Shown: piece by piece, positions 1 to 62,516 of the stretch
Layout of the letters: every line of letters begins with the position of its first letter
Numbering within the stretch: position 1 is the first letter of the stretch
NCBI RefSeq assembly: GCF_035474595.1
Contig: NZ_DATIND010000108.1
Coordinates: forward strand, 1 to 62,516
From: Longimicrobium sp.
Lineage (GTDB): Bacteria > Gemmatimonadota > Gemmatimonadetes > Longimicrobiales > Longimicrobiaceae
Direction: 5' to 3'
DNA: 62,516 bases
The notes under the pieces: generated by a model
The model's input: only the letters and a program-made list of their open reading frames with translations
Database searches by the model: none
Told to the model about the DNA's origin: nothing
Translations under genes and position numbers: made by a program

Positions 1-44
1 AAGGAGATTGGTCGTGAGCACCGGGGCCGCGGAGTGAGCGGATC

Positions 45-97
45 AGCCTCGCGCAGTTTGCGAGGCTTCCCGTAGTTGTTGCTGCGACTTCAGTCGC
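45..97 (-). repeat. Two-hairpin dispersed element, copy 1
   Basis: On the minus strand the order is a hairpin (84-97, stem GCGACT/AGTCGC), a linker containing GCAACAAC (75-82) and a second hairpin (45-67, stem AGCCTCGC/GCGAGGCT). Copy 2 at 9004-9059 is nearly identical in the opposite orientation, and the similarity runs on from the second hairpin to base 1. Four more divergent copies lie in the window. It is intergenic. Confidence 0.75.
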
Positions 98-128
98 CGG
101 TGACCGGCTGCGCGCGGAACTTTCCATT

Positions 129-253
129 CAGGCCGGCCACACCGTCTTTGCCCAGCACGAGCGGTTGCAGGCCGAAGGATCTATAGGCGAGGTCGCACGT
201 GCGCTGCCGGATTGCACGATCGATCCCCGAATCGGTATCCCATACCGGATCTG
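129..253. repeat. Partial arm of nested palindromic repeat
   Basis: This half-unit matches the left part of the complete repeat at 286-536. It starts with the GGCCGGCCACACC block, then GCAGGCCGAAGGATC and the GGCGAGGTCGCACGTGCGCT block, and stops near the centre of symmetry. No coding region is credible anywhere in 1-856; ORFs here simply read through repeats. Confidence 0.6.
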
Positions 254-285
254 GCGATCACCTGTGCATTACAAACGCACAGAGA

Positions 286-536
286 GACGTCATCCTGAGG
301 CCGGCCACACCCTCGTTGCCTCGCACGGACGTTTGCAGGCCGAAGGATCCATAGGCGAGGTCGCACGTGCGCTGGCGGATTGCACGATCGATCCCCGAAT
401 TCGGTATCAATACCAAAATCCGGCGGAAGAATCAGCGCACCTCGCCGAATCACGTGCTGCGGAAATGATAGATCCTTCGGCCTGCAACCTCTTGTGTAGA
501 CTCTGGTTGCGGTGTGGTCGGCCTCAGGATGACGTC
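286..536. repeat. Nested palindromic repeat, complete unit
   Basis: An imperfect palindrome of about 250 bp. The outer arms are GACGTCATCCTGAGGCCGG at 286 and its reverse complement ending at 536. The inner arms are TGCAGGCCGAAGGATC near 335 and GATCCTTCGGCCTGCA near 470. The centre is AT-richer (GGTATCAATACC). The same outer and inner arms, with an unrelated interior, recur at 47776-48009. No transposase is encoded, so this is a non-autonomous, MITE-like or REP-like element. Confidence 0.65.
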
Positions 537-565
537 GGAGTTGATGCGACGAGGATGCACGAACT

Positions 566-770
566 GAATTCCCGGATTCGGTATCAATACCAAATTCCGG
601 GCGGAAGAATAATCGCACCTCGCCGAATCACGTGCTGCGGAGATGATAGATCCTTCGGCCTGCACCCTCTTGTGTAGACTCTGGTTACGATGTGGTCGGC
701 CTCAGGATGACGTCGGGTTGATGCGGCGAGGCTGCACGAACTGAATTCCCGGATTCGGGATCAAGCGCGG
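566..770. repeat. Right half-unit of nested palindromic repeat
   Basis: A tandem partial copy of the right half of the 286-536 unit. It has the GGTATCAATACC centre, the CACCTCGCCGAATCACGTGCTGCGG block, GATCCTTCGGCCTGCA and the closing GGCCTCAGGATGACGTC. It differs from the first copy by scattered substitutions, so the duplication is not recent. Confidence 0.55.
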
Positions 771-793
771 GGCCAGCGACCACAGGGCACACG

Positions 794-826
794 AAAAAGC
801 CGCGGCTCCCGGTGGGGAGCCGCGGC
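794..826 (-). terminator. Intrinsic terminator after first DUF3011 gene
   Basis: A 12-bp perfect GC stem (799-826, loop GGTG) is followed on the minus strand by five T residues (794-798). It lies 30 bp beyond the stop codon at 857. Confidence 0.85.
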
Positions 827-856
827 CTTCGTTCATCCGCCGGTCAGGCCGTCAGG

Positions 857-1393
857 TCAGCGGTTGATGCTGACGCTCACGTTGCCGTTGCGGTCGAAGC
901 GGCAGGTGCCCGTGCGCCCGGCACCGCTCCAGCGGTAGCGCGGGTTGTTGCGGCTGCCGTTGGCCACCTGCGCCGAGATGCTGGAGCGGCGGAGCCCGAA
1001 CTGCGCCGCGGCCGCCTGCTGGCAGAGGCGCGCGCCGTTGGTGACGCTGTACATCCCGTTGCCGTTGTTGTCGCGGTCGTACGTGTCGTTGTAGCGGCCG
1101 CTGCCGTAGCCGTTGTTGTAGCGCCCGCTGGTGGTGCCCACCTGGAAGCGCGCGCGGCACCCACCGGTCACCCACACGGCGTTCCGCGTGGCGCCCCAGG
1201 TGCGCCCCTGCACGCAGGCGTTGCTGCTCAGCTGCTCCACCATCCGCACGCCGCTGCGCGTGTCCACGCCGCACACCTGCTGCCGCCCGTTGTTGGACTC
1301 GCAGGTGAAGGTGCGCACCTGCGCCTGCGCGGACTGCGGAGCCAGGCCGAGCGCGGCCGCCGCCGCCACCAGGATCGCTGCCGTTCTGAACAT
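857..1393 (-). CDS. DUF3011 domain secreted protein
   Basis: A 178-residue secreted or periplasmic protein of unknown function. The start at 1393 is chosen because the residues after it form a clean signal peptide (hydrophobic stretch, cleavage near AQA) and GGGAGA lies just upstream. Residues about 25-85 match the DUF3011 pattern: TFTCESNNGR, then CGVDTRSGVRMVEQLS, then ACVQGRTWG and GGCRARF, with paired cysteines. A Gly/Asn/Tyr-rich linker follows. The C-terminal segment of about 60 residues (ARLCQQAAAAQFGL to GTCRFDRNGNVSVSI) is shared with the neighbour at 1662-2216. The two genes are tandem paralogues with the same two-part architecture. The family is known mainly from proteobacterial and Gemmatimonadota secreted proteins; no biochemical role is established. 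Confidence 0.85.
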   Translation of the reverse strand: MFRTAAILVAAAAALGLAPQSAQAQVRTFTCESNNGRQQVCGVDTRSGVRMVEQLSSNACVQGRTWGATRNAVWVTGGCRARFQVGTTSGRYNNGYGSGRYNDTYDRDNNGNGMYSVTNGARLCQQAAAAQFGLRRSSISAQVANGSRNNPRYRWSGAGRTGTCRFDRNGNVSVSINR

Positions 1394-1661
1394 GTCGTTT
1401 CTCCCGTTCGCGTGTCCCGCCGGATGCTCCTCCGTCACCGGCGGCTGCCCTCCCCAATGCAACCCAGGTGCCGCGGCGGCAATGGTTTACGCGAATCTGT
1501 CGAATCGTGAGACGCGGCGCGGGAAAATCGGAGGGAGCGGAAGCGCGCTCCGGCGCCCCCGCTCCCCCCCACCGTCCCCCGCAGGTGCCGTCCCCCTGCC
1601 CTGCGGGGGGACGGAAATCCTTGGGCCGTCCGATGTTAACGCCGATCGCGCGGACGAGGTA

Positions 1662-2216
1662 TCAGTGCGTCACGCGCACCGACACGTCGCCGTCGCGCTC
1701 CACCCGGCAGGTGCCGCGGTGCCCGGCGCCGCTCCACCCGAACAGGCGGTCGCGGTCACGGCTGTCGCCGCGGACGTCCGTGATCCACGCCTCGACGCGC
1801 GTGCGCGAAACGCGGAGCCGGCGGGCCGCCGCTTCCTGGCAGAGGCGCGCACCGCCGCGGCCGTTGTTGCCCCGGTCGTCGTAGCCCCGCCCGTCGTTGT
1901 ATCCTCGCCCGTCGTTGTAGCCGCGCCCGTCGTTGTATCCCCGCCCGTTGCCGTAGCGGTTGTCGCCCACGCGGAAGCGCGCGCGGCACCCGTCGTCCAC
2001 CCAGATCGCGTCGCGGGTGACACCCCAGGTGCGCCCCTGCACGCACGCCGCGTCGCTCAGCCGGTCCACCAGCCGCACCCCGCCGCGGGTGTCGGCGCGG
2101 CAGAACTCTCGCCTTCCGTGGCTGGACTGGCAGGTGATGGTGGACTGCGCCGAAGCCGGGCGCGGCGCCAGTCCGAGCGCCGCCAAAGCCAGCACTGCCG
2201 CTGCCATTTTCAACAT
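1662..2216 (-). CDS. DUF3011 domain secreted protein, paralogue
   Basis: A 184-residue paralogue of the 857-1393 protein. The start at 2216 (MLKMAAAV) follows AAGGAG on the minus strand and opens a signal peptide ending near ASA. The DUF3011 region (ITCQSSHGRREFC, GGVRLVDRLS, GRTWGV, DDGCRARF) is followed by four tandem copies of a hexapeptide like GRGYND, encoded by 18-bp DNA repeats. The shared C-terminal Cys-containing segment comes last. The length of the tandem stretch probably varies between strains. The 268 bp between the two paralogues show nothing further. Function is unknown; an extracellular or cell-surface role is inferred from the signal peptide. Confidence 0.85.
   Translation of the reverse strand: MLKMAAAVLALAALGLAPRPASAQSTITCQSSHGRREFCRADTRGGVRLVDRLSDAACVQGRTWGVTRDAIWVDDGCRARFRVGDNRYGNGRGYNDGRGYNDGRGYNDGRGYDDRGNNGRGGARLCQEAAARRLRVSRTRVEAWITDVRGDSRDRDRLFGWSGAGHRGTCRVERDGDVSVRVTH
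1870..1941 (-). repeat. Four 18-bp coding tandem repeats
   Basis: Four consecutive 18-bp units, most reading CGCCCGTCGTTGTANCC, encode the Gly/Arg/Tyr/Asn/Asp-rich linker of the DUF3011 paralogue. Unit length is a multiple of three, so copy-number change would keep frame. Confidence 0.75.
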
Positions 2217-2356
2217 GATGCACTCCTTGGGTCGTGGGTCTCGGGCCCGGTCGGGCCCGCCGGGCTCCGCCCATGATCGAGTGCAACGCGGGGACCGGAC
2301 GCGCCGACGGGCCGGCGATCGCTCCGATGTCATTATCCTGCATCCATTTACGCGAA

Positions 2357-2387
2357 GAGCGGGAGCGCCGCCACGGCGCTCCCGCTC
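2357..2387 (-). terminator. glgP: Hairpin downstream of glycogen phosphorylase
   Basis: A 13-bp perfect stem (GAGCGGGAGCGCC pairing with GGCGCTCCCGCTC, 5-base loop) lies 30 bp after the glgP stop. On the minus strand only a weak T-rich stretch follows, so termination is likely but not certain. Confidence 0.6.
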
Positions 2388-2417
2388 TCCCCGACCGTCC
2401 TCTCCGGGTGCCGGACG

Positions 2418-4886
2418 TCAGCCGCGCCCGGGGACGGGGATGCGCCAGATCCGCTCCGCGTACTCGCGCACGCTGCGGTCGCTGCTGAAGAAGCCGCAGC
2501 GCGCCACGTTCAGGATGGCCTTGCGCGTCCACTCCTCGGGGTCGCGGAAGGCGCGGTCCACCTTGGCCTGCGCCGCCACGTACGCGTCGAAGTCGGCCAG
2601 CACGAAGAAGGGGTCGTTGTGCAGCAGCCCCTCGATCAGCGGCCGGAACAGCCCCGGCTGCTCGGGAGACAGGATGCCGCTGGCGATGAAGTCCAGCGCG
2701 CGACGGAGCCGCGGGCTCTTCTCGTACTCCTCGCGCGGGTTGTATCCGGCCGCGCGCCGCGCCTCCACCTGGTCGGCGGTGAGCCCGAAGATGAAGATGT
2801 TCTCGTCGCCCACCCGCTCGGCGATCTCCACGTTGGCCCCGTCCAGCGTGCCGATGGTGAGCGCGCCGTTCAGCGCGAACTTCATGTTCCCCGTGCCGCT
2901 GGCCTCGTAGCCCGCGGTGGAGATCTGCTCCGACAGGTCGCTGCCGGGGAAGATCTCCTCGGCGATGGAGACCCGGTAGTCGGGGATGAAGGCCACGCGC
3001 AGCAGCCTGGCCACCTTCTCGTCGGCGTTCACCACCCCGGCCACCGAATTGATGAGCTGGATGATGAGCTTGGCCGTGTAGTAGGTGGGCGCCGCCTTCC
3101 CGCCGAACAGCACGGCGCGCGGCACCGCGTCGGGCTGGTCCTGGTCGCGCAGCTCCAGGTACGCGTCGATCACCCGCATGGCGTTCAGCAGCTGGCGCTT
3201 GTACTCGTGCATCCGCTTCACGTGCACGTCCATCATCATGGCCGGGTCCACCCGCACCCCGGCCTCGCGCTTCACCAGCTCGGCCAGGCGGTGGCGGTTG
3301 CGCGCCTTCACCGCGCGCCAGCGCTCGCGGAACGCCGCGTCGTCGGCGAACGGCTCCAGCCCCGCCAGCTGCTCCAGGTCCACCACCCAGCTCTCGCCGG
3401 CCTCGTTCACCTCCAGCGTCTCGTCGATCAGGTCCGAGAGCCCCGGGTTGGCCTTCAGCATCCACCGGCGCTGGGTGATGCCGTTGGTCACCGAGGTCAG
3501 GCGGTCGGGCCACAGTTCGGCGAAGTCGCGGAAGATGCGGTCGCGCAGGATCTCGGTGTGCAGCCGCGCCACGCCGTTGGTGGTGTGGCTTCCCACGATG
3601 GCCAGGTTGGCCATCCGCACCGTGCCGCCGGCCACGATGGCCATCCGCTCCTCGCGCGCCGCGTCGTCGGGAAACTTCTCGCGCACCCGCGCCCGGAAGC
3701 GGCGGTCGATCTCCATCACGATCTCCATGTGCCGCGGCAGCATGCGGCCGAAGAGATCGGTGCTCCACGTCTCCAGCGCCTCGGGGAGCACCGTGTGGTT
3801 GGTGTACGCGAAGGTGGCACGGGCGATGTCGAAGCTCTGGTCCCACTCCATCCCGTGGTCGTCCATCAGCAGCCGCATGAGCTCGGGGATGGCCACGGCG
3901 GGATGCGTGTCGTTCAGCTGGATCTGCACCTTGTCGGTGAAGTCGGCGAAGGTCTTCCGCTCGGCCAGGTAGCGCTGGATGATGTCCTGCAGCGTGGCGC
4001 TCACGAAGAAGTACTGCTGCTTCAGCCGCAGCTCCTTCCCCGCCCCGGTGTTGTCGGGGGGATACAGCACCTTGGAGATGGTCTCGCTGTTGGCCTTGGC
4101 CTCCACCGCGGCGATGTAGTTGCCGCCGATGAAGTCCTCCAGGTCGAACTCCTCCGTGGCCTTGGCAGCCCAGAGGCGCAGCGTGTTCACCGTGGACACG
4201 TCGTAGCCGGGGACCGGGACGTCGTAGGCCATGGCCAGCACGTCGCTGGTGTCCACCCAGTCGTAGTGGATGCGCCCTTCGGCGTCGGCGGTGCCGCTGA
4301 CGCGGCCGTACAGCTTGATGCGGTAGGTGCGGTCCGGGCGCGCGATCTCCCACGGGTTCTCGTCGCGCAGCCAGTTGTCGGGGCGCTCCACCTGCCGCCC
4401 GTCCACCAGGTCCTGCTTGAACATCCCGTGCTCGTAGCGGATCCCGTAGCCGTACGCGGGCAGCCCCAGCGTGGCCATCGAGTCCAGATAGCACGCCGCC
4501 AGCCGCCCCAGGCCGCCGTTGCCCAGCCCGGCGTCGGGCTCGCTGCACTCCAGCTCCTCCAGGTCGTACCCCAGCTCGCCCAGCGCCTCGGCGGTGGCGT
4601 CGTGGATGCGCAGGTTCAGCAGCGCGTTCCCCAGCGTCCGCCCGATCAGGAACTCGAGCGACAGGTAGTACACGCGCTTGGCGTCCTGCTTGTGATAGCG
4701 CGCGTTGGTGTCGGCCCACTTCTCGGCCAGGCGGTCGCGCACCGTCCAGGCGGTGCTGAAGTACACGTCGCGGTCGGTGGCCGCCGAGCGGTCGCGGGCC
4801 AGCGTGTACGTGAGGTGGTTCTGTATCCGGTTCTTGAGCGCGTCCACACGGGTGGAGCGGCGCCCGGCGTCTAGAATCGTGCTCAT
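2418..4886 (-). CDS. glgP: Glycogen/starch alpha-glucan phosphorylase
   Basis: Catalyses phosphorolysis of alpha-1,4-glucans to glucose-1-phosphate in the cytoplasm. The 822-residue length is normal for the GT35 family, and similarity runs end to end. The pyridoxal-phosphate motif EASGTGNMKFALNGA is intact, with the cofactor lysine at residue 669. Other conserved blocks are GLGNGGLGRLAACYLDS, QLNDTHPA, VTNGIT and KRMHEYKRQLLN. The start at 4886 is the first Met of a family-like N-terminus (RVDALKNRIQNHLTYTL), but no strong ribosome site is visible. The branching enzyme gene glgB lies 8.7 kb away on the other strand, so both glycogen steps are present but not in one operon. Confidence 0.96.
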   Translation of the reverse strand: MSTILDAGRRSTRVDALKNRIQNHLTYTLARDRSAATDRDVYFSTAWTVRDRLAEKWADTNARYHKQDAKRVYYLSLEFLIGRTLGNALLNLRIHDATAEALGELGYDLEELECSEPDAGLGNGGLGRLAACYLDSMATLGLPAYGYGIRYEHGMFKQDLVDGRQVERPDNWLRDENPWEIARPDRTYRIKLYGRVSGTADAEGRIHYDWVDTSDVLAMAYDVPVPGYDVSTVNTLRLWAAKATEEFDLEDFIGGNYIAAVEAKANSETISKVLYPPDNTGAGKELRLKQQYFFVSATLQDIIQRYLAERKTFADFTDKVQIQLNDTHPAVAIPELMRLLMDDHGMEWDQSFDIARATFAYTNHTVLPEALETWSTDLFGRMLPRHMEIVMEIDRRFRARVREKFPDDAAREERMAIVAGGTVRMANLAIVGSHTTNGVARLHTEILRDRIFRDFAELWPDRLTSVTNGITQRRWMLKANPGLSDLIDETLEVNEAGESWVVDLEQLAGLEPFADDAAFRERWRAVKARNRHRLAELVKREAGVRVDPAMMMDVHVKRMHEYKRQLLNAMRVIDAYLELRDQDQPDAVPRAVLFGGKAAPTYYTAKLIIQLINSVAGVVNADEKVARLLRVAFIPDYRVSIAEEIFPGSDLSEQISTAGYEASGTGNMKFALNGALTIGTLDGANVEIAERVGDENIFIFGLTADQVEARRAAGYNPREEYEKSPRLRRALDFIASGILSPEQPGLFRPLIEGLLHNDPFFVLADFDAYVAAQAKVDRAFRDPEEWTRKAILNVARCGFFSSDRSVREYAERIWRIPVPGRG

Positions 4887-5202
4887 CTCGGAAACGTCAG
4901 GGAAGCCAACAAATGGGCGAAGGCGCCGGGGCCGGCTGCATGGAGCGGGCCGCGGGCCGGCGGTCTGCGGCCGGCGCGGTCGGGTACGGCGGTCGTGGAC
5001 TGCGGAGGCGACGGATGGTACCGGAAGTTAGCCCCCGGGGTTCCGGCGGGAAAGAGCGAAGCCCGGTGTCGGGGAGACCCCGGACAATGCGCCCGTTTCG
5101 CCGAGCGGACGGCGGGAACCTCCGGGTCCGCTTGGATGCGCGGCGGCCGCGTCTTATCGTGGAAGCGATCGGCCGGCTCCGCCCCTCGATGCGGAGGATG
5201 GA
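4887..5202. other. Intergenic, divergent promoter region
   Basis: These 316 bp separate the divergently read glgP and RDD genes and should hold both promoters. I see no clear -35/-10 pair, repeat or small gene. Confidence 0.4.
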
Positions 5203-5736
5203 ATGACGCACACTCCCGTTCTCGCGCGGCGCGTCCTGGCCTACTGCGCCGACGTGTCCCTGCTCTTCGCCGTCCTCGGCCCGCTGTCGTTCGCGGCCGC
5301 GGGCGCGCTGGACGTCGATGCGTGGACCGGCCCGGAGGTGTGGCTGGCCGCGGTGCTCGTCTTCTCCATCCCGACGTGGACCTACTTCACCGTGTCCGAC
5401 GCCTCGCGCGGCGGAGCGACGCTCGGGAAGCGCCTGCTCGCCGTCCGCGTGGCGGGCGACGGCGGCGGGCGCGTGCCGCCGTCGCGGGCGCTCGCGCGGA
5501 CGGCGGTGAAGCTGCTGCCGTGGGAGATGGTGCACCTCTTCGGCTTCCTGCTTTCGCCCGTGCCGGGGGAGATGAGCCCCCTCCAGACCGCCGGGCTGGC
5601 CGCCGCCAATCTCCTCGCGCTGGCGTACCTGGCCGCGACCATCCGCACCCGCGGCGAGCGCGCGCCGCACGACCGGGTCGCGCGCACCCACGTCGAGCGC
5701 GTCCCCGCGCCGGAGCGCGCGGCCGCCGTCGCGTGA
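5203..5736 (+). CDS. RDD family membrane protein
   Basis: A 177-residue integral membrane protein. Residues 7-28 (RRVLAYCADVSLLFAVLGPL) carry the first Arg and Asp of the RDD signature on the first membrane segment. A second helix is at about 46-62, and the conserved GGATLGKRLLAVRV block follows at about 70-83. A last hydrophobic segment is at about 126-145. The ATG at 5203 follows GGAGG. Some RDD proteins have been linked to cation/proton exchange, but most are uncharacterised, so no transport function is claimed. The C-terminal 30 residues are polar and Arg-rich. Confidence 0.8.
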   Translation: MTHTPVLARRVLAYCADVSLLFAVLGPLSFAAAGALDVDAWTGPEVWLAAVLVFSIPTWTYFTVSDASRGGATLGKRLLAVRVAGDGGGRVPPSRALARTAVKLLPWEMVHLFGFLLSPVPGEMSPLQTAGLAAANLLALAYLAATIRTRGERAPHDRVARTHVERVPAPERAAAVA

Positions 5737-5764
5737 TCATCCCACGTTTACCGGATCGAGGGAA

Positions 5765-5971
5765 ATGATGGACAGGAACGGCGAGGACAACGACAGCACG
5801 GGAGCACGGCCGAATGGGAAATCGATCGGTGGACGGGAGCGCCCGCACCTGACCGGCCCCGGTTTCTCCGCCGCCTACGCGGAGATGGCCGCGGATGCGC
5901 GCGAGGCGGAAGCGTCCGAATGGTGCGAAGCTCTGCTCGGAGACGTGGCCGATGAATCCGCTTGCCACTGA
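5765..5971 (+). CDS. Small protein, antitoxin-like C-terminus
   Basis: A 68-residue acidic ORF 28 bp after the RDD gene. GAGGGA lies a few bases before the ATG. The C-terminal segment AYAEMAADAREAEASEWCE followed by ALLGDVADE resembles the toxin-binding tail of MazE-like antitoxins that end in similar EAxEW...GDVxDE strings; this is recalled similarity, not a search. The DNA-binding N-terminus expected of such antitoxins is absent, and no MazF-type toxin is encoded beside it. It may be a remnant of a toxin-antitoxin pair or an unrelated small protein. Confidence 0.45.
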   Translation: MMDRNGEDNDSTGARPNGKSIGGRERPHLTGPGFSAAYAEMAADAREAEASEWCEALLGDVADESACH

Positions 5972-6007
5972 TCCGAACGATAGGATCGCGCAGAGCCGAC
6001 GGAGCGC

Positions 6008-6961
6008 TCAGTCGATCGGCTTGAGGCTGGCGACGATGGAGGCGCGGTGCGGCTCCAGGAAAGGCGGGAGCACCACCTTCTCGCCGAGCGTGGCCGGGTC
6101 TTCGTCCACGCCGAAGCCGGGGCCGTCGGTGGCGATCTCGAAGAGGATGCCGTTGGGCTCGCGGAAGTACAGGCTGCGGAACCAGTAGCGGTCGATCTCG
6201 CCGCTGTTGGAGATGCCGAGCGAGTTCAGCCGCTTCGTCCACGCGTGATACTCCTCCTCGTTCGGCGTGCGGAAGGCCACGTGGTGCACGCCCCCGGCGC
6301 CCTGCCTCGCCACCGGCAGGTCGGGCTGGATGGCCACGTGCAGCTCGGCGTGCGGCCCGCCCTCGCCCATCTCGTACACGCGCACGTTGGGCTGCGCGCT
6401 GTCGTGGGCGTAGTCGCGCGCGTGCCGCATCCCCAGTGCCTCCGTGAGCACGATCTCCGTCTGGGTGATGCCGGGAACGCTGATGACGATCGGCCCCAGC
6501 CCGCGGATCTGGAACTCGGCGGGAACGGGGCTGCGCTCCCACGGCGTCGGCTCGAACCCCGCGCCGCCATCGTCGACCAGCGACAACCGCTGCCCCTCGA
6601 GGTCCTCGAAGTCCAGCACCTCCCGCCCGTCGCGCCCGGTGATCCCGCGCGGCGCGGTGACGCCCTGCTCTTCCAGCCGCTTCTCCCAGTATTCCAGCGC
6701 CTCGCGGCCGCGCACGCGCAGGTGCGTGCGGGTGATGCTGTGCGTCCCCCGGCGCTCCGCCGGCACCGGCCAGTCGAAGAAGGTCAGGTCCGTTCCCGGG
6801 TGCCCCGCCCCGTCGGCGTAGAACAGGTGGTAGGCGCTCACGTCGTCCTGGTTCACGCTGCGCTTCACCAGCCGCATCCCCATCACCTGCGTGTAGAAGC
6901 GGTGGTTCTCGCGGATCTTCGCCGAGATGGCGGTCAGGTGATGGATGCCGGTGAGCTGCAT
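6008..6961 (-). CDS. Ring-cleaving dioxygenase (glyoxalase fold)
   Basis: A 317-residue member of the vicinal oxygen chelate superfamily related to MhqA/MhqO. These are metal-dependent, cytoplasmic proteins linked in Firmicutes to quinone and hydroquinone detoxification. Two glyoxalase modules are visible. The N-terminal one starts with the metal-ligand His of [10 protein letters not shown] and ends at SLVDD. The C-terminal one contains [19 protein letters not shown] and closes with [16 protein letters not shown], whose Glu is a typical metal ligand. The start at 6961 is chosen because [13 protein letters not shown] is the usual N-terminus; upstream in-frame codons run into a tandem-repeat tract. 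The substrate cannot be deduced. It appears monocistronic. Confidence 0.85.
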
Positions 6962-7005
6962 GGCGGGATCTTTCCGAGCGTGGGAGATGAGATGCCCAAG
7001 AAGAG

Positions 7006-7143
7006 AAGTCCTAAGTCCTAAGTCCTGAGTCCCAAGTAGAAAAGAGTGATGTCTCCCGTCGAGTCCGGCACCTGGCACCTGGCACCTGGCACCTGGGACT
7101 TCGGACTTAGGACTTAGGACTTAGGACTTAGGACTTGGGACTT
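7006..7143. repeat. Heptanucleotide tandem repeat tract
   Basis: Two blocks (7006-7038 and 7068-7143) of 7-bp units such as AAGTCCT, CTTAGGA and CACCTGG fill the gap between two minus-strand genes. The same heptads recur at 22727-22797, 39598-39737, 44821-44898, 61820-61902 and 62341-62378. Confidence 0.8.
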
Positions 7144-7151
7144 CTTCTTTC

Positions 7152-8381
7152 CTACACCATCGCCGGCTCCTGCGCGGCAACCCGGTCCACCTCGCGCCGG
7201 CAGGGGATGGAGATGCAGAAGCGCGAGCCCTCGCCGCCGTTGAACTCCGCCCACGCGCGGCCGCCCATCGCCTCCACCGTCTCGCGGACGATGCTGAGGC
7301 CCAGGCCGGTGCCCTCGACCCCCGTCACCGTGTCGCCGTGCGCGCGGTAGAAGCGGGTGAAGAGCTGCTCGCGCTTCTCCTGCGGCACGCCCAGGCCGTT
7401 GTCGCGCACCTCGATCACCAGCTCGCACGTGGTGCCGCCCTCGTCCATCCCCGCCAGCCTGCCGACGACCTCCACCCAGCGCTCCTCGCGCCCCGGATCG
7501 GCGTACTTGATGGCGTTGGAGACGTAGTTGGTGAGCGCCAGCTCCAGCGCGGCGGCGTTCACCTCCACCTCGGGAAGGTCGCGCATCCGCACCGCCACCC
7601 CGCGCGACGACGCCATCTCGCGCAGCTGCCGGCACACCTCCGCCGCCACGCGCGGGAGAGGGACGTTCCTCTGCTGGCGCGCGTCGGGGTCGGTGCGGCT
7701 CAGCTCCAGCAGGTTGCCGAGCACCGCCTGCATCCCCTCGGCGTTCTGCACCACCATCTGCGCGAAGCGGGCGCGCTGCGCCTCGGAGCTGGCGATCTCG
7801 GGGTCGGCCAGCAGCTGCCCCGCGCCCAGCACCGACGAGATGCGGTTCTTCAGCTCGTGCGTGACCATGCGGTTGAAGCCGCGCAGCCGCTGCTCGCGCT
7901 CGCTCACCCGCTCGGCGGCCAGCCGCAGGTAGTGCGTGGTGGTCACCTGCTGGATGACGGAGACGGCGCGGAACACGCGGTGCGCGCACGACAGCAGCTC
8001 GCTGCGCGGGCACTCCTGGTCGATCTCGTCTACCGTGCGCACCAGGAAGGCGAAGAGCACGCCACCCAGGATCTCGTACTCCTTCAGGATCTCGTGCGCG
8101 TCGAAGCCCTGCGACCAGCGCAGCTCGCCCAGCTCGATGGCCTTTCCCGTCACCGGCGCGTCGGCGGTGATCTCGTCGGACGCGTTCTCCAGGTAGTCGG
8201 CGATCCGGTCCATCAGCAGCGGAACGTGGTCCAGCAGCTCGTTGGTGGGAAATACGCGGTTGGGGTGGATCTCCACCCGCGCCGCGATCCGCTCCAGCCA
8301 GCGGCGGGTCAGCTCCTCGCGTGCCCCGCGGACGCGGTCCGCAAGCGCGGTCGCCAGCCGGCAGTTCTCGTTCATCTCCAT
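7152..8381 (-). CDS. Soluble sensor histidine kinase, RsbRD-like N-terminus
   Basis: A 409-residue cytoplasmic kinase with no membrane segment. Residues about 12-150 form an all-helical region (LADRVRGAREELTRRWLERI, NELLDHVPLLMDRIADYL) that resembles the RsbRD N-terminal sensor domain. A HisKA domain follows, with phospho-acceptor His175 in MVTHELKNRISSVLGAGQ. The ATPase domain has its N box (NYVSNAIKYA), G1 (DNGLGVP) and G2 (GTGLGLSIV). The start at 8381 is the first Met after a proline-rich stretch with no family character; the Met two codons later is an alternative. No response regulator is adjacent, so it is an orphan kinase and its signal is unknown. Confidence 0.88.
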   Translation of the reverse strand: MEMNENCRLATALADRVRGAREELTRRWLERIAARVEIHPNRVFPTNELLDHVPLLMDRIADYLENASDEITADAPVTGKAIELGELRWSQGFDAHEILKEYEILGGVLFAFLVRTVDEIDQECPRSELLSCAHRVFRAVSVIQQVTTTHYLRLAAERVSEREQRLRGFNRMVTHELKNRISSVLGAGQLLADPEIASSEAQRARFAQMVVQNAEGMQAVLGNLLELSRTDPDARQQRNVPLPRVAAEVCRQLREMASSRGVAVRMRDLPEVEVNAAALELALTNYVSNAIKYADPGREERWVEVVGRLAGMDEGGTTCELVIEVRDNGLGVPQEKREQLFTRFYRAHGDTVTGVEGTGLGLSIVRETVEAMGGRAWAEFNGGEGSRFCISIPCRREVDRVAAQEPAMV

Positions 8382-8610
8382 CGCTCTTGAAACGTGCGCA
8401 CAGGCGCCGCCAGCCTTCAGGATCGGCCCGCCGGGATGCCGCGGTGCGCCATCGGAAGGCGGTGGACAAGCACGATGCGGGCCACCGGTGGCGCCTTCGG
8501 TACTCCGTTCACCTCGTCCCTTGACACGGTGCCTGTTTTCGTTCACCTTCGCGCCGCGATCTCGAAACCCGCGCATGGCGAACGCCGTCCGCGGAGGGGA
8601 GACCAGACCA

Positions 8611-8841
8611 ATGCACGTGAAAAACTATCTCGCGGGGCCCGGCGGGTTCCTGCGCGGCTTTGCCCGGGTGCTGGACCTGGGCGGAACGCCGGCGCCGGTG
8701 GGGCACGGGTGGCCGGAGGCGCCGCAGTCCGACGCGGCGGCGCTGCTGGCCGACTGGGAGGCGCTCGCGGGCGACCAGCGGCGCGCCTGGAACCAACTCT
8801 CGGCGGAGCTTCGGGGAACCTTCAATGGGAAGAGCCCATAG
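8611..8841 (+). CDS. Small hypothetical protein
   Basis: A 76-residue ORF starting MHVKNYLAGPGGFLRGFARV. GGAGGGGA lies 11 bases upstream of the ATG, which supports translation. The N-terminal half is hydrophobic and Gly-rich; the C-terminal half (AALLADWEALAGDQRRAWNQ) looks helical and charged. I recognise no family. It is divergent from the histidine kinase gene, 229 bp away. Confidence 0.5.
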   Translation: MHVKNYLAGPGGFLRGFARVLDLGGTPAPVGHGWPEAPQSDAAALLADWEALAGDQRRAWNQLSAELRGTFNGKSP

Positions 8842-9003
8842 CCGCACGTCGCTCGAGCGCGCCGCCCCGGCGCCCTCTCTCCCGCTGCCCGTCTCCCGGA
8901 CAGCCTCCGTCCAGCTCACCCAGGTCCAGAGCCACACCGTCACCTATCACAGCCCCATGCCTCCGGCCACCGAGCTGCGGAGGCTGGAGAAGCTGCTCCA
9001 CCG

Positions 9004-9059
9004 GCGACTGATGAAGTCGCAGCAACAACTACGGGAAGCCTCGCAAACTGCGCGAGGCT
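9004..9059 (+). repeat. Two-hairpin dispersed element, copy 2
   Basis: Hairpin 1 is 9004-9020 (GCGACT...AGTCGC), the linker has GCAACAAC at 9022-9029, and hairpin 2 is 9037-9059 (AGCCTCGC...GCGAGGCT). Similarity to copy 1 continues to about 9105, so this is a 95-bp inverted duplicate of 1-97. The surrounding 8842-9273 gap holds no gene. Confidence 0.75.
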
Positions 9060-9209
9060 GGTCCGCTCACTCCGCGGCATCGGCGCTCGTAATCGATCTC
9101 CTTTCATCCTCCCCGGACGCGCACAGCGCGGGGACGGCTCGGGCAGGTGCAGCACGGATGCAGAAGCTGGTCCCCGATCCGGGGTGATCTCCAGTCCGGG
9201 ACACAACGA

Positions 9210-9247
9210 AAACCGCCCTCCCGCACGATCACGCGGGAGGGCGGTTT
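9210..9247 (-). terminator. Intrinsic terminator after lactonase-like gene
   Basis: A 15-bp stem, AAACCGCCCTCCCGC pairing with GCGGGAGGGCGGTTT, lies 27 bp after the stop of the 9274-10392 gene and is followed on the minus strand by a short T-rich run. Confidence 0.8.
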
Positions 9248-9273
9248 CGGCCGATCGAAAGCTCGGTCGGGCG

Positions 9274-10392
9274 TCAGTTCGCGACCAGACCGTACGAGTT
9301 CACCGGCAGGCCGCTGGCGGTGGCCACCTGCGTCAGCGCGCCGGTGCTCCCGATGCGGTAGCCGCGGATGGTGCCGTCGCCGCTGTCCAGCACGTACAGC
9401 GCCTGGCCGTCGCTGGTGATGCTCAGGTCCGTGGGCCCGGCGCCGGTGACGGCGGTCTTCCCGTCCGGGTCCAGCAGCGTCAGCGCGGTGTCGAGCACGC
9501 GGAAGCCGGTGATGCTGTTGCTGCCGGTGTTCGAGGCGTACACGTAGCGCCCGTTCGCCGTCACCACCACCCAGCACGCCGCCGTCTCGGTGGTGGCCAC
9601 CGGCCCGGTGACCACGCCCAGCGTGCGCGCCGCGGGGGCGACCGAGTACTCCGTCAACGAGCTTCCGTCCACCACCGGAACCCCGCCCGGCGCGTTGGCG
9701 TTGGACACGAACAGCGCGCCGGTGATGGGCGAGAACGCGAAGCCGAACGGCGTCACCCCCGTCGAGCTGTTCACCACCGGCGCGGTCAGGTTGCCGTTGG
9801 TGCCCACGCCGTAGACGTCGATGCGGTTGGTGGCCTTCTCCGTCACCACCAGCAGCGTGCCGTCGGGCGAGAACTGCACCTGCGCCGGCTGCGGGTCGGC
9901 CGCGCCGCTCAGCGGCTGCGAGAAGCCCAGCGGCACCAGTCCGCTCGCGGTGAGCTGGAAGCCGGTCACGTTCCCGCCGCCGCCGGCGTTCAGCACGTAC
10001 ACCAGCGCGCCGCGGCTGGCGATGCTCACCGGCCGGGTGCCGCCCGAGGGCGTCTTGCCCACGAACTCCAGGGTGTCCTGGTGGATCTGGAACACCGACA
10101 CGTCGTTGCTCGCGGCGTTCGCGGCCATCAGCCACGTCCCGTCGCCCGACACCGCCAGCGCCCCCTGCGATCCCAGGCTGGCGCCCGTTCCCGCGCCGCG
10201 CGTGGAGAACGCCCGCCCCGTGCCGACCGAGTTGCTCACGTTGCGGATGTACATCACGACTTCGTTGTTCGGCTGGTTCGTCATGGCGAACACCGCCGCG
10301 GCGGGAAAGTCGACCACGAGCGGGTCGGTCGACAGGTCGCACCCGCCCAGCACGAGCGCCGCGGCGGCCGCGCCAATCCAGCGCATCCTCAT
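9274..10392 (-). CDS. Lactonase-family beta-propeller lipoprotein
   Basis: A 372-residue protein that begins with a lipoprotein signal (AAAALVLGGC, lipobox Cys18). The mature part is built of repeated beta-propeller blades with motifs such as GDGTWLMAANAASNDVSVF, PDGTLLVVTEKATNRIDVY and NGRYVYASNTGSNSITGF. These are typical of the 6-phosphogluconolactonase (Pgl, YbhE-like) seven-bladed fold. Because it is exported and lipid-anchored, a cytoplasmic sugar-phosphate role is unlikely; an extracytoplasmic binding or hydrolase role is more plausible. GAGGGG precedes the ATG at 10392. It has its own terminator, so it is probably monocistronic. Confidence 0.85.
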   Translation of the reverse strand: MRMRWIGAAAAALVLGGCDLSTDPLVVDFPAAAVFAMTNQPNNEVVMYIRNVSNSVGTGRAFSTRGAGTGASLGSQGALAVSGDGTWLMAANAASNDVSVFQIHQDTLEFVGKTPSGGTRPVSIASRGALVYVLNAGGGGNVTGFQLTASGLVPLGFSQPLSGAADPQPAQVQFSPDGTLLVVTEKATNRIDVYGVGTNGNLTAPVVNSSTGVTPFGFAFSPITGALFVSNANAPGGVPVVDGSSLTEYSVAPAARTLGVVTGPVATTETAACWVVVTANGRYVYASNTGSNSITGFRVLDTALTLLDPDGKTAVTGAGPTDLSITSDGQALYVLDSGDGTIRGYRIGSTGALTQVATASGLPVNSYGLVAN

Positions 10393-10712
10393 GTCCCCTC
10401 ACCTCTTCCGGGATCGTACGGCACGCGCCGCCGTCCCCCGGTCGTGGACGGCGGTGCCTGGGAGCGCCCGCACCTCCCGCGGCGTCCGGGCTTTCCTGCT
10501 CCCGCTGGCACAACGCGGGCCGCGCGGCCCGCTTGGCCGAAGATGCAGGTGCTTCCGCGGCAACGGCTTGCCCGGGGAAGCGCCGAAGCGCGCGGAGGCG
10601 GCGCGCGTCGCGATGGACAAACTCGTACCCGGTACCGGCCGGGCACGCGCCGTCCTCACAACGAACGGGCGGGGGAAAAGCTGACGCGGGGGGCGAAGAG
10701 GTGGCGCGGCCG
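10393..10712. other. Intergenic, nothing recognised
   Basis: These 320 bp lie between the lactonase-like gene start and the stop of the LytTR regulator. They are coding-like in composition only because the whole region is GC-rich. I see no gene, repeat or strong promoter. Confidence 0.4.
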
Positions 10713-11465
10713 CTACTCCTCCAGCCGGGCCCAGACGTCGGGCGCGCGGCGGCGGCTGACGTGCACGGTGGCGCCGCCGCGCAGCCCCAGCGTGGCGCTC
10801 CCGTCGCCGTTGCGGACGATGCGCTCCACCGCCTCGGCGTTCACCAGCTCGCCGCGGCTGGCGCGCACGAAGGCCTCGCCGGCCCGCTCCTCCAGCTCGG
10901 CCAGCGTGTAGTCGGTCAGCCGCCGGTCACCGCCGTCCAGGTGCGCGTACACCACCCCGTCGTCGGCGGTGAAGCGGGTGATGCCGTCGAACGCCACCAG
11001 CCGGTGCCCGCGCCCCTCGCGCACCAGCAGCCGCGGGCGGCGCGGCGCGTTCCCGCGCACGGAGGCGCGCAGCCCGCGCAACACCTCGGCGTCCGGCGCC
11101 GCGTGGCCGGGCGCCTCCACCCGCTCGCGCGCGCGCCCCAGGGCCCGTCGCAGGCCGTCCAACGTGACCGGCTTGACGAGGTAATCCAGCGCCGCGTGCT
11201 CGAAGGCGCGCAGCGCGTATTCGTCGTACGCCGTCTGGAAGACGAGGAGCGGGCGCGGCACGGGGAGATGGCGCGCGACGTCGAAGCCGTCCACCTCGGG
11301 CATCTCGATGTCGAGCAGGAGCAGGTCAGGCCGCCGCTCGCGCGCCAACTCCAGCGCCTCCACGCCGTTGGCGGCCTCGCCCACGACCTCCTCGTCGAGC
11401 TCCTCCAGCATCAGCGCCAGCCGGCGCCGCGCCGCGGGCTCGTCATCCACCACCAGCACGCGCAT
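10713..11465 (-). CDS. LytTR family response regulator
   Basis: A 250-residue DNA-binding response regulator. Residues 1-115 are a receiver domain with the acidic pair VVDDEP, phospho-acceptor Asp52 in LLLLDIEMPEVDGF, and the conserved Lys in LDYLVKPV. Residues about 145-248 form a LytTR DNA-binding domain (LLVREGRGHRLVAFDGITRF, DYTLAELEERAGEAFVRASR). It lies 334 bp downstream of the LytS-type kinase on the same strand and is almost certainly its partner. Genes controlled are not evident. Confidence 0.92.
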   Translation of the reverse strand: MRVLVVDDEPAARRRLALMLEELDEEVVGEAANGVEALELARERRPDLLLLDIEMPEVDGFDVARHLPVPRPLLVFQTAYDEYALRAFEHAALDYLVKPVTLDGLRRALGRARERVEAPGHAAPDAEVLRGLRASVRGNAPRRPRLLVREGRGHRLVAFDGITRFTADDGVVYAHLDGGDRRLTDYTLAELEERAGEAFVRASRGELVNAEAVERIVRNGDGSATLGLRGGATVHVSRRRAPDVWARLEE

Positions 11466-11553
11466 CGTCGTTCACCGAGCAGAGTTGAGGAGCAAAGATG
11501 AACTGCAGGAGATTGGGGTGATCCTGATCACGCGTGTCCGGAACCCTCCCGCG

Positions 11554-11740
11554 GAGCCCTCCCCCCGCGGCTGGGGCCGCGTACCCGGGAGGGGGTAACT
11601 TCGAACGCAGCGCGCATGGTTCAGAGCACTCGTCAGACCGTGGTGTGTTGCGAGGCCCACCCAAGCTTCGGAGCGTCTCCGGAAGCTTTCCCGCGGTCAG
11701 TTCTCCGCTCACGCGGAGCGGGAGAAGGGGGCCGGGGGGA
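11554..11740 (+). repeat. Palindromic dispersed repeat B, copy 1
   Basis: The core (11554-11604) reads AGCCCTCCCCCCGCGGCTGG, continues with GGCCGCGTACCC, and ends GGGGTAACTTCGA. Cores at 33268-33328 (same orientation) and 62210-62271 (inverted) match. Against the 33268 copy, weaker similarity continues about 130 bp further (GCACTCGTC, GCGAGGCCC, TCCGAAGCTT-like blocks). It occupies the gap between the LytTR and LytS genes. Confidence 0.65.
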
Positions 11741-11799
11741 TGAGGGCTCCCGGCGCGAAGCGCCCCCGCCAGCGCCCGTCACCCCCGATGTTTCCCCGT

Positions 11800-12969
11800 C
11801 TACCCCACCCGCCGGGGTGTCGTCGTGCGCACGGCCGGCAGCTCCACCACCACGCGCGCGCCGGTCGCCGGGCGCTCCACGCGCATCTCCGCCGCGGGGC
11901 CGTAGATGGACTCCAGGCGGCGGCGCAGGTTGCTCAGGCCGGTGCCCTCGCGCGGCTCGCGGGGGAAGCCGGCGCCGTCGTCCTCCACCTCCAGGAGCAG
12001 GCGGCCGTTGCCGTCGCCGCGCGCGCGGACGGCCACGCGTCCGCCCTCCAGCTTTCCGGCGATCCCGTGCTTCAGCGAGTTCTCCACCAGCGGCTGCAGC
12101 GTCATGGTGGGGATGCGCAGCGGCTCCGCGGCGGGGTCGATCTCGAAGTCCACCCGCAGCCGCTCGCCGAAGCGCTCGCGCTCCACCGACAGCCAGGCGC
12201 GCAGGAAATCGACCTCGTCCTCCACCGTGCAGTCGGTGCGGCCGGTGCGGTCCAGCGTGCGGCGGAGGACGCGCGCCAGGTTCTCGGTGGTGGCCTCGGC
12301 CGCGCGCGGGTCGGTGCGCACCAGCGCGGCGATGGTGTTCAGCGCGTTGAACAGGAAGTGCGGGTTCACCTGCGCCTGCAGCGCCGCCAGCTGCGCGTCG
12401 GCCGCCTCGGCGCGGGCGCGCTCGGCCGCGTCCGCCTGCTCGCGCGCGTGGAAGTACAGCCATCGCGCCACGTCGAACAGCACCTTCCCCGCCTTCAGCG
12501 TAAGGAACAGCGTGCCCGCGATCACCACCAGCAGCCACGGGTCGCCCGGCACGCGCGGAAGCACCACCGCCGTTCCCGCCGCGCCGAACGCGCCGGCCGC
12601 GAACGCCAGGATGGGCAGCGCCAGCAGCATCTCGTGCAGCCGCTTGGGAGTGACCGTCCACTCCCAGCGCTTGCGCCAGCGCTCGCCCTGGGCCACGCGG
12701 AAGAGGGCGGTCGCCATCACCAGCAGCATGGCCGACACGCCCGTGAACGTCGCCATGTACAGGGGCGCGCGCGACGTGGCGCCCTTGTGCGTCAGCGCGA
12801 TCCAGAGCGAGCACCCCACGAAGTAGACGAGGACGACGGCCATGTACACCTTGGCCGACAGCGGCGCCCGCCGCAGCGTGCCCCATACGGCGCCCGCCAC
12901 GGTGTCGTGCGGCCCCGCCGCCATCACCGGCGGCGCCTCCGGCTCGTCCGTGTCTCCTTCGCAGAACAT
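11800..12969 (-). CDS. LytS-type membrane sensor histidine kinase
   Basis: A 389-residue inner-membrane kinase. Four hydrophobic segments are visible at about 41-60, 72-92, 113-137 and 143-160. A coiled-coil-like stretch (REQADAAERARAEAADAQLAAL) then leads into the His_kinase domain, with phospho-acceptor His204 in QVNPHFLFNALNTI. The C-terminal ATPase domain has LQPLVENSLKHGI and the Gly-rich DDGAGFPREPREGTGLSN. The architecture matches kinases that pair with LytTR regulators, and such a regulator is encoded just downstream. The stimulus is unknown. Confidence 0.92.
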   Translation of the reverse strand: MFCEGDTDEPEAPPVMAAGPHDTVAGAVWGTLRRAPLSAKVYMAVVLVYFVGCSLWIALTHKGATSRAPLYMATFTGVSAMLLVMATALFRVAQGERWRKRWEWTVTPKRLHEMLLALPILAFAAGAFGAAGTAVVLPRVPGDPWLLVVIAGTLFLTLKAGKVLFDVARWLYFHAREQADAAERARAEAADAQLAALQAQVNPHFLFNALNTIAALVRTDPRAAEATTENLARVLRRTLDRTGRTDCTVEDEVDFLRAWLSVERERFGERLRVDFEIDPAAEPLRIPTMTLQPLVENSLKHGIAGKLEGGRVAVRARGDGNGRLLLEVEDDGAGFPREPREGTGLSNLRRRLESIYGPAAEMRVERPATGARVVVELPAVRTTTPRRVG

Positions 12970-13593
12970 CGAGCGGTCTCTCCGAATCTTCCCCTAGTGC
13001 GAACCTGCCGAAGCAGGACGATCACCGTCAAGCACGCGTCAACGATGCGCAATCCACCTCATCCCGAACACCTGTCTCCTACCGAGCGGCGCATCCAACG
13101 ATCCGAGTGGTGGAGATGCGGACGCGAATGGTGATGGGGAGAATCGGCGTTCGACTGATGACGCGCGTCTCCGCGCCATCGCGCCCTCTCCCCGCGCCTG
13201 AAAGCGCTCGCCCTCTCCCGTACCGGGCGAGGGGGGCTATCCAGCAGCGGCGCACCCTGCAGCCTCTGGTCGCACTGATGCTTCGGAGTGTCGGTAATGC
13301 ATGCGAGCTACCTCTCCCGGTACGGGGGAGGTGGACGGCCTCAGCCGGCCGGAGAGACCGCGGCGCATGGGACGCACGCCGGAGCCGTCCAACCCCCACT
13401 CTCGCACCCTCGCACCCTCGCCCCACCCGCCCCCGCCGCGTACCTTCCCGCCCGCAGCGGCATCGCCGTGAGCGCAGACCGCGGATCTACACGCGCGGCA
13501 CGCCCTTCGCAGGCGCGTCGGGCGACTTTTCGCAATCCGGTAATCCGACCGTCCGGCGCTCCGGCAGGGGCGCCGCCCGATCCCGTGGACGTG
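12970..13593. other. Intergenic with palindromic repeats, no gene
   Basis: This 624-bp divergent gap separates the LytS gene and glgB and should carry both promoters. About a quarter of it (13196-13360) is palindromic repeat. An ORF continuous with glgB covers the last 300 bases but shows no branching-enzyme character. Confidence 0.5.
13196..13360 (+). repeat. CTCTCCCG-type palindromic repeats (family D)
   Basis: Two palindromes sit in this stretch. The first is GCCCTCTCCCGTACCGGGCG at about 13210-13240. The second, at 13309-13345, has AGCTACCTCTCCCGGTACGG followed by GGAGGTGGACGGCCTC. The second matches the inverted copy at 62003-62056 over about 50 bp. A weaker relative is CCCTCTCCCGTTATCGGGAG at 42567. 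Confidence 0.6.
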
Positions 13594-15807
13594 ATGGCCC
13601 TGGCGACCCTCTCCATCGACATTCAGCAGGTGGTGCGCGGCGAGCACCGCGACGTGTTCCGCGTGCTGGGCATGCACCGCGTGTCCATCGCCGGCGAGCT
13701 GCGGCTGGTGGTGCGCGCCTTCCTCCCCGGCGCCGACTCCGCCACCGTGGTCGACGCGGACGGCGGCGACGCGCAGGAGATGGAGCGCGTGCACCCCGAC
13801 GGCTTCTTCGAGCTCGTGCTGCCGCCGGGAACGCACCCGTTCCCCTATCGCCTCCGCGTGACCGAGGGCGACGGCTCGGTGGCGGAGGAGGCGGACCCGT
13901 ACTCGTTCGCGCCCACCATCGCCGACTTCGACCTGTACCTGATCGGCGAGGGAACGCACCTGCGGCTGTGGGACGTGCTGGGCGCGCACCCCGACGAGAT
14001 GGACGGCGTCGCGGGCACGCGCTTCGGCGTGTGGGCGCCCGGCGCGCGCCGCGTGAGCGTGGTGGGCGACTTCAACCGCTGGGACGGGCGCCGCCACGTG
14101 ATGCGCTTCCACCCCGGCGCGGGCGTGTGGGAGATGTTCGTTCCCGGCGCGGGAGAGGGCACCCCCTACAAGTACGAGATCCAGGGCGCGCACGGAGGCA
14201 CGTTCCTGAAGGCCGATCCGGTCGCCTTCCACGCCGAGCACAACCCCGCCACCGCCTCGATCGTGCACGACCTGCGCGGGTGGGAGTGGAGCGACGCGGA
14301 GTGGATGGAGCGGCGGCGCACGGACGACTGCTACCGCAAGCCGATGGCCGTCTACGAGGTGCACGCCGGCTCGTGGATGCGCGTTCCCGAGGAGGAGAAC
14401 CGCCCGCTCACCTACCGCGAGCTGGCGCACCGCCTGGGCGACTACGTGGTGGAGATGGGCTTCACCCACGTGGAGTTCCTCCCCCTCTCCGAGCACCCGT
14501 ACGACCCCAGCTGGGGATATCAGGTCACCGGCTACTTCGCCCCGACCAGCCGCTTCGGCAACCCCGACGACCTGCGCTACCTGATCGACCATCTCCACGC
14601 CCTCGGCATCGGCGTGATCATCGACTGGGTCCCCGCGCACTTTCCCAAGGACGCGCACGGGCTGCGGCGCTTCGACGGCACCGCGCTGTACGAGCACGAG
14701 GACCCGCGGCAGGGCGAGCACCCGGACTGGGGGACGCTGATCTTCAACTTCGGCCGCAACGAGGTGCGCAACTTCCTCGTGGCCAACGCGCTGTACTGGC
14801 TGGAGGAGTACCACGTCGACGGGCTGCGGGTGGACGCGGTGGCCTCGATGCTCTACCTGGACTACTCGCGCCAGCCGGGGCAGTGGATTCCCAACCCGCT
14901 GGGCGGGCGCGAGAACCTGGACGCCATCCACTTCCTGCAGCAGGTGAACGGCACCGTGCGCGACCGCCAGCCGGGCGCGCTGATGATCGCCGAGGAGAGC
15001 ACCGCGTGGCCGGGGGTCACCCAGCGCCCGGAGCTGGGGGGGCTGGGCTTCCACCTGAAGTGGAACATGGGGTGGATGAACGACTTCCTGCGCTTTGCCG
15101 AGGAAGACCCGGTCTACCGCAAGTACCACTTCAACCTGATCACCTTCTCGCTGATGTACGCCTTCAGCGAGCGCTTCGTCCTCCCCTTCAGCCACGACGA
15201 GGTGGTGCACCTGAAGGGGTCGCTGCTGGACAAGATGCCGGGCGACACCTGGCAGAAGTTCGCCAACCTGCGCTGCGCGCTGGCGTTCATGTGGGGCCAC
15301 CCGGGCAAGAAGCTGCTGTTCATGGGGTGCGAGATCGGCCAGTGGCGCGAGTGGAGCGAGGGGCGCTCGCTGGACTGGCACCTGCTCGAGGACCCCATGC
15401 ACGCCGGGATGCAGCGCTTCATGCGTGACCTGAACGCGCTGTACCGCCGCGAGCGGGCGTTCTGGGAGACGGACTTCAGCTACGAGGGCTTCCGCTGGAT
15501 CGACTTCCGCGACGTGGAGCAGAGCGTGCTCACCTTCCTGCGCCGCGGCGCCGGGAGCGGCGAGGAGCTGGTCTTCGGCTTCAACTTCACCCCCATCCCC
15601 CGGCACCAGTACCGGGTGGGGGTGCCGTACGCCGGCGCGTGGCGCGAGGTGCTGAACAGCGACGCCGAGGCGTACGGCGGCAGCAACCTGGGGAACCTGG
15701 GGCGGGTGGAGACGGAGCCCGTTCCCGCGCACGGCTGCGACCAGTCGATCCGGCTCACGCTGCCGCCGCTGGGCGCCGTGGTGCTGAAGCACGAACCTGC
15801 GAACTGA
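13594..15807 (+). CDS. glgB: 1,4-alpha-glucan branching enzyme
   Basis: Forms alpha-1,6 branches in glycogen by transferring cut alpha-1,4 segments. The chosen ATG gives 737 residues, close to the 728 of the E. coli enzyme. The first about 110 residues and the next about 110 form the two N-terminal carbohydrate-binding sandwich modules (the second holds FGVWAPGARRVSVVGDFNRW). The GH13 barrel has HVEFLPLSEHPYDPSWGYQ, catalytic Asp414 in DGLRVDAVASM, Glu467 in LMIAEESTAWP and Asp535 in PFSHDEVVH. All three are offset by exactly nine from E. coli Asp405, Glu458 and Asp526. An in-frame upstream extension is possible but is proline-rich and derived from repeats, so it was not used. Confidence 0.95.
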   Translation: MALATLSIDIQQVVRGEHRDVFRVLGMHRVSIAGELRLVVRAFLPGADSATVVDADGGDAQEMERVHPDGFFELVLPPGTHPFPYRLRVTEGDGSVAEEADPYSFAPTIADFDLYLIGEGTHLRLWDVLGAHPDEMDGVAGTRFGVWAPGARRVSVVGDFNRWDGRRHVMRFHPGAGVWEMFVPGAGEGTPYKYEIQGAHGGTFLKADPVAFHAEHNPATASIVHDLRGWEWSDAEWMERRRTDDCYRKPMAVYEVHAGSWMRVPEEENRPLTYRELAHRLGDYVVEMGFTHVEFLPLSEHPYDPSWGYQVTGYFAPTSRFGNPDDLRYLIDHLHALGIGVIIDWVPAHFPKDAHGLRRFDGTALYEHEDPRQGEHPDWGTLIFNFGRNEVRNFLVANALYWLEEYHVDGLRVDAVASMLYLDYSRQPGQWIPNPLGGRENLDAIHFLQQVNGTVRDRQPGALMIAEESTAWPGVTQRPELGGLGFHLKWNMGWMNDFLRFAEEDPVYRKYHFNLITFSLMYAFSERFVLPFSHDEVVHLKGSLLDKMPGDTWQKFANLRCALAFMWGHPGKKLLFMGCEIGQWREWSEGRSLDWHLLEDPMHAGMQRFMRDLNALYRRERAFWETDFSYEGFRWIDFRDVEQSVLTFLRRGAGSGEELVFGFNFTPIPRHQYRVGVPYAGAWREVLNSDAEAYGGSNLGNLGRVETEPVPAHGCDQSIRLTLPPLGAVVLKHEPAN

Positions 15808-15828
15808 CCTTTCCGAGAGACCGAGACG

Positions 15829-16416
15829 ATGCCGAAGAAGAGCGCGGGCGCCCCCACCGAGGCCCCCGCGAAGCCCGCCGCCCGCACCCGGGCCGGCGTG
15901 GACCCGAACGCCGCGCACGTGGCGCCCTCGCCCGCCGACCCGCCCGAAATTGCGGCCGACACCCTGTCCCCCCGCGCCCGCCGGGCCTCGGCGGCGCGGA
16001 AGGCGGAGCCGCAGAAGGGGAAGAAGGGAGATGGAAAGGCGAAGAAGCCCGGCAACCTGGGCGCCGCGGGGTTCGAGCGGCGGCCGAAGGGGCCGGACCT
16101 GCGCGGGGACCTGCGCGCCTTCGTCACCGCGCGCCCGGCGGGATGGGGGCACGACGACTGGGTGGCGTTCCTGGACCACCTCCGCGAGCGCGGCCACGAC
16201 ACCACCGACCCGGACGCCATCGGCCTGCTGCTGGAGCGCGAGCGCCTGGCCGCGCTGCTGGAGCGCGTCCCCGGCATGGGCCCGCGCCGCATCGACGCGG
16301 TGGTGGGCCGCTACGACACCATCTGGTCCGCCCACCAGGCCGGCGTCGACGACCTCGCCGCCCTCCCGAACATGACCCGCGCCCTCGCGGAGAAGGTCCG
16401 GCAGGCGCTCCAGTAG
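15829..16416 (+). CDS. Helix-hairpin-helix domain protein
   Basis: A 195-residue protein 21 bp downstream of glgB and probably co-transcribed. Residues 1-85 are Ala/Pro/Lys-rich and look disordered. From about residue 90 a folded helical domain begins (LRGDLRAFVTARPAGWGHDD). The C-terminus contains two helix-hairpin-helix-like turns, LERVPGMGPRRIDAVVGRY and LAALPNMTRALAEKVRQAL, of the kind that bind DNA backbone non-specifically. The basic tail and the HhH motif suggest nucleic-acid binding. I recognise no named family. Confidence 0.7.
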   Translation: MPKKSAGAPTEAPAKPAARTRAGVDPNAAHVAPSPADPPEIAADTLSPRARRASAARKAEPQKGKKGDGKAKKPGNLGAAGFERRPKGPDLRGDLRAFVTARPAGWGHDDWVAFLDHLRERGHDTTDPDAIGLLLERERLAALLERVPGMGPRRIDAVVGRYDTIWSAHQAGVDDLAALPNMTRALAEKVRQALQ

Positions 16417-16443
16417 CCGCCACATCGCGCTCATTGCGCCACC

Positions 16444-16483
16444 GCCGCACACGCCAGTCCTCACGCTGGCGTGTGCGGCTTTT
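16444..16483 (+). terminator. Intrinsic terminator after glgB operon
   Basis: A perfect 14-bp stem (GCCGCACACGCCAG pairing with CTGGCGTGTGCGGC, 8-base loop) is followed by TTTT, 28 bp after the stop of the helix-hairpin-helix gene. Confidence 0.9.
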
Positions 16484-16578
16484 CACGTCCTCAGCATCGG
16501 CATGAACACCCTTTTCAAGCCGTAACACCACCTTTATCCTGCCGCTCCGCTCCGGGTGGTACTGCCGGCGGAATAAGC

Positions 16579-16607
16579 TTGACGTTATACAACCTTCCCA
16601 TTATTCT
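16579..16607 (+). promoter_or_regulatory. Sigma-70-like promoter of toxin-antitoxin module
   Basis: TTGACG (16579-16584) and TATTCT (16602-16607) are separated by 17 bp, placing the transcription start about 18 bp before the toxin ATG. The local AT content is well above its surroundings. GTTATAC inside the spacer could contribute to autoregulation by the antitoxin; that is inference. Confidence 0.7.
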
Positions 16608-16631
16608 TCCACCTGCGACCCAGAGGGCAGC

Positions 16632-16985
16632 ATGTGCTTCGAGGTCGAGTACACCGACGAGTTCGCCGACTGGTGGGACTTGCTGGACGAGCAGGAGCAG
16701 GTCTCCATCGACGCCACCGTCCAGCTGCTGGAGCTGATGGGCCCGGGGCTGCCGTTCCCGCACTGCTCCAGGATCAACGGATCGCGGCACCGGCATCTGC
16801 GCGAATTGCGCGTGCAGCACCAGGGAAGGCCGTACCGCGTGCTCTACGCCTTCGATCCGCGCCGCGTGGCCCTGCTCCTGATCGGCGGCGACAAGACGGG
16901 GAACGGGCGGTGGTACGAGAAGTACGTCCCAATCGCGGACCGGCTGTACGACGAGCATCTGCTCGAACTCGCACGAGGAGGCTGA
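16632..16985 (+). CDS. higB: RelE/HigB-type toxin (Gp49-like)
   Basis: A 117-residue protein of the RelE/ParE superfamily, HigB/Gp49-like (DUF891) branch. Members are ribosome-associated mRNA interferases. Visible family features are the N-terminal EVEYTDEFADWWDLLDEQEQ helix pair, then LRELRVQHQGRPYRVLYAFD and PRRVALLLIGGDKTGNGRWY. The basic strand residues and the C-terminal YEKYVPIADRLYDEHL helix are kept, and nothing is truncated, so the toxin looks intact. AGAGGG precedes the ATG. It is 3 bp upstream of its antitoxin gene, in the toxin-first order typical of higBA. Confidence 0.88.
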   Translation: MCFEVEYTDEFADWWDLLDEQEQVSIDATVQLLELMGPGLPFPHCSRINGSRHRHLRELRVQHQGRPYRVLYAFDPRRVALLLIGGDKTGNGRWYEKYVPIADRLYDEHLLELARGG

Positions 16986-16988
16986 ACC

Positions 16989-17327
16989 ATGGCACGCAAG
17001 TATTCCGGGCTGCGGGAGCGCATGAGCCCCGAGGCACGCGCGGCGGCGCACGAGCGCAGCGTGCAGATGCTGCTCGAGATCCCGCTGCACGAGCTGCGGC
17101 AGGCGCGCGTGAAGACCCAGCAGGAGATGGCCGCGGCGCTGGGAACCACGCAGGCCAACATCTCCCAGCTGGAGAAGCGCGCGGACATGTATCTCAGCAC
17201 GCTCCGCCGCTACATCGAGGCGTTGGGCGGCGAGCTGGAGATCACCGCACGGTTCCCCAGCGGCGAGGTGCGCCTGCTCAGCTTCTCGGACGCGGAGGAT
17301 GCGGAGCTCGAGGAGAGTCCCGTCTGA
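16989..17327 (+). CDS. higA: XRE-family antitoxin (HigA-type)
   Basis: A 112-residue DNA-binding antitoxin. Residues about 40-95 form a Cro/C1-type helix-turn-helix (LHELRQARVKTQQEMAAALG, TTQANISQLEKRADMYLSTL). The next segment, RRYIEALGGELEITARFP, is typical of HigA-like proteins paired with Gp49-type toxins. The first 40 residues (SPEARAAAHERSVQMLLEI) are helical and may bind the toxin. The acidic C-terminus is short. The gene starts 3 bp after higB, so translation is coupled. The complex probably represses the promoter at 16579-16607. Confidence 0.9.
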   Translation: MARKYSGLRERMSPEARAAAHERSVQMLLEIPLHELRQARVKTQQEMAAALGTTQANISQLEKRADMYLSTLRRYIEALGGELEITARFPSGEVRLLSFSDAEDAELEESPV

Positions 17328-17444
17328 GCTCGGGGGTGCGGGTGGCTCCGGGTTTCGCTTCGGACCGAGATCATCCATCCGCCGAACCGCGCGGTTCTCG
17401 CATCCTGAGATGGAAACCGCTCCGCCAAACCCGCCGCCCGCCCG

Positions 17445-18206
17445 ATGACGCCTTCCTCCGTCGCTGACTTCTACGACCGGCTCGCGCCCTTCTACCACCT
17501 GATCTTTCCGGATTGGGAGGCGAGCATCGCGCGGCAGGCGGCGCAGCTCGACGTGGTGATCCGCGTGCGGACCGGCGGCGGCGCGCGGACGGTGCTGGAC
17601 GTGGCGTGCGGCATCGGAACGCAGAGCCTGGGGCTGGCGGCGCTCGGCCACGACGTCACCGCGTCGGACCTGAGCGCCATCGCGGTCGAGCGCGCGCGGC
17701 GCGAGGCGGAGCGGCGCGGGCTCCACATCTCCTTCTCCGTCGCCGACATGCGGGCCGCGCACGAGCACCACGGCCGCACGTTCGACATCGTCCTCTGCGC
17801 CGACAACTCGCTGCCGCACCTGCTGGCGGACGGCGAGATTCTCATCGCCCTGAAGCAGCTGTTCGCCTGCACCCGGCCCGGCGGCGCGTGCATCCTGTCC
17901 GTGCGCGACTACGCGGCGATGCCGCGCGTGGCCGAGGTGCAGCACTACGGCACACGCGAGGAAGACGGCGCGCGCTGGATCCTGCTGCAGCACCGCGCGT
18001 TCGACGGCGACCGGTACGACCTCACCTTCTACGTCGTCGAGGACCGCGGGGGAGACGAGGCGGCCACGCGCGTCCTGCGCTCGCGCTATTACGCCATCTC
18101 CACCAAGCGGTTGATGGAGCTGATGCGCGAGGCCGGATTCGTGGAGGTGGAGCGGCTGGACGGCGCGTTCTACCAGCCGCTGCTGGTGGGGACGAGTGCG
18201 GGTTGA
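17445..18206 (+). CDS. Class I SAM-dependent methyltransferase
   Basis: A 253-residue cytoplasmic methyltransferase. Motif I is TVLDVACGIGTQSLGLAALG at about residue 48, motif II is VTASDLSAIAVERAR, and an acidic binding residue lies in FSVADMRAAHE. Motif post-I/IV is DIVLCADNSLPHL. The N-terminal YDRLAPFYHLIFPDWEASI is common to a small-molecule methyltransferase group that follows Methyltransf_25 or Methyltransf_11 profiles. The substrate cannot be inferred. It is 86 bp upstream of the deacetylase-fold gene on the same strand. Confidence 0.85.
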   Translation: MTPSSVADFYDRLAPFYHLIFPDWEASIARQAAQLDVVIRVRTGGGARTVLDVACGIGTQSLGLAALGHDVTASDLSAIAVERARREAERRGLHISFSVADMRAAHEHHGRTFDIVLCADNSLPHLLADGEILIALKQLFACTRPGGACILSVRDYAAMPRVAEVQHYGTREEDGARWILLQHRAFDGDRYDLTFYVVEDRGGDEAATRVLRSRYYAISTKRLMELMREAGFVEVERLDGAFYQPLLVGTSAG

Positions 18207-18292
18207 CGCGGGGAGATGCGGTCGCGGCGCCGGGCCGCGCGTGGTAGACTGTGCCGCTCGAACGGACCGATCCACCGCCGCAGGGAGCGCGC

Positions 18293-19225
18293 TTGAAGGT
18301 CACCGCGTACGTGAGCCACGAGGACTGCTCGCGCCACGACACCGGGTGGAACCGCCCCGACCACCAGGGGCGGCTGCCGGCGGTGACGCGCGCCGTCTAC
18401 CGCGACATGCTGGCGCTCTTCGAGCCGCTGCTGCAGGTGCAGGCCGCGCCCGCGGCGGAGGCGGAGCTGCTGCGCGTGCACACCCGCCGCTACGTGGACG
18501 ACGTGCGCCGTACGGCAATCGCCGCGGCGGCGGAGGGGCGGCCACTGGAGTTGGGCGGCGTGCCCATCTCCGGTGCGTCGTGGGACGCGGCGCTCGCGGC
18601 GGCCGGGTGCGCCGTCACCGCCGTGGACGTGGTGATGCGCGGCGACGCGCGCAACGCCTTCGCGGCGGCGCGGCCGCCGGGGCGCGGCGCCCGCGCGGAC
18701 GAGCCGGGCGAGAACTCGCTGTTCAACAACGCCGCCATCGCCGCGCGGCACCTGCGCGAGCGGCACGGCTCGGCGCGCGTGCTGGTCGTCGCATGGGGGG
18801 CGCGTCCCGCCACGGCGATCCGCGAGGTGCTGGCGGGCGATCCCGGCATCTTCGTCATCTCCATCCACAGGGAAGACGCGGACGCCGCCGCGGAGCCGCA
18901 TCCCCACGACCGCGCGCTCCCGCCCGGCAGCGGCGGCGCCGCCTTCGCCGCGGCGATGCGGGACGCGCTGGAGCAGGTCGCGCCGGGAGATTCGCCCGAC
19001 TTCGTCCTCCTCTCCGCCGGGTTCGACATCCTGGCGGGTGACCCGTCCGGCGCCCTCGCCGTCACCGCGCGCGAGGTGCACGACCTCACCGCCGCGCTGA
19101 TGGAGTGGGCGGACGCGCGCGCCGGCGGCCGGCTGGCATCCGTCCTCGAGGGCGGCTCCGGGCCGGCGCTGGGCGACGCCGTGGTCCAGCATCTCCGTGC
19201 GCTGGCGGGACTTCCGCCCGCGTAA
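18293..19225 (+). CDS. Histone deacetylase-fold protein, catalytic residues lost
   Basis: A 310-residue protein of the HDAC/acetoin-utilisation superfamily. The TTG at 18293 is chosen over the GTG at 18251 because AGGGAG lies 5 bases upstream and KVTAYVSHEDCSRHDTGW is the usual N-terminus. Family landmarks are clear: HDTGWNRPDHQGRL, RPPG (127-130), ENSLFNNAAIAARHL and LLSAGFDILAGDP. The active site is not kept. The His-His pair after RPPG is Arg131-Gly132. The metal-binding Asp and His of the usual DWDVHHG are Gly169 and Arg171 (AWGARP). The catalytic Tyr is Ser289 (EGGSG). Only Asp245 remains. The reading frame is intact, so it is a pseudoenzyme rather than a decayed gene. Its role is unknown; substrate or acetyl-lysine binding is possible. 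Confidence 0.85.
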   Translation: MKVTAYVSHEDCSRHDTGWNRPDHQGRLPAVTRAVYRDMLALFEPLLQVQAAPAAEAELLRVHTRRYVDDVRRTAIAAAAEGRPLELGGVPISGASWDAALAAAGCAVTAVDVVMRGDARNAFAAARPPGRGARADEPGENSLFNNAAIAARHLRERHGSARVLVVAWGARPATAIREVLAGDPGIFVISIHREDADAAAEPHPHDRALPPGSGGAAFAAAMRDALEQVAPGDSPDFVLLSAGFDILAGDPSGALAVTAREVHDLTAALMEWADARAGGRLASVLEGGSGPALGDAVVQHLRALAGLPPA

Positions 19226-19247
19226 AGGTTCCGACCGGCGGACGAAA

Positions 19248-19293
19248 AAGCGGAGGAGCGGAGACGGTCATCACCGTCCCCACTCCTCCGCTT
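19248..19293 (+). terminator. Intrinsic terminator after deacetylase-fold gene
   Basis: An 11-bp stem (AAGCGGAGGAG with CTCCTCCGCTT) encloses a smaller GACGGT/ACCGTC stem. It lies 23 bp after the stop and is followed by CTTC on the plus strand; on the minus strand the stem is followed by TTT. Confidence 0.7.
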
Positions 19294-19489
19294 CTTCGCG
19301 ATCCGGCTGGGGGCGCCGCCCCCCCGCACGTGCACCCCGCCCCGCGTGGGCGACGCCCTTCAGCACCGGATCGCCATCATTAGCCGGCGATTAAGGTGCA
19401 CGCCTCGGACGCCCGGGGCAAGGGCCGCGTATCGGCCCGTACCACCGCTCTCTCGCGCGGCCCCGCCCCCGCTCGTATACTGCACCTCC

Positions 19490-20341
19490 ATGCCATCGCC
19501 CGCACCGGACGCGTTCCATCTTCCGCCTGAGCGCGAGTCCGGCCCCTCGATGCTGGACCTGGTCCGGCTCAGCCGCGAGGTGGTGTTCCCGCCGGGCGGG
19601 CAGGAGCTGTTCCGGCGCATCGGCACGCTGGTGGAGATGCACGCGGGGATGGAGGTGCTGGACTGCGCCTGCGGCCGCGGCGTGACCTCCACCTTCCTGG
19701 CGCAGCAGTACGGCGTGGGGTGCGTGGGCGTGGACCCGGACCCCGGCCTGGTGGCCGAGGCGCAGCGCCGCGCGCGCGAGGCGGGGCTGGAGGGGCGCCT
19801 CACCTTCGAGACGGCGCAGCCCGACGACCTGCCGTACCGCGACGGGATCTTCGACGTGGCCATCGGCGAGCTGGGGCTGGCGGGGTCGGCCGACCCGGCG
19901 CGCGCGGTGGGCGAGCTGGCGCGCGTGACCAAGCCGATGGGGTGCGTGGTGCTGGTGCAGCTGATCTGGACCGGCAACGTGGACCCGGCGCGGCGCGAGG
20001 TGCTGGTGGCGCACCTGGGCGCGCGGCCCATGATCCTGGTGGAGTGGAAGCAGCTGCTGCGCGACGCGGGCGTGGTGGAGCTCACGGTGGAGGACTGGTC
20101 CGACGCCCCGTCGCCCTTCCGCCCCAGCGCCGGCGGACCGTTCCCCGATTTCGCGGAGATCTTCACCTTGCGCGAGAAGGTGGGGATCATGCGACGGGCG
20201 CTGGCGCGGTGGGGGTGGCGGGGCGTGCGCGGCGCGCTGGTGCGCGAGCGCGAGATCCACCGCCTGCTTACCCGCGAGCGCGTGCTGGGGCTCACGATGA
20301 TCAAGGGCACCCGCTGGTCGCCCGAGAAGACGCTCCCGTAG
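19490..20341 (+). CDS. Class I SAM-dependent methyltransferase
   Basis: A 283-residue cytoplasmic enzyme. The SAM-binding motif is MEVLDCACGRGVTSTFLAQQ near residue 52, followed by VGVDPDPGLVAEAQRRAREA and the DDLPYRDGIFDVAI segment typical of UbiE/Methyltransf_11 proteins. The C-terminal third (IFTLREKVGIMRRALARWGW) is more specific but unrecognised. The ATG at 19490 is used because upstream in-frame sequence is proline-rich and carries no motif. It shares only general fold similarity with the methyltransferase at 17445. The substrate is unknown; a quinone or lipid is possible. Confidence 0.82.
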   Translation: MPSPAPDAFHLPPERESGPSMLDLVRLSREVVFPPGGQELFRRIGTLVEMHAGMEVLDCACGRGVTSTFLAQQYGVGCVGVDPDPGLVAEAQRRAREAGLEGRLTFETAQPDDLPYRDGIFDVAIGELGLAGSADPARAVGELARVTKPMGCVVLVQLIWTGNVDPARREVLVAHLGARPMILVEWKQLLRDAGVVELTVEDWSDAPSPFRPSAGGPFPDFAEIFTLREKVGIMRRALARWGWRGVRGALVREREIHRLLTRERVLGLTMIKGTRWSPEKTLP

Positions 20342-20676
20342 CGCACCGGGCGAAGCGCCGCGGCTACCGTCTTGCGTCGGGCGCGGGGGAAGGCGCCGCG
20401 GCCGACGGAACGGACGCGCGAGTTCGCCTCGGCCATCGACGGAATCGAGGATGCATCCTCCCCGCCCGGCTGGCGCCCTCTCCGGCGCCCTTCGCTCGCC
20501 GACGTGGTGAGGTGACAGCCCGGCGAAGGAGTGCCTCCGCGCTACTCCCGCGGTCAGCGAAGCGAGCCGTCCCGTTCCTCCCCCGAATCATTTCGGAGAG
20601 GAACGTGCTGGAGCGTACATCGAACAATCGGCACCGGGGTGCGCATCCCGGATCACGAACAGGACGAATCGGACGA
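20342..20676. other. Intergenic with degraded repeat, no gene
   Basis: The 335-bp gap has a GGCTGGCGCCCTCTCC block near 20470 that resembles the palindromic repeats at 13196 and 62003, in degraded form. I see no RNA gene or strong promoter. Confidence 0.35.
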
Positions 20677-21897
20677 ATGGCGGTCACTTCGGAAACGGTA
20701 TCGCTCTCCCCCGCGACCCTCGAGCGCATCCGCGCCGAGCTGCGCGAGCGGAAGCTGGACGGATGGCTCCTCTTCAACTTCCGCGGCGGCAACGACGTCG
20801 CCTCGAAGATGCTGGGGATCCCGGCGCTCACCCGCCGCTACTTCGTGTATCTCCCCGCGTTCGGCGATCCCGTCGCCATCACGCACCGCATCGAGCAGCA
20901 GCCCTGGTCCACGTGGGCATGGCCGGCCATCCAGTACTCCAGCTGGCGCGAGCTGGACGCCGCGCTGGCCGAGATGCTGCGCGGCAAGCCCACGGTGGCG
21001 ATGGAGTACGCCGAGGGCGACGCGGTGCCGTACGTGGACAAGACGCCGGCCGGCGTGCTGGAGATGGTGCGCGGCGCGGGCGCCGAGGTGGTCTCCTCGG
21101 GCGACCTGGTGAGCACCTTCTACTCGCGCTGGACGGCCGAGGGCGAGGCCAGCCACCGCCGCGCCGCGCAGGCGGTGTACGAGGTGGCGCACGCCTCCTT
21201 CCGCCGCATCACCCAGATCGTGCGCGAGGGCGGCCGCGTGACCGAGTGGGACGCGCGCGGGTGGATCAACGACGACTTCGCGCGCCGCGGACTGAAGGTG
21301 GGCGCCGACTGCGACGTGGCGGTGAACGCCAACGCCGCCAACCCCCACTACGCCGCCAGCGCCGACAGCCACGCCGTGATGAAGGCCGGCGACCTGGTGC
21401 TGATCGACCTGTGGGGAAAGGAGAGCGAGGACGCGATCTACGCCGACCAGACCTGGATGGGCTTTTTGGGCGACGAGGTGCCCGGCGACCTGGCGCAGAT
21501 CTTCGGCGTGCTGGCGGGCGCGCGCGACGCGGCGGTGCGGCACGTGATGGCGCGCTCGGCGGCGGGCGAGGCCGTGCGCGGCTTCGAGGTGGACGACGTG
21601 GCGCGCAAGGTGATCGAGGACGCGGGGTACGGCGAGTACTTCATCCACCGCACCGGGCACTCCATCGACCGCGAGCTGCATGGCTCGGGGCCCAACCTGG
21701 ACAACCTGGAGACGCGCGACACGCGCACGCTGATCCGCGGCGTGGGCTTCTCGGTGGAGCCCGGCATCTACATCCCCGGCGAGTGGGGATTCCGCACCGA
21801 GCTGGACATGTACATGGGCGCCGGCGGGCCCGAGGTGACCACCCCCAACCCGCAGCGCGCCATCTACCCGCTCTTCCGGGAGAACCCCTTCGCGTGA
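20677..21897 (+). CDS. M24 family metallopeptidase (Xaa-Pro aminopeptidase-like)
   Basis: A 406-residue cytoplasmic two-domain peptidase. Residues 1-155 are a creatinase/prolidase-type N-terminal domain (RKLDGWLLFNFRGGND). The rest is a pita-bread catalytic domain with all five dinuclear-metal ligands: Asp244 (LVLIDLWGK), Asp257 (YADQTW), His328 (HRTGHSID), Glu361 (VEPGIYIPG) and Glu375 (RTELDMYM). The His224 region (NAANPHY) is also kept. It probably removes N-terminal residues before proline in peptides. The stop codon overlaps the GTG start of the next gene (GTGA), so the two are translationally coupled. Confidence 0.93.
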   Translation: MAVTSETVSLSPATLERIRAELRERKLDGWLLFNFRGGNDVASKMLGIPALTRRYFVYLPAFGDPVAITHRIEQQPWSTWAWPAIQYSSWRELDAALAEMLRGKPTVAMEYAEGDAVPYVDKTPAGVLEMVRGAGAEVVSSGDLVSTFYSRWTAEGEASHRRAAQAVYEVAHASFRRITQIVREGGRVTEWDARGWINDDFARRGLKVGADCDVAVNANAANPHYAASADSHAVMKAGDLVLIDLWGKESEDAIYADQTWMGFLGDEVPGDLAQIFGVLAGARDAAVRHVMARSAAGEAVRGFEVDDVARKVIEDAGYGEYFIHRTGHSIDRELHGSGPNLDNLETRDTRTLIRGVGFSVEPGIYIPGEWGFRTELDMYMGAGGPEVTTPNPQRAIYPLFRENPFA

Positions 21898-22679
21898 GCG
21901 ACGACCGCCCCCCCACGCCGCCGCCCTCGTCCGAGGGGTCGCGCCCGCGCCGCCCCCGCCCGCCGCGCGCCGACGAGACGCCCGCGGCCGCGCCCGCGCC
22001 GCACAACGGGCGTCCCGAGCGCCGCCGGGTGCCGCGCGGGCTGTCGCTGCTGGCCGTGCTCCCCGCGGACCTGGAGGAGCCGGTGTGGGACCCGGTGGAC
22101 CCGCGGCTGGGCGCGCGGCTGGTGATGCACGACGACGTGGCGGCGCTGGTGGCCCCCGCGCCGCCGGAGGGCGCGGACCACGACCCGCTGCACGTGACCG
22201 CGCGCCACTGGGAGGTGCACCGCGCGCTCCTGGGCGGCGACGTGGTTCCCGCGCCGGCCGGCGTCGTCTTCCCCACCGACGCGGAGGTGATGGCGTTCCT
22301 GGAGGAGAGCTACACCTCGCTGCGCGGCGCGCTGGCGCGGGTGCGCGGGCGGTGGGAGTACCGGCTGCACGTGTCGCTGCTGGACCCGGCGTTCCCCGAG
22401 CCCAAGGCGCTGGACCTGGCCACCCACATCTACGCCGAGCTGCGGCGCCTGTCCCGCGCGGCGGTTCCCTTCCCGCGCGAGCTCCCGCGCATCCTCAGCT
22501 CCGCGTTCCTGGTGGAGCGCGTGGGGAGCGAAGGCTTCCGCGACCGCGTGGACCAGCTCTCCGCGCTGAACTCCGCGCTCGAGCTGGACCTCACCGGCCC
22601 ATGGCCGCCGTACGACTTCGTCTCCATGTCCACCCCGCCGCCGCTGGCCGACGCGGCCGTCCCGGCGCGGACGAAGTAA
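21894..22679 (+). CDS. GvpL/GvpF-like gas vesicle family protein, orphan
   Basis: A 261-residue protein whose GTG start overlaps the M24 peptidase stop. The first about 50 residues are Pro/Arg-rich and look disordered. The remainder follows the GvpL/GvpF family plan: VMHDDVAALVAP, then ARHWEVHRALL, VVPAPAGVVFPTDAEVMAFL, a central WEYRLHVSLLD strand, and the C-terminal hallmark LDLTGPWPPYDFVSM. Classical GvpF/L proteins assist gas vesicle assembly, but no GvpA, GvpN or other Gvp gene is in the window. It could belong to a gas vesicle locus elsewhere or have been recruited to another task linked to the peptidase. The family call is strong; the function is not. Confidence 0.8.
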   Translation: MSDDRPPTPPPSSEGSRPRRPRPPRADETPAAAPAPHNGRPERRRVPRGLSLLAVLPADLEEPVWDPVDPRLGARLVMHDDVAALVAPAPPEGADHDPLHVTARHWEVHRALLGGDVVPAPAGVVFPTDAEVMAFLEESYTSLRGALARVRGRWEYRLHVSLLDPAFPEPKALDLATHIYAELRRLSRAAVPFPRELPRILSSAFLVERVGSEGFRDRVDQLSALNSALELDLTGPWPPYDFVSMSTPPPLADAAVPARTK

Positions 22680-22680
22680 C

Positions 22681-22797
22681 CCAGGGAACAGGTTACAGGG
22701 GACAGGGGACACGGACTGATTCGGGTCCTCAGGACTTGGGACTTGGGACTTGGGACTTAGGACTTTCGCACTCAGCACTCCGCACTCAGCACTTCTC
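22681..22797. repeat. Heptanucleotide repeats upstream of epimerase
   Basis: GGGACAG-type heptads (22681-22712) are followed by GGGACTT, AGGACTT and CACTCAG heptads up to 5 bp before the epimerase ATG. The epimerase therefore has no recognisable ribosome-binding site in its leader. Confidence 0.8.
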
Positions 22798-22801
22798 CCG
22801 G

Positions 22802-23836
22802 ATGAAGCTCACCTTCGAGACGATCGAACTTCCGACGAAGCACGCCTTCAACATCGCGCGCGAGGCGGCGCCGCGGACGCGGCGATCGGTGCTGGTGCGG
22901 ATCGAGGACCGCGACGGGGTGGAGGGGTGGGGCGAGGCCCCGGCCACTCCCTACTACGGCGAGACGGCGGAGACGGTGACGGCCATCATGCCGCACCTCT
23001 CCGCCGTCGCGGCGCGCGCGGCCGGCGGCGACCTGTTCGCGCTGGAGCGGATCGAAACCGCGCTGGAGCGCTCCATCGGCCGCAATCCCGCGGCGCGCGT
23101 GGCCGTCTCCATGGCGCTGCACGACCTGCTGGGGAAGCGCCTCGGCGTCCCCATCTGGAAGCTGTGGGGGCTGGACCCGGCGGAGGCGCCGCGCTCGTCG
23201 TTCACCATCGGCATCGACCAGCCGGAGGTGATGCGGCAGAAGGTGCGCGAGGCCGCCGGCTACGACATCCTGAAGATCAAGGTGGGCACCCCGCGCGACC
23301 GCGAGGTGCTGCAGATGATCCGCGACGAGGCGCCCGAGAAGACCATCCGCGTGGACGCCAACACCGCGTGGACGGCGAAGGAGGCCATCCGCCGCATCCC
23401 CATGCTGGAGGAGTACGGCGTGGAGTTCGTGGAGCAGCCGCTGAAGCCCGACGACCTGGAGGGGCTGCGCCTGGTCCGCCGCCGCTCGCGCCTTCCCATC
23501 ATCGCCGACGAGAGCTGCGAGGTGGCGGCCGACGTGGCGCGGCTGGCGGGCGCGGTCGACGGCGTGAACATCAAGCTGGCCAAGTGCGGCAGCCTGCGCG
23601 AGGCGGTGCGCATCGTCCACGCGGCGCGGGCGCACGGGATGAGCGTGATGATCGGCTGCATGGTCGAGTCCACCGTGGGCATCGCGGCGGCGGTGCAGCT
23701 CGCGCCGCTGGTGGACTACGCCGACCTGGACGGCGCCGCGCTCCTGGCGAACGACCCGTTCAGCGGCCCCGGCCTGGCGGACGACGGGAGCCTGCGCTTC
23801 AACGACGACCCGGGGCTCGGCGTCACGCGCGCGTAG
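22802..23836 (+). CDS. Dipeptide epimerase (L-Ala-D/L-Glu type, enolase superfamily)
   Basis: A 344-residue member of the muconate-lactonizing subgroup of the enolase superfamily. The catalytic set is complete: the KxK lysines Lys158 and Lys160 (ILKIKVG), metal ligands Asp185 (RVDANTAW), Glu211 (EQPL) and Asp236 (ADES), and the second-face lysine in NIKLAKCGS. The N-terminal capping domain has GWGEAPATPYYGET. Members such as YkfB and YcjG epimerise L-Ala-D-Glu from peptidoglycan turnover, and MIGCMVESTVG fits that group. Exact dipeptide preference cannot be read from sequence. The ATG at 22802 is used because the upstream frame runs into tandem repeats. Confidence 0.9.
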   Translation: MKLTFETIELPTKHAFNIAREAAPRTRRSVLVRIEDRDGVEGWGEAPATPYYGETAETVTAIMPHLSAVAARAAGGDLFALERIETALERSIGRNPAARVAVSMALHDLLGKRLGVPIWKLWGLDPAEAPRSSFTIGIDQPEVMRQKVREAAGYDILKIKVGTPRDREVLQMIRDEAPEKTIRVDANTAWTAKEAIRRIPMLEEYGVEFVEQPLKPDDLEGLRLVRRRSRLPIIADESCEVAADVARLAGAVDGVNIKLAKCGSLREAVRIVHAARAHGMSVMIGCMVESTVGIAAAVQLAPLVDYADLDGAALLANDPFSGPGLADDGSLRFNDDPGLGVTRA

Positions 23837-23869
23837 CCCATTCCTTTCCGGAAGATCGCCGAAACGGAA

Positions 23870-23899
23870 GCGGCCGCTCACCCACCGGGGTGCGGCCGC
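23870..23899. terminator. Hairpin between converging genes
   Basis: GCGGCCGC at 23870 and GCGGCCGC at 23892 form an 8-bp self-complementary stem between the epimerase stop and the stop of the first precursor peptide gene. No T tract follows, so a bidirectional terminator role is tentative. Confidence 0.4.
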
Positions 23900-23924
23900 G
23901 TCTCGTCCGGTCACCGCCGCGGCG

Positions 23925-24113
23925 TCAGACCTCGCAGGAGATGTCGAAGGAGGGACAGAAGGACTTCGTCGCCGGGCAGCTGTCGGTCTTGGAATACGGG
24001 CATACCGCGTGGTCCTCGTGCGCGTCGACGGTGCCCCGGAGGGTGTGTCCGTCGCCAGTGTCGAACGAGGTGACGGACAGGTTCTCGAGGTCCAGCGAGA
24101 GCTTGCGGATCAT
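23925..24113 (-). CDS. Cys-rich RiPP-like precursor peptide 1
   Basis: A 62-residue peptide. GGAGG sits 4 bases before the ATG at 24113. Residues 1-19 (MIRKLSLDLENLSVTSFDT) are a leader conserved in three neighbouring genes. A GTVDAH block at 27-32 follows, then a Cys/Ser/Thr-rich C-terminus with cysteines at 38, 46, 53 and 60, ending SFDISCEV. The leader resembles class I lanthipeptide (pinensin-like) precursors recalled from Bacteroidota and Gemmatimonadota. No dehydratase, cyclase, transporter or protease gene is nearby, so modification would need enzymes encoded elsewhere. A family of unmodified disulfide peptides is an alternative. Confidence 0.75.
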   Translation of the reverse strand: MIRKLSLDLENLSVTSFDTGDGHTLRGTVDAHEDHAVCPYSKTDSCPATKSFCPSFDISCEV

Positions 24114-24235
24114 GGTGCCTCCTGCGTGAAGGTGTGTCGGCGCGTTCTCGAAGGGACTTCCCGTGCACGCCGCGCACCCAGTATAACGCATCCACCCCGG
24201 GCGTGCACACCTTCTTCACGGCCGGGGCGGCGAGG

Positions 24236-24430
24236 TCATCCTTCCTCGCGGCAGGACACGTCGAACGAAGCGCAGGTGTGGAGCGTGGCCGGGCAGGAGA
24301 ACGGCTCGGACCACCGGCACGGCTGCTTGGCCTCGTGCGCGTTCACCGTTCCCAGCGCCTCCGCGGAGGTGCCGGTGCGGAACGACGTGACGGCGAGCGC
24401 GTCTAGGTCCAGCGTGAGCTTGCGGTTCAT
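24236..24430 (-). CDS. Cys-rich RiPP-like precursor peptide 2
   Basis: A 64-residue paralogue of peptide 1. GGGAGA lies 7 bases before the ATG. The leader is MNRKLTLDLDALAVTSFRT and the middle block is GTVNAH. Cysteines are at 38, 46, 53 and 60, exactly as in peptide 1. The C-terminal TCASFDVSC is shared with peptide 3, while the inter-cysteine residues differ (CRWSEPFSCPATLHTC). This fixed leader with a variable core between fixed cysteines is what a precursor family shows. Confidence 0.78.
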   Translation of the reverse strand: MNRKLTLDLDALAVTSFRTGTSAEALGTVNAHEAKQPCRWSEPFSCPATLHTCASFDVSCREEG

Positions 24431-24474
24431 CTTGATTCTCCCTGTGAAGCGGGATCGATGGACGTGCGGAGCGG

Positions 24475-24666
24475 TCAGGCGTCCGCGCGGCAGGAGATGT
24501 CGAACGACGCGCAGGTGTGGATGGTGTAGCAGCTCTGCGGATACCCGGCGCTGGGGCACGGGATCTTGTCGTGCGCCTGCACCGTCCCGCGCGCTTCCAC
24601 GGCGCCGCCGGTGCCGAACGACGTCACCGAGAGCGCGTCCACGTTCAGCGTGAGCTTGCGGTTCAT
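24475..24666 (-). CDS. Cys-rich RiPP-like precursor peptide 3
   Basis: A 63-residue paralogue. GGAGGG lies 3 bases before the ATG. The leader is MNRKLTLNVDALSVTSFGT and the middle block is GTVQAH. Cysteines are at 37, 46, 52 and 59. It shares TCASFDISC with peptide 2 but has a distinct segment PCPSAGYPQSCYTI. The 44 bp between this gene's stop and the peptide 2 start suggest one transcript for several precursors. Confidence 0.78.
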   Translation of the reverse strand: MNRKLTLNVDALSVTSFGTGGAVEARGTVQAHDKIPCPSAGYPQSCYTIHTCASFDISCRADA

Positions 24667-24813
24667 CTTCCCTCCACGAACTGAGGTGGGCGGTCCGCCC
24701 CTCGCCGCGAGGGGCGGACCGGTGCATTGGGACCTCCGAGGATAACAGCCTGTCTCTCCACGGCGCAATCAGCGCTGCCGAATCTTCATCCCCACTTCAC
24801 CTGCCCGCCAGGC

Positions 24814-24996
24814 TCAGCAGAGGTTGGTGGTGCAGGTGTTCCGGGTGTTGCAGGCGCCGTACGGATCGCACGTGGTGAGCGTCAGCCCGAAGGCGTGGCG
24901 GTTCGCCGTGCCGTGCGGCGAGGCGTCCACGCGCTCCGTGGGGAACGACGCGACTTCGAGGGCGTTGGGATCGAGCGACAGCTTGCGGTCCATCAT
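24814..24996 (-). CDS. Cys-rich RiPP-like precursor peptide 4, divergent core
   Basis: A 60-residue peptide at the upstream end of the array. GGAGG lies 2 bases before tandem ATG codons (24996 or 24993). The leader MMDRKLSLDPNALEVASFPT keeps the RKLSL...L.V.SF.T pattern and a shortened HGTA block. The core is different: TLTTCDPYGACNTRNTCTTN then LC, with cysteines at 43, 49, 55 and 60, six or five residues apart, and ending on Cys. It is rich in Thr, as a lanthionine-forming core would be. It may yield a different product from the other three. Confidence 0.75.
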   Translation of the reverse strand: MMDRKLSLDPNALEVASFPTERVDASPHGTANRHAFGLTLTTCDPYGACNTRNTCTTNLC

Positions 24997-25215
24997 GGCC
25001 TCCAGAACGATGGGTGATTTCCCCGCGCGCGGATGGCGGGAAGAGTTGGCGACAATTCAAGGCACAAAAAGCGAACCTCGTTTGCAAAGCGATGGCATCG
25101 CACCCCCGCGTGTTCCGGATCGGCGGAGATCCATCATCGTTCCACCTCCTCGCCGGCCCTGCCCCGCCTTGCCCGCGATGTTAGCTTTTCGGCCGTTCCC
25201 TATCCCCTGTCCCCT

Positions 25216-27717
25216 ATGCCCTGTCCCCCAGGCTTGTACGTAGACGTCGCGCTCCCGCTGCCGCCACCGCGGACCTTCACCTACCGCGTGCCCGACGCCC
25301 TGCGCGCGCAGGCGCGGCCGGGCGCGCGGGTGCTGGTGCCGTTCGGCAGCCGCGAGCGCATCGGGTGGATCGACCGCGTCTCGGACCCGGCGACGATCGG
25401 CGACCCGGAGAAGGTGAAGCCGATCCTGGGCGTGCTGGACGGGGCACCCAGCGTGACGCCCGCGGTGCTGCGCCTCTGCCGCTGGATCGCGGGCTACTAC
25501 CTGTCGCCGCTGGGGCAGGTGATCCGCACCGCGCTCCCGGCGGGGCTCACCGACTCGTCCACCGACTACCTGCAGCTGACGGGGGACCCGGCGCCGGGGC
25601 GCGACCTGGGGCAGCAGGAGCTGAAGCTGGTGGAATGGCTGCGCGGGAGGGACGGGCCGCAGGCGGTCGCGCGGCTGCGGCGGGAGATGGGCGACCGGGT
25701 GTGGTGGCCCACCATCCGGCGGCTGGAGGAGATCGGGCTGGTGCGGGTGATGACGGAGGGCCCGCGCGTGGAGCCGCCGGTGCGCACCCGCCGCGTGCTG
25801 CGCGTGCGCGAGCTTCCCAGCCTGCTGGAGCGCGACCGCATCTTCGCGCGCGCCGCCCGCCAGCGCGAGGCGTTCGAAACGGTGGAGGCGATGGGCGGCG
25901 CGGCCGACGTGCCGCATCTGGTCAACGAGCTCGGCTTCACCTACACCATCCTGAACGCGCTGGTGAAGAAGGAGGTGGCCGACATCGCCGAGGAGGAGGT
26001 GTCGCGCGACCCGTACGCCGGCGTGGAGGCCGGCGCCGCGCCCCAGCACCGCCCCACGCCCGCGCAGACGTCCGTCATCCGCCGGCTGGTCGAGGCGACC
26101 CGGACGGAGAAGCCGGGGACCTTCCTGCTGCGCGGCGTCACCGGCTCGGGAAAGACGCTGGTCTACATCGAGCTGTTGCGCGAAGTGGTGGAGCGGCAGG
26201 GGAAGACGGCCATCGTCCTGGTCCCCGAGATCGCGCTGACGCCGCAGACGGTGGGGCGCTTCAAGGCCGTGTTCGGCGACCGGGTGGCCGTTCTCCACTC
26301 CGCGCTGTCGGACGGCGAGCGGTACGACGAGTGGCGGTCATTGAGATCGGGAGAGAAGCGGATCGTGGTGGGCGCGCGCTCGGCCATCTTCGCCCCGCTC
26401 CCCGACCTGGGCGCCATCGTGGTGGACGAGGAGCACGAGAGCTCGTACAAGCAGGGCGAGGCGCCGCGCTACCACGCCCGCGAGGTGGCCGTCGTGCGGG
26501 CGACCATCGAGGGCGCCGTGTGCCTGCTCGGCTCGGCCACGCCGTCGCTGGAGAGCTGGGCCAACGCGCAGGCGGGAAAGTACACGCTGCTGGAGCTCCC
26601 CGAGCGCGTGGGAGGCCAGCCGATGCCGCCCATCCGCATCGTGGACCTGCGGGCCGAGCGCAAGCGCCAGCGCGACTCGAGCGGGCCCATGCAGGACCGC
26701 GGGCCGGTCATCCTCTCCGACCTGCTGGTGACCGCCATCGGCCAGCGCATCGCCCGCGGCGAGCAGACCATTTTGCTGCTGAACCGGCGCGGCTACGCCA
26801 ACTTCGTGCAGTGCCGCGAGTGCGGAATGGTGTGGCAGTGCCCCAACTGCAACGTCTCGCTCACCTACCACCGCCGGCGCGCGCGGCTCACCTGCCACTA
26901 CTGCCTGCACGAGGAGCCGTCGCCCGGCCACTGCGCGGCGTGCGGATCGAAGGACCTGAGCTTCAAGGGGGTGGGGACGGAGCAGGTGGAGCGGACCGTG
27001 GCGGAGACCTTTCCCAGCGCGCGGATCGCGCGGATGGACGTGGACACCACCAGCGGCAAGTGGAGCCACCACGAGATCCTGGGACGAGTCGAGCGCCGCG
27101 AGGTCGACATCCTGATGGGAACGCAGATGATCGCGAAGGGGCTGGACTTCCCCAACGTGACGCTGGTCGGGGTGATCAACGCCGACGTGGGGATCAACCT
27201 TCCCGACTTCCGCGCCACCGAGCGCACCTTCCAGCTGATGACGCAGGTGGCCGGGCGCGCGGGGCGGGGACCCAAGGGCGGCGAGGTGTTCATCCAGACC
27301 GCGCTCCCCACCCACTACGCCGTCGCGGCGGCGACCGAGCACGACTTCGTCACCTTCGCCGAGAAGGAGCTGGAGACGCGCCGCGAGCCGCGCTACCCGC
27401 CCTTCACGCGGCTGGTGAACGTGGTGGTGAGCGGGCTGGAGGAAGAGGCGACGCAGGAGGCGGCGACCGCCGCGGGCGAGTGGGTGGCCGGGCTGCTGGA
27501 GTCGCGCCGCGTGCGCGACGTGACGCTCACCGGGCCGGCGCCCAGCCCGATCGACCGCATCCGGGGGCGGTGGCGCTGGCACTTCCTCCTCCGCTCCGAC
27601 CACGCGGACACGCTGGGCAAGGTGTCGCGCTTCTTCTGGGAGCGCTGGCACCCCCGCAGCCCCAAGGCCGCCGACATCCGCGTCATCATCGACCGCGACC
27701 CGGTGCAGCTGCTGTAA
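25216..27717 (+). CDS. priA: Primosomal protein N' (replication restart helicase PriA)
   Basis: An 833-residue 3'-5' helicase that reloads the replisome at stalled forks. The N-terminal DNA-binding domain starts YVDVALPLPPPRTFTYRVP. Walker A is GVTGSGKT (307-314) and Walker B is VVDEEH (403-407). The later helicase motifs LLGSATPS, ILLLNRRGYANF, MGTQMIAKGLDFP and VAGRAGRG are present. Eight zinc-binding cysteines are kept as CRECGMVWQCPNC, CHYC and CAAC. The ATG at 25216 gives the family N-terminus. It lies inside a short CCCTGTC/CCCTATG heptad tract (25199-25231), so no normal ribosome site is visible. Confidence 0.96.
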   Translation: MPCPPGLYVDVALPLPPPRTFTYRVPDALRAQARPGARVLVPFGSRERIGWIDRVSDPATIGDPEKVKPILGVLDGAPSVTPAVLRLCRWIAGYYLSPLGQVIRTALPAGLTDSSTDYLQLTGDPAPGRDLGQQELKLVEWLRGRDGPQAVARLRREMGDRVWWPTIRRLEEIGLVRVMTEGPRVEPPVRTRRVLRVRELPSLLERDRIFARAARQREAFETVEAMGGAADVPHLVNELGFTYTILNALVKKEVADIAEEEVSRDPYAGVEAGAAPQHRPTPAQTSVIRRLVEATRTEKPGTFLLRGVTGSGKTLVYIELLREVVERQGKTAIVLVPEIALTPQTVGRFKAVFGDRVAVLHSALSDGERYDEWRSLRSGEKRIVVGARSAIFAPLPDLGAIVVDEEHESSYKQGEAPRYHAREVAVVRATIEGAVCLLGSATPSLESWANAQAGKYTLLELPERVGGQPMPPIRIVDLRAERKRQRDSSGPMQDRGPVILSDLLVTAIGQRIARGEQTILLLNRRGYANFVQCRECGMVWQCPNCNVSLTYHRRRARLTCHYCLHEEPSPGHCAACGSKDLSFKGVGTEQVERTVAETFPSARIARMDVDTTSGKWSHHEILGRVERREVDILMGTQMIAKGLDFPNVTLVGVINADVGINLPDFRATERTFQLMTQVAGRAGRGPKGGEVFIQTALPTHYAVAAATEHDFVTFAEKELETRREPRYPPFTRLVNVVVSGLEEEATQEAATAAGEWVAGLLESRRVRDVTLTGPAPSPIDRIRGRWRWHFLLRSDHADTLGKVSRFFWERWHPRSPKAADIRVIIDRDPVQLL

Positions 27718-27737
27718 ACCCGGCCGTTCATCGAGAA

Positions 27738-27956
27738 TCAGGCAGGAACCTTCTGCGGAAACAGCCTTGCGTGCAGCTCGGCCAGGCGATCTTCGATGGA
27801 ATCAGCCGCCTCGATCGCCTCGGGAGAAGCGGGGATGTCCGGATCCATCGCGAAACGCCGGGAGAGAAGCCGCTCGTATTCCTCCAGGTCCCCGGGCTCG
27901 GCCTGCGGGTTTTCGGCCAGGACGCGGGCTTTTTCTTCCGGCTTCATGGGTTCCAT
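27738..27956 (-). CDS. Small acidic hypothetical protein
   Basis: A 72-residue protein (MEPMKPEEKARVLAENPQAE at the N-terminus) with predicted helices and the segment EEYERLLSRRFAMDPD. An internal Met at 27947 is an alternative start. It starts 2 bp after the stop of the metalloprotease-like gene, so the two form an operon. I do not recognise a family. A regulatory or chaperone-like role for the protease partner is only a guess from position. Confidence 0.6.
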   Translation of the reverse strand: MEPMKPEEKARVLAENPQAEPGDLEEYERLLSRRFAMDPDIPASPEAIEAADSIEDRLAELHARLFPQKVPA

Positions 27957-27958
27957 CG

Positions 27959-28867
27959 CTACCTCCCGAGTTTGGCGCGAATCCGGTCGAGCAGGAACAT
28001 CCGGGTGATCCGGTCGTGCTGGCAGTGCTCTGGCACGTGGTCGTGTGCCAGCCAGTAGTTGTCCATCACAGCAGGAAATTCCGGATCGTTCAGCTCGCAG
28101 TGGTACGACTGCCAGCTTCCGTATCCCAGCCCGTCACGGGTTGCATCCGCAGCAAGAGCGATTCCGTTGTACACCGCGAACCCAGGCGGGATCGGCCTTC
28201 CGCGCTTGTTGTTCAGTCCACGAGGGCTGTCGACGTACAGGTCCAGCACCGAACCGTTCGAATAGCTCGACAGCGCATGCCCGAACTCGTGCAGTGCGGT
28301 GAGCGACCGGCTGGTGGCGTGCTGGGCGATCGTACCCGGGATCAGGTTCCAGAACCGGTGCGACAGGGCGACACCGTCCAGCGAGAACGCCACGCCCGCT
28401 CGCCCATCGTCGTCCGACGTGAACCATGCGCTGGCGCGGGTGTGCGTTTCCGACCGTGAGATCGCGTACGCCACATCCGCCGCAAGCCCGAACCTCGCGA
28501 GAAAGGGCGCGAAGGCGGTTCTGCGGGGAACCAGCAAGTTGCTGACTGCATCCTGCCCGACCAGCGCCGTCGCGTCCTCGGCGTCCAGCCCATCCGCGAA
28601 GACCGATACCACGCGGATCCGCGGTGCAATCGTAGCGTCGCCGAGGAACTGCTCGGCCTGGTTGGGAAGCCTGCCGAAAAGCGCCTGGACGACGTAGCGG
28701 ACACTGGCGTCGAACTCCGCCCGGTGGTCCGTGATCGAATCACCGATGAACTGGCCGCTCTTCCACGGCGCTTCGAGCGCCGGGTTCGCGATGATGCAGA
28801 TCGTGAACGGCGATGCCTTCGATGCATCGCCATCCCGAACCACCTGAATGATTGGTTCCGCAGCCAT
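27959..28867 (-). CDS. HExxH zinc metalloprotease-like protein
   Basis: A 302-residue protein with no signal peptide or membrane segment. GGGGAG lies 8 bases before the ATG at 28867. The zinc-binding helix is LTALHEFGHALSSYSNG, with His193, Glu194 and His197. A third ligand cannot be named with confidence. Upstream of it the region IRVVSVFADGLDAEDATALV and a long Ala/Arg-rich stretch show no domain I recognise. After it are two Cys (YHCELND, PEHCQHD). The overall fold and substrate are unknown. The small gene at 27738 follows in the same transcript. Confidence 0.7.
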   Translation of the reverse strand: MAAEPIIQVVRDGDASKASPFTICIIANPALEAPWKSGQFIGDSITDHRAEFDASVRYVVQALFGRLPNQAEQFLGDATIAPRIRVVSVFADGLDAEDATALVGQDAVSNLLVPRRTAFAPFLARFGLAADVAYAISRSETHTRASAWFTSDDDGRAGVAFSLDGVALSHRFWNLIPGTIAQHATSRSLTALHEFGHALSSYSNGSVLDLYVDSPRGLNNKRGRPIPPGFAVYNGIALAADATRDGLGYGSWQSYHCELNDPEFPAVMDNYWLAHDHVPEHCQHDRITRMFLLDRIRAKLGR

Positions 28868-29055
28868 GATCGCGTCTCCCCGAAAGTTGGGCAGCGTGCA
28901 GCGCCCCATGCCTGGGTGCGCACGTGAGATTCCTCGGATCATCCACTCCGTTCAAGAGTATGATCGGAGCAGGGTCGTCGGCAATAGGAGAACGCAACAA
29001 AGCGCATCGGGCCTGCTTCGCGACATGAACGTCGTAGAAAGCACGGGGCCGGGCT

Positions 29056-29093
29056 GACGAAAGCCCCTCCCGCGGGCCGGGAGGGGCTTCGTC
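29056..29093 (-). terminator. Intrinsic terminator of the paralogue array
   Basis: A long GC stem with one bulge (GACGAAAGCCCCTCCCG pairing with CGGGAGGGGCTTCGTC) lies 17 bp after the stop of the last gene of the array. No long T tract follows on the minus strand. Confidence 0.7.
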
Positions 29094-29109
29094 GCGCGGA
29101 GATGCGCGG

Positions 29110-29939
29110 TCAGCGCGTGGTGCACATCAGGCTGGTCAGCATTTCGAACGGCGGCAGGGCCACGGGCTCGCGGGCGATCCGCCGCGCGAAGTCCGCCGTG
29201 TAGGCCACGATGATCCCGCCGCCGCCGTACACCTCCAGCCGGTAGAGCTCCTGCGGGCGGTACGCGGAGAGCTGGTCGAAGCTGGACGGCGTCTCGTCCA
29301 GGATCACGCACGGGTGCACGGCCACGCCTCGGACGCGCACGCACTCCGGCGCGCCGCCCGCCCGCAGCCCCGGCGTGGCGCGCCCGCCGGGGCCGCGCGC
29401 CGAGCCCGTGCCCAGGCTCCCGCACGGCGCGTACGAGAGCTGCCCCTGGGCGAACACGAACTGGGTCACGCTCGGATAGCCGGTGTTCACCAGCGCGTCG
29501 CGGTCGTACGCGCGCGCCGCCGTCCCCGCCCCGCGCACCCGCCGCTCGATGCGCCGCACCACCACGCGCAGTCCCTGCAGCACCGCCGGGTCCGCCTCCA
29601 GCCGGATCACCCGCGCGGAATCTCCCGCAGACACCTCCCAGATCCCCGCGCGCGGCCGGTATCCCAGCGCCGAGACCACCGAGCCGTACGTACCCGCGGG
29701 CGCGCGGACGGCGAATCGCCCCTGCTCGTCGGTGTAGGCGCTCACGCCGGCGGCGGGAGCTTCACGGCCGCCGCGCGCACCGGCTGCCCCGTGCGCGCGT
29801 CCAGCACGCGGCCGGACAGCGGCACCGCCTCGCCACGCGTGACGGTGATGGCGGGCCCGGCGGCGGTGTCGCGCTGCGCCGCGGCGGGGAGGGCCGCCAA
29901 CGCCAGGAGCACGGCGGAGAGGATGGGGATGCGGCGCAT
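29110..29939 (-). pseudogene. Frameshifted secreted carboxypeptidase-regulatory/plug protein
   Basis: The first member of a tandem array, broken into two frames. The N-terminal frame (start 29939) gives a signal peptide (MRRIPILSAVLLALAALPAA) and LSGRVLDARTGQPVRAAAVK, then stops at 29742. The second frame continues with GVSAYTDEQGRFAVRAPAGT and runs to 29110. Against the intact paralogues downstream the two parts are adjacent pieces of one protein, so a single indel lies near 29745-29765. The C-terminal part keeps the family pattern CVILDETPSSFDQLSAYRPQ, then ELYRLEVYGGGGIIVAYT. It is about 60% diverged from its neighbours. A sequencing error is an alternative explanation. Confidence 0.7.
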
Positions 29940-30036
29940 CGGGTTCACGCGGTGGATGGGAGAAGTGCAGTCGATCGTCATCACCCGGCGCGACGGGCCG
30001 CGGCACCCGCACCGCGGCCGGCCGCGCCGCGCGGGG

Positions 30037-30816
30037 CTACATCAGCGAGGGGCCTTTCCGGCAGTACATCTCCACCATCGACTCCACCGGCGGCGGCCTC
30101 CAGCCGCGCAGCGCCAGCTCCTCGGCGAACGTGCTGGTGTACGCGAGGATCGCCCTGCCGCCCTTGTAGACCTCCACGCGGTACAGCTCGCGCGGCCGGT
30201 ACATCGCCAGCTCGCCGAAGCTCGACGGCGTGTCGTTGATCAGCACGCAGGGCCGTTCCGGCACCCCGCGGATGCGGAGGCAGTTCAGCGACCCCGAATC
30301 GGTGGAGAAGGTGGAGCAGGGCGCCGGCGTGAGGTGCGCCATCTGGCGCACGAAGATGGCGGCGTCGTGGTCGTTCGAGGCCAGCAGGAAGTCGTGGTTG
30401 AAGCCCATCAGCGAGGCCCCGCTCGCGCGAGCGCGGCGCTCCAGCCGGCCGGCGGTCACCGTCAGCGCCCGCAGCAGCACGGGGTTGGGCTCCAGCAGCA
30501 CCTGCGGCTCCGGCTCGCGCGGCGCCACGGTGAAGATCTGCGCGCTCTGCCGGTAGCCCAGCAGCGACACCATCGCGCCGTACTGCCCCGGCGCCACGCC
30601 CTGGGCGATGAAGCGCCCCTCGGCGTCGGTGAGCACGTCCACCCGCGCGCCGGGCACGCGGACACGGGCGGCGCGGACCGGCTGCAGGGAGCGGGCGTCC
30701 AGCACCACGCCGGTGAGGACCTCCCCTCCCGGCGCGGCCTGCGCCTGCTGCTGCGCGGCGGCGGGAACGGCAAGGCAGAGAAGGAAGATGGAAAGCGGGA
30801 CGATGCGGCGGATCAT
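30037..30816 (-). CDS. Secreted carboxypeptidase-regulatory/plug-like protein
   Basis: A 259-residue exported protein. Residues 1-22 are a signal peptide ending AAAQ. Residues about 33-105 are a carboxypeptidase-regulatory-like beta sandwich (LTGVVLDARSLQPVRAARV, DVLTDAEGRFIAQGVAPGQY). The C-terminal half resembles the plug region of TonB-dependent receptors: CLRIRGVPERPCVLINDTPS, ELYRVEVYKGGRAILAYT. No barrel follows, so it is not a receptor. Such short proteins are common in Gemmatimonadota and their role is unknown. It is a close paralogue of the next gene upstream. Confidence 0.78.
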   Translation of the reverse strand: MIRRIVPLSIFLLCLAVPAAAQQQAQAAPGGEVLTGVVLDARSLQPVRAARVRVPGARVDVLTDAEGRFIAQGVAPGQYGAMVSLLGYRQSAQIFTVAPREPEPQVLLEPNPVLLRALTVTAGRLERRARASGASLMGFNHDFLLASNDHDAAIFVRQMAHLTPAPCSTFSTDSGSLNCLRIRGVPERPCVLINDTPSSFGELAMYRPRELYRVEVYKGGRAILAYTSTFAEELALRGWRPPPVESMVEMYCRKGPSLM

Positions 30817-30889
30817 GGATGCGCTCGGGGTTGGGAGGAAAGGGGCGGGGCCGCGGCACCGCCCGCGTCCGTACGCCGGCCGGCCGATC

Positions 30890-31663
30890 CTACAGCGGTA
30901 CCGATTTGCGGCAGTACATCGCCACCTGCGTCTCGATGGGGGGCGGCCGCCACCCGCGCGTGGCGATTTCCTCGGCGAACTGGGTGGTGTAGGCCAGGAC
31001 GGCCTGGCCGCCCTTGTAGACCTCCACGCGGTACAGCTCGCGCGGCCGGTACATCGCCAGCTCGCCGTAGCTGGCCGGCGTGTCGTTGATCAGCACGCAG
31101 GCGGGCGAGGCCACGCCGCGCACCAGCACGCAGTTGAGATCGCCTTCCGTGGACAATGCCCCGCAGCGGACCGCCTGGATGTGCGCCATCTCGATGACCA
31201 GCCTGCTGGCGTTGCGCTCGTTCGAGGCCAGCAGGAAGTCGTGGTCGAACCCCATCAGCGCGGCCCCGCTCGCGCGCGCCCGGCTCTCCAGCCGGCGCGC
31301 GGTCACCGTCAGCCCTCGCAGCAGCACGGGGTTGGGCTCCAGCAGCACCTGCGGCTCCGGCTCGCCCGGCGCCACGGTGAAGACCTGCGCGCTCTGCCGG
31401 TAGCCCAGCAGCGACACCATGGCGCCGTACTCCCCGGGCGCCACGCCCTGGGCGATGAAGCGCCCCTCTGCATCGGTCAGCACGTCCACCCCCGCGCCGG
31501 GCACGCGCACGCGGGCGGCGCGGATCGGCTGCAGGCTGCGGGCGTCCAGCACCACGCCGGTGAGGATCTCCCCTCCCGGCGCGGCCCGCGGCTGGTCCTG
31601 CGCGGCGGCGGGAAGAGCCAGGGCGAGGAGAAGGATGGAAAGCGGGAGGATGCGGCGGATCAT
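30890..31663 (-). CDS. Secreted carboxypeptidase-regulatory/plug-like protein, paralogue
   Basis: A 257-residue protein about 70-75% identical by eye to the 30037 protein, so the pair arose by recent duplication. The signal peptide (MIRRILPLSILLLALALPAA) and regulatory-like domain (TGVVLDARSLQPIRAARVRV) are nearly the same. Divergence is concentrated in the middle (ASNERNASRLVIEMAHIQAV), which carries the region around two conserved cysteines. The plug-like C-terminus ends MYCRKSVPL, matching MYCRKGPSLM. The two genes are 73 bp apart and likely co-transcribed. Confidence 0.78.
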   Translation of the reverse strand: MIRRILPLSILLLALALPAAAQDQPRAAPGGEILTGVVLDARSLQPIRAARVRVPGAGVDVLTDAEGRFIAQGVAPGEYGAMVSLLGYRQSAQVFTVAPGEPEPQVLLEPNPVLLRGLTVTARRLESRARASGAALMGFDHDFLLASNERNASRLVIEMAHIQAVRCGALSTEGDLNCVLVRGVASPACVLINDTPASYGELAMYRPRELYRVEVYKGGQAVLAYTTQFAEEIATRGWRPPPIETQVAMYCRKSVPL

Positions 31664-32022
31664 GGAAGCCTCGGAGTCACGGAAGGTATGCGGGTGGATG
31701 ACGCGCGGAGGAGATTCGGACGCGTGCCCACCCGTCTGGCGAGCGGGCGTCACGCGGCCCGCCCTGGATGACGGATGTCAGGGCCGCGGCATCGGCGCCG
31801 GTCCGGCCTGTCCCCCGCGGTGGACGCCGCGTCCCCCGCCGGTGTCCTGCCTGGCGGTCGCGGGAAGCGCCGCGGCGGCCGGGGAGGCCGGCGATGCGGC
31901 CGTGCAAGTCGTTGTGCGGCAAATCATTCTGCGGAGGCGTGCGGGGGAGCGGAACGTCTGGTTGCAGGATGAAGGGCAACTCCGGGACCATCCCATCGGC
32001 CCCCATACAGCACCGCGCGCCG
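31664..32022. other. Intergenic in paralogue array, no gene
   Basis: These 359 bp separate an intact paralogue from a truncated one. Translations in all frames lack recognisable motifs; fragments such as short Ala-rich stretches on the minus strand could be eroded coding sequence. Confidence 0.35.
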
Positions 32023-32203
32023 TCATCCCGAGCGGCAGTACTGCTCGACGATCACCTCCACCGGCGCCAGCGTCCACCGGGCGCGCGCCATCTGCTCCGC
32101 GAACATGGAGGTGTAGATGACGACGGCCGCGCCGCCGCGGTAGATCTCCAGCCGGTACAGCTCCGACGGCCGGTACATCGCCAGCTCGGCGAAGCTCGAG
32201 AAC
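32023..32203 (-). pseudogene. C-terminal remnant of fourth paralogue
   Basis: About 60 codons on the minus strand read FSSFAELAMYRPSELYRLEI, then YRGGAAVVIYTSMFAEQMAR, ending VEVIVEQYCRSG before a stop at 32023. This matches the last 60 residues of the two intact paralogues (SSFGELAMYRPRELYRVEVY...MYCRKG). No start, signal peptide or regulatory-like domain lies upstream, so only the tail is left. Confidence 0.75.
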
Positions 32204-32522
32204 GCGCCACGCGGGCGCGCATGGAGAGCAGCGGAGACGATTGGGAGATGCGGGAGGAGATGCGGGGCACAAGATGTAGTGCGCCGCTTGACCGGACGTG
32301 GCAGATTTAGCTAGGTTTCATCGGTATAATCAGGTTTCGGCGCATTCTCAACCATCCGGCATCCACATTCGCGCGGCTGATTCTTGGCCCGCATCGCCGC
32401 ACCGCTGTTGCCAGGGCGCGGACAACGGATGGATCGTGCGCACGATCCTTGAAAACCGTGGACCCACAACGACGGCAACGCAAAGAGCAGGGGACCCACC
32501 CGAGACCACGAGGTGCATCCGT
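32204..32522. other. Intergenic, HNH gene leader
   Basis: The 319-bp gap between the remnant and the HNH gene includes an AT-richer stretch near 32300-32345 and the palindrome at 32431-32448. No gene seen. Confidence 0.4.
32431..32448. promoter_or_regulatory. Perfect 18-bp palindrome before HNH gene
   Basis: GGATCGTGCGCACGATCC is perfectly self-complementary and centred 84 bp before the HNH start codon. It could be an operator for a dimeric regulator. No regulator gene is adjacent, and chance palindromes of this length are uncommon but possible. Confidence 0.4.
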
Positions 32523-33137
<615 letters not shown>

Positions 33138-33138
33138 G

Positions 33139-33176
33139 GCGGGTCGTCTCTCTCCAGGGGCGGCCCGCTTCTCTTT
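33139..33176 (+). terminator. Intrinsic terminator after HNH gene
   Basis: GCGGGTCG pairs with CGGCCCGC (one G-T pair) two bases after the stop and is followed by TTCTCTTT. Confidence 0.75.
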
Positions 33177-33180
33177 ACCG

Positions 33181-33569
33181 CAGTGCGGAAGTGCGGGAGT
33201 GCGGAAGTGCGTGGTATCGGAGAGCCGCGTTGCATCCGTGCGTTGATGACTTCGGTGCCCGCCGCGTAGCCCTCCCCCCGCGGCTGGGGCCGCGTACCCC
33301 CTCCCGATAACGGAAGGGGTAACTTCGATGGCTCCGCACGGGCGGTAGCGCACTCGTCGGACGGCTGCGTGATGCGAGGCCCGCCGGAGCATTCCCCGCG
33401 ACTCCGAAGCTTCTCCCCCGGTGAGTTCTCCCCTCCCCCCCGGAGCGCGCGGAAGGGCCGGGGGGAGGGGCCAGCCAGGCGGGCACGATGCCTCCGGCCA
33501 CCACCGAAAGCCCTCCACTCGCGCACTCACGCACTCACGCACTTCCGCACTTCCGCACTTCCGCACTTC
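33181..33569. repeat. Octamer tracts and palindromic repeat B, copy 2
   Basis: This gene-free gap holds three repeat blocks. 33181-33213 has AGTGCGGN octamers and 33516-33569 has the reverse-complement octamers CACTCACG and CACTTCCG. Between them, 33268-33328 is the core of repeat B and its extension to about 33480 matches 11605-11740. The gap runs from the HNH stop (33138) to the SusD-like stop (33637). Confidence 0.7.
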
Positions 33570-33574
33570 ATGAC

Positions 33575-33610
33575 GAAGCCGCCGCCCCGGTTGCCCGGAG
33601 CGGCGGCTTC
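33575..33610 (-). terminator. Intrinsic terminator of SusCD operon
   Basis: An 11-bp stem (GAAGCCGCCGC with GCGGCGGCTTC) lies 28 bp after the SusD-like stop codon on the minus strand. The bases after it (GTCATGAAG) are not T-rich. Confidence 0.65.
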
Positions 33611-33637
33611 ATCATCTGATCGCGCGGGGATCCGCCG

Positions 33638-34966
33638 TCAGATGTTCGGGTTGTTGTTCCGCTCCACGTTCGGCAGCGGCAGGCACCGCTGCGAGCCGTA
33701 GGTGCCGCCGGCGTGATACGCCGAACCCGGGGCCGGGCTCAGCGGCAGGTTGTAGCGGATGAGGTCGCCCAGGTGGTGGCCGTCGAGGAAGAACTCGCGC
33801 CGCCGCTGGTCGATGATCTCGGCCAGCACCTCGGCCTGCGTGGTGCCGGTGAAGGCCGGCTGCCCGCCCCGCGCGCGCTCGGCGGCGATCACCGCCAGCG
33901 CCGGGGCCAGGTCGTTGGCGCGCGCCGCCGCCTCGGCCACGATCAGCTGCGCCTCCTCGTAGCTGGCCAGCACCATCGGCGAGTCGGCCTGCGTGTACTT
34001 CTTCTGCAGCCACTGCTCCACGCCGGTCACCGTCCGCCCGATCCCGCCGGGGCCCGTGCCGGCCACCGAGTCCACCGGCACCCGCGGGTCGTTCAGCCGG
34101 CGGTACAGCGGCCCCACCGTGACCGAGGTCGACACGCCGCTGCCCACCTGGCGGTTCTCGGCCCACAGCTTGTTCTGCCGCAGCGAGTTGGAGGCCGAGG
34201 CGGTGATCTGGTACTTGAAGCCGGCAGGAACCAGCGCCGCGTCGGCCCGGGCCGCGGCGTAGCTGCCCAGGTCCAGCTCCGCCCGCGCCCGCCCCACCCG
34301 CGCCAGGTTGGCCAGGCTGTTGGCGCTGGCCCCCGCGGCCGCGGCCGCGGCCAGCGCGGTGTTGAAGCGGTCGATGGCCGCGGTGAGGATCTCGGTGGGC
34401 GTCAGCTCGTTGCCGTAGACGGGGTTCCCCGCGTCGTCCAGCTGGCTGATGGTGCCCGAGCAGAAGCCCTCGCCCATCATCACCAGCGCGTAGCCGGCCA
34501 CGGCGGCCGCCTGCGCGATCTTGGCCTGGCGGCCGGGCACCTGCGCGTCGGTCCACGAGGTCAGGTGGCGCAGCAGCTGGTCGGCGCTGGCGCGCGCCTT
34601 CTGCAGCGGGCCGTACACGCCCAGCGCGTCGCAGCTCTGCACCTGGTAGCGGCGGTCGGCCGCGGTCATGCTTCGCTGGTCGTACGGGAAGCGGTCGGCG
34701 GTCTGCGTGCCGTCCTGCAGCTCGTCGCCGATCAGCCCGCTCATCACCGCGTAGGCGCCGGCCGCGCACTCGAAGTCGCCCACCACGCCGTTCAGCAGGA
34801 TCTGCGCGTTGGCGGGGTCGTTCTCGAAGGGCTCGGCCACGATGCGGTTGCTGGTCTCCACGTCGAGCGCGTCCTTGCAGGCGGGGAGCGCCGCCAGCAG
34901 CACGGCCCCCGCGGCGGCAAGCGCCCGCCACGGGGCGCCGCGCGCCGTTCTCCGGGTTGGTTTCAT
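33638..34966 (-). CDS. SusD/RagB-type outer-membrane lipoprotein
   Basis: A 442-residue nutrient-binding lipoprotein of the SusD/RagB group. AAGGGTGAG precedes the ATG at 34966. The signal peptide ends in a lipobox (LLAALPAC, Cys around residue 30). The helical body has tetratricopeptide-like segments (LANLARVGRARAELDLGSYA), and the C-terminus has the RRREFFLDGHHLGDLIRYN block followed by ERNNNPNI, both characteristic of SusD proteins. It is encoded 45 bp downstream of the SusC-like receptor on the same strand, so they form one operon and one complex. No glycosidase or peptidase neighbour reveals the substrate. Confidence 0.9.
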   Translation of the reverse strand: MKPTRRTARGAPWRALAAAGAVLLAALPACKDALDVETSNRIVAEPFENDPANAQILLNGVVGDFECAAGAYAVMSGLIGDELQDGTQTADRFPYDQRSMTAADRRYQVQSCDALGVYGPLQKARASADQLLRHLTSWTDAQVPGRQAKIAQAAAVAGYALVMMGEGFCSGTISQLDDAGNPVYGNELTPTEILTAAIDRFNTALAAAAAAGASANSLANLARVGRARAELDLGSYAAARADAALVPAGFKYQITASASNSLRQNKLWAENRQVGSGVSTSVTVGPLYRRLNDPRVPVDSVAGTGPGGIGRTVTGVEQWLQKKYTQADSPMVLASYEEAQLIVAEAAARANDLAPALAVIAAERARGGQPAFTGTTQAEVLAEIIDQRRREFFLDGHHLGDLIRYNLPLSPAPGSAYHAGGTYGSQRCLPLPNVERNNNPNI

Positions 34967-35011
34967 CGTCTCACCCTTCCGGTTCGTTGTCGTTCGCATG
35001 GGGGGCCGCCG

Positions 35012-38000
35012 CTAGAACGTGAGGTTCAGCGACACGATCCACGAAGTCAGCTGCGGCAGCGTGGTCTGCTCGAACGCGCCGAAGTTGCCGCCGCGGGTGC
35101 CGCCCAGGAACATGGCCTCGGGCTCGAGCCCCGGGTAATTGGTCCAGGTCGCCAGGTTGCGCCCCGCCAGCGACAGGCTGGCGCGCTGCGCGCCGGCGCG
35201 CCGGGCCAGCAGCTCGGGAAGCGCGTAGGTGAGCGACACCTCGCGCAGCTTGGCGAAGCTGGCGTCCTGGATCAGGAAGTCCACCAGGTTGCGGCTGCTC
35301 TGGATCTGCGCGATGCGCACCGGGTCGAAGCGCGCGGGATAGTAGTTCTCCTCGCAGCGTCCGAAGAAGGTGCAGCGCACGCGGGTGTTGCCGTCGACCT
35401 TCTTCATCCCCGTCTTGAAGTCCAGCAGCCCGTACACCCGCCAGTTGCGGAACAGCGTGAGCGTGGAGCTGAACGCCCCCTCCACCTTGGGCAGCGAGCG
35501 CCCCAGGAACACGTTGGGCGCGTCGTCGGCGGTGCCGTAGCGGCCGTCGGCGCCGGTGCACAGCATCGACCCGCCGTCGCCGTTGTCGCACATCACGTTG
35601 GTGGCCTGACCCGCCGCGTTCAGCTCGGCCGAGAGCACGCGCTGCTCGAAGAACGAGCCGATGGCGTACCCCTCGCGGTGCTCCAGGAAGCTCCCAGCCG
35701 TCACCGAGGTGAGCCCCGGAAGGCCCAGCGTGACGATGCGGTTGGAGTTGGTGGCCACCGACAGGTTCAGGTCCAGCCCCACGTTGCGCCGGTCCACCGG
35801 ACGGCCGCGCGCCGAGAGCTCCCATCCCCAGTTCTTCACCTGGCCGGCGTTGAAGAACTGCGTGCCGAAGAAGCCGATGGACGGCGCGATCTCGCGCTCC
35901 AGGATGGCCCCCTCGACCCGCTTGTTGTAGTAGGTCACCTCGATCCCGGCGCGGTCGTCCAGGAAGCCGGCGTCGAAGCCCAGCTCCAGCTCCTTGCCGC
36001 GCTCCGGCCCCAGCGTCGCGTTCCCCAGGAACTGCGGCGTCACCGCCGGCTGGTCGCCGGTGCCGATGGCGGGGGCGAAGGTGCGCTGCGCCGCGAAGGT
36101 GGGCGGCTGCTTCCCGGCCTCGCCGTACGCGGCGCGGAGGAGAAGCGTGTTCAGGAAGGGGAGGTGGAAGAACGGCTCTTCGCTCACCACCCAGCTGGCG
36201 CTGGCCTTCGGGTAATAGACGCGATCGAAGTCGGTGCCGAACGCGCTGTTGTCGTCGGTGCGCAGCCCGAAGGTGAAGAACAGGCGGTCGTTCCACCCCA
36301 GCTGCTCCTGCCCGAAGAAGCCCAGCTCGGCGTTCTCCAGCGAGTACTCGTTGTTCACCCGCGACGAGGTGGTCGCGTCGATCGCGGTGAGCCCCGGCGC
36401 GGGGAACACCTCGCCGTAGGCGTAGACGGTGTCGCCCTTCGTGCGGTAGTACTGCCCGCCGAAGGTGGTCTTGCTGGTGAGCCGCGGAGTCAGGTCGAAC
36501 GACGCGGTCCCCGAGTAGTCGATGGTGCGGTAGCGGATGTCGCCGTTGGTGATCTCCTTGGACCCCAGCGCCTCGGACCCGAACACCGGGTTGGAGATGA
36601 GCGAGTCGATGCGCGGCAGGAACGTGATGTTGTCCTCGCGGGTGAAGTCGGCCCCCACGCTCAGGCGGTGCTGGAACCAGCCGAACGGGCGGTGGTTCAC
36701 CTGCAGCGACCCGATGAAGCGGTTGATCCCCTGCGAGAAGTTGTACAGCGCGTCGTACTCCTCGGGGGTGCCGCTGTGGAAGCCGCGCTGGTGCGCGAGC
36801 GCCCCCACGGTGTTGGAGGGCGAGGCGAGCACGGTGGACCACACGCGCCCGCCGAAGCCCGCCTCGGCCGACAGATGGGTGAGCCCGTTGGTGTACCCCA
36901 TCCCCGCGTCGAAGCTGAGCCTGGGGTTGGGCGCCACCGTCAGGTTCAGGCGCGTGGTGTAGCGGCGCGTGTCGTTGCTGGCCTCGGCCCCCTGGCCGTT
37001 CTCGTACCCGCCCGAGGCGTAGTAGCGGAACTTGTCGGTCCCGCCGCTCACCGCCAGGTCGTACTGCTGCTGGTGGCCGGTGCGGAAGATGGGGGTGCCG
37101 CGCGCGTTCTCGCGCTCCACGATGTCGAAGGGCACGGTGTCGAGGGTGCGCGACGCGGTGGGCGCGGCCGCGGGGATGGGGCCCCAGTTCACCCAGAAGC
37201 GCCCCTCGGGGTTCGACAGGAAGTTGGCGCCCTGGCGCACGTTCACGCTCCACTGCGTGCCGCCGCCCGTCGAGCCCTTCTTGGTGATGATCTGGATCAC
37301 CCCGTTGGAGGCCTCGGTGCCGTACAGCGTGGCCGCCGCGGGCCCGCGCAGCACCTCGATGCTCTGGATGTCCTCGGGGTTGATGTCGTTGATGCGGCTG
37401 ATGGTGCTGGACCCGAACGCCTGGTTGGCGGGGCCGGTGGCCGCGGTGGAGTTGATGCGCACGCCGTCGACGTAGACGAGCGGCTCGTTGCTGAGGCTGA
37501 ACGAGCTGGCGCCGCGGATGCGGATGCGGGCGCCGGTGCCCACCGCGCCGGTGCCGGGCTGGATGACCACGCCGGGGGCGCGGCCGTTCAGCAGGCTCTG
37601 CACGCTGGTGATGGGCGCCTCGCGGGTGACCTGGGCGGCGTCGATGCGGCCCACGGCGTTGCCCAGCGCGCGGCGCTCGGTGGGCACGCCGGTGCCGGTG
37701 ACCACCACCGCGTTCAGGGCGATGGCGCTCTCGTTCAGCTCCAGGCGCACGCCGGTGTCGCCCACGCGGGCGGTGCGGGTGGCGCCCTGGTAGCCCAGCG
37801 TGGTGGCGCGCAGCGTGACCTCGGTGCCGCTCAGGCCGCCGATGCGGAAGCGGCCGGCGGCGTCGGTCACGGCGCGCCGGTCGGTGCCCTGGACGGCCAC
37901 CTGCGCGCCGGCCAGCGGGCGGTTGCTGCCGGCGGCCACCACGGTGCCGCCGACCTCGCCCGTCTGGGCGGCGGCGGGGCGCGCGGCGGCCGGCAGCGCC

Positions 38001-38080
38001 AGCAGCAGCGCAACGGCCGCCGCCAGGCGGCGGAGCGTCCACGCGGCGCCGGGCGGTTCCGAACGCGTGGCAGGTTTCAT
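35012..38080 (-). CDS. SusC/RagA-type TonB-dependent outer-membrane receptor
   Basis: A 1022-residue outer-membrane transporter. AGGAGG lies 8 bases before the ATG at 38080. After the signal peptide comes a carboxypeptidase-regulatory-like domain (GGTVVAAGSNRPLAGAQVAV). The plug has IQSIEVLRGPAAATLYGTEA and GVIQIITKKG, signature segments of SusC receptors. The remaining about 750 residues are the 22-strand barrel with many aromatic-girdled strands, ending TSWIVSLNLTF with a terminal Phe needed for barrel assembly. Import is energised by TonB-ExbBD, none of which is in the window. With the SusD-like lipoprotein it imports an oligomeric nutrient of unknown type. Confidence 0.93.
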   Translation of the reverse strand: MKPATRSEPPGAAWTLRRLAAAVALLLALPAAARPAAAQTGEVGGTVVAAGSNRPLAGAQVAVQGTDRRAVTDAAGRFRIGGLSGTEVTLRATTLGYQGATRTARVGDTGVRLELNESAIALNAVVVTGTGVPTERRALGNAVGRIDAAQVTREAPITSVQSLLNGRAPGVVIQPGTGAVGTGARIRIRGASSFSLSNEPLVYVDGVRINSTAATGPANQAFGSSTISRINDINPEDIQSIEVLRGPAAATLYGTEASNGVIQIITKKGSTGGGTQWSVNVRQGANFLSNPEGRFWVNWGPIPAAAPTASRTLDTVPFDIVERENARGTPIFRTGHQQQYDLAVSGGTDKFRYYASGGYENGQGAEASNDTRRYTTRLNLTVAPNPRLSFDAGMGYTNGLTHLSAEAGFGGRVWSTVLASPSNTVGALAHQRGFHSGTPEEYDALYNFSQGINRFIGSLQVNHRPFGWFQHRLSVGADFTREDNITFLPRIDSLISNPVFGSEALGSKEITNGDIRYRTIDYSGTASFDLTPRLTSKTTFGGQYYRTKGDTVYAYGEVFPAPGLTAIDATTSSRVNNEYSLENAELGFFGQEQLGWNDRLFFTFGLRTDDNSAFGTDFDRVYYPKASASWVVSEEPFFHLPFLNTLLLRAAYGEAGKQPPTFAAQRTFAPAIGTGDQPAVTPQFLGNATLGPERGKELELGFDAGFLDDRAGIEVTYYNKRVEGAILEREIAPSIGFFGTQFFNAGQVKNWGWELSARGRPVDRRNVGLDLNLSVATNSNRIVTLGLPGLTSVTAGSFLEHREGYAIGSFFEQRVLSAELNAAGQATNVMCDNGDGGSMLCTGADGRYGTADDAPNVFLGRSLPKVEGAFSSTLTLFRNWRVYGLLDFKTGMKKVDGNTRVRCTFFGRCEENYYPARFDPVRIAQIQSSRNLVDFLIQDASFAKLREVSLTYALPELLARRAGAQRASLSLAGRNLATWTNYPGLEPEAMFLGGTRGGNFGAFEQTTLPQLTSWIVSLNLTF

Positions 38081-38402
38081 TGGGGGTCCTCCTGGTTGGG
38101 TGAGCAATCGGCGCCGCGCCGCGGGGGCGGGCGCCGGGTCACGCGCGCGCCGTGCGGGGCGCGCGCGGGGTGAACAATGCGGAAATGGAGCGGGTGCGTG
38201 GCGGTGCTCCGGTGTGGCGAGAGTGGAAAAACGGGGCGGAGGTTGGCGCCGGGGCGGGCCCGGGTTGGGGCGGTGGATCTCCGAATTTTACAGGGGGTCA
38301 CTGGCGAAGGTAGTTTGGGCCCCTTCGGTTCGCAAGCATGACGAAACCGGCGTTCGCCGCCGGGATGCGGAGGGGTGGGACCGCGGAGGGAATTGAAAAA
38401 AG

Positions 38403-38436
38403 CACTACGAAAGTACGGAAGTACGGAAGTACGAAA
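38403..38436. repeat. AAGTACGG octamer tract
   Basis: Three to four 8-bp units AAGTACGG, a relative of the AGTGCGGN tracts at 33181 and 47694 and of the 7-bp AGTCC-type tracts. Confidence 0.6.
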
Positions 38437-38503
38437 CCACGGCCGGCGTCATGAATCCGGCCCATGCGAAGATGCCGCGGATTCGCCACGAGGACCGTGC
38501 GCC

Positions 38504-38550
38504 AGTCGCGGAGCGACTTTGTGCCGTTGTTGCCCCCGAATTCCATTCGG
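38504..38550 (-). repeat. Two-hairpin dispersed element, copy 3
   Basis: On the minus strand hairpin 1 is CCGAATGGAATTCGG (38536-38550), the linker has GGCAACAAC, and hairpin 2 is AGTCGCTCCGCGACT (38504-38518). Copy 6 at 51254-51302 shares the linker and a GCACAAAGTC junction but has different stem bases, all compensated. Confidence 0.75.
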
Positions 38551-38560
38551 GGTGGAGCGC

Positions 38561-38600
38561 CAGCCTTCACCAGCCTTCACCAGCCTTCACCAGCCTTCAC
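38561..38600. repeat. Four perfect 10-bp tandem repeats
   Basis: CAGCCTTCAC occurs four times without change, 10 bp after copy 3 of the two-hairpin element, followed by imperfect copies to about 38630, which overlaps the uvsE stop codon. Confidence 0.8.
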
Positions 38601-38625
38601 CCCCCACACCCGCCTTCACCGCCTT

Positions 38626-39585
38626 TCACCCCCCTTCCGCCGGCCACAGCCGCAGCCTGGCCATGTCCGCGCGGAGCTTGAGGAGCGCGGCGTCCTTCAT
38701 CTTCGCCTCCAGCATCACGTCGAACGGGGTGGGGCCGGCCTCGCGGAGGAAGTTGGCGAACTCCCACGGGTTCACGTAGTCGGCGTGCTGGGAAAGGAGC
38801 GGCGGGGCCGTCACCTCCTTCTTGTTCTTGATCACCACCCGTGAATCCATCTTCGGCGAGGAGAAGTGCACCTTCGGCGTCACCTCCGCCGGCCAGGTGG
38901 CCAGGGCGGCGCGGACGGCGTCGCGCATCGTCATCGTCCCCGGGTTCAGGAGGTGGTGCTGGTGGTCGAAGATGAGGCGCACGCCGGTCATCTCGTGCAC
39001 GCGCAGGCAATCCTGCACGGTGTAGATGGTTTCGTCGTTCTCGATCACCAGCCGCCGCCGGCCGGATTCGGAGAGGCGGGGAAAGTTCTCCGCGAATCGC
39101 GCCATCGCCGACGGCTTGTCGCCGTACGAGCCGCCCAGGTGGAGGATGACGACCGCCTCGGGGCCCTGCTCCATCGCGTCGAGCAGTTCGGCCTGCGCGT
39201 TCACGTCGGCGATGCCCTTGGCGTTGATGGCGGGGTCCTGCGCGCTCAGCAGCACGTACTGCGAGGGGTGCAGCGACAGCCGGATCCCCCGCTCGCGGGC
39301 GATGCGGCCCAACTCGCCCAGCCCCGTGCGGCACTCGGAGATCTGGCCGTGAAACTGGGGCAGGTCCGGGTGCGTGCAGTAGGGGACGAAGTCGGACGAG
39401 ATGCGGTACATCCGCACGTCGATCTCGTCGAGGTAGTCCAGGATCTGGTGCAGGTACTCCATCGACGTGCGCAGGTGCGGCCCGGTCTGCCACCGCCGCG
39501 CGTCGTTGCTCTTCAATCCCTCCCTCCCCGCCACCTTCACCGCGAACCCCAGCCGCCGCTCGACCGCGATCATCGCATCACCCAT
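38626..39585 (-). CDS. uvsE: UV DNA damage endonuclease
   Basis: A 319-residue TIM-barrel endonuclease that nicks DNA 5' to UV photoproducts and other lesions. Family blocks are clear: RRLGFAVKVAG at the N-terminus, DVRMYRISSDFVPYCTHPDL, RLSLHPSQYVLLSAQDP, ILHLGGSYGDKPSAMARF, LVIENDETIYTVQD, LIFDHQHHLLNP and VHFSSPKM. The metal-ligand His, Glu and Asp residues in these blocks are kept. The Met at 39585 is used; the Met at 39573 is equally possible. Upstream in-frame sequence is translated heptad repeat and was rejected. It lies 161 bp downstream of a photoactive yellow protein gene on the same strand. Confidence 0.92.
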   Translation of the reverse strand: MGDAMIAVERRLGFAVKVAGREGLKSNDARRWQTGPHLRTSMEYLHQILDYLDEIDVRMYRISSDFVPYCTHPDLPQFHGQISECRTGLGELGRIARERGIRLSLHPSQYVLLSAQDPAINAKGIADVNAQAELLDAMEQGPEAVVILHLGGSYGDKPSAMARFAENFPRLSESGRRRLVIENDETIYTVQDCLRVHEMTGVRLIFDHQHHLLNPGTMTMRDAVRAALATWPAEVTPKVHFSSPKMDSRVVIKNKKEVTAPPLLSQHADYVNPWEFANFLREAGPTPFDVMLEAKMKDAALLKLRADMARLRLWPAEGG

Positions 39586-39597
39586 ATGAATGGAAAA

Positions 39598-39737
39598 GGT
39601 CCTAAGTCCTAAGTCCCAAGTCCCAAGTGAGTTATGAAGACCGCCGCCCGGTTCGCCACTCAGCACTCAGCACTCAGCACTCAGCACTTGGGACTTAGGA
39701 CTTAGGACTTAGGACTTAGGACTTAGGACTTAGCACT
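39598..39737. repeat. Heptanucleotide tract between uvsE and PYP genes
   Basis: Two blocks of 7-bp units (AAGTCCT/AAGTCCC at 39598-39628, then CACTCAG and GGACTTA from 39657 to 39737) fill nearly the whole 161-bp gap. Any promoter for uvsE would have to lie within or between the blocks. Confidence 0.85.
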
Positions 39738-39746
39738 CGTCGTTCA

Positions 39747-40115
39747 TCACGGCCTCTCCACACACACCCACACCGTCTCCGTGCTGGCGCTGTAGAACAT
39801 CGAGATCACCACGTTCTTCCGGCGCCCGTCGCGGAACCGGAAGACATAGTCGAACACCGTGTGCAGGCTCTTCTTCTCCACCCCCTCCACGAAGCGGCCG
39901 TGGAACTCCTGCACCCTGGTGCACGGCGCCACCTCGTCGAAGAAGTTCTTCCCCAGCGCGTCGTCCTTGGCCACGCGGGCCAGTGCCGACTCGGTCTGGT
40001 TGAACTTCAGCACCTTGCCGTCCGGCGCCAGCTGGATCATCCCCACGGGAAGGGTGTCGAGCTCGGTCTCGGACAGCACGTCGGCTTTCTCCAGGACTCC
40101 GGCGGTTGCCTGCAT
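39747..40115 (-). CDS. pyp: Photoactive yellow protein (PAS blue-light receptor)
   Basis: A 122-residue PAS-fold cytoplasmic photoreceptor, near the 125 residues of the Halorhodospira protein. The chromophore-attachment block NFFDEVAPCTRVQEF is kept, with Cys65 equivalent to Cys69, which binds p-coumaric acid as a thioester. Glu42 matches Glu46, the proton donor to the chromophore. Tyr42, the other hydrogen-bond partner, is replaced by Phe38 (VLKFNQTE); Thr50 and Arg52 are Ala46 and Val48. The protein should still bind chromophore, but absorbance and photocycle are likely shifted. Neither tyrosine ammonia lyase nor coumarate ligase is in the window. It is transcribed toward uvsE. Confidence 0.9.
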   Translation of the reverse strand: MQATAGVLEKADVLSETELDTLPVGMIQLAPDGKVLKFNQTESALARVAKDDALGKNFFDEVAPCTRVQEFHGRFVEGVEKKSLHTVFDYVFRFRDGRRKNVVISMFYSASTETVWVCVERP

Positions 40116-40324
40116 GGGGTTCTCCCGATCGTGATTGGAAGCTCAGGGCGATGACGCCACGACGCTCGGAAACCTACGCTCCTGTCCAATGTTTGTCAAA
40201 GGATGGGGATGGACATCGAAAAACGGGGAGACGCGGGGGATGGAACCCGTTTTGCTTGTTCGGCTTCCTCCGCGCGCGCCGCCCCGGCGCGCTCGGGCGC
40301 CACACCGAACCCGGGGATGCGCCG

Positions 40325-40915
40325 ATGAGCAACGACGACCTGGACCGCGTGGTCCCGCTGGACGAGCTCGACGACTTCCGCGTGTCGCGCGACGACCCCG
40401 ATCCGCGCGGGTGGGAGGTGGTGGCGGCGGACGGCCGCAAGATCGGCGAGGTCGACGAGCTGCTGGTGGACACCGGGGCCATGAAGGTGCGCTACCTCGA
40501 TGTCGATCTGGACGACGAGATGGTGGCCGGCGAGCACGACCGCCACGTGCTGGTGCCCATCGGCTACGCGCGGCTGGACCGCGACCACGACCGCGTGATC
40601 GTGGACGAGATCACCTCCGCCGACCTGCGCGCGATCCCGGCGTACGACCACGGCCCCATCACCCGCGACTTCGAGACCTCGGTGCGCGACAGCTGGCGGC
40701 GCGACCGCGGCGACCGGCAGCGCTTCGCGGCGGCGGATGCGGACGGCGCCCCATCAAGGGAGATGCGCGCGGAGGCGCAGGATGACTTCTACTCCGACGA
40801 CTCGTTCGACGAGACGGGGTTCTGGGCCGCGCGGCGCGCCACCGGCCTGGGCGGCGCGCTGGGCGACATCGGCAACGACCCCGGTTACCCGCGCGACCTC
40901 GGCGGCCGCTCGTAG
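40325..40915 (+). CDS. PRC-barrel domain protein
   Basis: A 196-residue soluble acidic protein. Residues about 22-100 form a PRC-barrel (GWEVVAADGRKIGEVDELLV, MKVRYLDVDLDDEMV, HVLVPIGYARLDRDHDRVIV) as in the cytoplasmic domain of photosynthetic reaction centre H subunits and in many stress-related soluble proteins. A flexible, highly charged tail follows (DSWRRDRGDRQRF, AQDDFYSDDSFDETGFW). The ATG at 40325 is used because the upstream frame has no motif. No photosynthesis gene is in the window. It starts 209 bp from the divergent PYP gene, so both may share a regulatory region. Confidence 0.82.
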   Translation: MSNDDLDRVVPLDELDDFRVSRDDPDPRGWEVVAADGRKIGEVDELLVDTGAMKVRYLDVDLDDEMVAGEHDRHVLVPIGYARLDRDHDRVIVDEITSADLRAIPAYDHGPITRDFETSVRDSWRRDRGDRQRFAAADADGAPSREMRAEAQDDFYSDDSFDETGFWAARRATGLGGALGDIGNDPGYPRDLGGRS

Positions 40916-40932
40916 CCCGGCATCCCCATGAC

Positions 40933-41000
40933 TCACGCGGAGACGCGAAGGCGCGGAGGCGTTTGCCCCGCTCCTCCGCGTCTCCGCGTCTCCGCGCCTG
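40933..41000. repeat. CTCCGCG palindromic repeat
   Basis: CACGCGGAGACGCGAAGGCG and its reverse-complement-like partner CTCCGCGTCTCCGCGTCTCC form a long imperfect hairpin after the PRC-barrel stop. Related palindromes are at 56004-56060 and 58935-59025. It may act as a terminator. Confidence 0.6.
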
Positions 41001-41052
41001 GTCCCGCCTTGCCGGGCTCTCGCCGCGGGGCCGGACCGCGTAGATTGCCGGG

Positions 41053-42393
41053 ATGAGCAAACGCCACGTGCTGGCGATGGACATCGGCTCCTCCTCCGTG
41101 CGCGCGCAGGTGTACGACGCGCGCGGCCGGGCGGCGGGCGCGGGGGCGCAGGTGCCGGTGCGCTGGCGCACGCACCCGCGCGGCGCCATGGAGGCCGACG
41201 CGGACACGCTCGTGCGCGCCGCGCTCACCGCGCTGGACCGCGCGACGAAGGCCGCGCGCGCCGCGAAGCTGGAGATCGCCGCCGTCGCGATCGACACCTT
41301 CTGGCACGGGGTGATGGGGGTCGATGCGGACGGCCGCACGCTCACGCCGCTCTACGCCTGGGGCGACACGCGCGCGCGGGACGCCGCCGCGCGGCTGCGG
41401 GAGCGGGTGGACGCGGAGGCGGCGCACGGCCGCACCGGGTGCTTCGTGCACGAGAGCTACCCGGCCGCCAAGCTGGTCTGGCTGCGCCAGATGTTGGGCG
41501 ATACCTTCCCGCGCGCCGCGGCCTGGCTCTCCATCGGCGAGCACCTGGGCGAGCGGCTGTCCGGCGTCCGCCGCACCTCGCTGTCGATGGCCTCGGCGAC
41601 CGGATTGCTGGACGTGCGCGAGTGCCGGTGGGACGCGGAGATGCTGGCCGCGTGCGGCATCACCGGGGCCCATCTCCCCGAGCTTTCCGACGAGCCGGTA
41701 CGCGGGCTCCTCCCGCCGTTCGCCAGGCGCTGGCCGGAGCTGGCCGGGGTCCCCTGGTTCCCCGCGCTGGGCGACGGCGCCTGCGCCACCGTCGGCAGCG
41801 GCGCGGCGAAGCCCGGCCGCCTGGCGCTGACGGTGGGGACGAGCGCCGCCGTCCGCGTGCTGCGCGAGGACGCGGAGCCGCGCGTCCCGGACGGCCTCTG
41901 GCTCTACCGGGTGGACGCGCGGCGGACCGTGGCGGGGCGCGCCATCTCCAACGGCGGCAACACCTTCGCCTGGCTGCGCCGCACGCTCCGCCTCCCGCGC
42001 CCCGACCGCCTGGAGGCCATGCTCGCGTCCGCCGCCGACGAGCCGGCGCCGCATCTCCGGGCCATCCCCACCCTGCTGGGCGAGCGCCCGCCGCTCTCCG
42101 AGCGGGGCGAGGCCGCCACCTTCGCGGGGATGACGATGGACACCACGCCCGTCGACCTCTGGCGCGCGTGGCTGTGGGCGGTGGCGGGGCGGGTGGCGGA
42201 CGCGGTCGCCGCGGTGGAGGGCGAGTACGGGCGCGCGGACGAGATCGTGGCCAGCGGCGGCGCGCTGCACGCATCGGCGTCGTTCCGCCGCATCCTCGAG
42301 CGCGCGCTCGGCCGCCCCATCACCCTGCGCGACGATGGCAACGACACCGCCCGCGGCGCCGCCCTCGTCGCGCTGGAGCGCATCCGCGGCTGA
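41053..42393 (+). CDS. FGGY-family carbohydrate kinase (gluconokinase-like)
   Basis: A 446-residue cytoplasmic sugar kinase. The N-terminal ATPase fold starts VLAMDIGSSSVRAQVYDARG, the phosphate-1 loop. The catalytic Asp lies in the DTRARDAAARL region, and ADENOSINE-type motifs are LTVGTSAAVRVL and VASGGALHASASFRRILERA near the C-terminus. It is about 50 residues shorter than xylulokinase and glycerol kinase, closer to gluconokinases of the GntK/FGGY type. Its position before transketolase and transaldolase fits gluconate or pentulose entry into the pentose phosphate pathway. The substrate is an inference. Confidence 0.85.
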   Translation: MSKRHVLAMDIGSSSVRAQVYDARGRAAGAGAQVPVRWRTHPRGAMEADADTLVRAALTALDRATKAARAAKLEIAAVAIDTFWHGVMGVDADGRTLTPLYAWGDTRARDAAARLRERVDAEAAHGRTGCFVHESYPAAKLVWLRQMLGDTFPRAAAWLSIGEHLGERLSGVRRTSLSMASATGLLDVRECRWDAEMLAACGITGAHLPELSDEPVRGLLPPFARRWPELAGVPWFPALGDGACATVGSGAAKPGRLALTVGTSAAVRVLREDAEPRVPDGLWLYRVDARRTVAGRAISNGGNTFAWLRRTLRLPRPDRLEAMLASAADEPAPHLRAIPTLLGERPPLSERGEAATFAGMTMDTTPVDLWRAWLWAVAGRVADAVAAVEGEYGRADEIVASGGALHASASFRRILERALGRPITLRDDGNDTARGAALVALERIRG

Positions 42394-42473
42394 GCCGGCG
42401 CCGCGCGCGGGTGTCCGCGCCGCGGCGCCATTCTCGCAGGCGGCGGAAGAGCGGAGCGGCCAGGCCGGGGAAG

Positions 42474-42521
42474 GCGAATGAATTCGCGGCAACAACTGCC
42501 CGAAGTCCGCCTTCGCGGACT
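42474..42521 (+). repeat. Two-hairpin dispersed element, copy 4
   Basis: Hairpin 1 is GCGAATGAATTCGC (42474-42487), the linker has GCAACAAC at 42489-42496, and hairpin 2 is AGTCCGCCTTCGCGGACT (42504-42521). It lies in the 335-bp gap between the kinase and transketolase genes, followed by a CCCTCTCCCGTTATCGGGAG palindrome near 42567. The gap has no other gene. Confidence 0.8.
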
Positions 42522-42728
42522 CCCTTTCCGGCATCGTGGCTCGCCTCGAAGCCTGGCTGCACCCAACCCTCTCCCGTTATCGGGAGAGGGTGGCGAGCCT
42601 GAGCGAGCCGGGTGAGGGCTGCGATGTGGAGGGAACGCGCCGGCATGCAGTGCTCACGCTGAGTGCAAGTCACCCCCGGCCGCGATTTCGAGCAGGGACG
42701 CACCACAACCTTTCAACCAGACCGATCG

Positions 42729-44820
<2,092 letters not shown>

Positions 44821-44825
<5 letters not shown>

Positions 44826-44898
44826 GTCCCCAGTGCTAAGTCCTAAGTGAACTGCTTTCCACTTAGGACTTGGGACTCAGGACTCAGGACTTCTGTTC
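44821..44898. repeat. Heptanucleotide tract between tkt and tal
   Basis: AGTCCTG, AGTGCTA, AGTCCTA and then the inverted ACTTAGG, ACTTGGG, ACTCAGG heptads. The two halves are in opposite orientation around 44850, so they can pair as a hairpin of about 25 bp. Confidence 0.75.
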
Positions 44899-44928
44899 AG
44901 CTGTACCCTAACCAAAGGACGGTCACCG

Positions 44929-46068
44929 ATGTCCGAAAACACCAGCCGCCTCCACTCCCTGCACGAGCAGGGACAGAGCGTGTGGCTCGACTACATCCGC
45001 CGCGGAATCATCGAGAACGGCGAGCTGGAGGAGATGATCCGCAAATACGACCTGCGCGGCGTGACCTCCAACCCGTCGATCTTCGAGGAGGCGATCGGGA
45101 AGAGCGACGACTACGACGACGCGATGGAGACCTTCGCCGCCGAGGGAACCGAGGCGGGCGAGGCGTTCGAGCGCATCGCGGTGGAGGACATCCAGAACGC
45201 GTGCGACATCTTCCGCCCCGTGTACGACGCGGCGGGCGGGCACGACGGGATGGTGTCGATCGAGGTGTCGCCGCTGCTGGCCGACGACACGCAGCGCACG
45301 CTGGACGAGGCGCGCAAGCTGTGGAAGCTGGTGGACCGCCCCAACGTGATGGTGAAGATCCCCGGCACCGACGAGGGGATCGGCGCCATCGAGGAGGCGC
45401 TGTCGGAGGGGATCAACATCAACATCACCCTGCTCTTCTCGCTGCGCGGCTACGAGGCGGTGATGGAGGCGTTCCTGCGCGCGATGGAGCGCCGCGCCGA
45501 GGCCGGCCAGCCGCTGGACCACGTGGCCTCGGTCGCCTCGTTCTTCGTCTCGCGCGTGGACAGCGCGGTGGACGCGGAGCTGGAGAAGATCGTCGCGGAG
45601 GGAGGCGCCAACGCCGAGAAGGCGAAGTCGGTGATGGGGCGCGCGGCCATCGCCAACGCGAAGATGGCGTACGCGCGCTTCCTCCAGGTGTTCAGCGGCG
45701 AGCGGTGGGAGCGGCTGAAGGCGAAGGGCGCGCACGTGCAGCGGCCGCTCTGGGCCAGCACGTCGACCAAGAACCCGGCGTACCGCGACGTGATCTACGT
45801 GGAGGAGCTGATCGGGCCCGACACCGTGAACACCATGCCGCTGGCCACCATCCAGGCCTTCGCCGACCACGGTGAGGCGCGCCGCACGGTGGACCTGGAG
45901 ATGGACCGCGCGCGCGGGGAGCTGGCCACGCTGCAGGAGCTCGGCATCGACCTGGACGCGGTGACGGAGCGGCTGCAGGTGGAGGGCGTCGAGAAATTCG
46001 CGAAGTCGTTCCATCAAATGATCAAGACGGTGGACGAGAAGCTGACGCGGGTGGCCCAGGAGACCTGA
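44929..46068 (+). CDS. tal: Transaldolase
   Basis: A 379-residue Schiff-base aldolase transferring dihydroxyacetone units in the pentose phosphate pathway. The N-terminus has VWLDYIRRGIIENGELEEMI and the class motif GVTSNPSIFEEAI. The catalytic lysine is Lys143 in NVMVKIPGTDEG. INITLLFSLRGYEAVMEAF and the phosphate site near STSTKNPAYRDVIYVEELIG are present. The length and the C-terminal AKSFHQMIKTVDEKL place it in the longer, actinobacterial/cyanobacterial-type subfamily. It lies 103 bp after tkt with only a repeat tract between, so an operon is likely. Confidence 0.95.
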   Translation: MSENTSRLHSLHEQGQSVWLDYIRRGIIENGELEEMIRKYDLRGVTSNPSIFEEAIGKSDDYDDAMETFAAEGTEAGEAFERIAVEDIQNACDIFRPVYDAAGGHDGMVSIEVSPLLADDTQRTLDEARKLWKLVDRPNVMVKIPGTDEGIGAIEEALSEGININITLLFSLRGYEAVMEAFLRAMERRAEAGQPLDHVASVASFFVSRVDSAVDAELEKIVAEGGANAEKAKSVMGRAAIANAKMAYARFLQVFSGERWERLKAKGAHVQRPLWASTSTKNPAYRDVIYVEELIGPDTVNTMPLATIQAFADHGEARRTVDLEMDRARGELATLQELGIDLDAVTERLQVEGVEKFAKSFHQMIKTVDEKLTRVAQET

Positions 46069-46097
46069 CCGGCGGCGCGGGACTTTTCCGCACGCGG

Positions 46098-46138
46098 ATC
46101 GCTCCCCGGCACCCTTTGCCGGGGAGCGATTTCGTTTT
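46098..46138 (+). terminator. Intrinsic terminator after transaldolase
   Basis: A 14-bp perfect stem (ATCGCTCCCCGGCA with TGCCGGGGAGCGAT, loop CCCTT) is followed by TTCGTTTT, 29 bp after the tal stop. Confidence 0.9.
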
Positions 46139-46796
46139 GCGCATCCATCCCGCATCTCCCGGATCCCGCCTTCGCGCGGCGGCCGCGGACCGGCGTCCAG
46201 CGCCTCCGCGGCGTGTCACTCCCGTCCACATGGGGCCGCGGGTGGGACATGAACATGCGGCGCGGGTGTCACGACCGGACGGCCGCGCCCCACATCCTGC
46301 CGGAAACGACTGGTTAGGGAGACAATCCGTAACATGCGCCGCCACATCGGGTTCGCGCCGATTGAGACGTTCCGCGTACGAATCGGCATACAATCTGCAA
46401 CACTCACGCGTCGCAGATTATCGGGAACAATTTCATCCGCAGCAGTTTCATTCGCACGGCCGTTCATCCGCGGGGCTTCTTTTCCAGCAGCAGCGCCGCC
46501 AGCGGTCCGCAGGGCCCAGCAGCACACAGATCCGCCGCCGGGAGCAGGTCCACGGGTTCGGCCTCTTGATGCGCCGGACATCGTCGCCCGTCACAGGTAC
46601 GCAGGCTCAGCCCGCCGTCCCCGTGGCCGCCCGGCAGATCATGGCCGTAACGACAATTGCACGCAGTTCCATTCATCTGGCGGCGACACACCAGGGCCGG
46701 AGCAGGTTCGCGGGCCGATTCGATGCGCAGGTCCACGACGTACGCAGGTGACAATGCTGATCGGTTGATGCGTGACCCGCCGGCCTGCCCGGCCTG

Positions 46797-46838
46797 GCGC
46801 GCCGGGCCGGCTCCCCACCAGGGAGTCGGCCCGGTGCC
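46797..46838 (+). terminator. Strong GC hairpin in intergenic region
   Basis: GGCGCGCCGGGCCGGCTCCC pairs with GGGAGTCGGCCCGGTGCC across a CACCA loop and is followed by GTTT. It resembles a terminator, but no gene upstream on the plus strand is supported, so what it terminates is unclear. Confidence 0.5.
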
Positions 46839-46876
46839 GTTTGGGGGAGATCGACGGGATCCGTGAACCCGAAAAT

Positions 46877-46924
46877 GCGAGTGAACTCGCGGCTACGACG
46901 GCACGCAGTCCGCCTTCGCGGACT
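46877..46924 (+). repeat. Two-hairpin dispersed element, copy 5
   Basis: Hairpin 1 is GCGAGTGAACTCGC (46877-46890). The linker reads GGCTACGACGGCACGC, a variant of GGCAACAAC. Hairpin 2 is AGTCCGCCTTCGCGGACT (46907-46924), identical to copy 4, while hairpin 1 differs from copy 4 by a compensated A-T to G-C change. Confidence 0.75.
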
Positions 46925-47051
46925 CGGTTCGGCGCAGGGAGAGGCGGCGGGGCGCATCCCCATCTCCGGATCATCATCTTGCCGAGAGATCAGTGGTGGC
47001 GCACCTTTTCGGCATCTCCCCCCCTGAATTCCCCTGGACGGCAGACGCGAG

Positions 47052-47693
47052 ATGAAGATCGGCATCCTGGGCACCGGCGTGGTGGGGCAGTCGCTCGGGC
47101 TCGGCTTCGCGGGGCGCGGGCACGAGGTGATGATGGGCTCGCGCGATCCCGGCAGCGACAAGGTGCGCGAGTGGGCGGCGAAGGCGGGCGGGCGCGCGTC
47201 GGCCGGAACCTTCGCCCAGGCGGCGGCGTTCGGCGAGATCGCGGTGCTGGCGACGGCGTGGAGCGGGACGGAAAGCGCGCTGCAGCTCGCCGGCGCGGAG
47301 AACCTGGCGGGCAAGGTGGTGATCGACGTCACCAACCCGCTCGACTTCTCCACCGGCGCGCCGCGGCTGGCGCTGGGGTTCGGCGACTCGGGCGGCGAGC
47401 AGGTGCAGCGCTGGCTTCCCGGCGCGAAGGTGGTGAAGGCGTTCAACATCATCACCGCGGGGGAGATGGTGGACCCCGACTTCCCCTGCGGCCCGCCGAC
47501 GATGTTCATCTGCGGCAACGACGACGGCGCGAAGCACGCCGTGGCCGGCATCTGCACCGACTTCGGCTGGGAGATCGTGGAGACCGGCGGCATCGACGGC
47601 GCGCGCCTGCTGGAGCCGCTGGCGATGCTCTGGATCGTGCACGGCATCCGCACCGGCGCGTGGACGCACGCGTTCAAGCTGCTGCGGAAGTAG
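47052..47693 (+). CDS. NAD(P)-binding oxidoreductase, F420-NADP reductase-like
   Basis: A 213-residue Rossmann-fold protein. The dinucleotide loop is KIGILGTGVVGQSLGLGFAG, followed by GSRDPGSDK, whose Ser/Arg after the second strand favours NADP(H). VIDVTNPLDF, VVKAFNIITAGEMVDPDF and the C-terminal LLEPLAMLWIVHGI are typical of the NADPH-dependent F420 reductase-like family (F420_oxidored). Many bacterial members do not use F420, and no F420 biosynthesis gene is in the window. Substrate and cofactor are therefore open. Confidence 0.85.
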   Translation: MKIGILGTGVVGQSLGLGFAGRGHEVMMGSRDPGSDKVREWAAKAGGRASAGTFAQAAAFGEIAVLATAWSGTESALQLAGAENLAGKVVIDVTNPLDFSTGAPRLALGFGDSGGEQVQRWLPGAKVVKAFNIITAGEMVDPDFPCGPPTMFICGNDDGAKHAVAGICTDFGWEIVETGGIDGARLLEPLAMLWIVHGIRTGAWTHAFKLLRK

Positions 47694-48009
47694 GTGCGGG
47701 AGTGCGGGAGTGCGTGAGTGCGTGCGATGTCGAAGCATCGGCGCGACCGGAGCCAATCCCGCGCACACAACATCCGACGTCATCCTGAGGCCGGCCACAC
47801 CGATGCTGAACCCTCACTGATGCTGGCAGGCCGAAGGATCTATAATCCGACGTCGCCACATCGCATCGGACGCGCTCTGGCATGGGGTGAGAGTCGCCGC
47901 CACGCATCTTTGCGACTCCGCAACGCAGTGCCGGAACTAGCGATAGATCCTTCGGCCTGCCGGCATTCGGGCAGGACGAGGTCGGCGTGGCCGGCCTCAG
48001 GATGACGTC
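47694..48009. repeat. Octamers and second nested palindromic unit
   Basis: AGTGCGGG/AGTGCGTG octamers (47698-47724) are followed by a second copy of the nested palindrome, 47776-48009. It has outer arms GACGTCATCCTGAGGCCGG and its complement ending at 48009, and inner arms GGCAGGCCGAAGGATCTAT and ATAGATCCTTCGGCCTGCC. The interior (about 47840-47940) is unrelated to that of the 286-536 unit. It fills the 346-bp gap before the FAD enzyme gene. Confidence 0.7.
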
Positions 48010-48039
48010 TACTCTGCTTTTTTCATCCCCGAGAGTCAC

Positions 48040-49179
48040 GTGACTGATACCGAGATTGCCGCGCGGAACACGCCGGTGTGGGACGACGGGAGCTGGGCGG
48101 GGCTGCCGCGGCTGGAGGACGACGTCACCGCCGACGTGTGCGTGGTGGGGCTGGGCGGGTCGGGGCTCACCTGCATGGGCGAGCTGCGGCGGATGGGCGT
48201 GAGCGTCGTGGGCGTGGACGCGGGGATGGTCGCGGGCGGGGCGGCGGGGCGAAACGGCGGGTTCCTGCTGGCCGGCGCGTACGAGTTCTACCACGACGCG
48301 GTCGCGGCGTACGGGCGGGAGCGCGCGCTGACCATCTACCGCACCACGCTCGCCGAGGTCGACCGCATCACCGCGGAGACGCCGGACGCGGTGCGGCGCG
48401 TGGGCTCGCTCCGCATCGCCGCGGACGACGAGGAGGTGGCGGACTGCCGCGCGCAGCTGGCCGCCATGCGAGCGGACGGGCTGGCCGTGGAGTGGTACGA
48501 GGGCGCGGAGGGCACCGGGCTGCTCATCCCCTCCGACGGCGCGTTCAATCCCCTGCTCCGCTGCCGCACCCTGGCGCTCCGGCTGGCGGATGCGGGCGCG
48601 CGGCTGTTCGAGCACTCGCCCGCGACCGAGCTGCGCGCGGGCGAGGTGCGCACGCCGGGCGGACGCGTGCGCTGCGGTCGCGTGATCGTGGCCGTCGACG
48701 GGCGGCTGGAGCAGCTGGTGCCCGCGCTGGCCGGGCGCGTCCGCACCGCGCGGCTGCAGATGGTGGCGACGGCGCCGCTCCCGGAGATCCGCTTCCCGCG
48801 TCCCTGCTACATGCGCTGGGGATACGAGTGGTGGCAGCAGCTTCCGGACGGCCGCATCGCCCTGGGCGGCTTCCGCGACCGCGGCGGCGACCCGGAGTGG
48901 ACGCACCACGCCGAGCCGGGCGACGTGGTGCAGGAGATGATCGATCACTTCCTGCGCGGCACCCTCGGCGTCGACGCGCCCATCACCCACCGCTGGGCCG
49001 CGCCCGTCGGCTACACGGAAGACGGGCTGCCGGTGCTGGACGAGGTGGAGCCCGGCGTCTGGGCGCTCGGCGGGTACAGCGGCACCGGCAACGTCATCGG
49101 GGCGCTCTGCGGCCGCGCCGCGGCGCAGCTCGCAGTCACCGGCGCGTCGGAGCTGCGCCCGCTGTTCGTCTCCGCGTAG
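48040..49179 (+). CDS. FAD-dependent oxidoreductase (DAO family)
   Basis: A 379-residue amine or amino-acid oxidase-like protein. The FAD-binding loop is ADVCVVGLGGSGLTCMGELR near residue 32, followed by GVDAGMVAGGAAGRNGGFLL, the signature of the DAO/GlpO-type family. The second FAD region near the C-terminus is GVWALGGYSGTGNVIGALCG. LGGFRDRGGDPEW and MRWGYEWWQQLPDGRIALGG line the probable substrate site. It starts with GTG at 48040. No neighbour indicates the substrate; secondary amines or N-methyl amino acids are usual. Confidence 0.85.
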   Translation: MTDTEIAARNTPVWDDGSWAGLPRLEDDVTADVCVVGLGGSGLTCMGELRRMGVSVVGVDAGMVAGGAAGRNGGFLLAGAYEFYHDAVAAYGRERALTIYRTTLAEVDRITAETPDAVRRVGSLRIAADDEEVADCRAQLAAMRADGLAVEWYEGAEGTGLLIPSDGAFNPLLRCRTLALRLADAGARLFEHSPATELRAGEVRTPGGRVRCGRVIVAVDGRLEQLVPALAGRVRTARLQMVATAPLPEIRFPRPCYMRWGYEWWQQLPDGRIALGGFRDRGGDPEWTHHAEPGDVVQEMIDHFLRGTLGVDAPITHRWAAPVGYTEDGLPVLDEVEPGVWALGGYSGTGNVIGALCGRAAAQLAVTGASELRPLFVSA

Positions 49180-49413
49180 ATCGGAATCTTGACGTAAGCA
49201 GACGAACGCATCGGCGGGCGAGAGAGGCATCTCTCGCCCGCCGCTTTTCATCTGCCGACCACCGCCAAGACACGATCTCCGCTCTGCAAGCTCGCGTCGG
49301 GATCATCCCCACGCAGGTGCGGGGGAATCCGGATGGACCGGCTCCGCGGGGATGGCCACATTCGGCGGCGACGGACGAGACCGCCCACTCCCTTCTCGAT
49401 GACGAGGACTTCG

Positions 49414-49899
49414 ATGCAGCACGGGAACCTGCTGGCCGTCGCCGCGCTCGGCGTCTTGCTGCTCGCGGCGGCGTGCGGCGGCGGGAGGGACAGCGTGGAT
49501 GGCGATGCCCCCGCGGACACCGCTCAGGCGGCGGCTCCCGCGCCAGCGGCGAGCTCCGGGCCCGTCGCCCTCGGGACGCCGGGGGAGGGGAACGGCCGGG
49601 TGATCGAGATCAAAATGATCACCGACGAGCAGGGAAACCGCTTCGAGCCGAACGCCGTCAGCGCGAAGGAGCACGACGTGCTACGCTTCACGCTGGTGTC
49701 CGGCGGCGGCGTGCACAACGTGAGCTTTCCGGCCGCGCGGAACCCCGGCGTGCAGGGACTTCCCGCCCCCAGCGAGCTGATGCAGGCGGCGGGGCAGACG
49801 AAGGAGTACGTCGTGGGGCTGAAGCCCGGCTCGTACTACTTCCAGTGCGATCCCCACGCCGCGCTGGGGATGACCGGCACGCTGAACGTCGGCGCGTAG
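49414..49899 (+). CDS. Cupredoxin-domain lipoprotein
   Basis: A 161-residue exported copper protein. GAGG precedes the ATG at 49414. The lipobox is LLLAAAC (Cys21), then an Ala/Pro/Asp-rich linker to about residue 60. The plastocyanin-like domain carries a complete type 1 copper set: His101 (GGVHNVSF), Cys145 (YFQCDPH), His148 and Met153 (HAALGMTG). It should be a periplasmic electron carrier tethered to a membrane. No oxidase or nitrite reductase partner is encoded nearby. A Met five codons upstream (49399) is an alternative start. Confidence 0.88.
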   Translation: MQHGNLLAVAALGVLLLAAACGGGRDSVDGDAPADTAQAAAPAPAASSGPVALGTPGEGNGRVIEIKMITDEQGNRFEPNAVSAKEHDVLRFTLVSGGGVHNVSFPAARNPGVQGLPAPSELMQAAGQTKEYVVGLKPGSYYFQCDPHAALGMTGTLNVGA

Positions 49900-49980
49900 C
49901 CGGAGCACGGCCACAACACTCCCGCCCCTTGGATCGGCCGGTTCGGACGCATGGATCCGCCCTGCGAAGCACGCACGCAG

Positions 49981-50020
49981 CACCGGGCCCCGCGGCGCCA
50001 TGCCGGCGGGGCCCGTGCCA
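49981..50020 (+). terminator. Hairpin after cupredoxin gene
   Basis: CACCGGGCCCCGC pairs with GCGGGGCCCGTG, with one bulged C, about 80 bp after the cupredoxin stop. ATTTCG follows. Confidence 0.6.
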
Positions 50021-50125
50021 TTTCGTCTCCCCGGCCTGCGCTCGTGCGCGTGGACGATGCGGGACGGCGGGGTTACTTTGTCGCGCGTGAACGCACCCGA
50101 TCTCCGCCCGCGGCGGCGCGCCTGA

Positions 50126-51196
50126 ATGCGCATCGTGCTCAGCAACGCCTCGTACAGCTGGGGCGGGGTGCACCAGGTGACGGAGGTGCTGGCGCGGGGG
50201 CTCCAGGAGCGCGGCCATTACGTCGCGGTGTTCGGCCGGCCGGACTCGCCGCTGGAGGAGCGGCTGCGCGGGGTGGCGCCCTTCGAGCCGATCCTGAAGG
50301 GGATGGACCTGCACCCCGGCGTGGTCTGGCGCGCCGCCCGCGCCCTCGGCCGCCACCGGGCCGACGTGGTGCTGACGCTGATGAAGAAGGACGTGCGCCT
50401 CACCGGCCCCGCGGCGTGGATGCGGCGCATCCCCGTCGTCGTCCGGCACGCCAACGACCGCCCGCTGCGCGGCACCCCGGACCACCGCCTGTTCTTCGGC
50501 GCGCTCCCCGCGCGGCACGTGGCCAACTCCGCGGCGACGCGCGAGACGCTGCTGCGGTCGGCGCCCTGGCTGCGGCCGGACTCGATGGCGGTGATCCATA
50601 ACGGGATCGACGCCGCGCGCTTCGACCGGGCGACTCCCGCCGCGCTGGGACTGCCGGAGAGCGCGCTGGCGATCGGCTTCATCGGGCGGTTCGACGAGCG
50701 CAAGGGCGTGCTGGACCTGGCGCGCGCCTGGCCCGCGGTGGCCGCCGCCCTCCCCCACGCGCACCTGGTGATGGTCGGCAAGGGCCCGGCGGAAGAGCGG
50801 ACGCGCGCGCTGCTGGCGGATGCGGAGCGCGTGCACTGGCTGGGCTACCGCCGCGACATCCCCGAGCTGCTGCGGGCGATGGACGTGCTGGCCGTCCCCT
50901 CGCACTGGGAGGGGTTCGGGCTGGTGGCGGCGGAGGGGCTGGCGGCGGGCGTCCCCGTCGTAGCCGCGAACGCGAGCAGCCTGCCGGAGATCGTGGAGCA
51001 CGAAGTGCAGGGACTGCTCGTCCCGCCGGGCGATCCGGACGCGCTCGCCGCCGCGCTGGTGCGCCTGGCCCGCGACCCTACCGCCCGCGCGCGGATGTCC
51101 GCGGCCGGCCGCGCCCGCGCCCGCGACGCCTTCAGCCTCGATCGCATGATCGACCGCTACGAGGCGCTGCTGGCAGAGGTCGCGAAGAAGCGCTAA
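50126..51196 (+). CDS. Glycosyltransferase family 4
   Basis: A 356-residue GT-B enzyme. The N-terminal acceptor domain starts MRIVLSNASYSWGGVHQVTE, with the Gly-rich loop typical of GT4. The C-terminal nucleotide-sugar domain has GFIGRFDERKGVLDLARAW, the RVHWLGYRRDIPELL segment, and the E-x7-E type motif HWEGFGLVAAEGLAAGVPVV. The N-terminal strand lacks a signal peptide, so it acts on the cytoplasmic side of the inner membrane. It precedes an LpxL-like acyltransferase and a GT2 enzyme, which fits envelope glycolipid or exopolysaccharide assembly. Donor sugar and acceptor are unknown. Confidence 0.88.
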   Translation: MRIVLSNASYSWGGVHQVTEVLARGLQERGHYVAVFGRPDSPLEERLRGVAPFEPILKGMDLHPGVVWRAARALGRHRADVVLTLMKKDVRLTGPAAWMRRIPVVVRHANDRPLRGTPDHRLFFGALPARHVANSAATRETLLRSAPWLRPDSMAVIHNGIDAARFDRATPAALGLPESALAIGFIGRFDERKGVLDLARAWPAVAAALPHAHLVMVGKGPAEERTRALLADAERVHWLGYRRDIPELLRAMDVLAVPSHWEGFGLVAAEGLAAGVPVVAANASSLPEIVEHEVQGLLVPPGDPDALAAALVRLARDPTARARMSAAGRARARDAFSLDRMIDRYEALLAEVAKKR

Positions 51197-51253
51197 GCCG
51201 CGAGCCGCGCGGCAGCATCGACATCCATCGAAGCGCCGGGATGCCGAGGCCGC

Positions 51254-51302
51254 AGTCCCGCAGGGACTTTGTGCTGTTGTTGCCCGGGAATTCCATTCCC
51301 GG
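51254..51302 (-). repeat. Two-hairpin dispersed element, copy 6
   Basis: On the minus strand hairpin 1 is CCGGGAATGGAATTCCCGG (51284-51302), the linker has GGCAACAAC, and hairpin 2 is AGTCCCTGCGGGACT (51254-51268). Short GAGCAGGTG tandem units follow it at 51304. It sits in the gap between the GT4 and acyltransferase genes. Confidence 0.8.
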
Positions 51303-51391
51303 TGAGCAGGTGAGCAGGTGCGCCAACGAAGGCTCTCCCCGCTGCCGCTTGATCATCGACCGAAACATCGAAGTTGAAGCTGGATAGACCG

Positions 51392-52450
51392 ATGCCGGAC
51401 ACGAAGCCATCTACATCTCCATCCCCCTCCCCCGCCCCGCCCGCGTCTCCGTCCCCCGCGACGGCGCGTGGCGCGGACGGCGACGGGCCGCGCCACACGC
51501 CCGCGCACCGCGTGGAGTACGCGCTGGCGCGGACGCTGGAGACCGCGGTGGCCACGCTCCCCGAGCGCGTGGCGGACGCCGTCGGCCGGCGGATCGGGCG
51601 GATGGTGTACCGGCTGGGGATCCGGCGGAAGGTGGTCGAGGCCAACCTCCGCCTGGCCTATCCCGGCCAGCCGGAGGCGTGGATCCACGCGACCGCGCGC
51701 GCCGCGTACGAGCACCTGGGGCGCGAGTCCGCCGCCATCCTGCGGCTGGGCAAGCTCGACCGGCAGGCCATCGTCGACCGCACCGTCCCGGTCGGATGGG
51801 ATGAGCTGCAGGGCGCGCTGGACGAGGGGAAGGGCGTCATCCTCGTCACCGGCCACTACGGCAACTGGGAGATCGCCGCGGCCACGGTCGCCTCGCGCGG
51901 CACGCCGATCGCCGCCATCGTCCGCCGCCAGGGGAACCGGCTGGTGGACGCGCGCCTGAACGGGCTGCGGCTGAACCTGGGCGTGGAGACCATCACCCAG
52001 CGCGAAGCGCCGTCGCGCGTCCCGCGGCTGCTGCGCCGGAACCGGGTGATCGGCATCGTGGGCGACCAGGACGCGCGCCGCGCCGGCGTCTTCGTCCCCT
52101 TCTTCGGCCGCCCGGCGTCCACCCACCGCGGGCCCGCGCTCTTCGCGCTGAAGCTGGGCGCGCCGGTGTTCGCCTGCGTGGCCCGCCGCCTACCCGGGCG
52201 CGAGGTGCGCTACGAGGTGTCGGGGCAGCGCGTCCCGGTCGTCCGCACGGGCGACCTGGAGGCCGACGTGCGGGCGCTCACGGCCGAGCTGGCGGCGCGG
52301 CTCGAGGGCGAGGTGAGGAAGGCGCCGGAGCAGTACTTCTGGTTCCACCGGCGCTGGAAAAGCAGCCCCGGACCGGAACATTTCGCCGCGGAATCGGGTA
52401 ATGCCGAGGCCGCATCCGTCCCCGCGGACACCGACCCGGACGACGCGTGA
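51392..52450 (+). CDS. LpxL/HtrB-like lipid acyltransferase
   Basis: A 352-residue inner-membrane-associated acyltransferase of the Lip_A_acyltrans family. The first about 40 residues are Ser/Pro-rich. The catalytic HxxxxE motif is TGHYGNWE (His155, Glu160), preceded by GKGVILV. A conserved GIVGDQDARRAGVFVPFFGR block and APVFACVARRLPG follow, and the C-terminal PEQYFWFHRRWK is a family hallmark. Members add secondary fatty acyl chains to lipid A or to related glycolipids. The ATG at 51392 is used; a TTG 18 bp upstream is also in frame. Its stop codon overlaps the GTG start of the next gene. Confidence 0.9.
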   Translation: MPDTKPSTSPSPSPAPPASPSPATARGADGDGPRHTPAHRVEYALARTLETAVATLPERVADAVGRRIGRMVYRLGIRRKVVEANLRLAYPGQPEAWIHATARAAYEHLGRESAAILRLGKLDRQAIVDRTVPVGWDELQGALDEGKGVILVTGHYGNWEIAAATVASRGTPIAAIVRRQGNRLVDARLNGLRLNLGVETITQREAPSRVPRLLRRNRVIGIVGDQDARRAGVFVPFFGRPASTHRGPALFALKLGAPVFACVARRLPGREVRYEVSGQRVPVVRTGDLEADVRALTAELAARLEGEVRKAPEQYFWFHRRWKSSPGPEHFAAESGNAEAASVPADTDPDDA

Positions 52451-54156
52451 TCTACATCTGCATTCCCGCGCTGAACGAGGCGCGCACCATCGGCGTGCTC
52501 CTCTGGAAGATCCGCCAGGTGATGGAGGAGTTCCCGCGCGACTACCACGTTCTGGTGCTGGACGACGGCTCGACCGACGACACGCGCGAGGTGCTGGAGC
52601 CGTACGCCCGCGTCCTTCCCGTGACCGTGCTGCGCAACGAGAAGACGCAGGGGTACGCGCCGGCGCTGGAGAAGCTGATCCGCGAGGCGGTGCGCCTGTC
52701 CACGCACCCCAAGCGCGACGGGCTGATCGTGATGCAGGCGGACTTCACCGAAAGCCCGGACGACATCCCGCAGCTGCTGAAGCGGCTGGAAGGCGGCGCG
52801 GACATCGTCGGCACGGCGGTGAAGGAGACGGAGGGCGAGCTGCCGCGGTCGCTGCGCTGGTCGCGGCGCGGGCTTCCCTGGCTGGTGTCGCGCTCGCCGC
52901 GCCCCAAGGAGATCCGCGACCCGCTCTCCGGCTTCCGCGCCTACCGCGTCTCGGTGCTGAAGCGCGCGCTGCAGGACCGCGACGGCAAGCCGCTGCTCAC
53001 GAAGCACGGCTGGGCGGCCAACGCCGAGCTGCTCCTCTGCGTCACGCCGCACGTGCGGCGGGCCGAGGACGCCGAGGTTTCGCTGCACTACACCCGCCGC
53101 GAGCGCCCCACGCGCTTTCGCCCGTGGAGCACGGCGCTGGAGCTGTGGGACTTCGCGCGGAAGGCGCCGCGCCGCCTGGCCGAGGCCCGCGCCGCCGCCG
53201 CGGCGTCCGACGCGAAGCAGCCGCCGCAGAAGCCGCCGCGCCCCGAGCCCGCCGCCGCCGACGCCACGCGCGTGCAGCCGCCGCGCCGCGAGCCCGCCCC
53301 CGAGGCGCCGCGCCAGCCCCGGCCGCAGCGCGCGCCCGAGTCCACCGCGCCCGCCGCGCCGTCCACCGAGCGCACCCGCCCGCCGCGCAAGCGCAACCGC
53401 GGCCGCAAGGACGGCGATCGCCAGCCGCAGGGCGATGCACAGCAGCCTCGCGCGCAGGGCGATGCCGAGCCGCAGCGCCAGCGTCCCCCCGCGGCCGAGG
53501 CGCCGGAGCCGCGCCGCCGCGAGCCATCTTCCGGCGACCCGCAGCGCAGCCCGTCTCCCGATGCGGAGCAGCCGTTCGCCGGAACGTTGGGGGATTCGGA
53601 GCCGCAGGGCGATGGATCGCCGGAGAGCGAGGGCCAGCCGCAGGGAGATGGGCCGCGGAAGCGCCGTTCCCGCTCCCGCCGCGGAAAGAAGCCCGCCGCG
53701 TCGATGGATGCGGATGCGTCGCCGGATGCGAGTGCGTCCGCGGCTGCGTCCCCTGCCGCCGAAGCCGCAGCGGGGACGGATCAGCCCGACGCGGCATTGC
53801 CCGGAGAGGCATCCGACGCCCCGCCGAAGCGCAAGCGTCCGCCGCGCCCCCGCCGCCCGCGCCGCAAGCCGCAGGGCGCGGAAGGCGGCGAATCCCCCGA
53901 ATCCGGCGGTGGAGAGAGCGGCCCCGGGGACGCGTCGCCGGCCGATTTCGACGCGGGCAGAAGCAGTGGTGGCGAATCGGGAGTGAGCGGCGGCGGCGCG
54001 CACCGCGTCGAGAGCGGTGCCGGCGATCGTGGCGAAGGCAGCTTCGACGCTGGCCCGAGCAGTAGCGGTGGCGGTCCGACGGGCGGGGATTCGCCTCCTC
54101 GGGCCACCGGCGGGAACGAGAGCGGGACGATGGGTGGAGGTGGGGACGAGGCTTGA
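52447..54156 (+). CDS. Glycosyltransferase family 2 with long disordered tail
   Basis: A 569-residue protein starting at a GTG that overlaps the acyltransferase stop (GTGA). Residues 1-about 240 are a GT2 domain: YICIPALNEARTIGVLLWKI, then VLVLDDGSTDD, then LIVMQADFTESPDDI and DPLSGFRAYRVSVLKRAL. Residues about 240-569 are low-complexity: first Ala/Pro/Arg/Glu, then Gln/Gly/Asp repeats of QGDG type, Lys/Arg clusters such as RKRRSRSRRGKK and KRKRPPRPRRPRRKPQ, and a Gly/Ser-rich end. No membrane helix is present. Most GT2 enzymes lack such a tail. The tail has normal codon bias, so it is translated and not a frame error. It might bind anionic lipid or nucleic acid. Confidence 0.85.
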   Translation: MIYICIPALNEARTIGVLLWKIRQVMEEFPRDYHVLVLDDGSTDDTREVLEPYARVLPVTVLRNEKTQGYAPALEKLIREAVRLSTHPKRDGLIVMQADFTESPDDIPQLLKRLEGGADIVGTAVKETEGELPRSLRWSRRGLPWLVSRSPRPKEIRDPLSGFRAYRVSVLKRALQDRDGKPLLTKHGWAANAELLLCVTPHVRRAEDAEVSLHYTRRERPTRFRPWSTALELWDFARKAPRRLAEARAAAAASDAKQPPQKPPRPEPAAADATRVQPPRREPAPEAPRQPRPQRAPESTAPAAPSTERTRPPRKRNRGRKDGDRQPQGDAQQPRAQGDAEPQRQRPPAAEAPEPRRREPSSGDPQRSPSPDAEQPFAGTLGDSEPQGDGSPESEGQPQGDGPRKRRSRSRRGKKPAASMDADASPDASASAAASPAAEAAAGTDQPDAALPGEASDAPPKRKRPPRPRRPRRKPQGAEGGESPESGGGESGPGDASPADFDAGRSSGGESGVSGGGAHRVESGAGDRGEGSFDAGPSSSGGGPTGGDSPPRATGGNESGTMGGGGDEA

Positions 54157-54182
54157 TGAGGTGACTTCAGTGGAGCAACGAG

Positions 54183-54953
54183 ATGACTTTCGTGCGTGGA
54201 CATAGATGGGTTTCCGCCGCCGCGGCCTTGGCTGCCGTGGTGGTGCTGGCCGGCGCGGGGCGCATGCAGGAAGGCGCGCGCGCCGCGCGCCTCCCCTTCG
54301 CCAGCGGCGAGCGCGCCGAGTACCAGGTGAAGCTGGGCGCGCTGAGCGTGGGCAGCGGGTACGTGGAGATCGCGGGGATGGAGACGATCGGCGGCGCGCA
54401 GACCTTCCACGCGCGGATGCGCGTGTCCGGCGGCGTGCCGCTGGCGCGCGTGGACGACCGCTACGAGTCGTGGATCGACGCGCAGGGGCTGTTCTCGCGG
54501 CGCTTCATCCAGGACGTGCACGAGGTGCGCTACCGCCGCAACCGCACGTACGACTTCGATCCGGCGCGCCGCACCTTCCGCCGCCCGGACAACGGCGAGA
54601 CCGGCACCATCCCCACCGACAAGCCGCTCGACGAGCTGTCGTTCATGTACTACGCGCGCACCCTGCCGCTGGAGGTGGGCGACACCTACACGCTCACCCG
54701 CTACTTCAAGGAAAGCGGCAACCCGGTGGTGCTGCGCGTGGTCCGCAAGGAGACGGTGACGGTGCCCGCCGGCCGCTTCCGCACGGTGGTGGTGCAGCCC
54801 ACCATCCGCACGTCGGGGATCTTCGGCGAGGGCGGCCGCGCGGAGATCTACTTCACCGACGACGAGCGCCGCATCCCCGTGCTCATCAAGAGCCGCGTGC
54901 CGGTGGTGGGGTCGCTGACGATGTCGATGCGCACCTACCGCGCGGGCTCCTGA
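54183..54953 (+). CDS. DUF3108 domain exported protein
   Basis: A 256-residue protein with a signal peptide (HRWVSAAAALAAVVVLAGAG). The mature part matches DUF3108, a beta-rich lipocalin-like family: LPFASGERAEYQVKLGALSV, GGVPLARVDDRYESWID, GLFSRRFIQDVHEVRYRRNR, the YDFDPARRTF turn, and LPLEVGDTYTLTRYFKESGN. The function of DUF3108 is unknown; members are periplasmic. It is 26 bp after the GT2 gene on the same strand and is likely in the same envelope operon. Confidence 0.85.
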   Translation: MTFVRGHRWVSAAAALAAVVVLAGAGRMQEGARAARLPFASGERAEYQVKLGALSVGSGYVEIAGMETIGGAQTFHARMRVSGGVPLARVDDRYESWIDAQGLFSRRFIQDVHEVRYRRNRTYDFDPARRTFRRPDNGETGTIPTDKPLDELSFMYYARTLPLEVGDTYTLTRYFKESGNPVVLRVVRKETVTVPAGRFRTVVVQPTIRTSGIFGEGGRAEIYFTDDERRIPVLIKSRVPVVGSLTMSMRTYRAGS

Positions 54954-54978
54954 TCCCCATCTCCCGAACCAATCCAAC

Positions 54979-55983
54979 GTGACCAGCGACGACCATCGCG
55001 CTGCGGGGTCCGCCTCCGGGAACGCTCCCGAGGCGGACCTTTCGCTTGTGCGCACCCTTCCCGTCTCCACGCGCCCCAACAAGGTGGTGGCCGAGCAGTT
55101 CGCCTCGCCGCCGCCCGCGGAGGCCGGCGACCGCACCTTCGCCGCGTTCCTGGACTCGCTCCCGCACGTGCTGCAGGCCGACGCCTTCGTGCAGGTGGTG
55201 GACGCCGTCGCGGCGGCCGTCCGCGCGCGGAAGGCGGTCGTATGGATGCTCGGCGGGCACGTGGTGAAGACCGGGCTGGCGCCGCTGCTGATCGACCTGA
55301 TGCGGCGCGGCGCGGCCACGCACCTGGCGTCCAACGGCTCGGCGGGGATCCACGACTACGAGATGGCGCGCTGGGGCGGAACCAGCGAGGACGTGGAGGC
55401 GGGGCTGGCGGACGGGTCGTTCGGCATGGCCGAGGAGACCGGGCGCGACATGAACGAGGCCTTCGTGCGGGGGATGCGGGAAGGCTGGGGGATGGGGGAA
55501 GCGCTCGCCCGCGACCTGAACGAGCGCAACGACCTGGCCTATCCCGAGCTGTCGCTGCTGATGCAGTCGTTCCGGCTGGGGGTGCCGTACACGCTGCACC
55601 CGGCGGTCGGCGCGGAGATCATCCACCAGCACCCCGCGGCCAGCGGCGCGGCCATCGGCGACACCGGCCACCGCGACTTCCGGCGCCTGGCCGCCGCGCT
55701 CCCCGCGCTGGACGAGGGCGGCGTGGTGATCAACCTGGGCAGCGCGGTGGTGATGCCGGAGGTGTTCCTGAAGGCGCTGACCGTCGCGCGCAACCTGAAC
55801 GGCGGGCGGCCGCGCGGGTTCGTGGCCGCGGACTTCGACATGCAGCGCCACTACCGCCCGCGCGTGAACGTGGTCGAGCGTCCCACCCGCTCGGGCGGCG
55901 GCCGCGGCTTCCACATCACCGGCCACCACGAGCTGATGCTGCCGCTGCTCGCCTGGGCCATCGCGGAGCGGCTGGGCGAGTAG
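54979..55983 (+). CDS. Conserved Rossmann-like protein, function unassigned
   Basis: A 334-residue cytoplasmic protein starting at GTG, 25 bp after the DUF3108 gene. Strongly patterned segments are AVVWMLGGHVVKTGLAPLLI, then MRRGAATHLASNGSAGIHDY, EDVEAGLADGSFGMAEETGR, and HPAASGAAIGDTGHRDFRRL. It ends RGFHITGHHELMLPLLAWAI. The N-terminal part loosely recalls deoxyhypusine synthase-like NAD-binding proteins, but the catalytic lysine region of that family is not evident. I do not assign a reaction. The His-rich C-terminus may bind metal. It closes the run of genes that begins at 50126. Confidence 0.75.
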   Translation: MTSDDHRAAGSASGNAPEADLSLVRTLPVSTRPNKVVAEQFASPPPAEAGDRTFAAFLDSLPHVLQADAFVQVVDAVAAAVRARKAVVWMLGGHVVKTGLAPLLIDLMRRGAATHLASNGSAGIHDYEMARWGGTSEDVEAGLADGSFGMAEETGRDMNEAFVRGMREGWGMGEALARDLNERNDLAYPELSLLMQSFRLGVPYTLHPAVGAEIIHQHPAASGAAIGDTGHRDFRRLAAALPALDEGGVVINLGSAVVMPEVFLKALTVARNLNGGRPRGFVAADFDMQRHYRPRVNVVERPTRSGGGRGFHITGHHELMLPLLAWAIAERLGE

Positions 55984-56003
55984 TCGGCGCGTCGACAGCA
56001 GGC

Positions 56004-56060
56004 CTCACGCGGCGACGCGGAGGCGCGGAGAACTCCTCCGTGCCTGCGCGTCTTCTCGTG
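56004..56060. repeat. CTCCGCG palindromic repeat, second copy
   Basis: CACGCGGCGACGCGGAGGCG followed by CTCCTCCGTGCCTGCGCGTC resembles the palindrome at 40933-41000. It lies between two converging genes and may serve as a terminator. Confidence 0.5.
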
Positions 56061-56081
56061 AAGCGCGTTCGGTTGAAGCGG

Positions 56082-56473
56082 CTACTCCTCGGGCGGGCCG
56101 AAGAACGCGCGGCAGCGTTCGCGCAGCGCGTGTACGGTGAACGGCGAGCGATACAGTCCCGCGCGGATTCGCTCGACCAGGGCGGCATCCATCTCCGCGC
56201 GCTGGATCGCCTGCCGCTGGCGGATGGCGATCTCGAGCCGCGCGACCGTGGTGATGCGCGCGTCGGAGTAGTAGACGCAGGTGGGGTGCTGGACGAACGG
56301 GTGATCGCCCGCGTGGAGGACACCGTGTCGTCGGAGTGCGCGCGGGAGGTGCTCAGGCTGGCGATGACCACCTCGGCCGGATCGCCCACCGGATCGCACA
56401 GGACGACCCAGAGATGCGGCGTCGACCCCGTCGCGCGTGTCAGGATGAAGGTGTTGCCCGCGGAGACCGGCAC
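56082..56473 (-). pseudogene. Frameshifted putative toxin partner of Panacea antitoxin
   Basis: Two minus-strand frames together make one protein of about 130 residues. The N-terminal frame starts MPVSAGNTFILTRATGSTPH and reads LWVVLCDPVGDPAEVVIASL. The second frame continues DHPFVQHPTCVYYSDARITT and ends CRAFFGPPEE at 56082. The shift lies near 56320: ACGGTGTCC would restore the frame with one more G. The start lies 3 bp after the stop of the Panacea-domain gene, the usual arrangement of antitoxin then toxin. The conserved start, middle and end suggest recent inactivation or a sequencing error. The toxin family is not recognised. Confidence 0.6.
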
Positions 56474-56476
56474 GGA

Positions 56477-57025
56477 CTAGAAGATCGCGTCGGCGAGCGC
56501 CGACTCCTCCAGGTCCGCTTCCACCTGCGCGATCTCGTCGTCCGAAAGGCCGCCGTAGCGCAGGATGTCGCGATGCTCGATCCGCATGGACGATCCCTGC
56601 GGGTCCGTCCACTCCGGGAGCGTGTGGGTGAAGTCACGGAGCTGCCAGCGCGTCATCCCGCCGTACGTCCCGAAGATCTCGGCGATCAGCGCCTCTTCCG
56701 CCGGTGAAAGCTGGTCGGCGGGCGTGGCGGCAGCGTCACGAAGGCGGACCTCGTGGTTGCTCTTCGGCGCGATGAAGCGGCCCCAGTAGGTGCGGCCGCC
56801 GGCTTCCTCGGAGTTGATCAGGTCCAGCGTGTAGCTCAGCACCGGGCCGTGCGGCATGGAGTAGTACCAGTCGTACGTCACCGGCCGCCCCCAGCGCAGC
56901 AGCGCCTCGCGGTCCAGCAGGTACAGCAGCTTGATGAGCTTCAGATGGCTCATCGCTCCGCCCCGCAGATGGAGCAGCCGCGCCGCCGCCTGGGTCGTCT
57001 TGTCCTCGCGAAATCGTGTGCGCAC
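56477..57025 (-). CDS. Panacea/SocA-domain antitoxin
   Basis: A 182-residue protein of the DUF4065 (Panacea, SocA-like) group. The GTG at 57025 is preferred because GGGAGG lies 6 bases upstream; a longer ORF from 57118 lacks a ribosome site. Family marks are KTTQAAARLLHLRGGAMSHL, KLIKLLYLLDREALLRWGRP, the YDWYYSMPHGPVLSYTLDLI helix and EEALIAEIFGTYGGMTRWQL. Panacea domains are known as versatile antitoxins that neutralise unrelated toxins encoded beside them. The neighbour at 56082 is in the expected place but frameshifted. Confidence 0.85.
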   Translation of the reverse strand: MRTRFREDKTTQAAARLLHLRGGAMSHLKLIKLLYLLDREALLRWGRPVTYDWYYSMPHGPVLSYTLDLINSEEAGGRTYWGRFIAPKSNHEVRLRDAAATPADQLSPAEEALIAEIFGTYGGMTRWQLRDFTHTLPEWTDPQGSSMRIEHRDILRYGGLSDDEIAQVEADLEESALADAIF

Positions 57026-57129
57026 TGGGGTTCCTCCCGTTGCATCTACAACCCGCACCGGCGCGCGACGTTCCGGCATCGAACGAATTCTGGCGTAGAA
57101 AACGTCCAGATGCAACACTCAGTGCGCAC

Positions 57130-58053
57130 TCATCCGCGCTCCAGCGCTTTCCGATCCCACTTCGCCAGCTCCGCCGCCGCCTCGTACGTCGATTCCAGGA
57201 AGGCGTGGAGGGTGGCGTCGGGGTCCGCGGCGGTGCGGACGGCATCGTAGGGGAGGATGAACTCGCCGAAGTCGGGGGACCACGAGGCGGCGGCGGGGCG
57301 CACCGGGTAGCCGGCGAACCCGTCGGGGCCGGGGTAGGCGTAGGCGTAGAAGATGGCCTCGCGCATCGGCCCGCCGCCGGGCCAGAACCCCGCGCTGCTC
57401 ACCTCGTGCGAGTACGCCTCGCGCGTGACCGCGTCGGCCACGTTCGGCGCGCCGGGGTGCGGCGGCGCGGTGCGGCCGCTGAAGCGCGTGACCGCCAGGT
57501 CGAAGCTTCCCCAGAAGAAGTGCACGGGGCTGCACTTGCCCAGGAAGGCGCCGCGGAACTCCGTCATCACCCGCGTGCTCTGCGCCAGCACCCGCCAGAA
57601 CCGGTGCGCGTACTCCGGATCGTACGCGGCGTGCACGGTGTCGTCCGGGAAGGGGATGGGATCGGGGAGCTCCACCGGCACCGGCCAGATGCGCACCCCG
57701 ATCCCCAGCTCGCGCAGGCGCGCCATCACCCCCGCGTGGAAGTCCGCCACCGTCATCGGCTCCAGCCGCATCGTGCGGCTCTGCCCGTCGCTGCAGGAGA
57801 TGACGAGCTGGGGAGCGATGAAGTCGAAGTCGATCTGGAACGCACCCGCGCCGTATGGAATGGCCGACGTCGTCAGCCCGCGCGCGGAGACGTACAGCGG
57901 CACATGCCACCAGTGGTTCACCCACGGCGACAGCGCCATCCGCACCTTGCCCACGACCTGCGTCCACAGGTGCAGCGTGTCGCGCGTGGGCTCCCACGCG
58001 TCCAGCTCCAGCGCGGGCCACGCGGCCGCGGCGCGCGATTCGGCGATCGTCAT
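57130..58053 (-). CDS. DUF5996 family protein
   Basis: A 307-residue protein from ATG at 58053. It matches DUF5996: WPALELDAWEPTRDTLHLWT, GKVRMALSPWVNHWWHVPLY, SARGLTTSAIPYG, SPVHFFWGSFDLAVTRFSGR, and GFWPGGGPMREAIFYAYAYP. The family is widespread and conserved across the whole length, but has no known function. The run of conserved aromatic and His/Asp residues suggests an enzyme. It is 104 bp upstream of the Panacea gene on the same strand. Confidence 0.9.
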   Translation of the reverse strand: MTIAESRAAAAWPALELDAWEPTRDTLHLWTQVVGKVRMALSPWVNHWWHVPLYVSARGLTTSAIPYGAGAFQIDFDFIAPQLVISCSDGQSRTMRLEPMTVADFHAGVMARLRELGIGVRIWPVPVELPDPIPFPDDTVHAAYDPEYAHRFWRVLAQSTRVMTEFRGAFLGKCSPVHFFWGSFDLAVTRFSGRTAPPHPGAPNVADAVTREAYSHEVSSAGFWPGGGPMREAIFYAYAYPGPDGFAGYPVRPAAASWSPDFGEFILPYDAVRTAADPDATLHAFLESTYEAAAELAKWDRKALERG

Positions 58054-58139
58054 CGGAAGGCGTCTCCGGCGAGGGGTGAGGAGGGGGAGAGGGGGAGACG
58101 GGAGATGCATCGCCCCCGCGCCGCACGACACGGGCCGCG

Positions 58140-58925
58140 CTACCGCGACGCCAGGACCTCGCGCAGGAAGGCGACGACTTCGCGGTTGAAGTCCTCGGGC
58201 GCGTCGAAGACCACGGCGTGCGCGCCGCGCTCCAGCTCGATGCATCGCCCGCCGGGGAGCGCCTCGGCCAGTTCCCGCGCGAAGCCGCGCCGCACGACGG
58301 GATCGTGCTTGCCGAGGATGACGATCCCCGGCGCCTTCGCCCGCCGCGCCGCGCCCAGGGTGTCGTGGCCGCCCGCCGAGGCCCACGTCCGCAGCCAGCG
58401 CGGGATGCCGGCGCGGAAGTACGGCTCGCCCACGGCGGGAACCAGGCCCACGGGCTCGAACACCGCGTCGGTGACGAACCCCAGCGCCTGCCGCGTCCGC
58501 CGCAGCGGCGCCGGGTCCCCCGTCGGCGCGGCCAGCACCAGGGCGGCCACGCGCTCCGGCTCGTCCGCGGCCAGCTGCAGCATGGCCTGCGCGCTCACCG
58601 AGTGGCCCACGTACGCCGCCGGCCCCAGCGCGAGCGCGTCCGCGAAGCGCGCCGTCCACGCCGCCTGCGCCTCGACGGGGAGATACGCGGGGCCCTCCGT
58701 CTTCCCGAAGCCCGGGAGGTCCGGCGCGAGCACGCGGAAGCCCTCGACGGCCAGCGGCGGCCCGTTCTTCCACCAGAAATCCGCCGACAATCCCAGGCCG
58801 TGGACGAGCACGACCGGCGGCCCCTCGCCCGCCTCGCGGTAGCGCACGTCGTACTCGCCCACGCGCACCCACCGCTCGCGCGACCACGCGACGGCCGCAT
58901 CCCCCGGCGTCACTGCATCTCCCAC
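58140..58925 (-). CDS. Alpha/beta hydrolase
   Basis: A 261-residue cytoplasmic hydrolase. The oxyanion-hole HG is VVLVHGLGLSADFWW. The nucleophile elbow GHSVSAQAM carries the catalytic Ser. The acid is probably Asp in ILGKHDPVV, and the His is in GAHAVVFDAPEDF. All four elements are present, so it is expected to be active. Esterase, lactonase or haloalkane dehalogenase activity cannot be told apart. It lies 86 bp upstream of the DUF5996 gene and may be in its operon. Confidence 0.88.
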   Translation of the reverse strand: MGDAVTPGDAAVAWSRERWVRVGEYDVRYREAGEGPPVVLVHGLGLSADFWWKNGPPLAVEGFRVLAPDLPGFGKTEGPAYLPVEAQAAWTARFADALALGPAAYVGHSVSAQAMLQLAADEPERVAALVLAAPTGDPAPLRRTRQALGFVTDAVFEPVGLVPAVGEPYFRAGIPRWLRTWASAGGHDTLGAARRAKAPGIVILGKHDPVVRRGFARELAEALPGGRCIELERGAHAVVFDAPEDFNREVVAFLREVLASR

Positions 58926-58934
58926 GAACCGCGG

Positions 58935-59025
58935 AAGAAAATCTCACGCGGAGGAAACGGAGGAAACGGAGGGAACGGAGGAAAGGCGCCGCACGCGATG
59001 AGCTCCTCCGTTCCCTCCGTGTGAG
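58935..59025. repeat. GGAGGAAAC tandem and palindromic repeat
   Basis: ATCTCACGCGGAGGAAACGG is followed by 9-bp GGAGGAAAC units and, after a spacer, the pairing arm CTCCGTTCCCTCCGTGTGAG. The outer TCTCACGCGGAGG/CTCCGTGTGAGA arms can form a hairpin between the two hydrolase genes. It is related to 40933 and 56004. Confidence 0.6.
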
Positions 59026-59040
59026 ATCCGCGGTCCGGGA

Positions 59041-59874
59041 TCATTCGCCCACCTCGCCGCCGTCGAGGAAACTCAGCAGGGCGGCGTTGAATTCGTCCGG
59101 GCGGTCGACCATCACGTTGTGGTAGGCGTTGGGGATGACGAGAAGGCGCGAGCCGGCGATCCCGGCGCGCAGCTCGCGGGCGGCCTCGAGCGGCACCAGG
59201 CCATCCTTCTCGCCCCACAGGATCAGCGTGGGCGCGGAGATGCGCGGCAGCAGCGGCCGCACGTCGTCGCGCAGGATGTGGCGCAGCCCGCGGAGCACCG
59301 TAACAGGACCGGCCACCAGCGCGTCTCTCCAGATGACGGGAAGGAAGCGCGGATCGCCCCAGCGGCGCGGCGGCCCGGCCTCGAAGGCCAGCCGCAGCAG
59401 GTTGCGCGGCGTCCGCGCCCGCGGGACCCCCGCCGCGTCCACCAGCACCAGCCGGCGGACCCGCTCGGGATACCGCGCCGCCACGTGGATGGCCAGGTGC
59501 CCGCCCATCGAGTGGCCGACCAGGTGGACGGGATCGGCCGAGATGGAGGCGATCCACTCCGCCAGCACGGCGGCCAGCGCGGGAACGTCGGGAAGCGGCC
59601 CGCGCAGGCGGCTGCGCCCGAAGCCGATGACGTCGGGGACGGCCACCCGCCGTGCTACCGCCAGGGCGGGGATGTTGCGTTGCCACCACCGCGCCGACCC
59701 GCTGAGCCCGTGCAGCAGCACCACGGTCTCGGCCCCGGCGCCGGCCTCCACGCAGTGGATGCGGTAGGCGCCCACGTCGCGCCATCCGGCGCGGTAGCCG
59801 GGCGCCACCCACCAGGCGGGGCCGGAGAGGCGGCGCGGACGCGCGGGAGCGGCGGGCGGGCGGCGCGGTTGCAT
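59041..59874 (-). CDS. Alpha/beta hydrolase
   Basis: A 277-residue hydrolase. The oxyanion-hole segment is VVLLHGLSGSARWW, the nucleophile elbow is LVGHSMGGHLAIH, the acid is Asp in LWGEKDGLVPLEAA, and the catalytic His is in AYHNVMVDRPDEFNAAL. The first 25 residues are Pro/Arg-rich. It is a paralogue in fold only of the 58140 hydrolase, with low identity. The DVIGFGRS segment is typical of epoxide hydrolase or 2-hydroxymuconate hydrolase-like members. The substrate is unknown. Confidence 0.88.
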   Translation of the reverse strand: MQPRRPPAAPARPRRLSGPAWWVAPGYRAGWRDVGAYRIHCVEAGAGAETVVLLHGLSGSARWWQRNIPALAVARRVAVPDVIGFGRSRLRGPLPDVPALAAVLAEWIASISADPVHLVGHSMGGHLAIHVAARYPERVRRLVLVDAAGVPRARTPRNLLRLAFEAGPPRRWGDPRFLPVIWRDALVAGPVTVLRGLRHILRDDVRPLLPRISAPTLILWGEKDGLVPLEAARELRAGIAGSRLLVIPNAYHNVMVDRPDEFNAALLSFLDGGEVGE

Positions 59875-60047
59875 CCCCCCAAAGTACCCGCTCCGGCGGG
59901 CGGCGGCACCCCCGCGGCGGCGGGGAAACGGACGCCGGGGGCGCGGTTTCGCGGAAAGGGCGAAAGTGTTAGATTTGACGGCACACGAATGCCGTCACCG
60001 TACCCTCTGCGCGAGGGTTGATTCTTTACGAGGATGAGGAGGCAGGT

Positions 60048-60329
60048 TTGAGCCGTAACCGAGAGCGCGACAGAGACAGGAAGCCAAGCCGCCCGACCGC
60101 CCTGGACGAGGCGCGCAACGAGCTGTTCTCGCACATCCACCGCTGCGGCGTGCTGCAGGCCACGGAAGAGCAGCAGGTGGAGTGGATGAAGGATACCGTG
60201 GAGTTCCTCGGCGAGCGGTACCCGGCGCTGAAGGAGAAGGAATTGAAGGAGCTGGAGGGCATCGGCCTGCGGTTCTGCCGGCCGGTGATCGCGAACGCTC
60301 CCGCGCGCGAGCCGGCCGAAGCGGCCTGA
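60048..60329 (+). CDS. Small conserved-looking hypothetical protein
   Basis: A 93-residue protein. A TTG start at 60048 is chosen because GAGGAGG lies 5 bases upstream; the in-frame TTG at 60018 is the longer alternative. The N-terminus is Arg-rich (LSRNRERDRDRKPSRP). The rest is helical: LDEARNELFSHIHRCGVLQA, EEQQVEWMKDTVEFLGERYP, LKEKELKELEGIGLRFCRPV. I recognise no family. It is followed 122 bp later by the CNNM gene on the same strand. Confidence 0.6.
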   Translation: MSRNRERDRDRKPSRPTALDEARNELFSHIHRCGVLQATEEQQVEWMKDTVEFLGERYPALKEKELKELEGIGLRFCRPVIANAPAREPAEAA

Positions 60330-60451
60330 GCCCCGCGCGACCACGCGGCGGCGCGGCAGCGGGGTGCTGAGTTCAGCCCCCGCCAGCGCGCGGCGCCGCG
60401 TGCCTGCGGAGCCCCGGTTCGCGGGGCTCCGGGTCACCCCCCAGACATCCG

Positions 60452-61819
60452 ATGGACGACCCCGGCCCGAGTAGTCTCCCCCTTTTCATAGCCCTGGCCC
60501 TCGTCACCGCCAACGCGTTCCTGGCGGCCGCCGAGTTCGCGCTCATCGCGGTCCGCCGCTCCCGCATCGAACAGAACGTCCGCCTGGGCGATCCGCGCTC
60601 GCACCGCGTCCTGCCGCCCATCGAGCGGCTGGAAGAGCTGGTGTTCGCGGCGCAGCTGGGGCGCAGCACGCTCACCGTGCTGCTGGGGTGGTTCGCCATC
60701 GTGGCCGCCCACCGCTTCTGGGAGCCGCTGGGGCTCCTTCCCGTTCCCGCCCGCATCCTCTCCATCGCGCTGGTCATCCTCCTGCACGCCACGCTGGGGC
60801 AGCAGGTGCCCAAGCTGATCGCCGTGAACCGCGCCGAGTGGATCACCGCGCACGTCTCCATCCCCTTCCTGGAGCTGCTGGCGGCGGCGCTCTTCCCCAT
60901 CACCCGCCCGCTTTCCTTCATCGTCCGCGGCGCGCTGCGCATCGTCGGCGTGCCGTCGGCCGGGCTGCACCCGCTGATGCAGACCCCCGAGGAGCTGCGC
61001 CTGCTGGTGACGCACGGCACCGACCCCGGCGAGATCGAGAGCGACGAGCGCGACATGATCCGCGGCGTGTTCGAGTTCGCCGAGACCGTGGCGCGCGAGG
61101 TGATGACGCCGCGCACGGCCATGGTGGCGATCCCCGTCGACACCGGGTTCGACGACCTGGTGCGCATCGCCATCGAGGAGGGCCACTCGCGCTACCCCGT
61201 GTACGAGGGAACGGTGGACTCCATCGTGGGCGTGGTGCTGGAGAAGGACCTCCTTCCCCTGCTGGCGAAGCGCGAGGAGCTGGAGCAGACCGGGTTCGAC
61301 ATCCGCTCCATCCTGCGCCCGGCGTTCTTCGTTCCCGGCACCAAGCTGGTGTCCGAGCTGCTGCAGGAGCTGCGCAAGCAGAAGGTGCACCTGGCCATCG
61401 TGCTGGACGAGTACGGCGGCACGCACGGCCTGGTGACGATGGAGGACCTGCTGGAGGAGATCGTGGGCGAGATCGCCGACGAGTTCGACGAGCCCGAGCC
61501 CGAGTTCGAGCCTACCCCCGAGGGCGACGTGCTGATCGACGGCGCCGTGAGCGTGGGCGAGGTGAACGAGCGCTTCGGCCTGCGCCTGCCCGAGGAGGAG
61601 TTCGACACGCTGGGGGGATACGTGTTCGGCACGCTGGGCCGCGTTCCCGTGGTGGGCGACGTGGCCGCCGCCCCCGGCATCGACGGCGACATGCAGCTGC
61701 GCGTGGAGGAGACCGAGGAGCGCCGCGTGACCGTGGTGCGGCTGATGCAGCCGCCCGGGCACGCGTCGGAAACGGCGGAGGCGAGGGCGGCGGCGGTGGC
61801 GGGGGAGGCGGTGGAGTAG
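60452..61819 (+). CDS. CNNM/CBS-domain membrane protein (HlyC/CorC family)
   Basis: A 455-residue inner-membrane protein. The N-terminal CNNM domain has about four hydrophobic segments, starting LPLFIALALVTANAFLAAAE and including WFAIVAAHRF and ALVILLHATLGQQVPKLIAV. A pair of CBS domains follows (AREVMTPRTAMVAIPVDTGF, EEGHSRYPVYEGTVDSIVGV, KVHLAIVLDEYGGTHGLVTM). The C-terminal CorC/HlyC transporter-associated domain ends GDMQLRVEETEERRVTVVRL. Family members are linked to Mg2+ and Co2+ homeostasis; the name hemolysin is historical. All three domains are complete. The start at 60452 places the first helix properly. Confidence 0.93.
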   Translation: MDDPGPSSLPLFIALALVTANAFLAAAEFALIAVRRSRIEQNVRLGDPRSHRVLPPIERLEELVFAAQLGRSTLTVLLGWFAIVAAHRFWEPLGLLPVPARILSIALVILLHATLGQQVPKLIAVNRAEWITAHVSIPFLELLAAALFPITRPLSFIVRGALRIVGVPSAGLHPLMQTPEELRLLVTHGTDPGEIESDERDMIRGVFEFAETVAREVMTPRTAMVAIPVDTGFDDLVRIAIEEGHSRYPVYEGTVDSIVGVVLEKDLLPLLAKREELEQTGFDIRSILRPAFFVPGTKLVSELLQELRKQKVHLAIVLDEYGGTHGLVTMEDLLEEIVGEIADEFDEPEPEFEPTPEGDVLIDGAVSVGEVNERFGLRLPEEEFDTLGGYVFGTLGRVPVVGDVAAAPGIDGDMQLRVEETEERRVTVVRLMQPPGHASETAEARAAAVAGEAVE

Positions 61820-61902
61820 GAAAGTGCTGAGTGCTGAGTGCCAAGTGCCAAGTGCCAAGTCTTGAGTCCTAAGTGCTAAGTCCCAAGTGCTAAGTGCTGA
61901 TA
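61820..61902. repeat. Heptanucleotide tract after CNNM gene
   Basis: Eleven units of AAGTGCT/GAGTGCC/AAGTCCC/AAGTCCT type, almost without interruption, begin at the CNNM stop codon. This is the cleanest example of the family in the window. Confidence 0.85.
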
Positions 61903-61937
61903 CGAAGCCCTTCTCCGAGTTGCGGGGAGGGGCTTCG
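61903..61937 (+). terminator. Hairpin terminator after CNNM gene
   Basis: CGAAGCCCTTCTCC pairs with GGGGAGGGGCTTCG with one G-T pair, 83 bp after the CNNM stop and beyond the heptad tract. GTGCG follows, so the T tract is missing. Confidence 0.55.
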
Positions 61938-62002
61938 GTGCGTTCGGGATCATCGTCAACCCCGCGAGCGGCGACTGGATTCGGCTCGTTGCCGCGGCAT
62001 CG

Positions 62003-62271
62003 CGCCCTCTCCGGCCGGCCGAGGCCGTCCACCTCTCCCGTACCGGGAGAGGTAGCTTGGCGAGACTGGTGCTGAGTGGCGCTGCCCTGCCCGCCTCGCT
62101 GGCGCCCTCCCCCCGCTCGCACACGAGAGTTCATCGTGACGTCACGATGCTGGAGAAGGCCACGCATCAAACCACCGCCGATGCATGCGCCAGCGTCCGA
62201 GCGCCGCCATCGAAGTTATCCCCTCCCGTTGTCGGGAGGGGGTACGCGGCCCCAGCCGCGGGGGGAGGGCT
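62003..62271. repeat. Palindromic repeats D and B, inverted copies
   Basis: 62003-62056 is the inverted copy of the 13309-13360 palindrome (CCTCTCCCGTACCGGGAGAG core). 62210-62271 is the inverted copy of repeat B (CCCTCCCGTTGTCGGGAGGG, then GGTACGCGGCCCCAGCCGCG). The whole gap from 61820 to 62446 is repeats and a promoter, with no gene. Confidence 0.65.
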
Positions 62272-62340
62272 CCGCGGGGGCCGCGACAACGCGCGGGGAT
62301 CTGGATCGCGGTGAGTTGAGGTGAGTTGTGGCCGCCAAGA

Positions 62341-62378
62341 ATAGGACTCAGGACTAGGCACTTGGCACTTGGCACTAA
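62341..62378. repeat. Short heptanucleotide tract
   Basis: ATAGGACTCAGGACTAGGCA followed by CTTGGCACTTGGCACT: five or six 7-bp units upstream of the last gene's promoter. Confidence 0.7.
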
Positions 62379-62389
62379 TACCAATTCCC

Positions 62390-62417
62390 TTGACGGATTG
62401 TTCACTTAGCTTATCTT
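62390..62417 (+). promoter_or_regulatory. Sigma-70-like promoter of last gene
   Basis: TTGACG (62390-62395) and TATCTT (62412-62417) are 16 bp apart, 29 bp before the ATG at 62447. The region is AT-richer than the surroundings, as is the higBA promoter, which also uses TTGACG. Confidence 0.65.
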
Positions 62418-62446
62418 TGTGAGCCAACCTCAACCGGAGTTGGCCG

Positions 62447-62516
62447 ATGAGCGAACGCTTTCCCGCGATTGCGCAGTCGCAGGAGGAGCTGGAAACGCTG
62501 TTGAAGGCGAACCGGG
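62447..62516 (+). CDS. 5' end of a gene cut by the window edge
   Basis: Only 23 codons are visible: MSERFPAIAQSQEELETLLK then ANR. CGGAG precedes the ATG, and a promoter lies just upstream. The phrase ELETLLKAN recalls the N-terminus of minimal nucleotidyltransferase (MNT) antitoxins, which continue with a GVRRLALFGS-like motif, but nothing diagnostic is included. Another accessory toxin-antitoxin gene is possible. Confidence 0.5.
   Translation, partial: MSERFPAIAQSQEELETLLKANR

Follow-up and report, generated by a model that had tools for sequence, protein, structure and literature searches.

Pinensins are antifungal class I lanthipeptides of Chitinophaga (Bacteroidetes), and their leaders form the family NF038180 (leader_pinensin). 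In class I, LanB is a glutamyl-tRNA-dependent dehydratase and LanC is the cyclase. The LanB of pinensin is split, with glutamylation and elimination carried out by separate proteins (PMC7268733). The prochlorosins and synechococsins of class II (ProcM/SyncM) combine a conserved leader with a hypervariable core and are modified by a single promiscuous enzyme; their precursors are scattered singly and in tandem, up to 83 per genome and 16 in tandem, and they illustrate that enzymes in cis are typical of lanthipeptides, not strictly required (PMC10783134). Further, a review of enzyme promiscuity treats the LanM proteins of cyanobacteria as the enzymes that act on numerous precursors encoded in the same genome (PMC12328550). 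Longimicrobium terrae has been reported only with antiSMASH lanthipeptide clusters (PMC7291104). In the literature that we searched, which leaves out most subscription journals, we found neither a link between Gemmatimonadota and pinensin-type precursors nor an account of any class I system that matches the present one in kind or in size. Prior knowledge comprises pinensin-type leaders and scattered class II precursors; what the present analysis adds, as far as that literature shows, is a genome-wide class I repertoire with few enzymes.

We analyzed a contig of 62,516 nucleotides (the window) from a Longimicrobium sp. genome (G000, 6.57 Mb), in which four short minus-strand genes lie between a gene of the mandelate racemase/enolase family and priA (Table 1). 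All four reading frames listed in the preliminary description are present, each behind a GGAGG-type ribosome-binding site, and they lie at the positions given there, apart from the start of the first gene. Translation of this gene probably begins at the second ATG (24993, giving 59 codons), because the first ATG is just 2 bases away from the ribosome-binding site and the ortholog of the sister species G008 begins with one Met only. The leaders follow the pattern KLxLxxxxLxVxSFxT...GTVxxH. Three precursors contain four Cys each, at residues 37/46/52/59, 38/46/53/60 and 38/46/53/60, as had been noted, and the first gene is indeed the odd one out, with the core TCDPYGACNTRNTCTTNLC. The motif SFD(I/V)SC, previously described as terminal, occurs near the C-terminus and is followed by two to four further residues (SFDISCRADA at the end of precursor 2, SFDISCEV at the end of precursor 4).

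Table 1. Precursor genes, their ribosome-binding sites (RBS) and flanking genes in the window.
Feature	Position	Strand	Length	Details
Precursor 1	24814..24993	(-)	59 aa with the second ATG as start; 60 aa with 24996	leader MDRKLSLDPNALEVASFPT; GTANRH block; Thr-rich core TTCDPYGACNTRNTCTTNLC
RBS of precursor 1	24999..25003	(-)		GGAGG, read from the sequence
Precursor 2	24475..24666	(-)	63 aa	leader MNRKLTLNVDALSVTSFGT; GTVQAH block; four-Cys core
RBS of precursor 2	24671..24675	(-)		GGAGG, read from the sequence
Precursor 3	24236..24430	(-)	64 aa	leader MNRKLTLDLDALAVTSFRT; GTVNAH block; four-Cys core
RBS of precursor 3	24438..24442	(-)		GGGAG, read from the sequence
Precursor 4	23925..24113	(-)	62 aa	leader MIRKLSLDLENLSVTSFDT; GTVDAH block; four-Cys core
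RBS of precursor 4	24118..24122	(-)		GGAGG, read from the sequence
Mandelate racemase/enolase-family enzyme	22085..23836	(+)		PF02746, PF13378; true start inside the ORF
Primosomal helicase PriA	25033..27717	(+)		PF17764, PF18319, PF18074; true start inside the ORF

Domain searches of the 62.5-kb contig detected no LanB, no LanB C-terminal domain and no LanC, in agreement with the absence of LanB and LanC noted earlier. The ten neighboring proteins that were typed are ordinary; besides the two flanking gene products they include a SusC/SusD pair. This pair, at 33638-38080, consists of a SusD-like lipoprotein and a SusC/RagA-type TonB-dependent receptor, and an apparent further SusC/SusD-like pair was seen elsewhere in G000 (C23:1-6500, next to the enzyme locus described below).

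We used a leader model built only from LanB-adjacent precursors of other genomes, without any sequence from G000; candidates for it were first located with a leader profile of 76 paralogs. Among 907 six-frame ORFs (at least 25 residues) of the window, the model picked exactly the four precursors, with E values from 4e-12 to 2e-4 (1.7e-11, 4.3e-12 and 1.2e-10 for precursors 2, 3 and 4, respectively); the score of precursor 1 was weak (17 bits), and the next-best ORF had an E value of 0.33. The same model matched 163 ORFs in the stretches of G000 that were read. NF038180, the curated cut-off of which is 24 bits, matched 51 of the 76 family leaders at E up to 0.1, and one of ten full-length paralogs exceeded the cut-off (27.2 bits). 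Unlike the pinensin family, the window's own four peptides fall below NF038180 and gave no match to it, nor did a search of the four in Pfam and NCBIfam return any family. A search of solved structures for the leader found none. Judged by its sequence, the leader is probably one of the pinensin-type leaders of class I lanthipeptides, and the original guess to this effect proved right at the level of the family through the matches of NF038180 to the family leaders.

The scale of the family was invisible from the window. We read 1.99 Mb (~30%) of G000, in stretches chosen partly for matches and partly not, where at least 165 ORFs on 51 contigs bear the leader (E up to 0.01); reversed-sequence decoys gave 0 matches. 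A single window peptide retrieved 126 matches from G000 at E up to 1, and the 76-paralog profile gave at least 150 in each of the genomes G000, G001 and G008. Stretches taken largely irrespective of matches held roughly 10-15 leader genes per Mb, and thus a whole-genome total of ~200 is a fair estimate by extrapolation. The count is about twice the highest number that we found reported for one genome: against the 83 per genome and 16 in tandem of the prochlorosins stand at least 165 precursors in G000 and 24 leader genes on one 11.7-kb contig of G008. The G000 genes occur as singletons and in tandem arrays, mostly without a nearby enzyme. When 614 ORFs from 41 stretches were clustered all against all, no enzyme common to the neighborhoods of scattered precursors emerged; only the precursors themselves clustered widely across loci, and the remaining clusters were ordinary gene families. 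A search of 72 array starts for a common upstream regulatory motif yielded no convincing candidate (the word CCGGAATC was weak, at 7/72 versus 3/447), and these starts showed a modest A+T enrichment ~80-110 bases upstream.

We found LanB and LanC elsewhere in G000. LanB (PF04738) was detected twice above the cut-off, on contigs C4 and C23, the two copies being 87% identical over their overlap. Both genes are cut by contig ends and the assembly holds no full-length LanB; relatives possess long open copies. The elimination domain PF14028 was found once (C23:15265-16203, 143.8 bits). The order on C23 is LanB, PF14028, LanC, six precursors with the same leader, an ABC exporter without a C39 peptidase domain, and HlyD. 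These six are the only ones of the at least 165 G000 precursors that adjoin a detected LanB, whereas the window array has no enzymes beside it. As in the pinensins, a leader of the type KLxLxxLxVxSFxT goes together with LanC and a split LanB, PF04738 and PF14028 lying on separate ORFs on C23 and in relatives. LanC of C23 (PF05147, 196 bits) matches NisC and LicM2, and its zinc-ligand motifs WCHG and CHG align to LicM2. Among solved structures, the split thiopeptide dehydratase 6ec7 (TbtB of thiomuracin) comes closest to the LanB glutamylation protein (E 1.1e-15). Thiopeptide pathways are not known to contain LanC; here, by contrast, LanC is a close neighbor of LanB. Relatives and other phyla show a similar gene order, and at five of these loci it is extended by a protein from a family in which the member tested is a subtilase; the C23 locus yielded neither such a protein nor any other recognizable protease gene. 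Separately, a second, full-length LanB of the non-split type with its own LanC was observed in two related genomes (G009:C9:154400-156307 and G007:C322:10802-12712; L067, L068).

Across 41 related genomes, the leader was present in 10, and LanB and PF14028 were above their cut-offs in the same 10 and in no others (exact chance 9e-10 if the genomes are independent). Shared ancestry enters this comparison only through a genus that has both positive members and members negative for leader and LanB. Further, at 8 of the 11 named loci, from Gemmatimonadota, Acidobacteriota/Thermoanaerobaculia and Ignavibacteriales, the same leader was no more than 10 kb away from LanB, and the leader near lanthionine enzymes (LanB, its C-terminal domain and LanC) that the preliminary description had named as support was found in G000 and in these groups. 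Among the matches listed, only 9 of 298 Gemmatimonadota genomes carried the leader, 7 of them in the window's family, and the two outside it had one or two copies. As far as sampled, the expansion of leader genes thus appears to be specific to the window's family. Some LanB-adjacent precursors have repeat-built cores, for example CSNCSDCSNCSDC (G008:C98, L186 9833-10300; G006:C30, L192 15170), and (GSTC)n cores occur in the Acidobacteriota/Thermoanaerobaculia loci L176 and L179; cores of this kind may represent a simpler version of these products.

The leaders share a mean pairwise identity of 49% (20% when shuffled) and are almost free of Cys, whereas the cores share 29%, near the 26% of shuffled cores. 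Cys makes up 14.9% and Ser plus Thr 19% of the cores, against 0.8% and 10% of larger proteins. Relative to Cys, Ser and Thr are concentrated at -1 and -5: we counted 452 instances of [ST]C, against 203 +/- 12 after shuffling of the cores, and 111 of [ST]Cxx[ST]C, against 5 +/- 2.5. Runs of the latter kind in Cys-rich cores, like the Gemmatimonadota hosts, set this family apart from the pinensins of Bacteroidetes. In G000:C119, two cores (L051 9821 and 13160) consist of three tandem copies of ~20 residues (GGATKCGGIQTCGEGCQPTA), which suggests growth of the core by internal duplication.

The preliminary description had left two options, precursors served by enzymes encoded elsewhere and an unmodified disulfide peptide family. 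The second would make the genes encode secreted, defensin-like peptides whose only common ground with lanthipeptide precursors would be an N-terminal targeting segment. In its favor, most copies have no adjoining enzyme, and even numbers of Cys are common, four and six being the commonest per core. However, odd numbers are frequent too, and there is an enrichment of Ser/Thr directly before Cys, neither of which disulfides need; the leader matches a lanthipeptide leader family, shows by eye no signal-peptide character, and is absent from the related genomes wherever LanB is absent. We therefore regard unmodified disulfide peptides as improbable.

It is still less probable that the precursors are modified in trans by another RiPP enzyme of G000, such as the suspected LanM-like or LanKC-like proteins of C136 and C25. 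Further LANC_like proteins do exist in this genome, on C25, C136 and C87. However, LANC_like proteins also occur in leader-free genomes (G003, G004, G005 and others), and therefore it is the pair of LanB and PF14028, the presence of which matches that of the leader exactly, and not LANC_like, that tracks the leader; moreover, several phyla have the leader close to LanB. The LANC_like proteins of C136 (L030 297-3545) and C25 (L029 ~9300-10400) lie in long open frames and are probably LanM- and LanKC-type synthetases, and further lanthipeptide classes thus seem to be present in G000.

The sister species G008 has an array of three genes at the same place and between the same flanks. Precursor 1 and its syntenic ortholog share 88% identity in the core, with dN 0.16 and dS 0.31 in the leader and dN 0.05 and dS 0.47 in the core; the corresponding values for precursor 3 are 0.27 and 0.43, and 0.11 and 0.70. 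The core dN/dS values of ~0.12 and ~0.16 are rough, the pairs being short, and they indicate purifying selection on the cores of these two genes. The core is better conserved than the leader, and therefore its sequence matters. Precursors 2 and 4 have no clear ortholog in the G008 array, which points to turnover within arrays. A decaying remnant, in which leftovers of duplication have lost expression or processing, would fit the lack of enzymes in cis, the difference in copy number between the two species and the few degenerate copies (for example, C121:69639), but it is hardly credible given that a ribosome-binding site precedes 120 of 141 family genes (12% at random ATGs), that none of the leader-profile matches listed contains an internal stop, and that two of the window's four genes have the low core dN/dS just described.

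We consider it very probable, then, that the window genes are satellite class I lanthipeptide genes (LanA) with a pinensin-type leader, served in trans by distant enzymes; the option of enzymes encoded elsewhere is strongly supported by the leader near LanB and LanC at other loci and by the co-occurrence of leader and LanB in the 41 genomes. The at least 165 precursors of G000 probably share one or two sets of modifying enzymes. We infer the following route. The leader would act as a common tag that docks each precursor on the distant set, consisting of the split LanB, LanC, ABC exporter and HlyD partner of C23, to which C4 adds another copy of LanB. The split LanB, a predicted glutamyl-tRNA-dependent dehydratase with a separate elimination domain, would dehydrate Ser and Thr of the Cys-rich core, and LanC would close the thioether rings. 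A protease would then remove the leader by a cut behind the GTVxxH block, before export of the product. One or two such sets would in this way process the at least 165 scattered precursors. That a single promiscuous class I machine (split LanB plus LanC) handles ~200 structurally unrelated, scattered precursors seems to us rather likely, with less assurance than the satellite role of the window genes.

The arrangement resembles that of the prochlorosins, many scattered precursors (at least 165 on 51 contigs) facing one or two enzyme sets. Unlike the prochlorosins, which depend on LanM, a Nif11-type leader and GG cleavage, it involves a class I split LanB with LanC and a pinensin-type leader; unlike the pinensins, it comprises at least 165 precursors per genome, most of them without enzymes in cis. 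Mining restricted to enzyme-adjacent precursors misses nearly all members of such a family. The principle of one enzyme and very many substrates, described in the literature searched for the class II LanM of cyanobacteria, would gain a class I counterpart with about twice as many substrates, and class I enzymes with such natural tolerance would be useful for peptide libraries. Comparison of cores between sister species offers a direct route to asking what such libraries do. If a single class I machine does handle ~200 precursors, no larger natural lanthipeptide library per cell would be known, and the prochlorosins would have a class I counterpart with an independent origin in one family of Gemmatimonadota.

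Follow-up and report, generated by a model that had tools for sequence, protein, structure and literature searches.

A photoactive yellow protein with Phe42 and Ala50 adjoins uvsE in Longimicrobium and may belong to a light-controlled UV-repair unit

The literature explicitly leaves open to which partner single-domain photoactive yellow proteins (PYPs) signal (PMC9664959, PMC12826048; here and below the literature is cited for its accessible parts). Position 42, in the Halorhodospira halophila numbering used throughout, is Tyr in 90.8% and Phe in 8.9% of 984 PYPs, and the consensus has Ala50 and Leu52 (PMC12826048). A similar share of Y42F, about 9%, spread over several branches of two clades, was reported independently (PMC9664959). 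When Tyr42 of the H. halophila protein is mutated to Phe, Thr50 takes over the hydrogen bond (PMC9664959); the absorption of this Y42F mutant lies at 458 nm (a value cited in PMC9062252), in equilibrium with a species at about 400 nm (PMC12826048). Light control of transcription by CarH operates through tandem 11-bp repeats, nnnnTnnACAn, which often contain the -35 hexamer TTGACA; CarH of Thermus uses three repeats, and there are reports of operators that combine one or two repeats with degenerate copies (PMC9304148). The LitR/CarH family controls a regulon with photolyase, and in Pseudomonas a short LOV protein serves as LitR anti-repressor (PMC9758184). In fungi, blue light induces the UV damage endonuclease UVDE via White Collar (PMC3764193). 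By title and abstract, no publication among the best-ranked matches of a search, which mostly left subscription literature outside, linked PYP with uvsE, UVDE, imuB, DnaE2 or photolyase, the Gemmatimonadota being included in the search.

The window, i.e. the whole stretch analysed, comprises 62,516 nt of Longimicrobium sp. (GCF_035474595.1, contig NZ_DATIND010000108.1, forward strand). The pyp gene and its surroundings are the following.

39747-40115, minus strand: pyp, single-domain photoactive yellow protein of 122 amino acids with an ATG start and F42/E46/A50/V52/C69 (reading frame, profile, alignment, model)
40002-40004, minus strand: codon of Phe38, equivalent to position 42 (alignment)
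39990-39992, minus strand: codon of Glu42, equivalent to Glu46 (alignment)
39921-39923, minus strand: codon of Cys65, equivalent to Cys69, the putative site of the chromophore thioester (alignment)
39586-39746, minus strand: pyp-uvsE spacer of 161 nt with inverted heptamer repeats, AAGTCCT/GGACTTA (folding, repeat scan)
38626-39585, minus strand: uvsE, UV DNA damage endonuclease; the reading frame opens at 39666, the likely ATG is at 39585 or 39573 (TIGR00629, PF03851)
40325-40915, plus strand: PRC-barrel gene, divergent, across the promoter from pyp (PF05239)

The gene encodes a bona fide PYP, and the match is far above chance. With the protein as query, phmmer retrieved 33 distinct PDB sequences (best E 4.5e-20), every one of which bears the name PYP, PPR or PYP-derived FAST. 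The profile TIGR02373 matched with E 1.9e-27 and 95.8 bits, short of its curated cut-off of 143.05 bits, which was reached in none of the 395 genomes of the phylum; this profile recovers only about 20% of PYP homologues (PMC9664959). An AlphaFold2 model, built from a 28-row alignment, had a mean pLDDT of 90.4 and a TM-score of about 0.9 to PYP crystals (2phy, the Y42F mutant 1F9I and others). Alignment with solved PYPs and 66 other PYP loci equated Phe38 with Tyr42, Glu42 with Glu46, Ala46 with Thr50, Val48 with Arg52 and Cys65 with Cys69. A first-pass annotation made from the letters alone had thus stated the residues, their numbers and the coordinates correctly, and its placement of the protein outside the proteobacterial set was likewise borne out. 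Glu46, the hydrogen bond and proton donor, is thus kept. The Cys69 used as a criterion in PMC9664959 is present as Cys65; Tyr42, which is absent here, is not demanded by the published definition of a PYP.

The same annotation took Phe42 as something unusual. Given 8.9% among 984 PYPs (PMC12826048) and about 9% in the second survey (PMC9664959), Phe42 is not rare and this part did not hold: it is an already known natural variant. Ala50 and Val52 were considered as special features as well and were dropped, since Ala50 with Leu52 is the consensus (PMC12826048). In our own sample Phe42 occurred in 30 of 119 non-redundant Cys69 PYPs, for which the tree implied 13 changes or more. Residue 50 in these 30 proteins was Ser in 17, Ala in 12 and Thr in one. 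The 12 with the pair F42+A50 comprised eight from the window's genus, three of Gemmatimonadaceae type (L060, L065, L079) and one from an Ignavibacteria MAG (L177). Fixation of Phe in a clade of the Gemmatimonadota, which the annotation had proposed to check, was indeed found: in the window's genus the pair F42+A50 is fixed in all eight orthologues next to uvsE (window, L042, L044, L045, L046, L047, L123, L126), while the PYP of the sister genus has Y42 and T50. The pair, and not Phe42 by itself, is what stands out. We also considered whether a hydroxyl at position 50 compensates for Phe42. Tree-corrected sign tests were not significant (median p 0.25 for Ser50 and 1 for Ser/Thr50), and the window's own group, in which F42 is paired with Ala50, speaks against the idea. 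Spectral tuning by Phe42 is plausible, and judged from the pocket residues a spectral effect of F42/A50 is likely. Because Phe42 and Ala50 leave Glu46 as the sole one of three side chains able to bond the phenolate, the dark state is expected to absorb further to the red and/or to contain an admixture of a protonated form that absorbs in the UV-A.

How the chromophore is supplied was approached through the aromatic lyases. The genome contains a single PF00221 aromatic lyase. It scored over the cut-off for HutH and carries Ser-His at what we take to be the selectivity position. The search for a tyrosine ammonia-lyase (TAL) that the annotation had called for therefore came out negative in this genome, the sole aromatic lyase being a histidine ammonia-lyase. 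Close PYP relatives with a retained cysteine, the lack of which, jointly with a lack of chromophore synthesis genes, the annotation had named as counting against it, do exist. Most PYP genomes of the phylum have one lyase each. Ser-His was found in 30 of the 31 such lyases examined in the phylum (L130 lay outside the search pattern); the lyase beside the pyp of locus L084 has His-Leu, presumably selectivity residues, too. Near pyp an aromatic lyase was present at none of 37 UV-linked loci vs 30 of 66 PYP loci of other phyla. In published pyp operons TAL is also scarce, with seven instances in 113 operons (PMC12826048). The genome has 112 matches to PF00501 (AMP-binding), many of them in megasynthases; such matches often sit in reading frames of 2,000-8,000 amino acids (e.g. 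on contigs C151, C65 and C152), i.e. the genome is rich in NRPS. Our guess is that p-coumarate comes from the surroundings, is taken up and is activated by some ligase; uptake is also considered in PMC12826048.

We then looked at the neighbours. The window's uvsE product scored 156 bits with TIGR00629, over the cut-off of 124.45. Within the family PYP was present in nine and uvsE in 14 of 21 genomes. In all nine PYP-bearing genomes (window, L042, L044-L048, L123, L126) a pyp copy immediately precedes uvsE in the same orientation; as these loci share ancestry, they represent few independent events. Three extra pyp copies exist in the family, two in genome G032, both away from uvsE, and one in G400. 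Five family genomes have uvsE without PYP, and in four of them (L124, L125, L128, L129) the PRC gene still adjoins uvsE with no pyp between. The order transketolase-kinase-PRC-uvsE is kept as a block across the family (gene calls in relatives were simple, G+C-based and served for finding neighbours only). Photolyase (PF00875 or PF04244) was detected in none of the 21 genomes, with controls positive in 8 and 3 of 14. Cys69, Glu46, Phe62, Val66, Ala67, Pro68 and Thr70 are kept in all nine uvsE-linked PYPs.

The spacers between pyp and uvsE measure 35-212 nt in the nine family loci. In the window, 148 nt of the spacer folded into a long hairpin of -76 kcal/mol (z -7.5). Strong hairpins of differing sequence were found in eight of the nine spacers; seven of these eight were folded, three as shortened pieces, with z from -1.7 to -7.5, and that of L047 was judged by eye. 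The spacer of L123, 35 nt, has no hairpin. They may be terminators, attenuators or repeats. Such a hairpin may stop transcription, so that pyp and uvsE are not necessarily co-transcribed, and uvsE may have a further promoter of its own. The heptamer repeats (AAGTCCT/GGACTTA/AAGTGCT) recur in tandem at positions 7006-7143, 22732-22793, 39657-39737 (there as part of the hairpin) and 61822-61898 of the window; the spacers of the relatives contain other repeat units. The window also holds 2.1 copies of a 178-bp unit at 394-764 (93% matches).

Upstream of pyp the alignment of the family revealed a common element, TTGACA-N5-TNNACA; a hexamer resembling a -10 box follows TTGACA at a distance of 17-18 bp. 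The corresponding features, and the regulator gene to which they led, are these.

40183-40199, minus strand: putative CarH-type operator, tandem 11-bp repeats TTGACA-N5-TGGACA with two copies of TnnACA, of which the first overlaps the -35 box (upstream alignment; consensus of PMC9304148)
40171-40176, minus strand: candidate -10, TAGGTT, 17 bp after TTGACA, aligning with the -10-like hexamers of the relatives (upstream alignment)
Contig C88 of the same assembly (G000), L242 514-1482, minus strand, also L244:6179-7411: CarH/LitR-like regulator gene (MerR_1, B12-binding_2 and B12-binding domains)

A generic promoter scan did not have the pyp promoter among its predictions. For counting we used the strict pattern T..ACA-N5-T..ACA and took the expectation from 20 Markov resamplings. 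Nine matches occurred in 246,030 bp of family sequence including the window, against 0.65 expected (range 0-2). They lie ahead of pyp in the window, L042, L044, L047 and L048, with two in L047 that form three tandem repeats, ahead of uvsE in the PYP-less L125 and L129, and ahead of the CarH-like gene (L244). Thus all nine precede pyp, uvsE or the CarH-like gene. Since the family sequences had been gathered round pyp and uvsE and were not a random set, this concentration, not the raw count, is the evidence. Outside the family three matches occurred in 649,794 bp (63 loci), none of them ahead of any pyp. Two perfect repeats are present in five of the nine pyp promoters; in L045, L046, L123 and L126 the second is degraded, and the PYP-less L124 and L128 have no tandem TnnACA repeats ahead of uvsE. 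The whole genome was scanned with TTGACAAACNTTNNNCA, allowing one mismatch at most. Three sites came up: the one at pyp, a second that precedes the ATG start codon of the CarH-like gene by 19-35 nt, and a third within a reading frame; the reversed control pattern had no match. The MerR-B12 protein has the architecture of CarH/LitR. Its gene was found through a pattern built from pyp sites, in a search that covered this genome only.

The survey was extended to the phylum. PYP was found in 52 of 395 genomes (TIGR02373, E <= 1e-9). The weak match of genome G009 was left out of later counts, and 67 pyp sites outside the window's own genome were examined; for the tree 17 identical or near-identical rows were dropped and the weak L058 was omitted. 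On this tree the Cys69 PYPs proper to the phylum fall into a single group, which comprises 42 rows (support 93/87, not starred). At 38 of the 41 loci of this clade in the phylum scan pyp adjoins uvsE, dnaE2 or photolyase, i.e. three different partner genes; the exceptions are L041, L075 and L093. In 30 loci of Gemmatimonadaceae type pyp is divergent from dnaE2, immediately in 27 and at a distance of 3.6-4.4 kb in three. A tested representative of these dnaE2 products scored above the NF004225 cut-off, and 13 of the 30 loci have imuB in the flank. At L057 a class II photolyase gene is beside pyp (TIGR00591 E 6.2e-104, below cut-off), and in the acidobacterial L238 a photolyase frame just upstream of pyp is split over two reading frames, which could reflect faulty assembly or a damaged gene. 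This split, and the PYP of L057 that is without a clear first strand, weaken both photolyase cases. In the flanks of 66 PYP loci from other phyla uvsE, dnaE2 and imuB were absent (0/66), and photolyase was present once (1/66).

A different 11-bp-period direct repeat, TTCGG-N6-TTCGG, is located ahead of dnaE2 or imuB in many of the loci L060-L092 (e.g. L069:6478, L061:8041, L067:3890) and is a candidate SOS (LexA) box of Gemmatimonadaceae. An SOS control of pyp shared with dnaE2 was considered and rejected: the repeat is close to dnaE2, not pyp, and in several loci it precedes imuB. Besides, 14 PYP-like proteins of Gemmatimonadaceae type (L059, L094, L095, L097-L107) have Cys69 replaced by Ser/Gly, together with Ala70 and Cys98, and many of them are encoded in the vicinity of a sodium:solute symporter and of a beta-helix/PA14 protein. 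Judged by these replacements they are possibly a non-photochemical offshoot. Finally, L084 and L088 represent a second PYP type in Gemmatimonadaceae, with the canonical Y42 and with a TAL-like lyase and CheW-like proteins as neighbours, which on the tree groups with PYPs of other phyla. A neighbour of theirs (cluster c39) was tried as coumarate ligase and discarded because Pfam assigned it a CheW-like domain.

We consider it somewhat better than even, at roughly 55%, that pyp belongs to a light-controlled unit for repair of UV damage which contains PYP as a light sensor. In its favour are the adjacency of pyp and uvsE, the TnnACA repeats over the -35 box, a CarH/LitR-type gene with the same repeats, the two PYP-less relatives with repeats ahead of uvsE, the lack of a detected photolyase in the family, the UV-lesion partners of the clade (38/41 loci) and the precedents in Pseudomonas and fungi. 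Against it are the four degraded second repeats, the two PYP-less uvsE genes that lack repeats, the hairpins, the missing TAL, the common ancestry of the nine loci, a CarH-like gene seen in one genome and the generic promoter scan, which did not pick up this promoter. It is rather doubtful that PYP, as a working light sensor, has its partner elsewhere and that its place ahead of uvsE or dnaE2 is inherited synteny devoid of functional meaning. With the transketolase-kinase-PRC-uvsE block conserved, one insertion would explain all cases in the family, the dnaE2 pairing is nearly one clade, and the targets described for PYPs are chemotaxis, c-di-GMP and kinases (PMC12826048). Yet synteny does not sit well with three different UV-lesion partners within one clade (38/41 loci), with their near absence from PYP loci of other phyla (uvsE/dnaE2/imuB 0/66, photolyase 1/66) or with a light-type operator in the pyp promoter.

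The other two explanations concern the sensor and the switch. PYP may no longer bind p-coumarate and be a non-photochemical PAS domain, or take another thiol-reactive ligand; the missing TAL, the lyase counts near pyp (0/37 against 30/66) and the sister group of 14 loci that has lost Cys69, by which photochemistry appears to have been lost within the phylum, point that way. We hold this to be unlikely, as the seven residues listed above (Cys69 and Glu46 among them) are invariant in 9/9 uvsE-linked PYPs, most published pyp operons lack TAL, too (7 in 113; PMC12826048), and the 112 AMP-binding matches leave a coumarate-CoA ligase possible. The promoter repeats, in turn, could be the site of another regulator, e.g. 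a LexA-type SOS repressor, so that DNA damage instead of light would switch the unit on. Here uvsE is a damage gene, and the SOS-like TTCGG-N6-TTCGG marks dnaE2/imuB promoters in Gemmatimonadaceae with the same period. The family repeats, however, agree with the CarH unit TnnACA as published, the -35 being contained in a repeat (PMC9304148), and the nearest match in the genome is just upstream of the CarH-like gene, which makes an SOS-type switch quite improbable.

In the light-controlled unit that we favour, a CarH-type B12 repressor would sit on the -35 box of the pyp-uvsE promoter in the dark. Light would free the promoter, and PYP and UvsE would be made. UvsE would then repair UV photoproducts in a family in which photolyase was not detected. 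PYP would add a second sensor, for blue/UV-A, and modulate this response through contact with another protein, similar to the short LOV protein that acts on LitR in Pseudomonas (a contact with the CarH-like protein is a guess), its dark state shifted as expected from Glu46 bonding the phenolate alone. A wider proposal is possible but tentative: the PYP clade of the phylum might be a visible-light sensor of UV-lesion repair that travels with the repair gene of the respective lineage (uvsE where photolyase is absent, ImuB/DnaE2, class II photolyase). In Longimicrobiales it would have been inserted into an older CarH-controlled uvsE promoter, such that two photoreceptors govern one enzyme, and F42/A50 would shift PYP towards the UV-A-absorbing, protonated form. 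The light-controlled unit itself suggests that visible light lets these bacteria prepare for DNA damage by sunlight; the physiological reason could be that visible light announces UV. The annotation had noted neither the neighbouring uvsE nor the promoter. A pairing of PYP with UV-repair genes under a light-type operator would offer a concrete, testable partner for single-domain PYPs.

Compared with the PYP family (PAS_PYP of PMC9664959; TIGR02373), the protein shares fold, length, Cys69, Glu46 and most pocket residues. It differs in its score below the TIGR02373 cut-off, in F42+A50, which leave no hydroxyl donor beside Glu46, and in adjoining uvsE, a pairing that does not appear in the accessible parts of PMC12826048 and PMC9664959. 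With the CarH/LitR regulons (PMC9304148, PMC9758184) the promoter has in common the 11-bp TnnACA repeats over the -35, and the genome a MerR-B12 protein. The targets in Pseudomonas include a DNA repair gene, photolyase (PMC9758184), whereas at this locus pyp and uvsE are the putative targets, the second photoreceptor is PYP instead of a short LOV protein, and the operator is predicted from sequence. Similar to the short LOV-LitR pair of Pseudomonas mendocina, a single-domain blue-light protein of PAS type is without an output domain; there it is linked to a LitR-type regulator of class II encoded by an adjacent gene (PMC9758184), while the CarH-like gene of this genome lies on a different contig from pyp. 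In the fungal control of UVE1/UVDE a blue-light receptor of PAS/LOV type governs the same repair enzyme, and the White Collar complex itself binds the promoter (PMC3764193), a task that PYP and a B12 repressor would share here. If this is true, uvsE joins the genes driven by bacterial light receptors, in parallel to the light-induced UVDE of fungi.
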